A stretch of DNA of 64,000 bases from Gentiana macrophylla (lineage: Eukaryota; Streptophyta; Magnoliopsida; Gentianales; Gentianaceae), in contig CM047810.1 of NCBI GenBank assembly GCA_026214975.1, positions 38,743,280 to 38,807,279 on the forward strand, in the 5' to 3' direction. The translations under genes were made by a program, and so were the position numbers. Position 1 is the first letter of the stretch. The number at the start of each line of letters is the position of its first letter. Shown piece by piece: positions 1-64,000 of the stretch. The notes under the pieces are model-generated. The model made no database searches. It had not been told where the DNA came from and saw only the letters and a program-made list of their open reading frames with translations.

Positions 1-1184
1 GTGACATAATCTAGAAAATTTTCTTTTCCTAATTTATCTATATGTGAGGCGCCATTATGTCATTATTTTTAATAGAAAATGTCTTTTCTATTTTACATAT
101 TATTTACCAAATAAATAATATTGCATATTCATTAAATAGACCACTATTTAATTTATTCTCGAGGTTCCATAAAACGAGAAAACACTCATGTGTTAGAGCC
201 AACCCGGGGACCATGGATCTATAACCAGTAGCTACAATAAATTAAATAAAATATTCATCGAACGGAATATTTCTACTTAACTCATTAATTCCGGAATTAC
301 GCCACCATAAATCCGAAACTGAACTCTATCGATTATAGATATAACTTATTCTCAAAACGTCGAGTCGAGTCGATAAGTGTCCACTAATATAATCATTAAA
401 TATAAACTAACCCTCCATAGACTATCCGTAATGAAGCAGGATTATTTCCGTAAACCTTCTTCAATACATCTTATCATTATTTACCATTAACCCACTAGTG
501 ATCAATTAGTTCATAACTAGTACGAACTCCATGGATGGATCAGTTTCTAGGATTAACAAATAAGGGGATTGTCTTTCTACTTCACGTAGGAAGGAATGGA
601 TTCCATATCTGTGAAACACACACTTCTCACTCATTCCAGAATAGTGCCAACGTGAAAGTGATTCGGACCGCGCCTCTTAGCGATCCTTAACGAACACAAC
701 AAACCCTATCCGGAAACAAGTAGGAGTCTGTAATCACTTTAGGATTAAGGTTAATCCATATATGATCATCTTGTGATTTAATAAGATTTCTCAATCACGG
801 ATTTATATGAGAAACTCATATTAAATCGGTCCAGTCCTATATGACTCTCATCATATATAAATGCCCCACTTAGACAACCAATGTCGACGGTCCGGATAAG
901 ACGGTCACACCTTAAAGTGTTCTGGACGCATTAATGGTGGTTTAATCAATAGACCCCATACTTTGATTAACTTCACCATGGACTTACAGTTCAAGTGTAT
1001 CGCCATAAACTTAATCCTCATGTGTGACACACACTAAATTATATGGCTACATATGATACGACTTAGGGTTTTCCATAGTGTATTACTTATAAGCACGAAG
1101 CAAATAATAAGATGAGAATAAATCTGTCATTTATTAATTATAAAAACAATTACATAAATTGTCTTTCGGGCGCTACTTCCAACA
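1..1184 (-). mobile_element. Partial Copia-like LTR, truncated by window start
   Basis: Read on the minus strand, the sequence begins TGTTGGAAGTAGCGCCCG at 1184, which is a typical Copia LTR 5' terminus. It continues leftward through AT-rich non-coding sequence to the window edge, so the other terminus is not visible. The layout (long, non-coding, TGTTGG start) resembles the Copia LTRs at 28085 and 33483, but the sequence is different enough to be another family. Whether it is a solo LTR or part of an element further left cannot be decided. Confidence 0.6.
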
Positions 1185-1547
1185 TACACAACATCTTAAC
1201 CCCTATCAAATAAGGAGGTAGTAGATGATAGCCTTATACCTAATACTAAAATTTCCATCTCAGAGCAAGAGGAGGAGCATCCTGGTACATGATATGCTTA
1301 TGATCATGCAAGACCTGAATACAACCTTCTGACAAGGGAAGCCCGGTTTACAAGCCTTAGAGCTATACATGAGGAGTTAACACAAATAGTTCATGAAAGG
1401 ATTGTCTATGACACAAGAAAAAGCAAAGTTCAATAAGAAAGAGAAGGGTTTAGGGTTATCACCAGAAAAAAGGGGAAGGAAAAACTACTGAACCCTAAAA
1501 CCCAATGTAAGTACCAGATCATCAGTTTTGAAGCTCCATCCCCCTCT
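1185..1547 (+). other. Probable LINE ORF1 3' remnant / leader
   Basis: No intact ORF is present. Translation gives a charged tail (KEKGLGLSPEKRGRK) with several stops just upstream of the LINE endonuclease start. This is where ORF1 of a plant L1 element would end. The assignment rests mainly on position. Confidence 0.3.
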
Positions 1548-2267
1548 ATGATGAATTGCTTATTCTGGAATATATGGGGTCTGGGGGAAAAAAATCTTTC
1601 AGACGCCTAAAAAACTCATAAAAATACATGAAGTCTCTCTTATGTCTATTTCTGAACTTATGCTATCCAGTACTCAGTTAGATGCTAAGCGGATTAACCT
1701 TGGGTTTGCCAATAGATTTGCTGCCCCTAATGACAAACTTTGGGTTTTTTGGTCCTACACTGGTAATGTGAAAATTATCCGTGTGTGCTGAAAGCGTGGT
1801 CACCCTTAAATTTTAAGGGCAAAATTCTTTTACTGGTTTCTTGTATATAAGGAAAATGCACCAGAATCTTGAGGGCTACTACATGGATCACTTTAGAAAG
1901 TCTTGCTCATATTAACATTCCGTGGATGATTGGAGGGGACTTTTATGCCATTAGATCTCATGAGGAATGTGCTACTTCCTCTAGTCCAAGCATATGTTCT
2001 ATGGAGGACTTCAATGCCCTCATTTCCTCTTGTGGTGTACATGAACTCCCCACAACTAGCTCTCTCTTCACTTGGTCTAACTGGAGGCATTCTTCTTATG
2101 TTAAAGAGAAACTTGATCGTTTGTTGTTCAATAATAAGTGGATGGATAGAGAGGATAATGGCTCAGTTCAAGTTTTGAACAGGACAGGCTCTGACCATGC
2201 CCCTCTTCTCTACACTGAGAAACTACAATCAGCCGGCCCTTCCTCCATCAAATTTCAGAATATGTGA
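1548..2267 (+). pseudogene. LINE endonuclease domain (broken)
   Basis: It begins ATG-ATG followed by NCLFWNIWGLG, the usual N-terminus of plant LINE endonucleases. The C-terminal half is open from 1869. It shows GGDFYAIRS (the usual GDFN is here GDFY), FTWSN, LDRLLFNNKW and TGSDHAPLL, where SDH is the catalytic endonuclease motif. The N-terminal half is interrupted by stops around 1610-1860. Confidence 0.8.
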
Positions 2268-2439
2268 CTGCTACATTAAAACTTTCAGCATGTTGTGCAA
2301 GGAAATTGGAATAAACCCACAACTGGTACTGCTGATGGTATGATCCACTTTATGTTCAAGCTCAAGAGATTAAAAGCTGAACTCAAAACCTAGAACAAGT
2401 CAATTTTTGGGTATATTCATGCTAGGGTTAAAGACCATG

Positions 2440-3740
2440 AAAGGTACGTTTTAAATCTTGAGGCAGATTATGATGCCCACCCCACTACTGACAATAGAAT
2501 TGCTCTGGACAAGGTCCAAGCCCTTTATAATCTCAGTCTTGCCCAGCAGGAAGAATTTCGGAGACACAAATCTAGATTCAAATGGTTCAAGGAGGGTGAT
2601 CGAAATACAACCTTTCTTCATGCTACTGCCAAGGAAAATTTTCGAAGACTAGCGATACACAAGCTCAAAGATAATTAAGAAGCGGCTTGTGAATCAGATG
2701 GATGTTGGTGTCCAGTTCTACAGTTCTCTTTTCAGAGATGACACTGCCCTCAATGAAAATTCCCTTGAGGACATCATTTGTCATCCATAGCCTTTTTACT
2801 GAAGACATGAACCAGGATCTTTTGAAGCAGCTCTCTTTGAAGGAAGTTAAAGCTGTTGTTTTTTATTTGGATCCTAACAGTGCTGCTGGTATGGATGGTT
2901 TTCTGGTGCTTTCTATAAGTCTTGCTAGGATACGATTGCTATGGATATTTATAATACAGCTCAGGATTTTCTTGATGGTGGGTATATCCTTCAATCCATA
3001 GGTGCAACTCTCATTACTCTGGTGCCAATAAAAGAGGTTCATATTTCCTTTTCTGATTTCAGACCTATAGCTTTGAGTACTTTTATTAATAAAATATTCA
3101 CCAAGATTCTGTGTTCTAGGCTCCAACAACTCCTCCCACTTTTAATTTCTAGTGAACAGTCTGCCTTCCTCCAAGGTATGGGCATCTCTGACAGTGTCTT
3201 ATTTGTACAAGTGCTTGTGCAATTTGTGCATAAGAAAGCTAGAGGTCGTAATATTCTCTTCAAATTTGATGTTGCTAAGGCATTTGATAGGGTTTCCTGG
3301 CCCTTTCTTCAAGCTCTTTTGCTTAAATTTAAATTTTCTCCTATTTTGTCACCACTTATTAGAAACAATTTAAAGTTTAGTTAGTTTTCCATTTTAATCA
3401 ATGGGCATCCTCTTTGGTTTCTTTCAAAATACTAAAGGAATTAAATAGAGAGATCCATGTCTCTATATCTCTTCATTTTGGTGTCTGAAGCTCTTACTAG
3501 AGTTTAAAACATATTTTTAACACTACTGCTACTGAACACTATGATGTCCTTAGGGGTTTCCTTATGATCATCCACTGTATGTTGATGACCTAATTGTATT
3601 TTCTAGAGCTACCAAAAATCAATCCAAAACCTTTTCTATTTTCTTACTCGGTTATGATCTAGCCTCTGGTCAAAATATAAATGCACATAAGAGTTCTTTC
3701 ATCATATCCAAGCATGCTAGCACTAACACTTTGTTTCTAT
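2440..3740 (+). pseudogene. LINE reverse transcriptase domain (broken)
   Basis: The longest open part (2941-3384) carries FRPIALSTFINKIFTKIL, SSEQSAFLQGMGISDSV and FKFDVAKAFDRVSW, which are RT blocks 1-3 of non-LTR elements. The YVDD active-site box, as PLYVDDLIVFSRAT, lies downstream at 3578-3589 in another frame. Frameshifts at about 2650-2700, 2930 and 3390 make it a pseudogene. Confidence 0.85.
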
Positions 3741-4017
3741 GGTTGAGAATGTCACTAATATAGCAAAAGCTCTTTTCCCTTCACCTATCGGGTTGCCCCA
3801 TTTATGTGGGAAGACCAAAAGCGACTTATTTCCATCCAGTTGATTCGAAACTAGAGCACAAACTACGAGGGACGGTATACCAAGTTCCTTTACGTGAAGG
3901 CAAGTGTTTTTTAATAAAACATGTCCTTCTTTGCAATTCAATACATATTTTGGCGACTTTAAAACTCCTATCTCTGTTTTCAAAAATATTGAGCATATCT
4001 TATCGTATTTCCTTTAG

Positions 4018-4610
4018 TTGGATACTGATTCTTGCAGAAGACGTATATGGAAAAAATGGGCAGATATTTGTTTACCAACTTTGGAAGGTGGTTTGGGTGT
4101 TAGGAACTTCAGAACTCTCCAACAAGCTTTTGCTTGCAAACTTTGGTGGAAGATCAGAAATGACCAGGGTACTTGGGCAAAAACTCTAATGGCTTCTTCA
4201 TTTCCTTTGTATAGACTATACAGTTGGAAGCTTCTTGCAGATGTTCATGAACTGGTTGATGAGAAAATGAGATATCAGGGGCATCCTCTTAATAGATGGG
4301 TATGGGCTCCTTAAGCTTTTCGTAAATTCTCTATCAAATCTGCATATTAGATCTTCGAGAAGAAGAATTCAACCCTATATGATCTCAAGGAGATCTGGAA
4401 ACCTCTTTTACCCCTCGAATACTTTATTTTTTTGTCTAGAGAATTCACAATGGTTTGTTGCCTTTTGTTGATCAGCTCTCCAATTTTGGTATTAATGGAC
4501 CTTTCAAGTGCATGTTTTGCAATGCTGAGGAAAATATTGAGCATGTCTTTTGGTACTGTGAATACACTCAGCAGGTTTAGGCTCACTTCCATTAAATCCT
4601 TCACTTAGGT
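4018..4610 (+). pseudogene. LINE post-RT region and zf-RVT remnant
   Basis: The open stretch 4018-4314 contains GGLGVRNFRTLQQAF and CKLWWKIRND, characteristic of the thumb region after plant LINE RT. Around 4500 another frame reads CMFCNAEENIEHVFWYC, matching the zf-RVT cysteine/histidine pattern. Stops separate the pieces. Confidence 0.7.
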
Positions 4611-4919
4611 CACAACCTACAAAGCTTTCGGGATGCTTTGCAATGCTGGTTCCACCCACATTCTAAGGGTGCTATCAAAACTATCTTCTTACACTTCCTT
4701 CCCTTATCTGCTGGGAGATTTGGAAGGCAAGAAATAAAGATTTCTTTGAAGATAAAATAATTGTTGTCAATACTATAATCTTTTCTGTTACAAAACTTGT
4801 TCAATACATTAGTCAGAGTTTGCATCTTCATAGAGCTTGTGAAGATAATGATGTTATGCTCTCTACTAGCCTTCTTATGCACTTCACCCCCAAAACCAGA
4901 CCTGAATATATGACTATTT

Positions 4920-5350
4920 TCTAGAAGTTTCCTGGTGAGGCTTATAAATTGAATATTGATGGCTCTTATCTTGGGAATCCTGGGGTTGCTGATGGGGGTT
5001 ATATTATCATGGGTCACCAGGGTAATGTCATTATTGCTGCCTGAAGAGCATATGGTATTGCTACAAACATGCAAGCTGAGGTTCAGGCTTTGCCGGATGG
5101 CATTCAACACTATGTCACTTTAGGTCTCCAAAATGTCCATCTTGAACCACATTCCCAGGTTTTGGTTGATATGGTGCATAAAAGAAGATAGGTCCCTTGG
5201 AAATACACTTTAGATGTCATTCAGATACAAGATCTTATTGCTGCTCACCATTTCACCTTGACTCACATCTTTAGAGAGGCAAATGGCCCAGCTACTATTT
5301 GGCAAAACAAGCAAGCTCTACTCAAGAATCTCACATTTTTACAAGAGAGC
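4920..5350 (+). pseudogene. LINE RNase H-like (RVT_3) domain
   Basis: The frame reads KLNIDGSYLGNPGVADGGYI, then a stop, then QAEVQALPDGIQ and THIFREANGPATIW. This is the D-E-D arrangement of the RNase H-like domain at the C-terminus of plant LINE ORF2. An in-frame stop near 5041 and another near 5190 break it. Confidence 0.75.
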
Positions 5351-5479
5351 AGATTGTTGGTGATTTGGGACAAGAGACTTTCTTCTGCTCTCTACTATCA
5401 GAATCAGAATATGAATCATCACTATGCATCCTGGGAAGCACCATTCATATTTATGAAGGGTGAAAACTGGTGGTTTTGA

Positions 5480-6055
5480 TCCATCTTACTTTTCTATTCC
5501 CCTGCTCTTAGGACCGTGCTGTTGTTTTAGACCCTTGTGCTTCTTTTTGCAGACATTTGTTGGAAAATTAATGTACTGTTTTACTTAGAGGATCAAGTTG
5601 TCTTCCCACCCCTTGTTGCTTACAGGAATACTGCTCAACGAAAAATCTGGCTTATAGCCTGGATATACTGTTCAATGGAAGATTTGGCGTATAGCCTGGA
5701 TACATGTTGCTCTTTGTACAGGATATCAATCATGCGAGAGTTTTCTAGGAAATACACCCCCTTCTTTTTACTCATCTGGGAGCATCAGAGGCCTGGTTTT
5801 TTGTTTTCCTGCTTTATTTTGCTTGTAATAGGATGGGGTGCATTAGGTTCCCCTTAGCATTATGTTTTATTTTTTCATGTGTTGTGTCTAGAGGGAGGTT
5901 TTCAACATATGAAGGACCATACTCTTTCCTTAGCACCCAGGTTTTCCCACCTCGGGTTTGCCAGACTAAGGTTTTGTGGAGGTGGTGTACATGTGTTGTT
6001 GACACTATTTTTTGGTACAGTCAGGATGACTTGTATAACTTCAGTTTTAATTTAA
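5480..6055 (+). other. LINE 3' UTR
   Basis: Non-coding sequence follows the RNase H domain and contains AGCACCCAGGTTTTCCCACC and related blocks that are typical of plant LINE 3' UTRs. It ends in an A-rich run at about 6050. The same blocks recur at 57344-57422. Confidence 0.6.
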
Positions 6056-6233
6056 AAAAAAATGATCTAATTTTTACCAGAAAAAGGGTTTATCAGAAGT
6101 AGTTCTGTGTTTATAGTCGCCAAATTGACTATACATGTAAAGCTCATTTACTCGTAGCGCGGGTCGTCCAACATAATGACTTCCAATTCAGTGTCGTAAT
6201 TGCACTCTAATTAATGCTTTATCCTATGTATTT

Positions 6234-7257
6234 TCACCGTGAAAACCCTTCCAGAGCATTCATCTTGTACCTCACATGCACCTTAATTGAAGACCTTTTT
6301 GACGATATATGGTCCGAACCATCTTGACTGCAACTTTCCAGGGAAGAGATGAAGACACAAATTGTATACATAACCTTGTCTCCAACTTTGAAGGTGCGGT
6401 TCAGAATCTTCTTATCGTGCGGGCGCTTCGTTCTTTCCTTGTAAATCTTAGCATTCTCGTATGCTTGCAATCTAAACTCTTCTAGTCGATTCAATTCCAA
6501 TAATATCTTTTCTCTGGCTAGACTTTCATCAATATTTAGGAACCTCGTAGCCCACAAGGCTCGATGCTCTAGCTCAACCGGAAAATGGCATGCTTTCCCA
6601 AAGACAATCATGTAGACAGACATCCCAATCGTGGTCTTGTATGCAGTTCTGTATGCCCCAAAGCCCATCAGCTAATTTAAAGGACCAGTCTTTCCTCGTG
6701 GGATTAACCATCTTTTCTAAAATCCTCTTGATCTCCCTATTAATCACCTCGACATGTCAACTGTTATGTGGGTGATAAGCTGCCACAACCTTGTGTCGCA
6801 CTCTATACCTGATCATCAACTTTTCAAACAATGTATTACAAAAGTGGCTCCCTCCATCACTGATCATGGCTCTTGGTACCCCAAACCTCGTCAAAATGTT
6901 CTTCTTTAGAAACCTCAGGACAACCCATGCATCATTTGTAGGTGAGGCCACTACCTCCATCCATATGGAAACATAGTCAACCGCCACCAAGATGTAATGA
7001 TTAGATTTTGATGATGTGAATGGTCCAACAAAATCAAATTTCCATACATAAAATAATTCCAGCTCAAGGATATTGTGCAGTGGCATCTTATTCCGCTTAG
7101 AAATATTACCTGTCATCTGGAAGGAATGACAAGCTCTTGTAAACTCGTAAGCAGACTTAATAATTGTTGACCGGTAAAATCCACACTGCAGTACATTGGT
7201 TGTTGTCTTGTCTGGTCCATAATGTCCTCCAACTTCTCTTGAGTGGCAATATTCCAA
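6234..7257 (-). pseudogene. Gypsy integrase (broken)
   Basis: Two open pieces are visible. The first (7257-6757) has the zinc-binding region and catalytic core: YCHSREVGGHYGPDKT, then WKFDFVGPF with the first Asp, then GVPRAMISDGGSHFC with the second Asp. The second (6668-6234) has [29 protein letters not shown] and TFKVGDKVM. Stops between 6670 and 6756 separate them. Confidence 0.85.
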
Positions 7258-7569
7258 TATACTTGGGATCTTGTCATCATGGACACATCTCCTCAGAATG
7301 TTAACAGATCACATCTTATAAAGGTAAGGATCATCCCAATAATAATGCTTCAGCTCAGCAAAAAACTTATTCATGTCATTATTTGTGAATTTTGGTGGTA
7401 GGTATACCTTCCCTACTCTTGATGTAACTTGTCCAGGCTTGGGCGAGACTCGGCTTGAGCCTTGAGCTACTACAGAGACCGCAAAGAGTTGTTCATCTGG
7501 AAGGTATTCATCAATCTCAGTAGATTGCTCTTTTTCAATCAGTGTTAACCTTGACAGGTGGTCAACAAC

Positions 7570-7800
7570 CTAGTTCTTGGACACTTTCTTGTCCTTAATC
7601 TCAACATCAAATTCTTGTAAGAGTAGAATCAACCTCAAAAATTTTGTCTTGGAGTCTTGCTTAGTCAGTTGATACTTCAAAGCTGCACGGTCAGTGAAAA
7701 TCGTGACTTTAGATCCTATAAGATAAGATCTAAATTTGTCAAATGCAAAGATCACAGCTAAGAGTTCTTTCTTCGTGGTCGCATAATTCATTTTGGGCAC
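7570..7800 (-). pseudogene. Gypsy RNase H domain fragment
   Basis: The open frame reads NYATTKKELLAVIFAFDKFR and then GSKVTIFTDRAALKYQLTK, the second half of the classical RNase H domain following gypsy RT. It is truncated at both ends by stops. Confidence 0.85.
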
Positions 7801-8568
7801 TATTGAGGGTACGACTTGCGTAATAAATTGGCTTAAAGATTTTGTCCACTCGTTGTCCTAAGGCTGCTCCAACTGCCGTATCACTGGCATCACACATCAG
7901 CTCAAAAGGTTGGTTCCAATCTGGGCTACCAGAATTGGGGCTGTTATCAACATTTGTTTCAATGTGTGGAATGCCTTATTGCATTCTTCTCCAAACACAA
8001 AGGGCACATCATTTGCAAGCAATTCAGTCAAAGGTCTAGAAATCTTGGAAAAGTCATTTATGAACCTCCTATAAAATCACGCGTGGCCAAGAAAGGCTCG
8101 CAGCATTTTTAAGTATTTTGGAGGTGGCAACTTGTCTATGACCTCAATCTTACCTTTGTCTACCTCCATTCCTCTCTTGATATCTTGTGAGCTAACATGA
8201 TTCCTTCAATGACCATAAAATGGCACTTCTCCCTATTTAGCACAAGGTTGGTCTCTCCACAGCATTTAAGCACCTTACTCTAGTTGTCCAGACACTCATC
8301 ATAACTGTGTCCAGAAACTGAAAAACCATCAATGAAAATTTCTAGAAAATCCTCCATCATGTCTGCAAAAAACGACATCAAGCACCTTTGGAATGTTGCT
8401 GGAGCATTACATAATCCAAAAGGCATGCGATCATATGCGAATGTTCCATAAGGACATGTGAAAGTTTTCTTATCAAGGTCCTCAGGTGCAACGTGTATCT
8501 GGTATTAACCAGGATACCCATCTAGAAAATAATAGAATGTGTGACTGCTTAATCTCCCCAATATCTGA
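7801..8568 (-). pseudogene. Gypsy reverse transcriptase (broken)
   Basis: Translation on the minus strand gives GRLSSHTFYYFLDGYPG, TFTCPYGTFAYDRMPFGLC, NAPATFQRCLMSFF and FIDGFSVSG. The catalytic YxDD box is degraded to FIDG. Several stops interrupt the frame. The N-terminal part is lost at the Copia junction at 8568/8569. Confidence 0.8.
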
Positions 8569-10536
8569 TGTTAGGACATCTATGCGGGAACGCAGCGGAA
8601 TTCAAAATTTTATTTCCTTTCTAACCAAGATCGACTTCGTTTAAGCAACAAACATAAAAGGAAGTAGACTAAGAAATACCTTGGATGATCTAAAATAGAT
8701 CATCGCTTTGTCTCTGATTTGTAGTCTCTGCATGAAGCCGCCCAAGTGTTCGGTCTCTACCGCTAGTCCACACGAACAACCCACCGGAATCCCACCATGG
8801 ATCTCTACCAGAGAAACTCGGTTGCTAGACCAACATTTTCTCTCTCTCAAAACTCTATCTAGGAAGCTCTCTTATTTTTCACAAGAACTATTAATCTCTT
8901 GGAATTGTGATGTACAAAAAAAGCTAGCCAACTCATTTCTTATATAGGGTGTGTGGTGCCCCAGTGTGTCCCATCCCCAATAGGAAAAACTTCTAAGTAG
9001 AGTAAGGAGAAAGAAAACATTTTACTAGTAGAAATAAAGAAAATATATTTGATTGATTTATCACATTTATATCTAATATCTTATATCAAATATATTTCCA
9101 AAATATATATTGACAATATCTTATATTGATTTTTCAAAAAAAAATCTTATATTGAATATATCTTTAATATATTACCATAAATCAATTTTCACATGTGTGT
9201 AAATCTATATTTATTAATATCAAATAATTTGCAAAATCAATGTGTATCATATACACATCAATATGCGCCCTATATAGCCATAAATTGGCATCCGGAATAT
9301 TCTTAATTAATTAATATAATACTATGATTAATTAATTCGCAAAATACATGTATATCATATATATATACATATATAATTCGATATATACATAAAATATGTA
9401 TAGTTAATTATCCACATGTTAATATCTTGTATTTAATTTATTCATAATAAATAAATACCACAGTTAATTTATCACTATAACACTTTATAGTCGAGATAAA
9501 ACTTTTCTTATTTGGTTATCACTATAACCTCATTTTAATTCGGCTAGATGTTCTTATGTGTGTGACCCGATAGGCTTTCGAATATGTTGGCCGTAGGCAC
9601 AAAGTGCATTTTACTAAAATACCCCGCATACCTAATGATCATGGATAGCGTCTAGCAACACGTCCACGACCCCCAATCATCGGAAGAGTAAAAGGCAATG
9701 ACTACTACCTTTCATATGAAACGGTTACCGTGTAAATAGAATCCTATCGCAGGTACAATATCCATACAATCGTATCTCGAGTGTCAGTACATTAACGAAC
9801 GTATCTTATAATCTGGATATCATGCTCTCTCAAAGTAACTCATTTACTCCCACTTTGCAAAGATTCACGAGAGCTAGACATTCTTTATAAGAAGGCCCTT
9901 TCGGATATTTACTCATATTCATAGGATACGCGATTTTCGGACGAGCAACATGAATCCTACGCATGCTTCAGTATCACACCCAATCACTACCGCATGATCG
10001 CCCCATGGCTAGGGGAAACCTCAATAGTGTCAAAGTATGACAATCCACACCGTGATGCCATTAAGACTCCGGTCTTAGGATAATTACACAACCGCCACAT
10101 AGTGCGACACTTAATAAAGTAAGTGGGTCAGTCTAACGTACGCATTCTCTAATACACGTCCACGTACAGTCCAAGTGTCTCTACACTTTGATAGACGAGA
10201 TCTATTTATATCTTCAATAAGATAGAAGACATCTAATACATGCTAGTCTAATCATACTATCAATGTCCTGTTTGACAGTACATACGACTAGAGACATTTA
10301 AGTATCAAACTTATTAAAGTGATTTGAGATCTCATCAACCATAATCATTATTACGATTTCTCTTTCACAGTTTGATATTAGGGATGCTATCATATACAAT
10401 ATCATAATTGGTTCGTTAAACGAACAAATATTTTAAAAGTCATTTCATAAATGTATAAACATAAAGAGATAGTAGAAATGATCCGACCCGGTCAGATCCG
10501 GTCCAACCCGATTGGGTTTAGGACACTATTTCAACA
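8569..10536 (-). repeat. Copia 3' LTR (family of 28085 and 33483)
   Basis: On the minus strand it starts TGTTGAAATAGTGTCCTAAA and ends CGCAGCGGAATTC...CCTAACA. These termini match the LTR family at 28085-29903 and 33483-35287. Length is about 1.97 kb. The many differences from those copies indicate an older insertion. Small ORFs inside (for example near 8700 and 10450) are not conserved and are not genes. Confidence 0.75.
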
Positions 10537-11345
10537 ATATCCCACGTGGCCTAAAGCCAATCACTCGTACACACAAGCCCAAGTTGAAACACAAGAATCT
10601 CATACAATAATTGCGACTAACCCTAAGCGTGGAACAGATCACTATCCGTGGGGACTCAGACTATCTCCATATCATGCTCCAAATGACCAAGTCAAAAGGA
10701 ACCACCTCAACACACACATGAATCTCTGACGAGACACTGGTCCTTGCTTCAAGCAATGAATCCACCACTATATCAGCTATATAGTAAAGGTGGAAGAACC
10801 GTACAAGGTTCAAGAATGAACCACTTAGATTCATGTACTACTCCCTGCGCCTCTAAGGCACTACTGTGTTTTGGCTAAGTTGTAGAATCAACAGTGATCT
10901 CTAGCTAAGAACATTTTCAGATCACTGTATCACTCAATCAAAGTGACTGCAAACCCAAACTGTAGCTCCCACTATCTTCATATGACTCAGGGTATACATC
11001 TGTATATCTATGTTTATTCAATTCCAAGTTTCAATAAACTAGGAACCCATCCTTAACACGTTTAAGGATATTCTCGACATTCACCAGAATCACTTTCATA
11101 CTTACTCGTGACTCTTCATGCAGTATGAACTCCTGGTACATCTCTTATGATATGGATCCTATTGTAGTAGCAAAGGGAATCTTCCATAAGTATCATCATT
11201 CACCTTATCTTCAAGACTGACGTCCTATCACAGATAGACCCCAAGAACACTGGCTAGCAGTGTCTCTCAGCACTTTGGAGTTCTACCGCCTTTGGTAGCT
11301 AGATAGTCAAAATCTCCTTTTCACCAATGTCTACCGAACTAGATG
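8569..11345 (-). mobile_element. Truncated minus-strand Copia element, old
   Basis: An LTR at 8569-10536 is followed on its right by the element's 3' internal end. On the minus strand, GTGATTGGCTTTAGGCCACG leads to the LTR start TGTTGAAATAGTGTCC. The plus-strand element of the same family has GTGATTGGCTTTAGGCC just before its 3' LTR at 41114. About 10537-11345 is a heavily decayed RNase H/RT remnant with many stops. No 5' LTR was found. The right boundary is approximate. Confidence 0.7.
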
Positions 11346-11433
11346 TGCTGCCAAACACCATATTTACACGAATCATCCTCTTTTCAGCCACAAAAAGAGT
11401 ATTTTCCACCACCGATTCCGCCGAAGCTACAAG

Positions 11434-12500
11434 CTAATTTGTTGTATATGCCTCAAATTCACATTCCGTTTTGTTCATATGCATATTGGTTGTATGAAAT
11501 TCAGCCCCTGCTTTCTTTTTCACCTCTTCAACCTCATTCCTTGGGTTTTCACCTTTTTGAATTAAAGACTCTTCTGTAAGGGATGCTTCGAGATCGTTTT
11601 TGGATTTCTCGATATGCAGCTCGCTGGCATTATTCTCGGACACTGACTCCTTATCATCAGTTGTTATGTCCTACTTGAAAGCACTAAGTGACATATTTTC
11701 GCATTCAGCGACTTTAGGAACATCAATAATGCTTGAATCTGAGTAATGAAATTCATCTTTAGAACCCCATTCTCCAAGCTGCTTCAATCCATTGCTGTGA
11801 AAATGAGTGAGGACTTTCATCAAACAGTTGGCGTCCTTCGCTTCTTCTTCCATTTCTTGATCTTTCCGTTGGTTGGGGATTTTTGCCAAACACTTGGTAG
11901 GCGAAATCTGTTGAGCAACATGTTTCATCCTTGGCCATGAAATGATTTTCTCTTTACCACCAAAAACTCTATCATTTTGGAGTTGTTTCCCACGATGTAA
12001 GCACCCCGCTTCATTTTATTCAAAGCGGTTTGCACTTTGGGTGTTCCGGTGGGCGTATTTCTTCAAAGAAATCTTCTACGCATCTATCAACTCAAGAGAT
12101 CTTCTACGTGCCAAAATCCATCAAAAGCAGTAGATTTCTCTTAAACCTGGCGATTAATGAATCAGATTCACCATATCCGTTGTGAAACCCAGCAAACGAA
12201 GCTTCCTTTCCCATGTAGTTAAGAAACCAGCGTTCAACTTGTTCAATGCTAGAAGTAACACCAGCGTGCTTCCAACATCCTTGCTCACCGGCCGTGTACC
12301 GAGGAAAGTCTCGTTCAGCAGCGCCGGGAACCAATCGTTTTGTCTTCCTCATATCTTGTCTTAGATCGAACAGATTTTGACTCATCTCTATTGCAAACGT
12401 GTCAAGTTTCCGATCAATCTTTGACAAACCATCCCATAGGATTTCGAATCCCGAACACCGTCGCGGTTCCGGCTATCTTCCCAACTCAATTTAGTCATCG
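11434..12500 (-). pseudogene. Gag-like ORF of the truncated element
   Basis: The piece 12427-12104 reads FPRYTAGEQGCWK, VERWFLNYMGKEASF and SLIARFKRNLL, which is the Gag N-terminus. A further piece in another frame reads VEDFFEEIRPPEHPKCK. The pieces 11928-11671 and 11643-11434 share one frame separated by a TAG and code for an acidic, lysine-rich tail. Nothing resembling protease, RT or integrase follows. Confidence 0.6.
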
Positions 12501-12539
12501 GAATTGCCCAAGGGAAAACCTTACTACGATTCTGCCAAA

Positions 12540-12778
12540 TGATGTAGAAGATCAACAATAAAAATGGATAAACGATAAAATAAAATAAAAAAGAGCTAAT
12601 TCAAGCTCTTAGGTAGTTTTCACTCATGAAATGAGAATTCAAGATTACATAATGATCTTAACTTTTAAAAGTTCTATTTATAGGCTAAAAGATCCATTTA
12701 GGATGAAAGGCCAATAAACTATCCATTTAATTAAAACATTCTATCAATACTATTAATTAACTTGGATGTGCTACATCA
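12540..12778 (-). repeat. 5' LTR of the truncated gag-only element
   Basis: This is a 239-bp LTR, TGATGTAG...CTACATCA, with perfect 8-bp terminal inverted repeats like those of the 24347 element. Internal similarity includes CACATCCAAG, TTAATTAATAGTATT and GATCTTCTACATCA. The sequence after it (CATTTGGCAGAATCG) is a degraded primer binding site compared with TTTGGTATCAGAG in the young copy. Confidence 0.8.
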
Positions 12779-13214
12779 CTATCACTATCATATATTTGTA
12801 ACGTTAGGCCCGACAAGTACTCCTTTTATCGATGCATTATAGTATATTTGGAAGAACTGTAATCTTTTAATTTTTGAAAAGAGAGCAGGATCTCTTAAAT
12901 GTCTTTTAACTTAACTTGTCTGGGATCTCTACTGCTTGTCCTTTTGTTGTTTTTGGGCTACGGCCCCCTTCTGTTCAACCACGGCGAAATTCAGGGCATA
13001 TGAAAGTCAACAAGGAAATTCGCTGTCCAACTTAAAAAAATATAAGAAAAATCCGCATTGTCAGCATAAGAAAATCCATATCCATAAAATCAAAAAGTAT
13101 CATCATTCAGAACTGCAGAACTTCCCCCAAAAACATATTTTGATAGTTCAATGTCACAACTTCAACTAAAAAAACAAGGAAATGGTAGAGACATAAATCC
13201 GCCCTGCAGATAAT
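12779..13214. other. Intergenic; RPS14 3' flank
   Basis: The sequence is AT-rich and no gene was recognised. The right part should hold the 3' UTR of the minus-strand RPS14 gene. The short plus-strand ORF at 12936-13169 is lysine/histidine-rich and not conserved-looking. Confidence 0.5.
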
Positions 13215-15753
<2,539 letters not shown>

Positions 15754-15860
15754 GACTTCTGCTGCGAGAGATTAGCTTTGCAGAGAGGTAGCTGTGAAGT
15801 GTTCACTCGATATCTGAAAACCCTGCAGGAACTGAGGATGTATTCGTGAGCGATATATTG

Positions 15861-15869
15861 CTAGGGTTT
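15861..15869 (-). promoter_or_regulatory. Telo-box upstream of RPS14
   Basis: On the minus strand the sequence reads AAACCCTAG, about 108 bp upstream of the RPS14 start codon. This element is a recurrent promoter or 5' leader motif of plant ribosomal-protein and other translation genes, where it supports expression in dividing cells. Its role here is inferred from sequence and position. Confidence 0.6.
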
Positions 15870-16175
15870 CAATAAGAACGCTCTTCTATTCCCATATTGA
15901 CCCTGCGGTATTATTAAAACTACGAGGCTTACCCTGGTTCCTGGAAACTTAGCAGTTTTATTGTGGTCCAGCCACACCATGTCACATTGCTCCAATACGT
16001 AAAAAAAAATAGGAAAAAAACTAAAAATATATCGTTTTTTCTGCACAAATTAGGGGGCCACAATAATAAATTCACAGATTTCTATTGATTTTGGACCATC
16101 AAGTCATACTTGTGGTTGGATCAAGATAAAATTTGCCTCGGAAACAGGTCGAGACAAAATCGTAATATTCAAGCG
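15870..16175. other. RPS14 upstream region
   Basis: AT-rich sequence between the RPS14 telo-box and the hAT MITE target site. It should include promoter sequence. No clear TATA box was assigned and no ORF is convincing. Confidence 0.4.
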
Positions 16176-16183
16176 GATCCAAG

Positions 16184-16245
16184 TAGGGGTGGCAAATTTT
16201 CCGATAATCCCGACCAGTCTCAATCCCGCCGGGTTCCCGATCCCG

Positions 16246-16296
<51 letters not shown>

Positions 16297-16737
16297 CATT
16301 TTTCATCCCGATATAAATACATAAATCCCTAAATATTAAAACATAAACCTACTACTCTTCTGCTTCCGCTGCTTCTCACTTTTCTGCATTTATCTTACAT
16401 TCTCAAATATTCCAGAGTGTTCTCTCTTACAAAAGTCACCCGCCTCCACCGGTTTGTCCACTCTGTCACCGTTAACTCATTTTTGCGCCCCCCTTTTTTC
16501 GGCTATTGTTTTGATCAGTAATTGTTGTCGTTTTTTATAACATAAATATTTTTATGATCATATGTTCGGACATTCATTCCCGACCAGACGGGATCCCAAA
16601 CATTCGGGTATCCCGATTGTCGGACCCAACGCTTATCGGTGCACGGCTCGGGAAGAAAAATGAAATCCCGAATCTTGTCGGGAGACGGGTTCGAGTAGGA
16701 GATTTACTGGTCGGGTCCCAACCCGATGCCACCTCTA
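16184..16737. mobile_element. hAT-type MITE with 8-bp target duplication
   Basis: The left end TAGGGGTGGCA and right end TGCCACCTCTA form 11-bp terminal inverted repeats with one mismatch. They are flanked by a perfect 8-bp direct repeat, GATCCAAG, at 16176-16183 and 16738-16745. Eight-base duplication with TAGGGGTGGCA-like ends is diagnostic of hAT elements. The 554-bp body has no transposase. Inside, GTCGGGA/TCCCGA blocks are repeated in both orientations, and an (AT)n microsatellite lies at 16251-16295. Confidence 0.85.
16251..16295. repeat. (AT)n microsatellite
   Basis: About 22 AT dinucleotides lie inside the hAT MITE. The poly-YI ORFs covering it are artefacts. Confidence 0.95.
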
Positions 16738-16770
16738 GATCCAAGTAGGATTAAAGAAAAAAATATTATA

Positions 16771-17084
16771 TTCCTCCGTTTTCTTATTAGTCACTTTTGG
16801 TCGAGGTACATGCACTAAAAAGTGATTAATGTATCTGAAATATAGTATGAAATGACTATATTGTCCTTCTTTAATCTTTTGAATATATTTGCAGTCATTA
16901 AATACACTATACTGGAAATGTAATTCTACATTGATAGTTGTACTATTGGAGTTCCAAAATAACCTTTGGTGTTTTTGATACATTGGAGTGTATTTTTTAT
17001 TATTGGAAGTGTAAAACTTTGTTTATAAGAGATATAAGTAAGAAAATAAATTCTCAAAACTGACAGTGAAAAAAACGGAGGGAG
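16771..17084. mobile_element. Stowaway-like MITE
   Basis: The left end TTCCTCCGTTTT and right end AAAACGGAGGGAG are inverted repeats of the Stowaway type (CTCCCTCCGT consensus). TA dinucleotides flank both ends (16769-16770 and 17085-17086). The body is 314 bp, AT-rich and non-coding. It sits only 25 bp from the right target duplication of the hAT MITE. Confidence 0.7.
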
Positions 17085-17099
17085 TATTTATTTTCTCAA

Positions 17100-17750
17100 T
17101 TTTGATACGTTTGGTTACTTAGGAAAACAAAAATGTCCTTTTTGTGTGTTAAGATCTTTAGCATGTTGTATTGCCGTAACCATGGCATCCCATTCTTTGG
17201 CCAGGCTTCTAAGAATCGTTTGCTCAATCTTTTTGGACTTCAAGTTTTACGTAGTGCAGAAAGTGTAGTGATAATATCGGCGAATCTAGTATCCATGACA
17301 TTGATTGTCTCTTTTGAATCCATTCTAAATGATTCATATGCATGCATGAGTTGGTTAATTTTATTATCCTCAACTTGAATAGTACCCTCATGATGCATCT
17401 GGAGGTGATCCTAGATTTCTTTAGCAGTTTGACAGCCTAAGACATACTTACCCTTAGCAGGGCTTAGAGCGTTAACAAGGATATCGGTGGCCTCAGAATT
17501 CAAGGACATCTTTCGAAGATCCTCATCATCAAGTTCACCCATTTCCTTCTTAACTTGTACCATGACACCCTAATCTCTACCATCCTTTGAAGGAACAAAA
17601 GGGTCCATCCTCTATAATGAACCGTAGCTGGATGTCAATTGCCTCTACATGGAGTTGCTTAGCCATCTTACGTCCAGTACCATCAAAATAAGGAGACCTT
17701 ACCAAATGTAAGCCCTCACGAGGTGGCTAGTTATAGTTCAACGTAGCCAT
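17100..17750 (-). pseudogene. Copia gag (UBN2-type) fragment
   Basis: On the minus strand an ATG at 17750 begins MATLNYN, and the frame continues with VRSPYFDGTGRKMAK, DLRKMSLNSEATDILVNAL, SPAKGKYVLGCQTAKEI and KINQLMHAYESFRMDS. This is the Gag pattern of Copia elements (UBN2/DUF4219 type). Stops interrupt it at three or more places. Nothing after gag was recognised, so the element is 3'-truncated. Confidence 0.8.
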
Positions 17751-18232
17751 GTACTTAACTATTCTAGGCGTTTAAAATAAGAATGAATGAAGTATAATGC
17801 AGATTGATGCACCTACTACTAATGTAGTGATACAATGCAGTTCTGGACGGGTTCAAATAAGAAGTAACAAGAATCTCAGATTCGATATTCTAATGAAAGT
17901 GGTGTGTGAAACTGTGAGCAGACTTAGAAACCTAAACGTTTGCAAAAATGAAAACGATGGTCAGAAACGTATAACTGAAACTAGGATTCAGTCAAGACGG
18001 ATCCTAATAGTTCAAATTAAGCAAAACAAAAATACAACACCTACAAGTAAAGTAGATCAGTAGCCAAGATCAAGGCAATAAATCAGCAGCTATAAACCAC
18101 GGAAGTCGCAGAAACAAGTTCCTTAGTACTAACAGCAACTAGCATAGAACAGACAACAACATGTTATATCTCAACAATCAAATTCAGCAGAAGCCAAAAG
18201 CTGAATATCAGAAGTTGACCACAAGAGACGAA

Positions 18233-18244
18233 GCTCTGATACCA
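18233..18244 (-). promoter_or_regulatory. Copia primer binding site
   Basis: On the minus strand the sequence is TGGTATCAGAGC, complementary to the 3' end of initiator tRNA-Met, which primes many plant Copia elements. It lies 5' of the gag fragment and directly after sequence ending CCAACCA, which marks the LTR end at 18247. Confidence 0.8.
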
Positions 18245-18246
18245 CT

Positions 18247-20460
18247 TGGTTGGATCGTATATTGACGAGACTAAACCTATCCTCGAACGGTGCCGTAAAT
18301 CGGCCAGACGCTTTCTGGGTTAAACGATCCTAACCGGCAGTGTACCGGGTCAAACTGTAGTGCTAGTATGGTAAGTCAGAGTATCGTATCCACAAGGAAC
18401 TTGGTAATTTCTTTTACGTGTGGTTAAACACCAAAGAGCTGTTATTAACTCGATCTAAACCGCAATTTTATAACACAGATCACTACTAATCTAGTCAACA
18501 TAAAATAAATACGTAATTTAAAAGTTATTATAATATAATATATATAGATATATAAATATATATAGATGTACATAAATTGCAAAGTATATATATAGATATA
18601 AATATATAGGTACCAATATATTAAACAGATAATTTTAGAGAACTGTCCAAAACTTATATAATTGGTTTATACGATCTTTTCGCTTAATTGAAATGTGTTC
18701 GATCTCTCCTTTTATTTTAGGTCCAATTGAGTAAATGAAACGGTGCACTCCTGAGGTAAACAATTCCTCCTCACACGAGCGTATGAAATTGTCATATGTC
18801 CATTGCATCACCCAAGGTCCACAATCATTACGGTTTTTTCGAGCAGTCCCCCGAGTACAAATCTACCTTTAGATAAAAGGAGTCATTCCGTTCACAAACG
18901 GTCAATTTTATTTTAAAGGCTCCGGTTGTCAAAGCCGGACGATTTAACTTTCCGGTTAAGTTTCGATTAATCGATGATTTAACATTATTACGATCTCGAG
19001 TACAAATTATAATAAAATTCATTTCTCCCAAAACAAATTTACCCCTGGTAGAAAATCGGGTTCCGTTGTCACGCTTTCACTCGCCAATTTTACCCTCCGG
19101 TTTTCTATCTTTTATCTCATATCACATCATGAGGCGTCAATTCATAATTAGATTATGAATTCTCGGATCGATTAAATATGTCAATATGAATACGATTAAA
19201 ATAGAAAAAGATTCAATTAACTCAATTTTAGTCATTTTAACTTAACAACATTTCTTTAACGAAAAGATCGAAATAATACCGATTACATAGTTTTGGCCAA
19301 GATTATATTTAGCCTAAAACATTATAACAATGAAAAATATAAAAACAAACATAAATACTTAAGAAAAGTTACCCGAATACGGTAAGTTGATTCGAAATCG
19401 TATTTTCCGGACATTACAACTTCTTCAGCAAAACCGACTTCCGAGATTTTCTCGAGCATTATAACGATAATAAAACTACATTATTACGGCGTAAGGCCTT
19501 ATTTACAACTACTACTAAAAATTAAAAAGAAAAGAAAGAAGAGATATATATATATATATATAGGATGTATATATATATTTGGTACTCCCAGCCGTTATTC
19601 TTCTTTGATCTTCTTATATAGGCAAAGGTCTCAAGGCCGGACCGGTCCGAGATTAAGCCGGATCGGTCCGGACTAATGATTGCTTCCACTACTGATTGCA
19701 ATCAGCATGTGCAGTGGAGATATTTATTTATTTTATATAATTATTAAACTTCTAAAATTCATATCTCGAGTTCTGGCCCTCCAAAAATTGCAAACGAAAT
19801 GCCAAAATTAAGGTCTCGAGAAACTCTACAACTTTCATGAAGGACTCTTCTTCAGATAACGCCTTCTTGATAACCTCGTGTTCCTCCGAAGCTTTTACGG
19901 GATTTTTCTTAACCCAAATCGATTAGCCACTTGATCACTGTTTAAGTTGTAGACCTCCAATCTTCATAATTTAAATTGCATTGGAAAGCTTTCGGAAAAA
20001 TCTACAACTTTCGTGAAGAACACTTTTTCTGAAAATGTCGTTTTGATGATCCATTCGTTTGTCGAAGACATTTCTCGATTATTACTTAACCAGATTGGTT
20101 GGAAACTTGTCCACTTAAGCTATTCAATTGACCATTTAAGCTCGTGGCACTCTCTAAATCATTCCAGAGACATGATTAAACTTCAATATGTCGATTCTCG
20201 GGGTCTCGGGTTATAAATCTGCAATAAAATACCACAAATACCCACGTAAATCTGACACGACACTCCGATTTACTAAAATCGGTACAAAATTACAACTTTT
20301 TACTATTATTACTACTAACTAATCTAAATTATAAAGATTAACATTTCATACTATTTATACCATAATTTCATATATTTTATATAGAATTCGTTGATAAAAC
20401 ATAATAATATAACGTATATTTAATCATATAAAAATAATACATCATATATGCACAGTTATA
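18247..20460 (-). other. Putative decayed Copia 5' LTR and AT-rich DNA
   Basis: Sequence upstream (on the minus strand) of the primer binding site should be the 5' LTR, but I could not find its other terminus. The stretch is AT-rich, with TA-rich microsatellite patches at about 18535-18610 and 19540-19580. No supported gene is present; small ORFs at 18828 and 20013 look random. Confidence 0.35.
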
Positions 20461-21790
<1,330 letters not shown>

Positions 21791-21989
21791 GACTCTAAAC
21801 ATGATTTAATTTATATTTCTATAAATGCATACATCTATCATGAGGTTAAGGTTATAAGATCCCAATGTGGCAAGCTGTAAATAAAGAGTTTGTTATTCAG
21901 ATAACTGGATTATTTTCTTTCCCAAATAACAAACTTATACATGACTTACACATAGATGTAGATCTAAATCACATATCCGAATGGTTTTA

Positions 21990-23125
21990 TTTAGGTTTGC
22001 AGGACAAACTCACTAAGTCTGCAGAACAAACCATGAATTGAGCTCCGCAGGTCGGACTCAACTAAGTTTGCAGGAGAAACTCACTAAGTCTGCAGGGCAG
22101 ACATCGAATTGAGCTCCACAGGTCGGACTCAACTAAGTTTGCAGGACAAACTCACTAAGTCTACAGGACAGACATCGAATTGAGCTCCACAGGTCGTACT
22201 CAACTAAGTTTGTAGGACAAACTCACTAAGTCTGCAGAACAGACGCCGAATTGAGCTCCGCAGGTCGAACTCAACGAAGTTTGCAGGACAAACTCATTAA
22301 GTCTGCAGGACATACATCGAATTGAGCTTCGCAGGTCAGACTCAACAAAGTTTGCATGACAAGCTCATTAAGTCTGCAGGACAGACATCGAATTGAGCTC
22401 CGCATGTCGGACTCAACAAATTTTGCAGGACAGACATCGAACTGAGCTCTGCAGGTCAGACTCTGCAAATTTTGTAGGACACACTTTTCAAGTATGCAAG
22501 ACAAACATAAAAAATTGAGCCCTACAGGTTAGACTCAAGAGAATCGAGTTCTGCAGGCCAGACTCAAATAGTTTGCAAAGTCAAACTCTTCAAGTCTGCG
22601 ATCTGAGACATAAAAAATTTGAGCTATGCAGGTCAGACTCAAGAGAGTTGAGCTCTGCAGGCCAGGCTCAAACTGTTTGCAAAGTCAAACTCCTCAAGTC
22701 TGCAGGACATACGTCAAAAAGTTGGCCTCTGCAAGACGGTCTCAAAAAGTTTTCCAAGGCAAACTCCTTAAAGTCTCCAGGACATACATAAAAAATTGAG
22801 CTCTGCAGGTCAGACTCAAGAGAGTTGAGCTCTGCAGGTCAGGCTCAAACAGTTTGCAAAGTCAAACTCCTCAAGCCTGAGGACAGACGTCGAAAATTTA
22901 AGCTCCGCAGGACAGACTCAAAAAGTTTGCCAAGGCAAACTCTTTAAAGTCTGCAGGACAGACATAACAAATTTAGCTCTGCACGGCAGACTCAACAAGT
23001 TTGCAAAAGACAAGCTTACGAAGTCTGCAGGACAGACATTAAAACTCTGAGTTCTTTAGGTCGGACTCAAAAAAGTTTGCTAAGGCAAACTCCTCAAGTC
23101 TGCAGGTCATACTCAAGAGTTTATA
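21990..23125. repeat. 71-bp tandem array with 24-bp substructure
   Basis: About 15-16 units have a period near 71 bp. They are regular in the first half and more diverged to the right. Each unit consists of three related sub-blocks of about 24 bp: TTTGCAGGACAAACTC, TCTGCAGGACAGACATC and GCTCCGCAGGTCGGACTC. PstI-like CTGCAG and GAGCTC sites recur. ORFs on either strand within it are repeat artefacts. It lies just 3' of the minus-strand coiled-coil ORF at 23320-24045. This is the position where Tat/Ogre-type retrotransposons often carry tandem repeats. Confidence 0.9.
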
Positions 23126-23319
23126 ATCAAACTCCATTCGAAAGTCACCAAGTATGCCATAAAAATACTACAAGTTTATGCATGACATACTGGGGGGAAA
23201 AGGTACTCCACTAAAAGTCAAAAGTACTCAAAATAAGCTAAGGTAAGAAAGCTATAAGAAAGCTCATAAAACTTATCACAATATTGCATATATTATAAAT
23301 TGTTTGTACATGATACAAG

Positions 23320-24045
23320 CTAAGTTTTCAAAGCGAAAACAAAATACAAGTCTAGAAGTTCAAGATGCTTCATGGGTTGAGCTCTGCCCAGCCTCCGTAA
23401 TGGGGGCAAGGTTGTCTCAAGTAGCACTAGCCAAAGACGCCCCAAATTTGAGAGTAAGCTGAGCATGAGCAAATGAGGAAGGCACTCGAGATGGAGCAAC
23501 AACACGACGAGGGGTGTACTTAGACACTATGTCTATACCTTGCTTAAACTCTCTCATTCTGGTCTCAAAGACCTCACCCATGACAGGACGATACAACGTC
23601 TCATGGGCAAGATCACCAACGTTGAGCTCGGCAAATTGGGCCTTGGCATAATCAACTCCTATAGAGTAGCCATAATTCACGACATGAGCAAGCAAGGTCA
23701 ACATGGCTTGACAAAGCTCGTCCAAATCTTTGTAATCCCTAATAGCCTGAGCAGAAGCTGCCTCAACTTGGGCTTGATGAGTCTGAGCAGCAGCCTCCAG
23801 TGCATTCTTCTAAGATTGGAGCTTCCCGGTCTCCACTCCAGCTCGTGCTGGATTTCCAGATGCTTATCCTCTGCAGCTTGGAGACATGCATTATACTTAG
23901 TCTCCACGGCTTCCAGAGAACGAAAACCCTCTCCTCCAGTTTCTCCACATGGGCGGAGGATTCAGAACATCTCTTAAAAGCCTCTTGGCCGACAAAAGAC
24001 CCTTGCACAGGAAAGTCATGTGAGAAGCCTGGTCAAATCCAATGA
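23320..24045 (-). pseudogene. Broken coiled-coil ORF, probably transposon-derived
   Basis: Three overlapping minus-strand pieces in different frames (24008-23763, 23907-23698, 23725-23417) can be read as one broken protein. Its first part is helical and charged (AHVEKLEERVF, ACLQAAEDKHLEIQHELEW). Its second part is VVNYGYSIGVDYAKAQFAEL and VMGEVFETRMREFKQGID, ending PSSFAHAQLTLKFG. The arrangement resembles Gag-like coiled-coil proteins of large plant retroelements. The exact family is not recognised. Confidence 0.5.
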
Positions 24046-24346
24046 AGAGCCCGAGAGAGAAAAAGAGGCTTATTCGTAGCTTGAAAGCTTGGAAGAAAGA
24101 AAAGGGTCATCGACGTGGGTTATAAACCCCCAAACGACGTGATTCCCGAAATAATGGCCGTATCATAAGACGTGGGCAGAAACGCCTCGAATCCCGGAGC
24201 AGTTATGACATCGTCATAACGGTAACTCTGCCGCCTGGCAGAGTAGGTCATTACAAATTCTACAAGTCTAGACGACAGAGGCCGAGCAAAACCTCTAGCA
24301 GATCTGACCTCACAACGAGTAGTTCAACAAGATCTAGGAGGCTTAT
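24046..24346. other. Interrupted host repeat, left part
   Basis: Non-coding sequence continues the element that holds the coiled-coil ORF. It ends in the CTTAT target site (24342-24346) and resumes at 27813 after the inserted LTR element. Confidence 0.5.
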
Positions 24347-24591
24347 TGATGTAGCACATCCAAGCTAATTAATAGTATTTTATTATGTTTTAATTAATTA
24401 ATAGTTATATGGGCTTTTTAAGTAGGTTTTCACCTAAATGGGCTTTTTAGCCTCTATAAATAGTCTAAGTCTTTCTAATGTTAGCGATTATGTAATCTTG
24501 ATATTGAATCATATTCTCTTTGAGAATGATATTTTCTTTGAGCTTGGATTAGCTCGTGGTTTTACCCCTTTATTGTAGATCTTCTACATCA
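24347..24591 (+). repeat. 5' LTR of the gag-only element
   Basis: 245 bp, bounded by perfect 8-bp inverted repeats TGATGTAG and CTACATCA. CTCTATAAATAG at about 24452-24463 is a plausible TATA box, so transcription should start within this LTR. In the 3' LTR the same site reads CTCTGTAAATAG, so the TATA box is damaged there. Confidence 0.93.
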
Positions 24592-24593
24592 TT

Positions 24594-24606
24594 TGGTATC
24601 AGAGAC
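24594..24606 (+). promoter_or_regulatory. Primer binding site (tRNA-Met)
   Basis: TGGTATCAGAGAC lies two bases after the 5' LTR and is complementary to the initiator tRNA-Met 3' end, apart from the last bases. Confidence 0.85.
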
Positions 24607-24626
24607 AGGGTTTTTCCCCTCGTGGT

Positions 24627-25484
24627 ATGACGGCCAAAATGAGTTGGGAAGATAGCCGGATTCGCGACGGTGTTCGGGATTCGAAGATCCTTCGGGATGC
24701 TTTTACAATGGAGCTGCACCATGGACTGAAACATGGAGAGAGGAAGATCAAGCAGGTGGTTCACGGCAGGGAACGAGTCTTTCCTCGATCGACCGGTGAG
24801 CAACAATGTTTGATGCCCGTTAGTTTTTCTTCTACCTTTGATGACATGGAACGCTGGTTCCGTGAGTACGAAGAAAAGGAAGCCCCTTTTCTTGGGGTTT
24901 ACCAGAAAAATACCGAATCGGAGTCCATAATAGTCAGATTCAAGAGAAATTTACCTGTTTTTGATGGATTTTGGCACAAAGAAGATCTCATGAGCTGGAT
25001 TGATGCAATTAAAGACTTTTTTGAAGAAATCAATCCACCAGAACATCTAAAATGCAAAATCGTTTGGTATAAAATGAAGGGGGCTGCATATTATTGGTGG
25101 AAAATATTGCAGAATGATAGATTGTCGGAGGGTAAGAATTTGGTCATTTCATGGCCTAGAATGAGAGAGCTTTTAATCTCCAGATTTGCGCCTAGAAAGT
25201 GTTCGACGAAAGGTATGTTAGAAGTTCACAACAACAACAACCATGAAGAGAATGAGGGGAGCAAAATGGTTGGTGATCTTTGTCATCTTGCTAAAATTAG
25301 TCGGATCAAGTTAGCAAACGAAGATAATGAATATTCGGAGGAAAAGAGTGAAGGAGCTGAAGCTATAAAGCATACCGAGCAGGAAGGAGCTGATAGGATT
25401 GAGTACATACATGTTGATAATTCGAAGCACGCCAAGTGTTCGATAAAAGCTCCCACTGACAGACAAGATGGCGTAAGTGATTGA
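24627..25484 (+). CDS. Retrotransposon Gag-like protein
   Basis: 285 codons from the first ATG after the primer binding site. Residues of about 55-180 carry the Ty3/gypsy Gag core: ERWFREYEEKEAPFLGVY, VRFKRNLPVFDGFWHKEDL, MSWIDAIKDFFEEINPPEH and MKGAAYYWWKILQNDR, followed by a WPRMRELLISRFAP block. The tail is acidic and asparagine-rich (HNNNNHEENEG, NEYSEEKSEGAEA). No CCHC zinc knuckle is visible. It ends at a TGA, but the same frame reopens and continues to 27584. Gag should form the particle that packages the RNA. The broken minus-strand copy at 11434-12500 is a diverged relative. Confidence 0.85.
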   Translation: MTAKMSWEDSRIRDGVRDSKILRDAFTMELHHGLKHGERKIKQVVHGRERVFPRSTGEQQCLMPVSFSSTFDDMERWFREYEEKEAPFLGVYQKNTESESIIVRFKRNLPVFDGFWHKEDLMSWIDAIKDFFEEINPPEHLKCKIVWYKMKGAAYYWWKILQNDRLSEGKNLVISWPRMRELLISRFAPRKCSTKGMLEVHNNNNHEENEGSKMVGDLCHLAKISRIKLANEDNEYSEEKSEGAEAIKHTEQEGADRIEYIHVDNSKHAKCSIKAPTDRQDGVSD

Positions 25485-27584
25485 AATTTCAGATGCGGTG
25501 GAGATGATTCCTTCAAAGCGCACCAATGAGCTTCAACATTTGATTCAAATTCCATGGCTCCCAAGTCTTGCCTACCAAATTCAGTTGATGACTTTGAAGC
25601 TAAAAGTGTTACTGCATATCGTAATATTGGAGCTGAATATGAAGATGCAAATACAATCAAGACTCTGATTACTAGTTCTCAAGTGGTGCCCATTAACCCA
25701 TTCATCTTGGAGTTGATAAATCCCAACTCGTTGTTTACTAGTTTAATTAACAAAGGCAGCTTAGAATGTGGTACCGAATTCAACAATGCAAATGGAGAAA
25801 CGACCTCATGAAGAATTCTTTTGGAGATTCAAGATATCGATTTTGTTGTTGGTAAGATACTAATGCTCAATTTTGATCCTGGTGGTGCTAAGACCAACGA
25901 TCCATCCGGAGAACTGCGGCAAGCTTTATTGGCCAAAAATGAAAGAATAGAACATAATGCTGATAGTGTGAAGAGGCAAGCAGAAGACTTAAAAGGGAAA
26001 GGTTGTGCTACAAAACCTATAGTTCAAATGCAATCCAAAGAGCTAATGTCAACAACAGGGTTAGTTGAGATTGGCATGCCTTTACAAGATCTTGTGTCTT
26101 ACAAGCTTGATGACCAATATAAGGTTAGAAGGTCAAATATGGCAATCGGTTTTGGTGTGGTCATGAGTCCATTTCCAGGTGGAAATATAAGCTTGACAAA
26201 TCTAATCTTTAATGAGTGTATGTGTTTTAGTTATTTTGCTGCTAAGATTTTATCATTCTTAATTGATCCGGGTGGAGATCCGTGTATTGCGAGATTTGGA
26301 AAGTTTGAAAATTACCCCTTTCTTAACTACAACATATTATGGGACCGCATCAGTTTGCGAAATATAGTTGCAACAGAAGCCGCGTCGATTTGGAGCTCCA
26401 ATGCCATCAAAGGACATGGTGATCGGAGTTTTCACATGATGATTAAGGACTTGGCAACTGAGAGAAAATTACTCTATTTGTTTATGAGGCTTGGGAACCC
26501 AGTTGATAATTTGATTCGCTTTATGTGGGGATATGCTTACACCAATGTTGTTGTTGAGACAAGCAGAGGCTATGTGTGTGCTGTGAAAGTGGTAAACAAG
26601 TACCGAGGAGCTGTGAAGTTCAACCCAACAATAGGACATCAACTCGCACTCAGATCCTACAACTCAAGCTTACACCATGTATTTTGCAGTGGCTCTAATG
26701 ATTGAAGGATGGGCCAACGAAGGCCTACACCCCTTTTGTGCAGTCTATGCATCCTTCTTACTGATTTACTTATGGCCAAGAAATGTGTGATTCAACCTTG
26801 TGGGAGTTGTTTACGAGATTTGCAATGGGCGAATCGGCTTTTTGGTGTAGAAAGTTTTGTGCATTGGAATGTCTCTGATGTTATGTCTATGGAATGCTTA
26901 ATGAACACAGTGGCGATGGCTCCTCCAGATGAAACTAATTTAGGCCTAATGGTTGTGTTCGTAAACGACATACGGAATGAAGGAAGAATGTATTGTGGCT
27001 TTTCAGAAAAGCAAGTTTATGTTGGTATGTTCCTTCACCAATTGGCTAAAAATCGAATAGATGAATCACAAAAGTTCACAAATGTTTACGTGAAAAATCT
27101 TTTGGTGACTACCATACATGATGATCTGCACAGAATTTTAAGAAATTATGGTTCCATCACCAATGTAGTTGTTATAAAATATGCAAATGGGACATTTGGG
27201 TGCTTTGACCTTGATGCTGCAAGTGTACAAGCTGTTCGACTTTCATGTGGCATATTTGTTTCCTGGTGTGATCTTCCAACGGATACCGGCCTCGATCTAG
27301 CTCGTGGACGAGCTATTCCAAGGGAAGGTTGGAATGATGAGAACATAAATATGGAAATGAAGTTCATTATGGCTAAGATACGTGTTGTTACAATCTCATC
27401 ACGTTTGAACATTTTATTCAAGAATGGTCAATTTATGGAGACTTTGAAATTGTTCCATAAGGTGGTGAATGGACTTGACCCACCAATGGATCTTGATAGT
27501 GCTTGCTCGTGGATCTTTATGAGTTCGCTCGTGGACGAGCTTTTGAGGAGGAGGGATGGAGATGATGTAGCACATCCAAGCTAA
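25485..27584 (+). pseudogene. Continuation of the Gag frame with captured host sequence
   Basis: The Gag frame stays open to a TAA at 27582-27584, just inside the 3' LTR. It is interrupted only by TGA codons at 25527, 25809 and 26703, plus the one at 25482 ending Gag. From about 27007 to 27250 it reads EKQVYVGMFL, FTNVYVKNLLVTTIHDDLH and NYGSITNVVVIKYANGTF. This is the RRM2-RRM3 linker and start of RRM3 of a poly(A)-binding protein. A later piece, LNILFKNGQFMETLKLFHKV, is PPR-like but weak. The rest (about 25820-26990) is not recognised. No pol domain is present. Function, if any, is unknown. Confidence 0.7.
27541..27562 (+). promoter_or_regulatory. Polypurine tract
   Basis: GAGGAGGAGGGATGGAGA immediately precedes the 3' LTR (TGATGTAG at 27563). 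This is the expected plus-strand priming site. Confidence 0.8.
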
Positions 27585-27807
27585 TTAATAGTATTTTATT
27601 ATGTTTTAATTAATTAATAGTTATATGGGCTTTTTAAGTAGGTTTTCACCTAAATGGGCTTTTTAGCCTCTGTAAATAGTCTAAGTCTTTCTAATGTTAG
27701 CGATTATGTAATCTTGATATTGAATCATATTCTCTTTGAGAATGATATTTTCTTTGAGCTTGGATTAGCTCGTGGTTTTACCCCTTTATTGTAGATCTTC
27801 TACATCA
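27563..27807 (+). repeat. 3' LTR of the gag-only element
   Basis: 245 bp, identical to the 5' LTR except at 27672, and followed by the CTTAT target duplication. Confidence 0.93.
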
Positions 27808-27812
27808 CTTAT

Positions 27813-28079
27813 GACGAGGGTCGAACTGAGCCTCGCCACATGTCATCTTTATATTGATTAAGCATTAAATGAAGACAGAGAAAATATAACATTAATGGTC
27901 AGGAGCCCCACTTCATGCCTAAGGGCGGACCTAAACCCCAGGTGGGAGATCGGTCTCGTCTGCTCCTTAGACCACCGCAGGTTGGCTAGGTCGCAACGGA
28001 GCTGGACCGGTGCAGTTCGGGCCATGACGGCCTGAGGGCTCGACGCAGGTCGGCCAGAGCCTCCCTTATCCGATATTAG
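27813..28079. other. Interrupted host repeat, middle part
   Basis: Non-coding continuation of the sequence interrupted at 24346, ending in the CCTAC target site of the next insertion. The sequence is GC-richer than its surroundings. No gene was recognised. Confidence 0.4.
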
Positions 28080-28084
28080 CCTAC

Positions 28085-29903
28085 TGTTGGAAAGGTGTCC
28101 TAAACCCAATCGGGTTGGACCGGATCCGACCGGGTCGGGTCGTTTACAGTCTATTTAGTTCATGTAATAACTTTATTATGATTAATAAAAGCACTTATAT
28201 TATTATATATGTTGTTTATCTTCATATTATTTGTTGTATATATATAGTAACGCCCTAGTATCAATCATGATAGAGAAACCATGATAGTGATTATGGTTGA
28301 TGAGATCTCTAATCACTATAACAAGGTTGGTACTTAAATGTCTCTAGTCTTACATATTATCAAATGGGACATTGATAGTATAATCGACTAAAGACGTATT
28401 GGATGTCTTCTATCTTTTAGAAGATAGGGATAGATCTCGTCTATCGAAGTGTAGGGACACTTGACCGTATGTGGGCGTGTATTAGAGAATGTGTACGTTA
28501 GGTGACTCACTTACATTAAGTGTCACACTATGTGGCGGTTGTGTAATTATCCTTTTGACCGAGTCTTCATGGCATCACGGTGTGGATTGTCATGCTTTGA
28601 CACTATTGAGATTTCTCCTAACCACGGGCGATCATGCGGTAGTGATTGGGTATGATATTGAAGCATCGCGGAGTATACATGATTGGTCGTCCGGGAATCG
28701 CGTATCCTATGATTGGGATCGAATATCCGAAATGGCCTTCTTATAAGGAATGTCTAGCTCTCGAGAATCTTTGCAAAGTGGGAGTAAATGTGTTATTCCG
28801 AGAGAGCATGATATCCAGATTATAAGATACGATCCTTAATGTATTGACACTCGAGATACGATCGTATGGATATTATTATAGCGATAGGATTGTAAGTTTA
28901 CCCGGTAACTGCTTCACATGAAAGGTAGTAGTCATTGCTTTTGACTCTTCCGATGATTGGGGTCACGGTGTGTTGCTAGACGCTATCCCGTGATCGTTAG
29001 GTGTGAAGGGCATTTTAGTAAATTGCACTTTGTGTCTACGGCCAACATATTCGGAAGCCTATCGGGTCACACACATATGAACATCGAGTCGGAATTAAAA
29101 TGCGGTTATAGTTGATAACCAAATAAGGAAAGTTTATCTCTAGACTATAAAGGTTATAGTGGTAAATTAATATGGTGGTATTTATTTATTATGAATAAAT
29201 AAAATACAAGATATTAATTATATACAAATTATATTAATTAAAGAATATTCCGGAAGTCAATTAGTTGACTAATGGGGCGCCATTCTTGAGTGTGTAAGAT
29301 ACACTTGGATTGTGCACTTTAATTAATAAGATTGCCATAATATTAATGTAAGATATTAATTGATTTTGAAAAAAATAGATTTATGGTAATAAGATAATTA
29401 TAATCAATATAAGATATTGGCAAAATAAATTATAATTAAAGAGATAAATCAATCTAGTTGATTTTCCTTATTTTATTGGAAAAATGTTTTCTTCTCCTCC
29501 ACACATCATATGGGGCACCACCTCCTCTATATAAAGGAAGTTGGTGTCAAGCTCTTTTGGACATCACAATTGCAAGAGTTCATAATTCTTGTGTAAAATA
29601 GAGAGCCTTCCATAGTGAGTTTGTGAGGGAAGAAAAGGTCCGGTCTAGCAGCCGGAGTTTTTCTGATAGCAATCCAAGGAGGATTCCGGCAAGGGGTTCG
29701 TGAGGATTAGCGATAGAGGCCGGACGCGTGGACGGCTTGCGCATTGAACTACTCTCCGTTGGCGGTCAAAGCGACGATCTAGTAGATCATCTAAGGTATA
29801 ACCGTCAAACTACTTAACGTGTTTATTGCATTAAACGAAGAACGATCTAGAAAAGGAAATCAAATTTTAAATTCCGCTGCGTTAAACTAGTGATTTCCTA
29901 ACA
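28085..29903 (+). mobile_element. Solo Copia LTR with target duplication
   Basis: A single 1819-bp LTR from TGTTGGAAAGGTGTCC to GATTTCCTAACA, flanked by CCTAC at 28080-28084 and 29904-29908. No internal sequence is present, so it is the product of recombination between two LTRs of one element. It is very close to the LTRs at 33483 and 41114. ORFs within it (for example 28489-28746) are non-coding artefacts. Confidence 0.92.
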
Positions 29904-29908
29904 CCTAC

Positions 29909-30054
29909 GTGCTTAAAATACGAGATAATTATGGGAAGATCCTAAATATCCTTTACCCATTATAACTTTGATCCTATCATTCAAAACACCATGATTATCT
30001 CCTAAAATCAAGAGGATTGACACGTACAAATCCTTAAAGGATACGAAATAGAGT
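29909..30054. other. Interrupted host repeat
   Basis: About 145 bp of host sequence between the solo LTR and the next Copia element. It ends in the AGAGT target site (30050-30054). Nothing recognisable is present. Confidence 0.5.
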
Positions 30055-30441
30055 TGTGGAAATATTACTCCTCAATGACTCGGCTTCTTTGAGGCTTCAC
30101 AGGTACTTTCAGCAGGTGCTCAAAGATTCTGAGCCTTAGGATTTCGTGCATAATATTTTGTACACTTTATTTAATTATAAACGACATATTAATTGTGATA
30201 CATATAAACAATTAATATGTCAAACTCTAGTTTACTTTATGTCATAGACACAATTAATATGTCATAGACATAGCTTTTACTTTTACTTTTGCATGCTTGC
30301 CGCCCACATCTAAATACTCAAGTGGCACGCCCAAGCTAGTGCTAGTCTCTCTCAATTGTATCTATTTATACACCTCTCATATCAATGAATAAGATAAGTT
30401 GAAGTTTACTCTTGTGTTAACACATTCTCAAACTCTCTTCA
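30055..30441 (+). repeat. 5' LTR of the small Copia element
   Basis: 387 bp; CTATTTATACACC at about 30361-30373 is a candidate TATA box. It is followed at once by the primer binding site. Confidence 0.9.
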
Positions 30442-30500
30442 TGGTAGCAGAGCCATTTGTGTTCTAATTTTTTCCGCTGCAAAACTCATATTTCTGAAGA

Positions 30501-31400
30501 ATGTCTTCCACATCCGACATTACTTCAACCTCAATGAGACTCTCGACCTCACCGGTGGGAGTCTTGACAACTCCTCTTCTTATACAAATCATAGACTTGA
30601 TGGTAACAACTATCTGTTATGGTCAAGGTCATGAAAATGTACATTTCTGGACAAAGTAAGATGGGATACTTATGCGGAACAAAACACTGCTGAAACCCGA
30701 ACCACAGGTTTGAAGCATGGGACACAACAAATAATCAACTCATGACCATCCTCACGAGGTCAATGACAAAAGAGATAAGTGAAAACTTTATGATGTATGA
30801 TATCGCCAAAGAAATGCAGGATAATGCCGAGATCTTTACTCCAAGAAGGATAATACATCCGAGGTATATGAACTAGAAGCTCAGATTCAAACTTGCAGGC
30901 AGGGGATATGCTCAGAACTCAATATTTCAATCAACTATCTAAGGCTTGGCAACACTTAGATATGTTAGAAACTCACTCATGGAATGATGTCAAAGATCTT
31001 TGCTCTTTATAAAGACATCATAGAAAAGAAGAGAGTATTCGGTTCCTCACTGGGATCGAATCCTACTCTTGATGATGTTAGGGAAGAATTCTTGCCACCA
31101 AACCTCTTCCAATCTCAAATCCATGTTTGCCGAGGTCAAACATGAAGAAAGTAGGAGGAAAGTCATGCTTCAAAATCCACTCACCGACAACCCTACTGAA
31201 GGTCTTTGCCTGTGTTGCCGGGAAGGGCTGCGAGAGTTCTTTGAGACATACTGAGGAAGCCTCACCGAGAAAGCTGGAAAAGCGTTACGTGATCACCGCA
31301 AACGCACAAATCACACCAAGGACAATCTATTTGGAAGCTCCATGGCAAGCCTAACTCCTCAAAAACCTCAAAAACTATCGGGAAAGTCAAGGCGAGACAC
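30501..31400 (+). pseudogene. Copia gag remnant
   Basis: ATG at 30501 starts MSSTSDITSTSM, and a shifted frame continues LDGNNYLLWS, the usual start of Copia UBN2-type Gag. Frameshifts and stops are frequent. Nothing clearly coding remains past about 31400. Confidence 0.6.
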
Positions 31401-31659
31401 ATCGGTGAGGAGGAGAATGACAACCGATGAATGCTCGGTTTCTTGCATTCAAAGCCTTCTGAATCAACAAAAGGAAGGTAGTCACTCTCTTGATGTTGCT
31501 ACTCATACTCATACTGAGTAAATTCTACTCTTCCCTTAGCAATGAAACATGGATTGTTGATTAGGGCATCCTCCCATATGACTAGTAATAAAAACCTTAT
31601 AACCAACTATATGCCTTGTCACCAAATTCACTATCAAATACACTTCGCCGATGGCACTA

Positions 31660-33003
31660 TTGACAAGTACAAAGCCGATTGGTAGCCGAGGGATTCACTC
31701 AAACTTATGGCATTGACTATAAAGAAACTTTTGCACCAAAGTGGCAAAGCTCAACACCTTGTCAGTACTAATTTCTCTAAATTTGTCCAACTTGACTAGC
31801 CTCTTCATCAATTGGATATCAAAAATGCTTTTCTAAATGGGGACCTTACTGAGGAGGTTTATATGACCATACCTCCTGGTTTTATCAATCCTCATACTCA
31901 AGGCAAGGTGTGCAAACTGAGGAAATCTCTATATGGCCTGAAGCAATCACCAAGGGCATGGTTTGGAAAATTAACAACTGTGGTCAAAGCTGCTGGATAT
32001 CACCAATGCAATTCTGATCACACTATGTTCATCAAGACAACCAACCAGAAGAGGTCTATTCTTATTGTCTATGTGGATGACATCATCCTTACTGGAGATG
32101 ACCCTGCTGAGATCCAACACTTGAAAGATTTGCTGGCAAAGGTATTTCAGGTTAAAGACTTGGGTTTACTTAAGTATTTTCTTGGCATGGAAGTAGCTAG
32201 AAACAGCAAAGGAATCTCAGTCTCCCAAAGGAAATATGTACTGGACCTGCTAAAAGAAACTGGCATGCTGGGGTGCAAACCTGCTGTATCCCCAGTAGAC
32301 CCCAGTCATACCCTGCTACATGGTGACATTGCTGTCAGAAAAGAACAATATCAAAGGCTTGTAGGCAAACTCATATACCTTTCTCACACAAGACCTGATA
32401 TTGCATATGGGGTCAGTCTGGTTAGTCAATTCATGCATTGCCCTACTGAGCACCATTGGGATGCAGTGAATAGGATACTGAGGTATTTAAAATCCACTCC
32501 TGGCCAAGGCCTACACTTCACCAAGTCTCACGATAGATCAATCAAGGTCTACACCGATGTCTTGATTGGCTGGATGTCACATTGACAGGAGGTCTACCAC
32601 GAGCTATTGCTCATATATATGGGGAACCAGGTTACTTGGAGGAGCAAGAAACAACCTCTTGTGTCAAGCGCGATCTTGAAGGCGAACTAAGGGCACTTGT
32701 ACTTGGCATTTGTGAAGCTCTATGGCTAAAAAGTCTTGGATCGAACTTCACAGAATCAGTATCGAACCTATCACACTCTGTTGTGATAATAATTCACCTT
32801 ATGCATGGCGAAGATCCAGTCCATCATGATAAAACCAAGCATGTGGACATTGTGATTTACTTTACGAAGGAGAAGATTGATGCCAAGATTATTCAACTCC
32901 AGTATGTTCCTCAAAGGTCGAATGCGATATTCTTACCAAGGCTATTCCACCTCTTATGTTCAAGAGACTTCAGTAGCAAACTAGGGCCGCATCAACATAT
33001 CTG
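31660..33003 (+). pseudogene. Copia reverse transcriptase/RNase H region
   Basis: The RT N-terminus is visible in a shifted frame (AEGFTQTYGIDYKETFAP). From 31812 a 257-codon ORF reads MDIKNAFLNGDLTEEVYM, LRKSLYGLKQSPRAWFGKL, IVYVDDIILTGDD (YVDD at 32070-32081), YFLGMEVARNSKGI and THTRPDIAYGVSLVSQF-type motifs. These are all typical of Copia RVT_2. The RNase H region is frame-shifted at about 32560-32590 and degraded, with CDNN-like and KHVDIVIYF remnants in 32582-33003. Confidence 0.85.
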
Positions 33004-33019
33004 ACCCGGTTTGAGAGGG

Positions 33020-33401
33020 TGTGGAAATATTACTCCTCAAGACTCGACTGCTTTGAGGCTTGACAGTACTCGGCAGGTGCTCAAAGATTCTGAGCCTTAG
33101 GATTTCGTGCATAATATTTTGTACACTTTATTTAATTATAAACGACATATTAATTGTGATACATATAAACAATTAATATGTCAAACTCTAGTTTACTTTA
33201 TGTCATAGACACAATTAATATGTCATAGACATAGCTTTTACTTTTACTTTTGCATGCTTGCCGCCCACATCTAAATACTCAAGTGGCCGCCCAAGCTAGT
33301 GCTAGTCTCTCTCAATTGTATCTATTTATACACCTCTCATATCAATGAATAAGATAAGTTGAAGTTTACTCTTGTGTTAACACATTCTCAAACTCTCTTC
33401 A
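33020..33401 (+). repeat. 3' LTR of the small Copia element
   Basis: 382 bp, preceded by TTTGAGAGGG (polypurine tract) and followed by the AGAGT target duplication. Confidence 0.9.
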
Positions 33402-33482
33402 AGAGTCCATAATGGACACGACACAGGCATGTCTATGACAAAACGTCCTTTATATAAACTATCCCAAGAACTACGAAGAGAC

Positions 33483-35287
33483 TGTTGGAAATGTGTCCTA
33501 AACCCAATCGGGTTGGACCGGATCCGACCGGGTCGGGTCGTTTACAGTCTATTTAGTTCATGTAATAACTTTATTATGATTAATAAAAGCACTTATGTTA
33601 TTATATATTGTTTATCTTCATATTATTTGTTGTGTATATATAGTAACGTCCCTAGTATCAATCATGATAGAGAAACCATGATAGTGATTATGGTTGATGA
33701 GATCTCTAATCACCATAATAAAGTTGGTACTTAAATGTCTACAGTCTTATGTATTATCAAATGGGACATTGATAGTATAATCAGACTAACACGTATTGGA
33801 TGTCTTCTATCTTTTAGAAGGTAGGGATAGATCTTGTCTATCGAAGTGTAGAGACACTTGACCGTGCGTGGGCGTGTATTAGGGAATCGTAAGTTAGGTG
33901 ACCCACTTACATTAAGTGTCACACTATGTGGCGGTTGTGTAATTATCCTTTTGACCGGAGTCTTCATGGCATCACGGTGTGGATTGTCATGCTTTGACAC
34001 TATTGAGATTTCTCCCAACCACGGGCGATCATGCGGTAGTGATTGGGTATGATATTGAAGCATCGCGGAGTATACATGATTGGTCGTCCGGGAATCGCGT
34101 ATCCTATGATTGGGATCGAATATCCGAAATGGCCTTCTTATAAAGAATGTCTAGCTCTCGAATCTTTGCAAAGTGGGAATAAATGTGTTATTCCGAGAGG
34201 CGTGATATCCGGATTATAAGATACGATCGTCAATGTATTGACACTCGTGATATGATCGTATGGATATTATTACAATGATAGGATTGTAAGTTACACGATA
34301 ATCGCTTCACATGAAAGGTAGTAGTCATTGCTTTTGACTCTTCCGATAATTGGGGTCACGGTGTGTTGCTGACGCTATCCGTGATCGTTAGGTATGAAGG
34401 GCATTTTAGTAAATTGCACTTTGTGTCTGCGACCAACATATTCGAAGTCTATTGGGTCACACACATATGAACATCGAGTCGGATTAAAATGCGGTTATAG
34501 TTGATAACCAAATAAGGAAAGTTTATCTCTAGATTATAAAGGTTATAGTGGTAAATTAATATGGTGGTATTTATTTATTATGAATAAAAAAAAATACAAG
34601 ATATTAATTATATACAAATTATATTAATTAAAGAATATTCCGGAAGTCAATTTGTTGACTAATGGGGCGCCACTTTTAAGTGTATGAGATACACTTGGAT
34701 TGTGCACTTTAATTAATAAAGATTGCCATAATATTAATATAAGATATTAATTGATTTTGAAAAATAGATTTATGGTAATAAGATAATTATAATCAATATA
34801 AGATATTGGCAAAATAAATTATAATTAAAGAGATAAATCAATCTAGTTGATTTTCCTTATTTTATTGGAAAAAGGTTTTCTTCTCCTCCACACAACATAT
34901 GGGCGCCACCTCCTATAAAAAAGGAAGTGGGTGTCAAGCTCTTTTATACATCACAATTGCAAGAGTTCATAATATTTGTGTAAAATAGAGAGCCTTCCAT
35001 AGTGAGTTTGTGAGGAAGAAAGGTCCGGTCTAGTAGCGGAGTTTTTCCGATAGCAATCAAGGAGGATTCCGGCGAGGGGTTCGTGTGGATTAGTGATAGA
35101 GGCCGGACACGTGGGCGGCTTGCGCGATGAACTACTCTCCGTTGGCGGTCAAAGCGACGATCTTATAGATCATCTGAGGTATAACCGTCAAACTACTTAA
35201 CGTGTTTATTGCATTAAACGAAGAATGATCTAGAAAAGGAAATCAAAATTTTAAATTCATTTGCGTTAAACTAGTGATTTCCTAACA
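33483..35287 (+). repeat. 5' LTR of the long Copia element
   Basis: It runs from TGTTGGAAATGTGTCC to GATTTCCTAACA and is very similar to 28085-29903 and 41114-42915. Many of the differences are single-base indels. ORFs inside (33429-34063) are artefacts. Confidence 0.92.
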
Positions 35288-35579
35288 AAGTGGTATCGAG
35301 AGGCGACTTGAGCTTAAGCAATAAGCATAATTTAAATGCGTAGTATTTAATTGATAGATGCAAGATTTAAATCACGAAACGTTAAAACAAAAACAAAAAA
35401 TTAGGGGCGGCGGCGGCGGTGGTCCTAGGGCTGCCGTCTGTCGACTGTCATTTTCCAATGGGGGAGATCGACCCTTTTTGTTTTGTGATATTTATTGTGC
35501 ATTGATATCTCGTTTGTTTAGTTGTGTCATATGGCCAACCAATGGTTCAAATAGTTTGGACCATTTAGGGAAACCATAT

Positions 35580-35945
35580 AGCATATTAGCTTTCCAAATT
35601 TTGATTTGGAATGAGCCAGTCCTTTACAAATATTTGATTTGGAATAGGCTTGGCCTGAGCCACTTCAAAATTTTGATTTTGGAAAGTGGCAGCCTAAACC
35701 AAAACTATTTGGCCTTTCCAAATATTTGATTTGGAATAGGCTGGCCCTTTCCAAATATTTGATTTGGAATAGGCTTAGCTGCAGCCACTTCCAAAATTTT
35801 GATTTTGGAAAGTGGCGAGCCTGAACTAAAATAATTTGGCCTTTCCAAATATTTGATTTTTGAATAGGCTGGTTTCTTTCCAAATATTTGATTTGGAATA
35901 GCTTGCGCGCTGCCACATCCAAAATTTTGATTTTGGAAAGTAATG
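35580..35945 (+). repeat. Leader repeats with hairpin potential
   Basis: Three units of about 126 bp lie in the untranslated leader of the long Copia element. Each contains CCAAATATTTGATTTGG and CCAAAATTTTGATTTTGG. These are near-palindromes able to fold into short stems, joined by AATAGGCT/GAGCC blocks. Confidence 0.75.
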
Positions 35946-37200
35946 AGCCTAAGCTAAATTTATTTTTGGAAAGGAAACAAATAGGAGACTTAGTAATTTT
36001 AATTTTGTTTTGAATGGTTCAAATTTAATTAAAATTGAAATCGATTTAAAATTAAATGTTAATTTTAATTTTCGATTAAATCATATAATTAATTAAAATT
36101 TATTTAATTATTTGATGTGATAAAATAAAGACGCATGAGTAGTTAAAATTAGAATTTAATCTTTTCATAAGATAAAATTGTATGGATGAGATGTGTAGAT
36201 ATAATGTGATTATATGACTCCGATTGATCGTGGATTTCGGCCAATAGGATAGATGAGAATGTTTTCTTTATGTTGGTTTTGAAAAAAAAATTCCTGAGCC
36301 GTTATGAAGAACGTGACCTAGTTTACTTTTTTGCAATTATCCCATTCCCGTTAGCTCCCCCCAAAGTGTGCGGCGGGTGTAATTATTTATTATGTAACAA
36401 GAATGGAGCAAGAAGTTAAAGACCAAGAAGAGATAAAGAACCCATTGGCGTCAAAAAATAAAGATCCTATTGGCGGTTGCGAGATACTTTAGTTTGTGAC
36501 CATGGTTTCATCGGTTTGTATTCGAAACCGCACTTTAGGTAAAGTCCATGATCATACCGGTTATTTTATGCGCGGAATGTTGTGTATGTTTTACTTTATA
36601 TGATATTGTAGTAATATGCACATAGTAGATGAGACCATAATTAAATCAAATTAATTAAGTGAATTAATTTAAAATTATACCCACACCAAAAATCAAGCCA
36701 AAATTGTCTCCCAATATTATAATGACGGTGAAGAGCCCTTGTTCGGATCCAACTGATTGGCCCTCGTCGGGAGTTGACCTACCACGGGTATATCGTTATT
36801 ATTGAGATATGATCGTTACGAGATCTCATGAATATTGGGTTATGACTCGACTAGAATCTTGCGGTGATTGGCCTCGTCGGGACCTCGATTTTAGAGACAA
36901 GGGGTTGACTATCACATAGAGATGTGAACGTCAAATAGTTGACTAGTCAACCACTTTGGGAGTTGCATGCGATCGACCGGAAGAGTACCTACACAATCGA
37001 AATTATCTCGGTTGATCGGCCTCTCGTCGGAATCGAGGTAACCGGATGGGATCCCACCACTAAATAATTAATTAAATTCTTGAAAGCCAATAGGGAATAG
37101 TTGGCTAGTGGGAGTAAAACCTTATAAAATTTTAAGTGCAAATTTAGGGTTTTTATACATGAGCTTTTACTTATTCTGTCTTTATTTATTGTTGTAGAAA
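35946..37200 (+). other. Rest of the Copia untranslated leader
   Basis: AT-rich sequence between the hairpin repeats and the gag ATG. GTCGGGA/TCGTCGG blocks recur at 36760-37040. No ORF is supported. Confidence 0.5.
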
Positions 37201-37979
37201 ATGTCAAACAAATTGAACCTTCGTTTTATCATCGAAAACAAGCTTGACGAAACTAATTTTCTCGATTGGGAAAGAAACCTCAAAATCGTTTTGAGGCACG
37301 AGAAGATTGGCTATGTCTTGGACGAGGCCCTGCCGGAAAAGCCCGCTGAGGGTTCGGCTGTAGATGTTGTCGAGAAGTACAACTAGCACTGTTCTGACAG
37401 TACTGATGCTACATGTATCATGCATCATGCTTGCTTCTATGACACCGGAACTGCAGAAACAGCATGAGTCTATGGACGCCTACTCTATCATGGTCCACCT
37501 GAAGGAACTTTATGCTTTTCAGTCTCGTACTGAGAGGTACGAGGTCTCAAAGGCCCTGTTTAGTTGTAAGATGGCATCTGGGACTGCTGTGGGGTCACAC
37601 GTGCTTAAAATGATCGGGTACATAGAGAGGCTTGGGAAGCTGGGCCACAAGTTGGAACGAGAGTTGAGTATTGACTTGATTCTGCAAATCTCTACCAGAT
37701 TCATTCTCGCAGTTCGTGATGAACTATCACATGAACAAGATAGATTGCTCCCTTGCGGAGTTATTGAACATGTTGAAGACTGCTGAGGGCACTGTGGCGA
37801 AGGGAAAGCAAGTGTTGATGGTCACTTCAAGCAAGGGCAAGGCAAAAGCCCAGAAAAAAAGTCTAAGAAGGCGAAAGGCTGCACCTAAGCCAATGCCTAA
37901 GATAGCAAAAGACAAATCCAAGGATGCTTTCCATTGCGGTGAGACCGGACATTGGAGGAGAAACGCAAGGGCTTCTTGA
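37201..37979 (+). pseudogene. Copia Gag of the long element (broken)
   Basis: It starts MSKQ-like as MSKLNLR-type sequence at 37201 and continues DETNFLDWERNLKIVLRHE, the UBN2-type start. It breaks at a TAG at 37384. A second frame (37364-37786) carries LASMTPELQKQHESMDAYS and SRTERYEVSKALFSCKM. A third frame (to 37979) ends with the zinc knuckle DAFHCGETGHWRRN. At least two frameshifts are present. Confidence 0.85.
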
Positions 37980-38215
37980 GTACCAAGAAGAAGCATTCGA
38001 TGCTTCGACTTCAGTATATTTATGATTGAGATCAACATTACTTCTTCTAAGTCTAACCACTGGGTATTAGATCTTCGGGTTGTGGTTCTCATATTTGTAC
38101 TGAATATGCAGGCACTAAGAAGAACTAGAAATTTGAGGAAAGGAGAGGTGGACCTACGCGTTGGAAATGGAGCAAGTGTTCTTTACTTGCTGGCGTAGGA
38201 GTTTATTTTCTTTCG

Positions 38216-38569
38216 TTGCCCGATGGGCTAGTACTAGAACTAAATAATTGTTATTTTGTTCCCGCTCTTCTGAAGAGCATTATTTCTATTTCTGCATTAG
38301 ATGTTGATGGATTTTCTTTTACGTTTGAGAATAAATGTTGTTCTTTTTCACGTGATGGAATCTTTTATTATCTTGGCATACTTAGCAATGGTCTCTACAT
38401 ATTAGATATGAATGTTGGCGTACTTAATATAAATAACAAGAAAGCCAAAACAAATGACTTGAATGAATCATACTTATGGCATTGTAGACTTGGCCATATA
38501 AATAAGAATCGCATTTCCAAACTCCATAAAGATGGAATGTTGGATCAATTTGATTACGGAATCGTTTGA
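38216..38569 (+). pseudogene. Protease end and GAG-pre-integrase domain
   Basis: LNNCYFVPALLKSIISIS followed by SYLWHCRLGHINKNRISKLH, the conserved pre-integrase HxxxxH-type zinc-binding motif of Copia. The protease motif itself is not seen in an open frame. Confidence 0.8.
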
Positions 38570-38599
38570 TACATGCGAAGCTTGTTTACTTGGCAAGAT

Positions 38600-39557
38600 G
38601 ACAAAGTCACCTTTTAGTGGAAAAGGATAAGATCCAATGAATTGCTTGAGCTCATACATACCGATGTGTGGCCCAATGTCAATTCAAGCCAAAGGAGGAT
38701 ACTCTTATTTTATCACTTTCACTGATGACCATTCTCGCTATGGTTACATATACTTGATGAAGTATAAGTCTGAAGCCTTTGAAAAGTTTAAAGAGTTCAG
38801 AAGTGAGGTGGAGAAACAACTAGGCAGAGAAATCAAAACACTTCGATCCGATCGAGGTGGAGAATACCTAGATGGAGAGTTTCAAGACTATCTGAAGGAG
38901 AATGGGATTCTACCTGAATGGACCCCTCCCGGGACGCCACAAATGAATGGCGTGTCTGAGAGGAGGAACCACACCTTGTTAGACATGGTGCGATCCATGA
39001 TGAGCTATGCAGTTCTCCCAAAATCATTTTGGGGGCATGCTCTAGAAACCGCATCATATACACTAAACCGAGTTCCATCAAAGACGGTTGAATCCACACC
39101 ATATGAGGTATGGCATAAGAGGAAACCGAGTCTAGCATATCTTAAACCTTGGGGTTGTCCGACTTACGTGAAGCGGATGATGCCTGACAAATTAGAAGCT
39201 AGATCTGACAAATGTCTGTTTGTGGGTTATCCTAGAGAAACTAGAGGATACCAATTTTACCATCCTGAGGAACAAAAGGTGTTTGTTGCCAGGACTGGCC
39301 ACTTTCTAGAGAAAGAGTTTATTCTGGATAGGGTCAGTGGGAGTAAAATTGATCTTGAAGAAATTCGAGAACCGCTTACGGATAACAGTCAGTTGATGGA
39401 AGTAGAGGACTTGCCACACGCAGATGTGACACCAGCCTCTACCGTGGACACACTAGCACCTCGCAGATCCACCAGGAGCGCCGTGAACTCGAAAGGTATC
39501 TTGGCGTGTATCTCATGGAAGATGAGGACCACAGAACTTATGAGGAAGTGCTATTAA
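38600..39557 (+). pseudogene. Copia integrase
   Basis: The open part from 38637 shows the three catalytic acids in context: FTDDHSRYGYIYLM (first Asp), KTLRSDRGGEYLDGEF (second Asp) and GVSERRNHTLLDMVRSMM (Glu). It is followed by KSFWGHALETASYTLNRVPS and GCPTYVKRMMPDKLEARSDK. The core is intact, but a single-base break around 38625 disconnects it from the upstream zinc region. Confidence 0.9.
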
Positions 39558-40300
39558 GGCATGACAAAGAGAAATGGCTGGAAGCCATGAATTCTGAAAT
39601 GGAATCCATGAAAGACAACCAAGTTTGGAACTTAGTTGATCCACCTGAGGGAATAGTTCCCATAGGGTGTAAATGGGTCTTTAAGAGAAAGACCGACATG
39701 GGCGATAACGTGACTACCTACAAGGCTAGGTTAGTGGCAAAAGGTTATAAGCAAAGACAAGGAGTTGACTATGATGAAACCTTTTACTTTGTTGCCATGT
39801 TAAAATCCATTAGAATTTTGCTCGCTATTGCGGCATACCATGATTACGAAATCTGGCAGATGGATGTGAAAACAGCTTTCCTTATCGGGAACCTGTCTGA
39901 GGAAGTGTATATGACACAGCTTGAGGGTTTCACAACCAATGGCGCCAGGATGGTGTGTAAACCGCAAAGATCCATTTATGGATTAAAGCAAGCTTCTCGG
40001 AGTTGGAATCTTCGCTTTGATGAGATAATCAAGCAGTTTGATTTCATCAAGAACGAAGATGAGCCACATGTTTACAAGAAGGTCGATTGGGAGTGCCATT
40101 GTGTTCTTAGTGCTTTATGTAGATGACATATTGCTCATAGGGAATGATGTGCCTATGTTACAATCCGTCAAAGCTTGGTTATCCAAGAACTTCTCAATGA
40201 AGGACTTGGGTGAGGCGGCCTATATTCTAGGAATAAAGATCTATAGAGATAGATCTAAAAGGTTGCTTGTGTCATGCATGAATCCACCTATATAGACAAG
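39506..40300 (+). pseudogene. Copia reverse transcriptase
   Basis: The first ORF (39506-40126) reads CKWVFKRKTDMGDNVTTYKA, RLVAKGYKQRQGVDYDETF, WQMDVKTAFLIGNLSEEVYM and RSIYGLKQASRSWNLRFDE. A frameshift near 40090 moves the YVDD box (40116-40127) into the next ORF (FLVLYVDDILLIGND). Confidence 0.9.
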
Positions 40301-40527
40301 ATCTTTGAAGAGATTCGACATGGGCGATCAAGAAAGGATTGCTACCCATGTCACATGGGGTCTACTGTCGAAAGGAATGAGTCCTAAGACGAGAGGAGGA
40401 AAGGGCACAAATGAGTAAAGTCCCTTATGCTTCCGGCAATCGGGTCTATCATGTATGCCATGTTATGCCTGAAGACCGGATGTCTCGTACCCTCTTAGTA
40501 TGACTAGTAGGTACCGGTCCAATCCAG

Positions 40528-41095
40528 GTGATGGTCACCGGATTCTTTGTCAAGAAATATCCTCAAGTACTTGAGACGTACCAGGATATGTTCACGGTTT
40601 TCGGGAATGATGATTTAGTATTACGAGGTTACACAGGATGCCGTTTCCAAACCGACAAGGATGACTTTAAGTCACAATCTGGATTTGTTTTCACGCTTAC
40701 GGCGGAGCGGTGGTGGAAGAGTTCCAAGCAAGAGACTCACTGCGGACTCTACAACGGAAGCCGAATACATAGCGACCTCGGGGCGGCAAAGGAAGCGATT
40801 TGGATGAAGAAGTTCATTCACCGAACTTGGTGTGGTTCCTCCATTGAAGGTCCAGTGCCTCATCTTTGTGATAATAATGGAGCGATATCTCGATCAAAGG
40901 AACCAAGGTCTCATCGAAGTCAAACATGTGCTCTGGCGCTATCACTTGATTAGAGATAGTAGATAGATGAGATGTAAAGATAGAGAAAATCCACACGGAT
41001 GATAACATAGGTGATCCGTTAACCAAGGCATTGTCTCAAGCTAAGCATGAGAAACATGTTCACTTGCACGGGCTTAGGCATATGGGTGATTGGCT
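40528..41095 (+). pseudogene. Copia RNase H and element 3' end
   Basis: GYTGCRFQTDKDDFKSQSGF, then VFTLTAERWWKSSKQ, LGAAKEAIWMKKFIH and HLCDNNGAISRSKEPRSH, matching Copia RNase H. Frameshifts occur at about 40950. The stop and purine tract CCAAGTGGGAGAT precede the 3' LTR at 41114. Confidence 0.85.
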
Positions 41096-41113
41096 TTAGG
41101 CCAAGTGGGAGAT

Positions 41114-42915
41114 TGTTGGAAAGGTGTCCTAAACCCAATCGGGTTGGACCGGATCCGACCGGTCGGGTCGTTCTGATCTATTTAGTTCATGTAATAACTT
41201 TATTATGATTAATAAAAGCACTTATGTTATTATATATTGTTTATCTTCATATTATTTGTTGTGTATATATAGTAACGTCCACTAGTATCAATCATGATAG
41301 AGAAACCATGATAGTGATTATGGTTGATGAGATCTTTAATCACCATAATAAGGTTGGTACTTAAATGTCTCTAGTCTTATGTATTATCAAATGGGACATT
41401 GATAGTATAATCGAGACTAGCACGTATTGGATGTCTTCTATCTTTTAGAAGGTAGGGATAGATCTCGTCTATCGAAGTGTAGAGACACTTGGGTATGCGT
41501 GGGCGTGTATTAGGGAATGCGTCGTTAGGCCCACCCACTTACATTAAGTGTCACACTATGTGGCGGTTGTGTAATTATCCTTTGACCGAGTCTTCATGGC
41601 ATCACGGTGTGGATTGTTATGCTTTGACACTATTGAGATTTCTCCTAACCACGGGCGATCATGCGGTAGTGATTGGGTATGATATTGAAGCATGCGGAGT
41701 ATACATGATTGGTCGTCCGGGAATCGCGTATCCTATGATTGGGATCGAATATCCGAAATGGCCTTCTTATAAGGAATGTCTAGCTCTCGAGAATCTTTAC
41801 AAAGTGGGAATAAATGTGTTATTCCGAGAGAGCGTGATATCCAGATTATAAGATACGATCGTCAATGTATTGACACTCGTGATACGATCGTATGGATATT
41901 ATTACAGCGATAGGATTGTAAGTTACACGGTAATCGCTTTACATGAAAGGTAGTAGTCATTGCTTTTGACTCTTCCGATAATTGGGGGTCACGGTGTGTT
42001 GCTTGAGGCGCTTTCCGTGATCGTTAGGTATGAAGGGCATTTTAGTAAATTGCACTTTGTGTCTACGACCAACATATTCGAAGCCTATCGGGTCACACAC
42101 ATATGAACATCGAGTCGGATTAAAATGCGATTATAGTTGATAACCAAATAAGGAAAGTTTATCTCAGACTATAAAGGTTATAGTGGTAAATTAATATGGT
42201 GGTATTTATTTATTATGAATAAATAAAATACAAGATATTAATTATATACAAATTATATTAATTAAAGAATATTCCGGAAGTCAATTTGTTGACTAATGGG
42301 CGCCACTTTAAGTGTATGAGATACACTTGGATTGTGCACTTTAATTAATAAAGATTGCCATAATATTAATATAAGATATTAATTGATTTTGAAAAATAGA
42401 TTTATGGTAATAAGATAATTATAATCAATATAAGATATTGGCAAAATAAATTATAATTAAAGAGATAAATCAATCTAGTTGATTTTCCTTATTTTATTGG
42501 AAAAGGTTTTCTTCTCCTCCACACAACATATGGGCGCCACCTCCTCTATAAAAGGAAGTGGGTGTCGAGCTCTTTTGTACATCACAATTGCAAGAGTTCA
42601 TAATTCTTGTGTAAAATAGAGAGCCTTCCATAGTGAGTTTGTGAGGAAGAAAAGGTCGATCTAGCGGCGGAGTTTTTCCGATAGCAATCCAAGGAGGATT
42701 ACGGCGAGGGTTCGTGTGGATTAGCGATAGAGGCCGGACACGTGGGCGGCTTGCGCGTTGAACTACTTTCCGTTGGCGGTCAAAGCGGCGATCTTATAGA
42801 TCATCGAGTATAACCGTCAAACTACTTAACGTGTTTATTGCATTAAGCGAAGAACGATCTAGAAAAGGAAATCAAAATTTTAAATTCATTGCGTTAAACT
42901 AGTGATTTCCTATCA
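41114..42915 (+). repeat. 3' LTR of the long Copia element
   Basis: 1802 bp, ending CCTATCA instead of CCTAACA and followed by the GAGAC target duplication. Confidence 0.92.
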
Positions 42916-42920
42916 GAGAC

Positions 42921-43642
42921 TTGATTCCTGACTCATACTTAAGATACGTAGGCAACTTGGGATTCATAATCTCAGGCTCAGTCTAAAAATACTCAAACAC
43001 CACCCCCGTTTTATGCTTGTTCTTAGAGCATAGTCTTGAATTCGTTGTCACAAGATAATTACGGTCCGGATAATATTACAAGCGAGATCGAGCATCGTCA
43101 CTTTCCTTTTCTTTTCTTTTAACAAGTTTGGGTTGATGACTATCCAACCAATCTTCCCCACTCATATCAAATGTCGATGTCATGGTCAAAAGAGACTTGT
43201 GCCTGCTTTATTGGGTGCTATCATGAAGAGAAGAGACATATTGGTTCCGGATCCAGAGTCTAAATGAAAATGGAATTTAGTCTCACAAGCAATCGCAGAT
43301 CTAATACATAAAGCATTCACCAAATCTTTGAATGCATCGAGGTGGTATTTGGTGGTGAGAGGTGTTTACATCAAAGGTACCAAATGAATGAGAAAATTTG
43401 TTTGCATAGGGGTTGCGGAAAGTGACGTTGGGGAGGTAGTTTGATGAAACAAGGACAATATTGTCATTTTACGAAAAATGCTCTGGCACTAATTTACTTT
43501 ACATGGCAATACCGGGCACCAAAGACAATTGTTTTGTTTAGACATCCTCCGCATCTTCTCTCAAAAGCTTGTCGGAGGCTTTGATGTCGTCATTCTTTGA
43601 AAAGCCTTAGCCATTCACTGGCTATGGTCTTTTCATTCATAC
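42921..43642. other. Interrupted host repeat, right part
   Basis: It begins TTGATTCCTGACTCATACTT then AAGATACGTAGGCAACTTGG, a block I associate with the 3' ends of large plant LTRs. The sequence into which the four 24-43 kb elements inserted was therefore probably an older LTR element. No gene is visible up to 43642. Confidence 0.4.
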
Positions 43643-43926
43643 GTAGAAATTTCTTTTGATGTCATATTCGGCGATTCACAGACGGTCCATAAAAACACGT
43701 CGCATGAGGATGATTTATCTCACTTAGGCTCTATTATCGATGATTGTAAAGCTCTTATTCTTGCTTTTGTCAATTTTTGTTCTTCTTTTGTCAATAGAGA
43801 GGGCAACATCCCATCCCATATTCTAGCAAAGAAAGGCTTATCTCTTTGTCGATTACCAACAATGATGAAGGCGCACGAGACCGCCTTACAATTTATTTTG
43901 GCGTGTTATCTTGATTTGAATCGATA
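43643..43926 (+). pseudogene. RNase H-like (RVT_3) fragment, LINE-derived
   Basis: The open frame reads VEISFDVIFGDSQTVHKN, DDLSHLGSIIDDCKALILAF, FVNREGNIPSHILAKKGLS and ends in TAA. This is the second half of the RNase H-like domain found at the C-terminus of plant LINEs and related orphan genes. An A-rich tail follows, consistent with a LINE 3' end. The N-terminal half is absent. Confidence 0.7.
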
Positions 43927-44685
43927 AAAATTCATTTTTCCTCAAGAAAAAAAAAGCGAATCAAAGGAATAAAATATAATTAAGTAAAGTAAAATAATAA
44001 TTAGAAAATTGTTTTCCTTTTTGAAATTTGTGTGATGAGTAAATGATTGTTGAGAGAAAGTAGTATAATAACTAAAATAATGATAAAAAAATGTAACGGA
44101 AGGAATAAAATGAAATGGTGGAAGATTGATTTTTTTTATTTTGTTTCAAAAAAAACAAGATGTTTTTTTATTTATAGACAAAGAAATAATTGACGAGTTT
44201 TTTTTTTTTTTTTTTTTTTTTTTTGAGAAATTGGCAAGTTAATTTTTTTAGGGTAGTTAATTTTTTTTTTTTGAGGGTAGTTAATTTAAAACGAATGAAT
44301 AAATAAAGTGGTGAGATTTATTTATTTATTTAGTATTATTATTTTTATTATTGTTGTTGTTGTTGAGAGGCAGATGATTTAAAATGAATTAAAAATGATT
44401 CGTGTCCAAACCTTAGCGGCGGAGCGCGGCAGAGGTCGGTGAAGTTCCAAAATGAATGACACAAAACGGATGGCACGATCTTGGGGCAACGGTGTTTTCT
44501 CTTGCCTTAGATTTTGCGGTATCGAACTCGAACATGGTGGTGGGTTCTTGAGTAGAGTTCAATTAGAGCCAAAAAAAAAAATAATAAACAAAACCTCAAA
44601 AACATTAGAATTACTCAAACAAGGTTCTCGTCGGCGATGACTGAAATGCACTGAGCAGTGAGCTGCATTACAGAAAAATACAGAA
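43927..44685. other. AT-rich region upstream of the maturase gene
   Basis: Contains long T-runs (44199-44224 and 44260-44272). It should contain the promoter and 5' UTR of the downstream gene. No TATA box was assigned. Confidence 0.4.
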
Positions 44686-47600
44686 ATGGCCGCCATTAGA
44701 AGATTGACAATTAATTTTTCAAGTCTCAATACCATGTCCTCTCCGTCCCCTGCGCTTTTAATATCTCGTAGAGGAGGCGTAGCAGCAGCTTCGAAGCTTT
44801 TCATCGGAGGTACCTTCTCTCCGCGTCTCGTATTCCACGTTTTTCTTGCCTTTCTTGTTTTGCTCTGAAATTATGAGTGGCAACCGCATTTTCAATAAAC
44901 AATAAGTAACCACGATCACTATGATTTCATTCCTCTGAATTATTATTCAGAATATCGGATTTGAGGGAGGAAATACCAGAATACTAGTTTTCAAATTATC
45001 TTTTGGGGGTTCACCTTTTGGGGTCTCAGTCGCTGGAGCTTCATTAACTCCTAGATACATATTTTCTGATGCATTATGAATCATGAATGGAATTGGTTTT
45101 TTTTTACATTCCTAAGGAGTAATTTGGTTGCTCTTGTTATAATTATTTACATGATTTGTGAATTATTTGCACAATGTACTTGGATAAAAAAAAAAAATCA
45201 TCAAGTGAATCTTAAGCTACTTACATAAGAGGTACCAATTTTCTTGATGGATCATTGGCATTGGATTGAATTCCAAGTACATGCAAGATACTGATTTCAG
45301 TTGCCTAATGCATTGCAATACAAGATCAGACACATAACTCAGTACCATCTACATTATACCCACCAAGCCAATTAAACAAAATGCAAATCTTCTCAAGTGC
45401 GCTCGCCATATCTGTAAATTAGATTCGTTTAGAATCAGATGTCAATGTAACAGCATCTGCACAAAGTGGTGTGGACAATGCATGAAATACCCCTTTGATG
45501 ATGCATTCTGCCAATTCCGAGAAAAAATTGTGTGAAAAGGTTATATGGTTCTGGATTGTAAGAGATGCCACCTATCTTAGTCAGATTCAGGCCAGAGGAT
45601 TTCCAATTGTCAAACCATAAAGAAGTAATGCTCTGTTTCTTGATTGTTTAACTTGAGCACTGAAATTACTTGACATTCTAGTTTACTTTTTTTTTTTCTT
45701 TTTTCTTTTTCAATTCCTGTGGAATAGCTTTCCTAAACCTGATTGCGTGCATATTATGATACTTTTAAAATTATGCTTTGGGGTTGCTTTTATTCTCTCT
45801 TTGTTACGTGTAGGAGAGACCTCTGAAAATAACTTTGAAATTTCAGAAGCACCTTCTTAAAAGTAGCTCACCCCCAAGCAAAGAAGAAAATCAACTCTTT
45901 ATTATTTGTAATATTTCTCATGAATTTTCGTCGCTCTGTTGCAGGAATGTCTTTTCCAATCGCGGAGAATGGTTTGTCTGAGGCATTATCTCAGCATGGT
46001 CTTTCAGTGTTTCATCTTGGGAGGCTACTTTTCCAAAGGTCTTTCAGTGTTTCATCTTGCTCAAGGGCTAAGGAAGAAGGAAGTCAAAGCAATAATCTGG
46101 AGATGAATAAAGACAAAACGACTCTAGCTTTGAGCTTAGCAAGCTTAATGGACGAAACTTATGCTGCACAGGAGAAACAACCGAAGAGCAGAGTGGAGCT
46201 CAAGAGGTCACTTGAGCAACATATTAAGAGGAGGGTCAATGAACAATTTGTAGATGGGAAGTTTAGGGCCCTTTTTTCGAAAGTGATTGCAAATGTGGAA
46301 ACTCTTCGGGATGCTTATGATTGTATTAGGGTACAATCCAATGTAGACTTATCATCGGATAGGGAGAACCTGCCTTTTGAATCCATAGCAGAAGAACTTC
46401 TATGTGGGACTTTTGATGTGAGTGCTAATACATATTCTTTATCTACTAGGGGAACAACTAAAGAATTGTTAGTTTTCCCAAATCTTAAGCTGACGGTTGT
46501 GCAATACGCTATTAGGATAGTGTTGGAAGTTATTTATAAACCTCACTTTTCAAAGATTTCACACGGTGGTCGAAATGGAAGGGATCATTTGTCTGCTCTA
46601 AGATACATCAGGAAAGAGCCAAATCCTAATTGGTGGTTTTCAGTGGTTCTGGAACAAAAACTGGATGATTGCATCCTTAATAAGATTCTCTCCATCATAT
46701 CAAACAGGATTGAAGATCCTGAACTCAATGATATGCTTACATGTATGTATCGTGACAATGTTCTAAATTTGGAGTTCGGTGGCTTCTCAAAAGGGCTTGG
46801 TCTTCCACAAGAGGGAGTGCTGTCTCCTATATTAATGAATATATATCTTGACCTTTTTGATCGTGAAATATACAGGATAACTATGAGATATGAAGCTCTT
46901 GAAAAAGTGGGATTGCCTACTGAGAACAATAGGCGTCACTCAAAGTTACGTAGCTGGTTTAAGAGACAAATTAAAAGCACCGATAACCAAGAATATAGCG
47001 TTGAGGAGAGCTCCAGTCCACGAGTACATTGTTGTCGCTTTATGGATGAGATTTTTATCGCCGTTTCAGGTTCTGAAGAAATGGCTCTTGCTTGCAAATC
47101 AGATATAGAAGATTACTTGAAGAATTCTCTACACATAGAGGTCAGTAATGAAACAGATGTTTTGCAATGTGATGGTGCCCATGGTATTCGATTCCTTGGA
47201 ACATATATCCAAAGAGGCCTGAAAGACAGTCCTGCATTAAGAGCTGTTCATAAGTTAAAGGATAAAGTAAAACTGTTCGCCACACAAAAACATGAAGCTT
47301 GGGAAGTGGGCACTTTTAGAATTGGCAAGAAATGGCTGGCACATGGGCTGAAGAAAGTCAAAGAATCTGAGATCAAGCATTTATCTGGTAACAGTCCTCT
47401 ATTGAACCAAATTTCTGGTTTCCGTAAACCTGGGATGAAAACTGATCACTGGTACAGAATCCTTTTACGAGTATGGATGCAAGACATTAATGCTGTACCA
47501 GCAGACAGCGAAAAATCTTTACTTTCTAAGCACATTATAGAACCAGCTCTTCCTCAAGAACTACGAGATTCCTATCACGAGTTTCAAAAGTGTGCTCACG

Positions 47601-48343
47601 AGTACGTGTCTTCTGAGACAGCTGCTACCATTGCTCTTCTACCAAGCAATACTTCTTCTTCTTCATGTACCTCTCTCTGGCACACACAAGTTTTAGCCCC
47701 TACACATGCAATGAAAAAACGCCTCCATCGCTATGGTTTAACGAATCTTGAAGGATTTCCTCGTACATGTAATACGCTCGTTTTACTAGATGATGATTGT
47801 ATCATTGATTGGTTCACAGGAATTGTTCAACGTTGGCTTAAATGGTATAGAGATTGTGACAACTTCAATGAAGTCAAGCTCCTTATTTGTGATCAAGTAA
47901 GAATGTCATGCATACGAACACTGGCAGCAAAATACCGAATACATGAGGCGGAGATAGAAAGAAAATTCGATATGCAATTAAGCGAAATTCCTGGTGTCGA
48001 TGAGGAGATAGATTGCAACTTAAGGTATAAAGAATATAATATTGATGATAGCGTGTTGTTTGGGATCCCTAATAGTGGGTTGTGTTTGTTATCATTAGCA
48101 AGGATGGTCAGCAAGTCAAGACCATGCAATTGTTTTGTTATGGGATGTGTGGCTTCTGCACCTTGTGTTTACACTCTTCATGTAATGGAAAGGCAAAAGT
48201 TTCCAGGATGGAAAACTGGGTTTTCAAGCTGTATACATCCGAGTTTGCATACAAGAAAAATTGGTCTTTGTAAACAGCATTTGAAGGATTTGTTTCTTGG
48301 GAATATATCACTTCAATCTATCAACTTTGGTGCTTGGAGATGA
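44686..48343 (+). CDS. Nuclear group II intron maturase with GRP-like first exon
   Basis: Nuclear maturases of this type (plant nMAT family, probably the nMAT3/nMAT4 class with a C-terminal endonuclease-like domain) help splice group II introns in mitochondria. Two exons are inferred: 44686-44809 and 45945-48343. They are joined GT/AG in frame, giving 840 residues. Exon 1 (MAAIRRLTINF...KLFIGG) looks like the organelle-targeting exon of a glycine-rich RRM protein. The maturase proper starts at about residue 65. RT blocks lie at about 220-370 (ISHGGRNGRDHLSALRYI, GLGLPQEGVLSPILMNIYL). The YADD site is replaced by FMDE at 47039-47050. Domain X includes WFTGIVQRWLKWYRDCDNF. The C-terminus (KFPGWKTGFSSCIHPSLH, GLCKQHLKDLFLG) is the endonuclease-like region. 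A start at 45920 or 45947 without exon 1 is possible but would lose the targeting sequence. Confidence 0.85.
45998..46059 (+). repeat. 22-bp direct repeat at the fusion junction
   Basis: GGTCTTTCAGTGTTTC plus ATCTTG occurs at 45998-46019 and again at 46038-46059, an offset of 40 bp. The first copy directly follows the RRM-like coding segment and is read as LSVFHLG. The second is read in another frame as RSFSVSSC, which looks like maturase presequence. Confidence 0.85.
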
Positions 48344-49586
48344 TGTTGAAATATATCTGCATGGATTTATCACTTCAATCATCAAATTACATTTAAAGAT
48401 AATTTGGATCATACCTGCTAAAGAAGCCCAATACAGGGAAGATGAATTTTATTGATAAAACTCTACTGGTTCATAGAACATCTCTTTAGTGAAGATACCT
48501 TGCAACCGACGTCTCGACCTCCTCTTTTCCCAGAAGCACGCTCTGGTGCGTTACTTTTACTTTTAATTAATGCCTTCTGATTTCTATGATGTAATTTCTT
48601 TTTGCTTTGTGTGAATCTTTCTTCAATAATGAGATTTAACCTCAGTGTACATTTCGATTTACAAGCTGAACAAATGAAGAACGATCCATTTGTTTTCTCG
48701 ATATGGACAATGATAGTGTGCTTCTTTTTCTTGCAATCTCAAAGTCAAATTTTATCGTCATCTTAGGTTGGTGTGTTGTTCCTATCTTCGTGATCGTTAT
48801 TTCCCACCCAGAATTTTGTTTTTTGGAATGTTATATGCATTGCTCAGGCGATTAAGCATTGCGTGTAAAGCTTCTTACAACGAAGGGGCAAGTTGCAACA
48901 TTAGAAATTCAAGAGTATGGCTGAAGATTTGAGCTCATGAATGAGCTGAACAAAGGGAGTTGATTATATAAGGGCTATACTCTTCTTTGCACATTTTTGC
49001 ACTCTGAAGAGTAATTGTAATCTCATTCTACGTTTTTCTTTTTATGGGAGTTAATTTTTTTATTTTTTTTAAGGGAGTTTTATTTATTTTTATTGTAAAG
49101 ATTCTGGGTGCAAAAGAAGTCCTAATCTTGAAGTTTGGTTTGTTTCCATACATGACTTGATTTCTTTCATGTCATTTTATGAATGGTCCACATGAGTGAG
49201 GGGATTGTATTGTGTTTTAGCATGTTTGATTTTAAGTATACTTTTATTACCAGCCTCTGTGTTCTATCATTCATCTTGTTTCGTTGACATTCTTGTAGTT
49301 GTTGTACCTTTGTGCTTAAATTATGCTCCCATGTCCAGGGACTATAGTGCCCCTTTCCATTCAATATTCTTTGTTGATTTATTCATGGTATTGAACCAAT
49401 GTATGTACCTTGTTGATATTCAAAGGAAGAAATGGTCTAAACGGTCTATTTTGGGGTTAATTTCGGACAAGCCTTGTTATTATAATTCATCGAGAGATAA
49501 TAGTATCATTGTAATCTACGAGGAGGTTTAACCGTGTCTGTGTTTGGCCGATCGTCGACGACCGCAAGTTTTGTTTACCACATGAA
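48344..49586. other. Maturase 3' flank
   Basis: Contains the presumed 3' UTR and AT-rich sequence. No further coding domain was recognised; ORFs at 49167-49531 look random. Confidence 0.45.
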
Positions 49587-49659
49587 ATGTTATCCTCTGA
49601 CTCTATACTTTTCTGTGCTCGAGAATTTTCTGAGAACTGCTGTACTAATTTGACTAACT

Positions 49660-50050
49660 TGTTTTGCAAGGAACCTTCTTGGATTGTTTGGGAACCTCCT
49701 GCTGAAGGATGGATCAAATTCAATGGATCAAATTCAAAGTTAACACAGATGCAAGCTGCATTGAATTTGATGAAAATGGCAAAAGGGATGATCGCCATTG
49801 GTGGTGTTTTCAGAGACAACAATGGCAGATGGATTAGAGGCTTCATGGGAGTTACGGGAAGAAACTCAAATTTTTAAGCCAAGCTTATGGCCATAAATGA
49901 GGCTATTTGAATAGCCAAAGATTACGGTGTTAATGCTCTTTGGGTTGAATCTGACTCCCTCTCTGCTGTTATGGCCATTGGTATTAAAAGTAGAGATGAA
50001 GATGGCAGAGCCCTTATTAATGGCATTGTGTCTATATCAAATAATATATA
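49660..50050 (+). pseudogene. RNase H-like (RVT_3) fragment
   Basis: EPSWIVWEPPAEGWIKFNGS is followed by AIGGVFRDNNGRWIRGFMGV, a stop at 49876, and then, in the same pattern, VNALWVESDSLSAVMAIGI. This is the RNase H-like domain of plant LINE ORF2 or its orphan relatives. The first catalytic Asp in the usual FNTDG context is replaced (FNGS). There are two or more stops, so it is decayed. Confidence 0.65.
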
Positions 50051-50339
50051 CTCCGTATTATAGTATTTTATTTTACACGTAATACATTTTTTATCGTGGT
50101 TGAGATGTTAAAAAATGAAATATGATAATATATGTCATTATATTGTAAAATTTGTCTCTTATTGACATTTATTAATTTATAGTTTTTTGCCGAGAAGGAC
50201 ATATTAATTAATTTATCCGGCTCCAAGTACAATAGAGATTAATTAGGACAAAACATGTGTAAAGTTACCGATATACCCCTTTTCCAATTCTTATATCTCC
50301 CTCATCCTGGTTCGATCAAATCTCAAACCACAAATTCAC

Positions 50340-50873
50340 ACCACAGCCGCCACTTCCCTCATCCAAACTCAGTCCATTGCCCACCGTGATTTGGCTGGAA
50401 ATTGGACTCGGTTGGACAGTGGGCGGAGCAGTGAAGCAGCAGCCGAATTTGATCAGATTTTTACAGTGGAAGGACGGATCAAATCGTTACAGTTCGAAGC
50501 CGGCTGAGAGTGGCGGCGGAGTTTAAGAAATTTATCGGAGATGAAGCAGCAGCCATATTTCTTCGTCGGAGATCTCTCCCTCTCTTTCTTTGTCCTCTGT
50601 CAACCTCGACTTCAATGGCTGCCGGATTTGGGGTGGAGGAGGAGTGGTGAACTTCTTCCCTCATCCAAACTCAGCCCATTGCCAATAAACTTCTTCCCTC
50701 ATCCAAACTCAGTCCATTGCCCGCCGCTGCTAATTCAACTCGGCCGGAAGTTGCAGATTTGCAGCAGTTTTTTTTTTTTTTTTTGAGAAACTTTAGGCAG
50801 ATTTGCAGCAGTTTTTTTTTTTTTTTTTTTTGTTAAGAAACTTTAGGAAGTTGCAGATTTGCAGATTTGCAGC

Positions 50874-50908
<35 letters not shown>

Positions 50909-50910
50909 AG
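50340..50910. repeat. Local duplications with poly-T runs
   Basis: CTTCCCTCATCCAAACTCAG occurs at about 50353, 50656 and 50695. A second block, TTTGCAGCAG plus a poly-T run plus GAAACTTTAGG, is repeated with T-runs at about 50769-50784, 50812-50831 and 50877-50907. No gene is supported. The region is a patchwork of short duplications. Confidence 0.75.
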
Positions 50911-50999
50911 AATTTGGGATTCACTACCTGAAACGGTAAATGTTACTATGTGCCGATCAATGTTACGGTATGATGTGGATGAATGATACTGCTTGTTTA

Positions 51000-51300
51000 G
51001 TCTGATCGTGTGCAAAGGTTACTTGATGACTCATGAATTTATGAATGTTCTTGCATCTGGATGAATGTTACTTGATGATTCATTAATGTTACTTGATGAT
51101 TCATGAATGTTATTGTATCTGGATGAATGTTAGTGTGAATATTCTTGATGATTCATGAATGTTCTTGCATCTGGATGAGTTCTTCGATGATTCATGAATA
51201 TTCTTGCATCTGGATGAATATTCTTGTGAATATTCTTGATGATTCAATGAATATTGTTGCATCTGGATGAATATTACTGTGAATGGGTATTTTTATCCAA
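51000..51300. repeat. AT-rich minisatellite
   Basis: Imperfect tandem copies of about 40-50 bp contain TGATGATTCATGAATGTTCT and TGCATCTGGATGAAT. About six units are visible. Confidence 0.75.
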
Positions 51301-51829
51301 AAGATTTGTTTTGTCTTTATAATCTTTTCAACATCACACACTCCATATATTAATTTTTTCATATATGGAGTATCTTTTCAACATCACACACTCTTCTGAT
51401 TCAATATAAATCAGAATGTGGTTGATATTGTGGGACTTAATTTCAGTCGGAATTAAAGTGTTTTATAGAGCAAACCGGTCAAAAAACATATTTCATACAA
51501 AAAAAATTTCAATATTCTACCGAAATTTGATTAAAATAAATAAGCGAAAAAAATTGAATTAAAATATATATATATATCTAAGACTTGTTGTGGGAAAAGA
51601 TAATATTTTATAATATTTTTTCGACCTAAAGCATTTTTTGGGCTGACGAATGACTTTTTTAAAAAAAAAAATTCCGGAACGTTAGAAGGGCCAATGACTT
51701 GCATTAAAAAAAAAAAAAGTAAGTAAAAACAAAACCACAAAATAATAAATAAATAAAAAACGATCTGGTGCGGCGGCTTTGAAGTCGGCACATATCCGAG
51801 GAAAGCGGCTGGAGTGTATTCGCGGAGAG
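51301..51829. other. Upstream region of CYP18-2
   Basis: AT-rich sequence with A/T homopolymers. It should include the CYP18-2 promoter and 5' UTR. No other gene was recognised. Confidence 0.4.
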
Positions 51830-53612
51830 ATGTGGGGAAGTACAGAAGGAGGAGCACCGGAGGTGACTTTGGAAACCTCCATGGGCTCCATTACTTTTGA
51901 GGTACTCTTTTTTCCTGTTACTGTCTTGATTTTCGTTAATACTAGTTTCTTGTAAATCGCTACCACTATTATCTCTTCTCTTTTTATTTTAAGATGTACT
52001 ACAAGCACGCCCCGAGGACCTGCCGGAACTTCATTGAGCTGGCTCGCCGGGGATATTACGACAATGTCAAGTTTCACAGAATCATCAAGGTACTAGGGAC
52101 TTTTATTTTCTCAGAAATTCCTTGTAAATGATTTATTTTTTTTCCATGTGAAGTATGCATAATTTCTATTGAATGGGTAATTGATTTTTTTTTTCCCTTC
52201 CTATTTTTGTGAAGAATTTCATCGTTCAAGGTGGGGATCCTACTGGCACTGGTCGTGGCGGAGAATCCATATACGGGTATGTGCTATTTAAGAAAAAAAG
52301 ATTCAATTTATTAAAGGAATTCGTAGTAGTCTATTGTTCATTTCAAAATCTTAGTTTTTTTTAGAATATTAGCATGAACTTAAGGATACAAAAGATCTTT
52401 TTTTGAAATTCTTCTGCGTTTTGCACGGAATTTGTGTTGCTTCTTGAATATTATGTTCTTCTTGTAAGAAACTAAGTTCCAGCAATGATTCAGGATTGTG
52501 TACTTTGGCTTTGAATGTGTGTTGAGGAGCACTTCCGTTATTAGCCTCTTATATTCTCTTAGAAAAAGGAGTTTAATAGATTGTTTGGTCCTCAATTTTG
52601 CTTGTTGAGAAATGCTTTGGGTTTTGAATGACTATGGCTTTTTACTTATCGTTACAGTCCGAAATTTGAAGACGAGATTACCCCACAACTAAAGCATACA
52701 GGAGCTGGTATTATATCAATGGCAAATGCTGGCCCAAACACGAATGGCAGTCAATTTTTTATTACCTTGGCTCCTGCACAGTCACTTGATGGTATGTTTA
52801 TTCCTCTTTATCTTTCCCATCATGTTTTGAGATATAGTGTCTCAGGTTTCGATTTTATTGGAGGAAAAACAATTGGAATGTATGACTTAGTTTGTGAGAA
52901 GTGTTCAAACAATTGGAAAGATACAAAAAAGGAGATCATTACAAAACAACGTTTGTACAGCTACTCGATTTAGGGGTTCCTTTTTTCCCAAAAGCATCTG
53001 CTTTCTTGTCTATTTATAGCATTGAAGCATACTGATTGGTGCCCTACGGGTTCCATCTCATCACATACCTTCATTACATATAGGAAGGTGTTCTTATTTG
53101 CACTCTCATTTCAGCAACTTTTATTTTGTCTATGTGTTGCCACTTAAAATTAATTACATCTCGATTTGGAAAGCTTTTCTTGGTGGTGCCAGATGCTATA
53201 TTGTTATCCCATCCATTGTTGCAGTTGGCAGTTACATGGATGGTAATCCATTTTTTTTTCCTTAGTGGTGACATTCTCTTTGTTGGATTGTACAGGGAAG
53301 CATACCATATTTGGAAGAGTATGCCGAGGAATGGAAATCGTCAAGAGGCTTGGCAGTGTTCAAACTGATAACACTGATAGGTTTGTCAATATTTTATTAT
53401 TTCTTAACCATTTGGTTACCAGATGTTGTCTGAGCGACACGTGTTCTTGTTATCATCATGTACACTTGTTTTTTTCCTAGAAGATGTTGTACATAGCTAT
53501 CAGCGATCCTATGTAACGTGCTTTCACATTTGCTGGCCTTTTGACTTAAAAGTATGTTAACTGCAGACCAGTCCATGACGTGAAGATACTACGTGCAACT
53601 GTGAAAGACTGA
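51830..53612 (+). CDS. CYP18-2: Peptidyl-prolyl isomerase CYP18-2 (PPIL1 orthologue)
   Basis: A cyclophilin that catalyses proline cis-trans isomerisation. Its animal orthologue PPIL1 is a spliceosome component that binds SKIP. Six exons fit GT/AG rules: 51830-51901, 51994-52089, 52215-52276, 52658-52791, 53296-53380 and 53567-53612. They total 495 nt, or 164 residues, the family length. Catalytic and signature segments are present: [19 protein letters not shown] (active-site Arg and Phe), [39 protein letters not shown] and [12 protein letters not shown]. The N-terminus ends exon 1 with [14 protein letters not shown]. There is no signal peptide, consistent with a nuclear/cytosolic protein. 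No defect is visible. Confidence 0.95.
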
Positions 53613-54051
53613 TCTTGTTTCCATGATGGAGCTACTGTATTTTATCACATTAGGCATCAAGTCTTTGTCTTTAGAAATTGTTGGCTTGCCCTTGAATTTG
53701 TGCCTCAGTATTAAACTAGAGGGCGGATGTGTTACCGGTCGGTCTGCCTTTTGTTATCCTTGCTTCTTTTTTTTCCTTTCTTCTTTATATTGCCTCTGTA
53801 GTGATTATGAACATGTTCATTGGTGATAGTATATTATTTACTTGGTTTTTGTGTTCATTTTTGCAGTTCTTGAAACTTGCTTCAGTTTGTTTAACTCTCA
53901 GAGCATTTCCCGACGTATCGTATTGTTTTGTTGCAAACATTTTTTCATATGACCATATTCAATGATGAAAAAACACATTTAACTCATCTAACAATACATT
54001 AAAAGTGCAGGTGGTGCAAAATTAAAGAATGTTGATGATAATGAGATAACC
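53613..54051. other. CYP18-2 3' flank
   Basis: T-rich sequence holding the presumed 3' UTR. Short plus-strand ORFs at 53623-53965 are hydrophobic by composition only. Confidence 0.45.
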
Positions 54052-54753
54052 CTATTCCATGAAATCAGGGGTTGTAGCATACCACCCTAACCTCTCCAGT
54101 ATCTTTTGTAGCCTTTCTTCCTGTCCTTTGGAATCCCCAAAAGCTGTGGTGAATGGGTAAATGTAGGTCACTTTTTTAGCCATTGTTCTATACAAAACAG
54201 TATCTTCCTTCACCAAGAATTCCATCACGTCTCGCCCAAATCCTCCTCCATCAACCTCAACTTGCAAGTATTTCCCATTCGAGTGTCATCCATCGCTTCA
54301 ATCTTCACGTTCTTACTGTCGCTACAATGGCGTTCTCTAAATCCTTAACTGGGTCTTGCATTAATGAATTCTGAGGTATTATCCATGGGAATGAAAACGA
54401 CGATGATTTTGGATTCGTGGACAAACAAGCTGGATTTATTGAAGGACAAGGCCTTATCTTACCATTTTCAAGCCCGTTGGCAGATTCTTTGATTTAGAAA
54501 AGGGTGTAGTTGCCGGGGAATCAATACCAGGCGGCGACCGAGGGAAAATAGAAGGGATTGCCGATGCCGGAGACGGGGATAGAGCAATCAGGCCAACGGC
54601 GACTCCGAAAGAGAGTGCATTGGACAATAGAGATGATTTTGCTATGTCGTTGAAGCTTGTGATTTTGTGAAAAGGTGGAGGGGTAGATGATGATTTATTT
54701 GGTAGAGATAATGGAAGATGGACACCATTCAAGACTTTGAAGTTGAGTGTCAT
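54052..54753 (-). pseudogene. DUF1499-like thylakoid protein pseudogene
   Basis: The minus-strand N-terminus (54753-54454) looks like a bipartite chloroplast/thylakoid-lumen targeting sequence with LSPSPASAIPS at the cleavage region. A +1 shift then reads RPCPSINPACLSTNPKSSSF and FPWIIPQNSLMQDPVKDLEN. Another shift leads to LQVEVDGGGFGRDVMEFLV and KKVTYIYPFTTAFGDSKGQE, ending ATTPDFME. The CPSINPxCxST motif suggests the DUF1499 family. At least two frameshifts occur over about 700 bp and no introns are apparent. This suggests a processed or recently broken copy. Confidence 0.7.
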
Positions 54754-55307
54754 GCTTGTGGTTATTGTGCTTCTTTGCCTAGCGGAAGGTCATGCTTGTG
54801 GTTATCAGTCCATTATCCTTCCGCAGATGTCAATTTGAAGCCTTTGCATTTTTTTTAAAAATTTTAAATGCCAATATGTTTGGTGTAGGATCCGTAGGCG
54901 TAGGCACGAGAGATTTTATGGTGCAACGGTTGTAGCAAGATTGTATTAAATGACATGCATTAAAGCATTTCATTTTTTGGATATTTGTTTATAAGGACTG
55001 ATTTGAAAACTTAATTGCGACTTGGGGACACCAAAAAGATAATCGTTTATAAGACACATTTGTTCTAACTTTCCCAAATTACCCTTTAATCAATTTTGTC
55101 TTTTTGTCGTCCTCCAGGTAGGTCGGATTAGGTTCTTCCCTAACTTCCAATTCGTCCCAGTCTAAGCTTTTATCTCTTGAGTGTAACTCCAGCCTGCTAG
55201 CTCGGTAGCTCTTGTTATTAGCTGGAATTGGATTGTCGTGGTTTAGAATTGTGTATGAAAGTGCGGTTGGTCGTGGAAGCTTCTAGGTCGACGGAGCTGT
55301 TGTGGTT
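54754..55307. other. Intergenic
   Basis: A short direct repeat, TCATGCTTGTGGTTAT, occurs at about 54750 and 54790. Nothing else was recognised. Confidence 0.4.
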
Positions 55308-55466
55308 ATGGAAGCTCGCCGACGACGGAAAACGAAATTCCTGATGGAGAGAACAAGGTGTAGGAAGCGATTGGCTCTTGAGGTGTACGGTTTAACTACT
55401 TCAGTAACCAGAATCAACATGGAGAAAATGGTTGCGACTACTACTAAGGTAAAGCACAGTTCTTGA
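55308..55466 (+). other. Small basic ORF, possible exon
   Basis: A 52-codon ORF, MEARRRRKTKFLMERTRCRK-like, rich in Arg/Lys. It is followed after its TTTAAG-type codons by AAGGTAAAG, which could be a splice donor at about 55449. It is not recognised as any family and could be chance. Confidence 0.15.
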
Positions 55467-55469
55467 TGA

Positions 55470-56108
55470 ACTAAAGTGGATAGAATGATTCAGCGAAACC
55501 CATCTGGAGTCGAGCAACTGTTTTATTTTTTGCAAATGGATCATAGTTATTTTTATTCATCAGTAATTTAAGCATAAAGTTGTGAACTTTCCAGCAGCCT
55601 TTTTTTTTTAAATTTTTGCAAATGGATCATGGCTATTTTTATTCTGAATTGGAAAATTAAGCATAAAGGTGTGAACTTTACAGTTAAAAGTACTACTAAG
55701 GATTGTTATACAAAAATGAAGATGTGAATTCATACACAGCATACTTCGAAATCATTATGGAGTTGCAAGGCTTGGCTGAGGTGGTGGAAAAGTTTGATAT
55801 GATCACATAAATAGCACTTGGAGAAGAAAAAAAGAGTGGTATATGGTGTATATTAGAATATTCTTAGTAGACTAAGTACTTGCTCTGTTCTTCTTCTTCA
55901 TGCCACCTTCACATGTGAAAACCCCATTTTTGTAACCTTTGTGAACACTCTTGCTTATGCATATGAGTGGGAGAAGATAGATATTGTAGACATGGAAGTT
56001 TTTGACTATAGTTCCTTTTGTTTTATGTTCAACTACTTATGGGGAAAGGGGAAAAATCGGAGTTGGGATCCCCTGCCATGCCCGCGTCTGATGTGATGCT
56101 GCTGTGAG
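55470..56108. other. Intergenic
   Basis: AT-rich. A duplicated segment, TTTTTTGCAAATGGATCAT, occurs at about 55527 and 55611. No gene is supported. Confidence 0.4.
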
Positions 56109-56211
56109 CCCGAAACGACGTCGTTTCGGGCAAAAAACGGCGCCGCATTGATGTTTTTTTTTTTTTTTTGGATCGGAACCAAACGGCGTCGTTTGTATGC
56201 AAACGACGCCG
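56109..56211. repeat. Perfect palindrome plus GC-rich hairpin
   Basis: 56109-56130 is a 22-bp perfect palindrome centred on GACGTC (half-site CCCGAAACGAC). At 56184-56211 a 12-bp stem, CGGCGTCGTTTG/CAAACGACGCCG, encloses the 4-nt loop TATG. An intervening T-run is at about 56154-56169. All share the AACGACG/CGTCGTT core. Confidence 0.9.
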
Positions 56212-56419
56212 CCGTTTGCGCCACAAAGACGCGTGTTGTGCCCCTTTTACAGCAGATGAACCGTGTCCGAAAAATTGAACTAATGAACCTTTGCTACTTC
56301 AGTGGCTGATATGAACTAATTGTTTGTAGCTGTCACTAACAAGGAAGATAGGCAGGATTCGAGCCGTGGTTTAGACTTAGAACCTGACTCATGGAATTCA
56401 TTTTCGGCTCTCCTCTCTT

Positions 56420-56880
56420 CCACTAACAGAAAGGGAGTACAATCTTCGCGGATACAAAGGTCAATCATCTGACTCAATAAATGTCTTTTCTGTCATTCTC
56501 AGACATATATTATGTTGTGGAAGATTCATTGACTGGTTTCTTTTGGTCTTTTTTCTATAATTTAGGTGACCTGAGTCCTGCTCAAACATTAGAATTGATG
56601 TCATCAAAGAATTATGTTCTGATTGATATTAGATCTGAGAAAGACAAGGACAAAGCTGGATTCCTCGTCTTCCTACTAGCGCTAAAAATCAAATCATTTC
56701 GATTCCTTAAGCATAATAATGTTTCATTGTTCATTCCAGAAAACGTTCTTGTTGGTGTGAATGTTCATTATTTCTTGGTTCGTGTTTGAGTTGGAAGAAT
56801 TACCAAACAAAGTGAGAAGTATTGTGAAAAATGCAAAGAAAGTGGAAAATTTGAACTTGTGGCTTTGAAGATTTCTTTTC
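56420..56880 (+). pseudogene. CAS: CAS (chloroplast calcium-sensing receptor) fragment
   Basis: CAS is a thylakoid protein with a stromal rhodanese-like domain. Three exon remnants are visible. One ends LRGYKG at about 56459, with donor GGTCAA. The next starts after TTTAG at 56565 and reads GDLSPAQTLELMSSKNYVLI then DIRSEKDKDKAG. A one-base shift follows, then IPRLPTSAKNQIISIP. After about 80 bp come LEELPNKVRSIVKNAKKVE and, shifted, ELVALKIS. The retained introns show it is a genomic, not processed, copy. Frameshifts and missing ends make it non-functional. Confidence 0.75.
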
Positions 56881-57343
56881 ATTCTTTAGAAGATGGATGT
56901 AATGATTGGCCTGGATCATATTAGACATGGTTTCTTGATTAAAAGGTTACCCATTCAGCGGGAAAAAAAATGTAACGGTGCAGTGACATTAATTTGATGG
57001 TTGGTTTGTGTATGATTTGAAATAAAATTGATGCGGCGACATTGATGTCAACGCATTTTACAATTGTAGAGAATTGATGTAGTCACGTTGATGTCACTGC
57101 ATATACAAATTGATACACAAATTTGGTAACTTTGTAAAATAAGTGGTGTCGTTCACATTAGGGGTTTAATCGAGCCGATCCGAGTCGATACCCCCCAAGG
57201 GCTCGACTCAACTAAAAAAGTTTGGGCTCGATCGAGCCATAAAAAGGCAAGATTGAACTCGACTCGATAAGTACTCGATATAACTCGTTTCGGCTCGTAA
57301 ACTCGATTATTTACTTAGAATTCAATTATTCCAATATACGGAG
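56881..57343. other. Intergenic
   Basis: Two imperfect copies of a TTGATGTCA/C-CGCAT block occur at about 57030-57105, along with a GAGCCGATCCGAGTCGA-rich stretch at 57170-57300. No gene is recognised. Confidence 0.35.
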
Positions 57344-57422
57344 ACCCACGCTCTTTTTCTAGCACCCGGTTTTTCCCACATAGGGTTTTCTGGACGAGGG
57401 TTTTAAGGAGGTGATAGAAGTA
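57344..57422 (+). mobile_element. LINE 3' UTR fragment
   Basis: TCTAGCACCCGGTTTTTCCC, GGGTTTTCTGGACGAGGGTT and AAGGAGGTGATAGAAGTAC align block by block with the LINE 3' UTR at about 5928-6000. It is a 5'-truncated LINE end immediately before the minisatellite. Confidence 0.6.
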
Positions 57423-57459
57423 CATTGAAGGCATCTCCGGGAGGGCCCAAAAACCTTGT

Positions 57460-59215
57460 ATCTTTGCATCGCGGTGTCACTTCATCGTCGTGTCTCTGCA
57501 TCGCGGTGTCTCTGCATCGGAGGTGGTCACAACATCGTGGTGTCTCTACATCGGGGGTGGCCACTGCATCATGGTGGTCAATGGATCTGGGGTGGTCAAT
57601 GCATCGCGGTGTCACTTCATCGACGCATCTCTGCATCGCGGCGTCTCTGTATCGGGGGTGGTCACTGCATCGTGGTGTCTCTGCATTGGGGGTGGACACT
57701 GCATCGCGGTGTCTCTGCATCGAGTCTGGCCACTGCATCGCGGTGGTCAATAGATTGAGGGTGGTCAATGCATCGTGATGGTCATCGCATTGGAGGTGTC
57801 TCATCGTCGCGCGTCTACGGATCGGGGTGGTCATCGCATCGTGGTGTCTCTGCATCGGGGGTGGTCACTACATTACGGTGTCTCTGCATCGGGGTGGTCA
57901 CTGCTTTGCGGTGTCTCTGCACCGCGGTGTCTCTGCACCGCAGTGTCTCTGCATCGGGATGGCCACTGCATCGGGGTGTCTCTGCATCAGGGGTGGCCAC
58001 TGCATCGCGGTGGTCAATGGATCTGGGTTGGTCAATGCATCGTGGTGTCACTTCATCGAGGCGTCTCTGCATCGCAGCGTCTCTGCATCAGGGGTGTCAC
58101 CGCGATCGCGGTGTTAAATGCATCGGGGTATTCAATGGACTGGGGTGGTCAATGCATCGCGGTGTCACTTCATCGAGGTGTCTCTCGCATCGAGGTGGTC
58201 ACTACATCGCGGTGTCTTTGCAATGCGGTGTCACTTCATCGCGGTGTCTCTGCATCACGGTGTCACTGCATCGCGGTGTCTCTGCATCGCGGTGTCACTT
58301 CATCTTGGTCTGCATAACGGTGTCTCTGCATCGTGGTGTCTCTGCATCGCGGTGTCTCTTCATCGCGGCGTCTCTGCATCGTGGTGTCTCTGCATCGGGG
58401 GTGGTCACTGCATCGGGGTGGCACTGTATCGCGGTGGTCAATAGATTGAGGGTGGTTAATGCATCGCGGTGGTCACTGCATTGGAGGTGTCTCTGCATCA
58501 CGGCGTCTCTGTATCGAGGCGTCTCTGTATCGAGAGGGTCACTGCATCGTGGTGTCTCTGCATCTGTGGTGGTCACTGAATCGCAGTGTCTCTGCATCGG
58601 GGTGGTCACTGCATCGCGGTGTGTCTCTGCATCGGGGTGGTTACTGCATCGCGGTTTCTCTGCATCGGGGGTGGTCACTGCATCACGGTGTCTCTACATC
58701 GGGGGTGGTCACTGCATCACGGTGTCTCTGCATTGGGGTGGCCACTGTATCGCGGTGGTCAATAGATTGAGGGTGGGCAATGCATCGCGGTGGTCAATAG
58801 ATTGAGGGTGGGCAATGCATCGCGGTGGTCAATGCATCGCGATGGTCACTGCATTGAATGTGTCTCTGCATCGCGATGCTCCTATATCGGGGGTGGTCAC
58901 TGCATCGTGGTGTCTCTGCATCGGGGGTGGTAATTGCATCGCGGTAGTCAATCCATCAGGGTGGTCACTGCATCGGGATGATCACTGCATCACGGTGGTC
59001 GATGCATCGTGGTGTCACTGCATCGTGGTTGTTAGAGCATCACGGTGTCACTTCATCGCGGTGGTCACTTCATCGTGGTGGTCAATGCATCGCGGTTGTT
59101 AGTGCATCACGGTGGTCACTGCATCGCGGTGTTCAATGATCGCGGTGGTAAATCGTCGGGATGGTCATTGCATCATTTGTGTTACATCGTCGGGGTGGTC
59201 GATATATCATGGTGG
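57460..59215. repeat. 1.75-kb GC-rich minisatellite
   Basis: About 100 tandem units of 16-18 bp in two interspersed forms: CTGCATCGCGGTGTCT (16 bp) and CTGCATCGGGGGTGGTCA (18 bp). There are variants ACTTCATCG and CAATGCATCG. It is dense in CpG within AT-rich DNA. The long open frames through it (for example 57768-58805) follow from the repeat lacking stop codons and are not evidence of a gene. Confidence 0.95.
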
Positions 59216-59219
59216 TCAA

Positions 59220-60590
59220 TAAAAAATGAAAAAATAAATTTTCTCCGTCCAGAAAAAATAATTAAATTTACATCCTCCAGAAAAAGAAAAAAAAACAAAA
59301 ACAAAACTTATGTTTCAGAAAAAGAAAAAAAAATACAAACATTCAGCACATGTGTTTAAAAATAAAATAAAAATAAAAAACAAAAAAAGAAACAACAACA
59401 ACAACACATTCAGCGTCTCCCCTTCCCCTTTTTATTATTATTATTTTTTCTTCATTAAGGGTATTTGAGTCTATCTATCTAATTTTGTGTCCTTATAACC
59501 AAATAAGATTCCTTAGTGTCTATTCGCTTTTAATTAAGTTTATTTTTGTGTCATTTTGGACCTTTGCCCCTTCATTTTTATTCTCTTTTCACACAATACA
59601 CTTTTAACATGTGTGATAAGTTGGGAACGAGTGATTATAATGTATGTCACTTGCTATGACCTTTATATAACGGTTGTATTATAAAATTTTCCATGTAGAC
59701 ACCCCTCGCCCTCTATATTATTATTATCTTTTAATTTTTTTTCTTTCGTAAGTACTGCCAGGGATTAAAAGTTGAGACCTTTTCAATAAGATTTGCTATA
59801 TTCACAAGGTCTCTAACTCGAAACTTTTTATTTAAGCGGCCAAAGTCCATTTCACTCTGACTCACCTCCGTTGGTCCCGTTTCCATATTTTTCTGTCACG
59901 GGGAAATAATTCACTTAAAATGTTTTATTTCATCAATAATCACTACATTGGCCATAGTGTTAGAGCACTCGCATCAGCTCCTTTTATCGAATAATCTATT
60001 TTACAGTTTTAAATAAATATTTTTTAGTTTATGGAATCTCTATCTAAGATAAAATACATCATGTTCTTTAGTTACATAATCCGGTAGATATAAAGGAAAA
60101 TTTATGGAATCTGAATGAATTCGGTAATGTAAAAGAAATTTTACGGTAAAAAAAGAGTATCTGCCGCAGTGTTATTTTTTATTCTGAAAAATCTAAAATA
60201 ATTTTTTTTACAGGATTTACTGTATTATTGCAAGTGCTCAAATGCCTAAAACTTAGGGGCCTTTTTGTTAAATATGAAATCTGAAGTCTGAATATGCTAA
60301 GTAACTGATTAATTTAAATGCTGAAATCACTTAGAGTGTTTGATAACATTACAAGTGTAACGTATTAATATCGTAAAGTTTAAATTTGTTCTTTCATTAT
60401 TTTATTACAAAACAACATATATTAAAAAAACAAAGAGATAAAGAGCCAAAAGTCATTTTGTGTGAAAAATAAATAAATAGGACATACTCATTTTTTAGTT
60501 GCAAAAAAATGACAAACAATTTGAGACGGACAAAATTACCTTTTTATTAAAGAGGACGCGCAGATATGTATTAAATCTTCCGCTGCTTCA
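59220..60590. other. A/T-rich intergenic DNA
   Basis: The first 200 bp are A-rich with duplicated TTTCAGAAAAAGAAAAAAAA-like blocks and (ACA)n. The rest is AT-rich with no coding domain. Confidence 0.45.
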
Positions 60591-60591
60591 G

Positions 60592-60620
60592 GTTTGTTTG
60601 TTTGTTTGTTTGTTTGTTTT
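60592..60620. repeat. (TTTG)n microsatellite
   Basis: About seven TTTG units. Confidence 0.9.
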
Positions 60621-60637
60621 TTGTTTTTTTTTTTTCA

Positions 60638-60935
60638 AACAACCGTAAATTTTGATTTACAACTCCGATCATCGAAATTTTTTCACCAAAATTCATGTTT
60701 TTTTTTTGCTCTTCAATTTGAGCCCAAATACGATACCCTTCCGACGTATATTTTGAAAGACGAAAAAATATTTTTATTAACCGGAGCGCTTTTCCTTATA
60801 AACGACCGTAACTTTTGATTTAGAACACCGATCATCAAAATGGTTTCACCAAAACTCATATTTTTTTTATCTTCATTTTGAGACCGCGTTTGATACCTTT
60901 TCGACGTAGTATTTGAAAGCCGAATTTAATCGCAG
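60638..60935. repeat. Two-copy tandem duplication, about 163 bp
   Basis: ACCGTAAATTTTGATTTACA at about 60642 and ACCGTAACTTTTGATTTAGA at about 60805 start two imperfect copies. Both continue CCGATCATC, TTTCACCAAAA and CGACGTA. Confidence 0.75.
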
Positions 60936-60951
60936 CATTTACACTAACACA

Positions 60952-61014
60952 TTATCGATGAGTATCGATGTCGGTAGTATCGATGTCGATAGTATCGATG
61001 TCGATGTCGATTAT
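60952..61014. repeat. GTATCGATGTCGATA short tandem repeat
   Basis: Four to five units of 12-15 bp built on TATCGATG. A related, more scrambled cluster lies at 61725-61790. Confidence 0.8.
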
Positions 61015-61394
61015 ACAAGAATATGCAGGAGAACATTCCACCAGGTCGTTAAAAACTCAATGATTAATAGCAAGTACAACAAACTATAAATTTAGTACAA
61101 TATGTACATCGATTAACAACATGAAAAATAAAGAAAAAACAGATTTACGCTTGTTTAGTCTCTATTTACCATCATCAAAGCTATTTAATCACCTGAATTT
61201 CTTTGTAAGGTCTTTATCCGAGATAAAGATCATTCTCCAAATGCAAAATCCAAATACACTAACACACCGTGTTAAATTGGTTTATATGATACAATTCGGA
61301 AGAGATAGAATCATTAACGAGATAACTTGATTAAGGTGTGGTGTTTATAACATGCGTGTTCGAGAGTTAATCACTTGAATTAAGCCTAAAAAGT

Positions 61395-61500
61395 ACATCG
61401 ACTAAAAGGTAATACATAGAAGATCGATACAACGAATATAGATTTAGTACAATAGGTACATCGGACTAAAAGGTAATACATAAAAGATCAATACAAATGC
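61395..61500. repeat. About 64-bp direct repeat
   Basis: ACTAAAAGGTAATACATA plus AAGATC and ATACAA occurs at about 61402 and 61466, each preceded by GTACATCG. Confidence 0.7.
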
Positions 61501-61597
61501 AAAACGATCTGAACTATCACCAAATTATAAGAAGGATATTCAAGTTCAAAGAACTAAATTATCATGCCCGAATTCACAAGGTGATGAATTACAAGTT

Positions 61598-61712
61598 CAT
61601 GAAGCCTATGAACTAGGCCTATCTATTATTATGATGATACAATGTAGATCAAAAACCTCAAGACGCCAAGGCACATAGTAAGCCTATGAACTAGGTCTAT
61701 CTATTGCATTAA
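61598..61712. repeat. Direct repeat AAGCCTATGAACTAGG
   Basis: AAGCCTATGAACTAGG followed by CTATCTATT occurs twice, about 81 bp apart. Confidence 0.7.
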
Positions 61713-61799
61713 GGCACCACAATATCGATAGTATCGATGTCACGCGATGATCGATGTCGACATTATCGTATCAATATCGATGATCGTGCTCAAAATGAC

Positions 61800-64000
61800 T
61801 CTCCTTTCGATTTTTGTTCCAAGGTCTATGTCCCCAAGTCCTTGATATGAATCGAATGTCTTCTCACAGATTCAAGCACTCATATTTACTTCTTTTCGTG
61901 AGCATGTTTCAATACTACTTTTCTTTAGGATCATTTCTTTTAGGCCTCTTCTTGTTCTTGGGTTCAATCACATTAGGCCACCATGCCAATCGGCTTTCTC
62001 TTTGCGTGAGACATAAGCCTTAAACAATCATTCCCATGTTTCTTTTATCATCCGAACCGAAGAGGCATGTCTATTACCGTTTTAGTTCGGTGAATTACCT
62101 CCGTCGTGAAGCTCGGGTTTCTTTAACAAGGTATCTAGACTCGACAATTTTACCGCTGCCTTTGAATTCCATAATCTGCACAAACCGCCTTTGTTTCTTC
62201 TTTTTTGTAGGAGTTGCGGTAGGCTTATGAAGGCTTGTATAACTTCATCACCATTTTCTTGTATTACATGTCGAAAAAGTTGCACACCAATAAATGATCA
62301 AAATCCAAGTTTACACACATTTGAGTCAAACAAAATGAAGACATTTGAGTCTATGCACCCAAACTTGCAATTATCACTTTCATGTTCATCAATTTTGTTT
62401 CTCTATATTATCACTTTCACATTCTTCGATTCCGGTTTTCGATATTACACATGTAGCTCTTCAATTCCTTTCATGTTCTACAATTGTGCTTTCTATTTTA
62501 ACTCTTCAATTCTCACTCAAGCCTCCACTGTTTTCCACATCAAAGCTACCATTTCCTTCTTGTGCACCATCTAATCCAAAACATTAGAGCGTATAGCCGT
62601 GCGCAAAGACATTCAATTGTTTAACTCATGTAAATACATACACGGCTTGATGTCAAACAAATCAAGAAGTGGATTTTATCAAGCCAAGACGCAACCCATC
62701 CGCGTTACATTATCCCTTAACCTTTGATACATCGTAAATCCGACGGTTCAAATCCTTGGTTGAGATATCCAGATTCTTGTTAACCAAATGCGGGGGCTTG
62801 GATGAGTCAATTACACTTGAGCCTAAAATGCTTAATGATTTCTTCGAACAACTACCTCATTATTTGCACTATTAAGTCACACAACACACAAAAAAACTTA
62901 ACAAATTCATAAAAGGGGCTATTCATGACAAAAACAATAGCAACCGATTCAAAAAAGATCACATTGAAAAATACGGTGCATATGTGCAATTGTTACATGG
63001 TTTCCGAAGTTCTTCCACTTAGTCATCATCCATGGTCGCGGTGACCTTCCTCAGCGATTCCGGCACCGTAGCTTCCTCCGAGATTCCAAAATCCTCCTCG
63101 TTCTCTGTTCTTCTTAATCCACCCTTTCTTCCCCAAATTCTCTTTCCGTCTCCGTTGAATTTCAACTTCCACTCAATACCATCTCAATTTCCAATCTTTC
63201 TCAAACTTCTTGGCCTTTCGCTTCTTCTCACCGGAGCAATTAAACTAGAAATGAAAAGGATTCAAATATGGATCCGTATATTTGGCACGGAGGAGAAAAA
63301 TAAGGGTAATTTAGTCCAAAGAAATTATTTGTCGCTTATTGCAGAACTAAAAAAGATCGTGGATTAACGCTTAATTAAAGAGAAAAAAAACTGGACTTAT
63401 ACCTAATTTTTCCAAAAACAAATACTAAAATAGGACTATGTATTTTTTTTCACATACTAAATTGAAAATTAGGGGTCGCATGGAGGGCTAGAATGTCATT
63501 ACATGAAACTTCTGCATATATATATAGCTATCTACTATTGCAGAAAGCAGATCTGCTTCTCTGCCAGAAATATCTACTACCATTACCCTTCAGCGTTTGT
63601 TCCTTTTCATTTAGAATTTGAATGAGTCAATGACGATCATTATTAAAACTTCATTTCTCTCTCTTTTTTTCTTTTGAAGGGCTAGCTGATAGCTCATTTC
63701 CGTCAATTCATTAATAATATGGGTCCACTTTTCGATCCTACTTATCCCAGAACAAAAGGATAATTAATTTTGTTTTTCCTTTTATTTTTAGTTATAAGTG
63801 AGAGAACTAACTTGATTATGCATTTTATTTTAAATGATATTATATGTATCATTAATATAGGTTTTTTCTAAATGTTTTCACACATTAGATTGCAGATGAA
63901 TTTCAAATTTTAACTGAAAAAATATAAAATATCATTTGATTATCATCAATGTATAATAACAAGTAATCAAATTTGTTTGGATAGAAAGTAAAATAATGTT
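61800..64000. other. AT-rich DNA without a supported gene
   Basis: ORFs at 61814-62587 and 63032-63367 are compositionally biased (Phe/Leu/Ser) and match no family I recognise. The 63032 ORF starts in a serine/proline-rich stretch that could be a relic of a targeting peptide. At 63510-63600, TATATATATAGC followed by a CT-rich leader could be a promoter of a gene beyond the window. Confidence 0.3.

Follow-up and report, generated by a model that had tools for sequence, protein, structure and literature searches.

Gene layout

The window (the whole 64-kb stretch of plant nuclear DNA that was analysed) contains a two-exon gene which is chimeric: its first exon and the start of its second exon belong to small RNA-binding protein 11 (SRBP11), the rest belongs to nuclear intron maturase 4 (nMAT4), and a copied piece of 22 nt stands at the joint of the two. 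The features of the gene are listed in Table 1. Translation can start at the ATG at 44686; the GT donor at 44810 is read as GGAG|GTACC and the AG acceptor at 45943-45944 as TTGCAG|GA. The join of exons 1 and 2 is in frame (phase 1) and gives an open frame of 840 aa with no internal stops. The initial annotation had described an RRM-like exon 1 joined in frame to a maturase, which agrees both with the 840-aa frame and with the 52.5 bits of the N-terminus against an SRBP11 profile. Its acceptor and its reading downstream of the acceptor also stand, but the switch to maturase is located at 46019/46020, about 20 bases beyond the end coordinate of 46000 which it had given.

Table 1. Features of the chimeric gene and of its joint (positions in the window)
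Feature	Position	Strand	Description
Exon 1	44686..44809	+	From SRBP11; MAAIRRL...PALLISRRG...KLFIGG; ends in phase 1
Intron 1	44810..45944	+	1135 nt, GT-AG, at the position of the SRBP11 first intron
Exon 2, whole	45945..48343	+	Stop at 48343
Start of SRBP11 exon 2	45945..46000	+	MSFPIAENGLSEALSQHG; beta-1/alpha-1 of the RRM; similarity up to Gly60
Putative filler, 22 nt	45998..46019	+	Identical to 46038-46059; codes for GLSVFHL and one further base
Native nMAT4 exon 2 (inferred start)	46020..48343	+	GRLLFQRSFSVSS ... stop; residues 67-840 aligned with P0002, 72.5% identity
Source copy of the putative filler	46038..46059	+	nMAT4 sequence, present also in the closest homologue (RSFSVPS)
RVT_1, reverse-transcriptase-like domain	46475..47200	+	Residues 219-460, Pfam E 1.2e-7
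Intron_maturas2, type II intron maturase domain	47690..47971	+	Residues 624-717, Pfam E 3e-7

The maturase body

Residues 67-840 match nMAT4, and the two Pfam domains of this part score 32.1 bits (RVT_1, cut-off 29.6) and 30.9 bits (Intron_maturas2, cut-off 20.8). The protein search gave 328 homologues; the 120 listed are 57-73% identical over 87-95% of the query. Many of these are named nuclear intron maturase 4 and the rest carry generic maturase, RT-domain or hypothetical names; no protein from the source species is found among the 120 listed of the 328. The tree took in hits of the nMAT4 search (55 of the 120 listed, plus the window sequence) and left out nMAT1-3. It pairs the window sequence with P0002 (support 1.0), and the wider clade comprises Cinchona, Coffea, Oldenlandia, P0004, P0005 and P0019 (support 0.995); by this placement the plant belongs most likely to the Gentianales, as Cinchona does. 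Concerning conservation, 166 of 172 near-invariant columns are kept in the window sequence, the figures for eleven homologues being 163 to 172 of 172-175; of the columns that more than 90% of the 119 homologues fill in this alignment, 6 are gaps in the window sequence. Judged by these conserved positions, the maturase body is intact.

Two of the homologous models are themselves composite. P0001 (Penstemon smallii) has 1259 aa and contains part of the maturase twice, which points to a tandem duplication or to gene models that were run together. P0099 (Corchorus capsularis) is a fusion of an ADP-ribosylation-factor-like GTPase and nMAT4 in which the native start of the maturase is preserved internally; annotation has probably merged two adjoining genes here.

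In the 120 listed homologues the native start is mostly a presequence which runs into G(R/K)xxxR...YST, and five native exon-1 strings used as queries found matches in 35 of the 120 at E 0.01. The residues of P0002 upstream of GRLLYQRSFSV read as intron (...DIVEGRLLYQ) and not as SRBP11. Starts that read out of an intron are also seen in P0038 and P0044 (MTGKSAGR, vs ...TIIGKSAGR in P0035), and in P0049, P0076, P0084, P0116, P0118 and P0119. Because these N-termini, known as protein letters, run out of the intron, we infer that the ancestral exon-2 start lay inside that Gly codon, which would be 46019/46020 in the window. An N-terminus common to nMAT4 orthologues, the finding which would speak against a fusion, was not encountered: the best score of the SRBP11 profile is -0.5 bits among the 120 listed of the 328 homologues. 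Upstream of the conserved core, 88 of these 120 extend by at least 30 residues, and 29 extend by no more than 12 and are too short for the comparison. When the first 75 residues of 119 homologues were compared with positions 43001-46100, no native nMAT4 exon 1 was recognised there (the best match outside exon 2 has E 0.026); this null is a weak one, since nMAT4 first exons diverge fast.

The N-terminal region

The spliced residues 1-66 score 52.5 bits (E 2.2e-15) against the SRBP11 profile, which was built from 111 of 120 listed rows with the window sequence left out, and the whole fusion protein scores 46.0 bits. Shuffles of the same 66 residues reached 7.4 bits at best (n=1000); the RRM likeness of the N-terminus, as measured by this profile, is not due to chance. 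When a large protein database was searched with residues 1-62, one of the 13 candidates scored was retained as a match, the RRM protein P0121 of Cinchona calisaya (E 3.1e-5), which is 70% identical to window residues 24-60. With P0121 as the query, 326 relatives were found; among the 120 listed, many are named small RNA-binding protein 11 and some glycine-rich RNA-binding protein 4, mitochondrial-like. The window N-terminus follows the SRBP11 start pattern MAA(L/I)RRL...SRRG...S-KLFxGG-xSF..E.GLSEA.SQ.G. The agreement with SRBP11 runs up to Gly60 (G in 111/111 profile rows) and then ends, and the residues which come after Gly60 in SRBP11 (Q in 110/111, V in 111/111) are not retained. Within the shared part, several positions fixed in SRBP11 are altered, among them T47 to I and F56 to L (each 111/111 in the family).

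Pfam does not call an RRM in the first 87 residues because the remnant amounts to about a third of the domain only, i.e. about 23 of 70 residues (vs P0121), RNP1 and the C-terminus being absent; the intact P0121 carries a full RRM_1. The PDB search gave weak matches (best E 0.16); of the 20 with E up to 10, 19 are named as RRM proteins. A full RRM domain in the fusion is ruled out, as Pfam finds none in those 87 residues and the SRBP11-like sequence is not continued downstream; in a tblastn of P0121 over the 64-kb window, the best match besides the two fused pieces has E 0.58. It is unlikely that the RRM remnant binds RNA.

Based on the profile and the database match P0121 with its relatives, the donor is SRBP11. 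A glycine-rich mitochondrial protein (GRP) had been named as the donor initially, and this candidate is replaced by SRBP11: the start of an organellar RNA-binding protein was correctly seen, with its first exon, intron and RRM start, but a glycine-rich C-terminal tail is absent from the fusion and also from P0121, the member of the donor family which was read whole.

The position of intron 1 can be compared with that in SRBP11 itself. Six of the 120 listed SRBP11 models (P0152, P0171, P0176, P0178, P0205 and P0206) have inserted sequence right after KLFVG/KLFVGG, as if an intron had been retained, and two of the 120 (P0146 and P0220) have inserted sequence after QVVE or QVIE. SRBP11 therefore has one intron after KLF(V/I)GG and another a few codons downstream of Gly60. 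The window donor and acceptor fall directly after KLF(V/I)GG, which matches the place of SRBP11 intron 1 in those six models. Since the intron is kept, the segment in the window is SRBP11 genomic DNA (exon 1, intron 1 and most of exon 2) and not a processed copy.

The joint between the two parts

The two copies of the 22-nt repeat are identical at 22/22 bases and lie 40 nt apart; the window has these two copies on the + strand and none on the - strand. The second copy is native to nMAT4, encoding RSFSVSS in the window where P0002 has RSFSVPS, and the first copy sits precisely where SRBP11 sequence gives way to nMAT4 sequence. The first three bases of the latter copy are also the SRBP11 Gly60 codon, and its length of seven codons plus one base keeps the frame. 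The joint has the look of templated filler DNA left by the repair of a break; in plants, templated filler is known to arise when broken ends are joined. The end of the filler coincides with the inferred old nMAT4 intron/exon boundary (46019/46020), which may be chance. Concerning the age of the event, the SRBP11 segment has lost invariant residues while the two filler copies remain identical, so that no single clear age is indicated.

Two other origins of this piece were considered. A plain 40-bp tandem duplication is ruled out, as the repeat covers only 22 of the 40 bases: the spacer of 18 bases has 6 matches with the 18 bases that precede the first copy and 4 with the 18 that follow the second. 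The nMAT4 proteins of Forsythia and Abeliophyllum read LSVIH(I/M)GRP, for which reason LSVFHLG was considered as a remnant of the native exon 1; this is the less likely reading, since the exact 22-nt copy explains the residues better. The window has 12 more sites with exact repeats of at least 20 nt within 100 bp; the ones at about 22.0-22.3, 35.6-35.7, 51.1 and 58.2-58.8 kb are within tandem arrays, and others are located at 13.3 and 50.7-50.8 kb.

Proposed origin and function of the fusion

We consider it likely that the gene is a break-repair chimera which is expressed and imported through its SRBP11 start and then cut to an unchanged maturase. A double-strand break would have joined the 5' part of SRBP11 (exon 1, intron 1 and the start of exon 2) to nMAT4 exon 2, and a 22-nt piece of nMAT4 would have been copied in as filler at the joint. 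Transcription would start from the SRBP11 5' end, splicing would use SRBP11's own first intron, and import would proceed through the SRBP11-derived N-terminus. Cleavage near the retained maturase RSF|SVSS would discard the RRM remnant and leave the mature maturase unchanged. The SRBP11 part would most likely serve as a new 5' end and presequence, the maturase itself staying as it was. Of residues 1-47, five are K/R and none is D/E, a composition typical of organelle presequences. The site QRSF|SVSS, with Arg at -3, fits what we take to be a common plant mitochondrial cleavage pattern. In Cinchona, SRBP11 (ACH5RR_004536) and nMAT4 (ACH5RR_004533) are three locus tags apart on equally long contigs, and they are probably near neighbours; with such a neighbourhood, a deletion between the two would make the fusion in one step. 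This linkage is seen in Cinchona only, and in Oldenlandia and Coffea arabica the two genes are on unequally long contigs.

The maturase would be expected to splice mitochondrial nad1 introns, as nMAT4 does elsewhere. The four nMATs of Arabidopsis are described as mitochondrial, nMAT4 promoting nad1 splicing (PMC9321910), and a chloroplast location is described for Arabidopsis SRBP11 (PMC5454924, PMC6627697). Given the chloroplast location of the latter, the SRBP11 N-terminus may not send the protein to mitochondria, and plastid or dual targeting of the fusion is possible.

A different reading, which we regard as improbable, is that the SRBP11 exon is a relic and that the transcript starts within the intron, at the ATG at 45920 (MNFRRSVAGMSFPIAENG...), and stays unspliced, or that it uses another first exon. 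The exon-2 frame is indeed open from 45839, with ATGs at 45920 and 45947, and the basic start MNFRRS could itself act as a presequence. However, the two splice sites are undamaged and agree in phase, the frame of exon 1 is open with an ATG, and the SRBP11 intron position is kept; another first exon of nMAT4 origin was not recognised in 43001-46100 with the 119 homologues, a weak argument as such exons diverge fast. There is also little to recommend the insertion of a processed (reverse-transcribed) nMAT4 copy into SRBP11 exon 2, which is very unlikely. The nMAT4 part starts within a base of the inferred ancestral exon-2 start, as a copy of spliced RNA might, and pieces of reverse transcriptase are found nearby; a full processed copy, however, would also bring nMAT4 exon 1, which is absent, and the rest of SRBP11 is not found downstream in the window. 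Moreover, 48344-51000 contains no A-runs of at least 9, and the joint and the 3' flank share one 9-mer only, which leaves no good target-site repeat. An assembly join or a dead pseudogene in place of a working chimera is hardly credible, in spite of the transposon domains in six of the ten ORFs scanned and of the missing source-species protein among the 120 listed homologues, as a misassembly hardly creates a templated 22-nt joint together with an in-frame fusion at a matching intron phase, and the 840-codon frame is intact with 166 of 172 near-invariant residues kept (6 well-filled columns being without letters).

A second putative first-exon replacement

A further group of nMAT4 proteins, 6 of the 120 listed homologues (P0077, P0085, P0095, P0096, P0101 and P0112), starts with MS(Y/F)EKRL. 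Residues 1-50 of P0095 match the SAL1 phosphatase (PDB 8f9y) with E 6.8e-14 and residues 1-48 of P0085 with E 1.8e-6; in the same comparison the native nMAT4 N-termini of Cinchona and Fagus give a best E of 1.5 and 0.15, respectively. The named members of the group are Malus, Prunus avium, Argentina and Rosa. Argentina belongs to the Rosaceae, and we take Malus, Prunus avium and Rosa to be Rosaceae as well. The SAL1-like part closes with ...HG right before the nMAT4 RAS, at the exon-2 Gly codon, in P0077, P0095 and P0112, and P0085, P0096 and P0101 are diverged at the SAL1/nMAT4 boundary. The SAL1 start looks like a first-exon swap, i.e. a plain exon replacement. As these sequences are protein predictions only, the SAL1 start might also be an artefact of the gene models, against which stands its presence in several species. 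Counting the fusion in the window, nMAT4 has probably had its first exon replaced on at least two occasions, and the SAL1 and SRBP11 replacements are apparently independent.

Comparison with known systems

Like the nMAT4 of other angiosperms, the fusion has RVT_1 and Intron_maturas2 and its body in one large exon 2; unlike them, it has an SRBP11 start, whereas theirs is mostly a different presequence and none of the 120 listed has a start that scores as SRBP11. With SRBP11 (S-RBP11, Arabidopsis AT5G06210) it shares exon 1, the position of intron 1 and 18 codons at the start of exon 2, but it keeps only the truncated RRM described above. The SAL1-start nMAT4 proteins have in common with it the recipient gene, a borrowed N-terminus and roughly the position of the boundary, which directly precedes the R of the native GR/GK; they differ in the donor, and their joint is known from protein sequence alone.

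Among transferred mitochondrial genes, rps19 with an RRM reportedly acquired its 5' sequence. Further cases are sdh3 with the presequence of a heat-shock protein, described as a presequence acquisition by a transferred mitochondrial gene (PMC8317393), and rps14 inside sdh2, also described as transferred (PMC1543663). The sdh3, rps14 and rps19 captures resemble the fusion in that an organellar protein gene takes the 5' sequence of another nuclear gene. However, they are new arrivals from the mitochondrion, whereas nMAT4 has long been nuclear and has had its own presequence replaced. Capture of a 5' exon or presequence is thus a known type of event, and the fusion is a variant of it in which the replacement took place in an established nuclear gene. 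In the literature on maturases, RRM, SAL1, presequences and gene fusion, no maturase with an RRM or SAL1 start is found among the matches listed.

It is possible, and we offer it tentatively, that nMAT4 exon 1 is a replaceable cassette for which SAL1 and SRBP11 have been lenders together with their promoters, and that a swap may re-address the maturase to plastids or to both organelles. The first part of this proposal builds on the phase-1 intron, by which the presequence is set apart from a body that is encoded in one exon and retains a cleavage site of its own; the second builds on SRBP11 being a plastid protein in Arabidopsis. The fusion would illustrate how organellar proteins can swap their targeting address label, and an apparent scar of the replacement can still be read in its DNA. 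With two apparent replacements, it becomes testable whether a presequence exon that is followed by a phase-1 intron serves as a point of exchange in evolution. Should the plastid-type start work, the gene would also be a natural test of re-addressing a mitochondrial maturase.

Surroundings of the gene

Ten ORFs beside nMAT4 were scanned for host genes: six have transposon domains and four are without any match. On the + strand, an open frame of 292 aa is located at 26706-27584; it has no Pfam match at 0.01, and to our eye it resembles the RRM of a poly(A)-binding protein. Two more long frames without matches lie just upstream of it (24579-26705). The maturase gene is flanked by frames at 43601-43927 and 49515-49877 (+), which read like RNase-H pieces of a non-LTR element; a Pfam match (RVT_3) is found only for 43601-43927. 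Finally, a degenerate minisatellite of about 1.7 kb with a 16-17/34-bp unit occupies 57461-59147 and is open in several frames.
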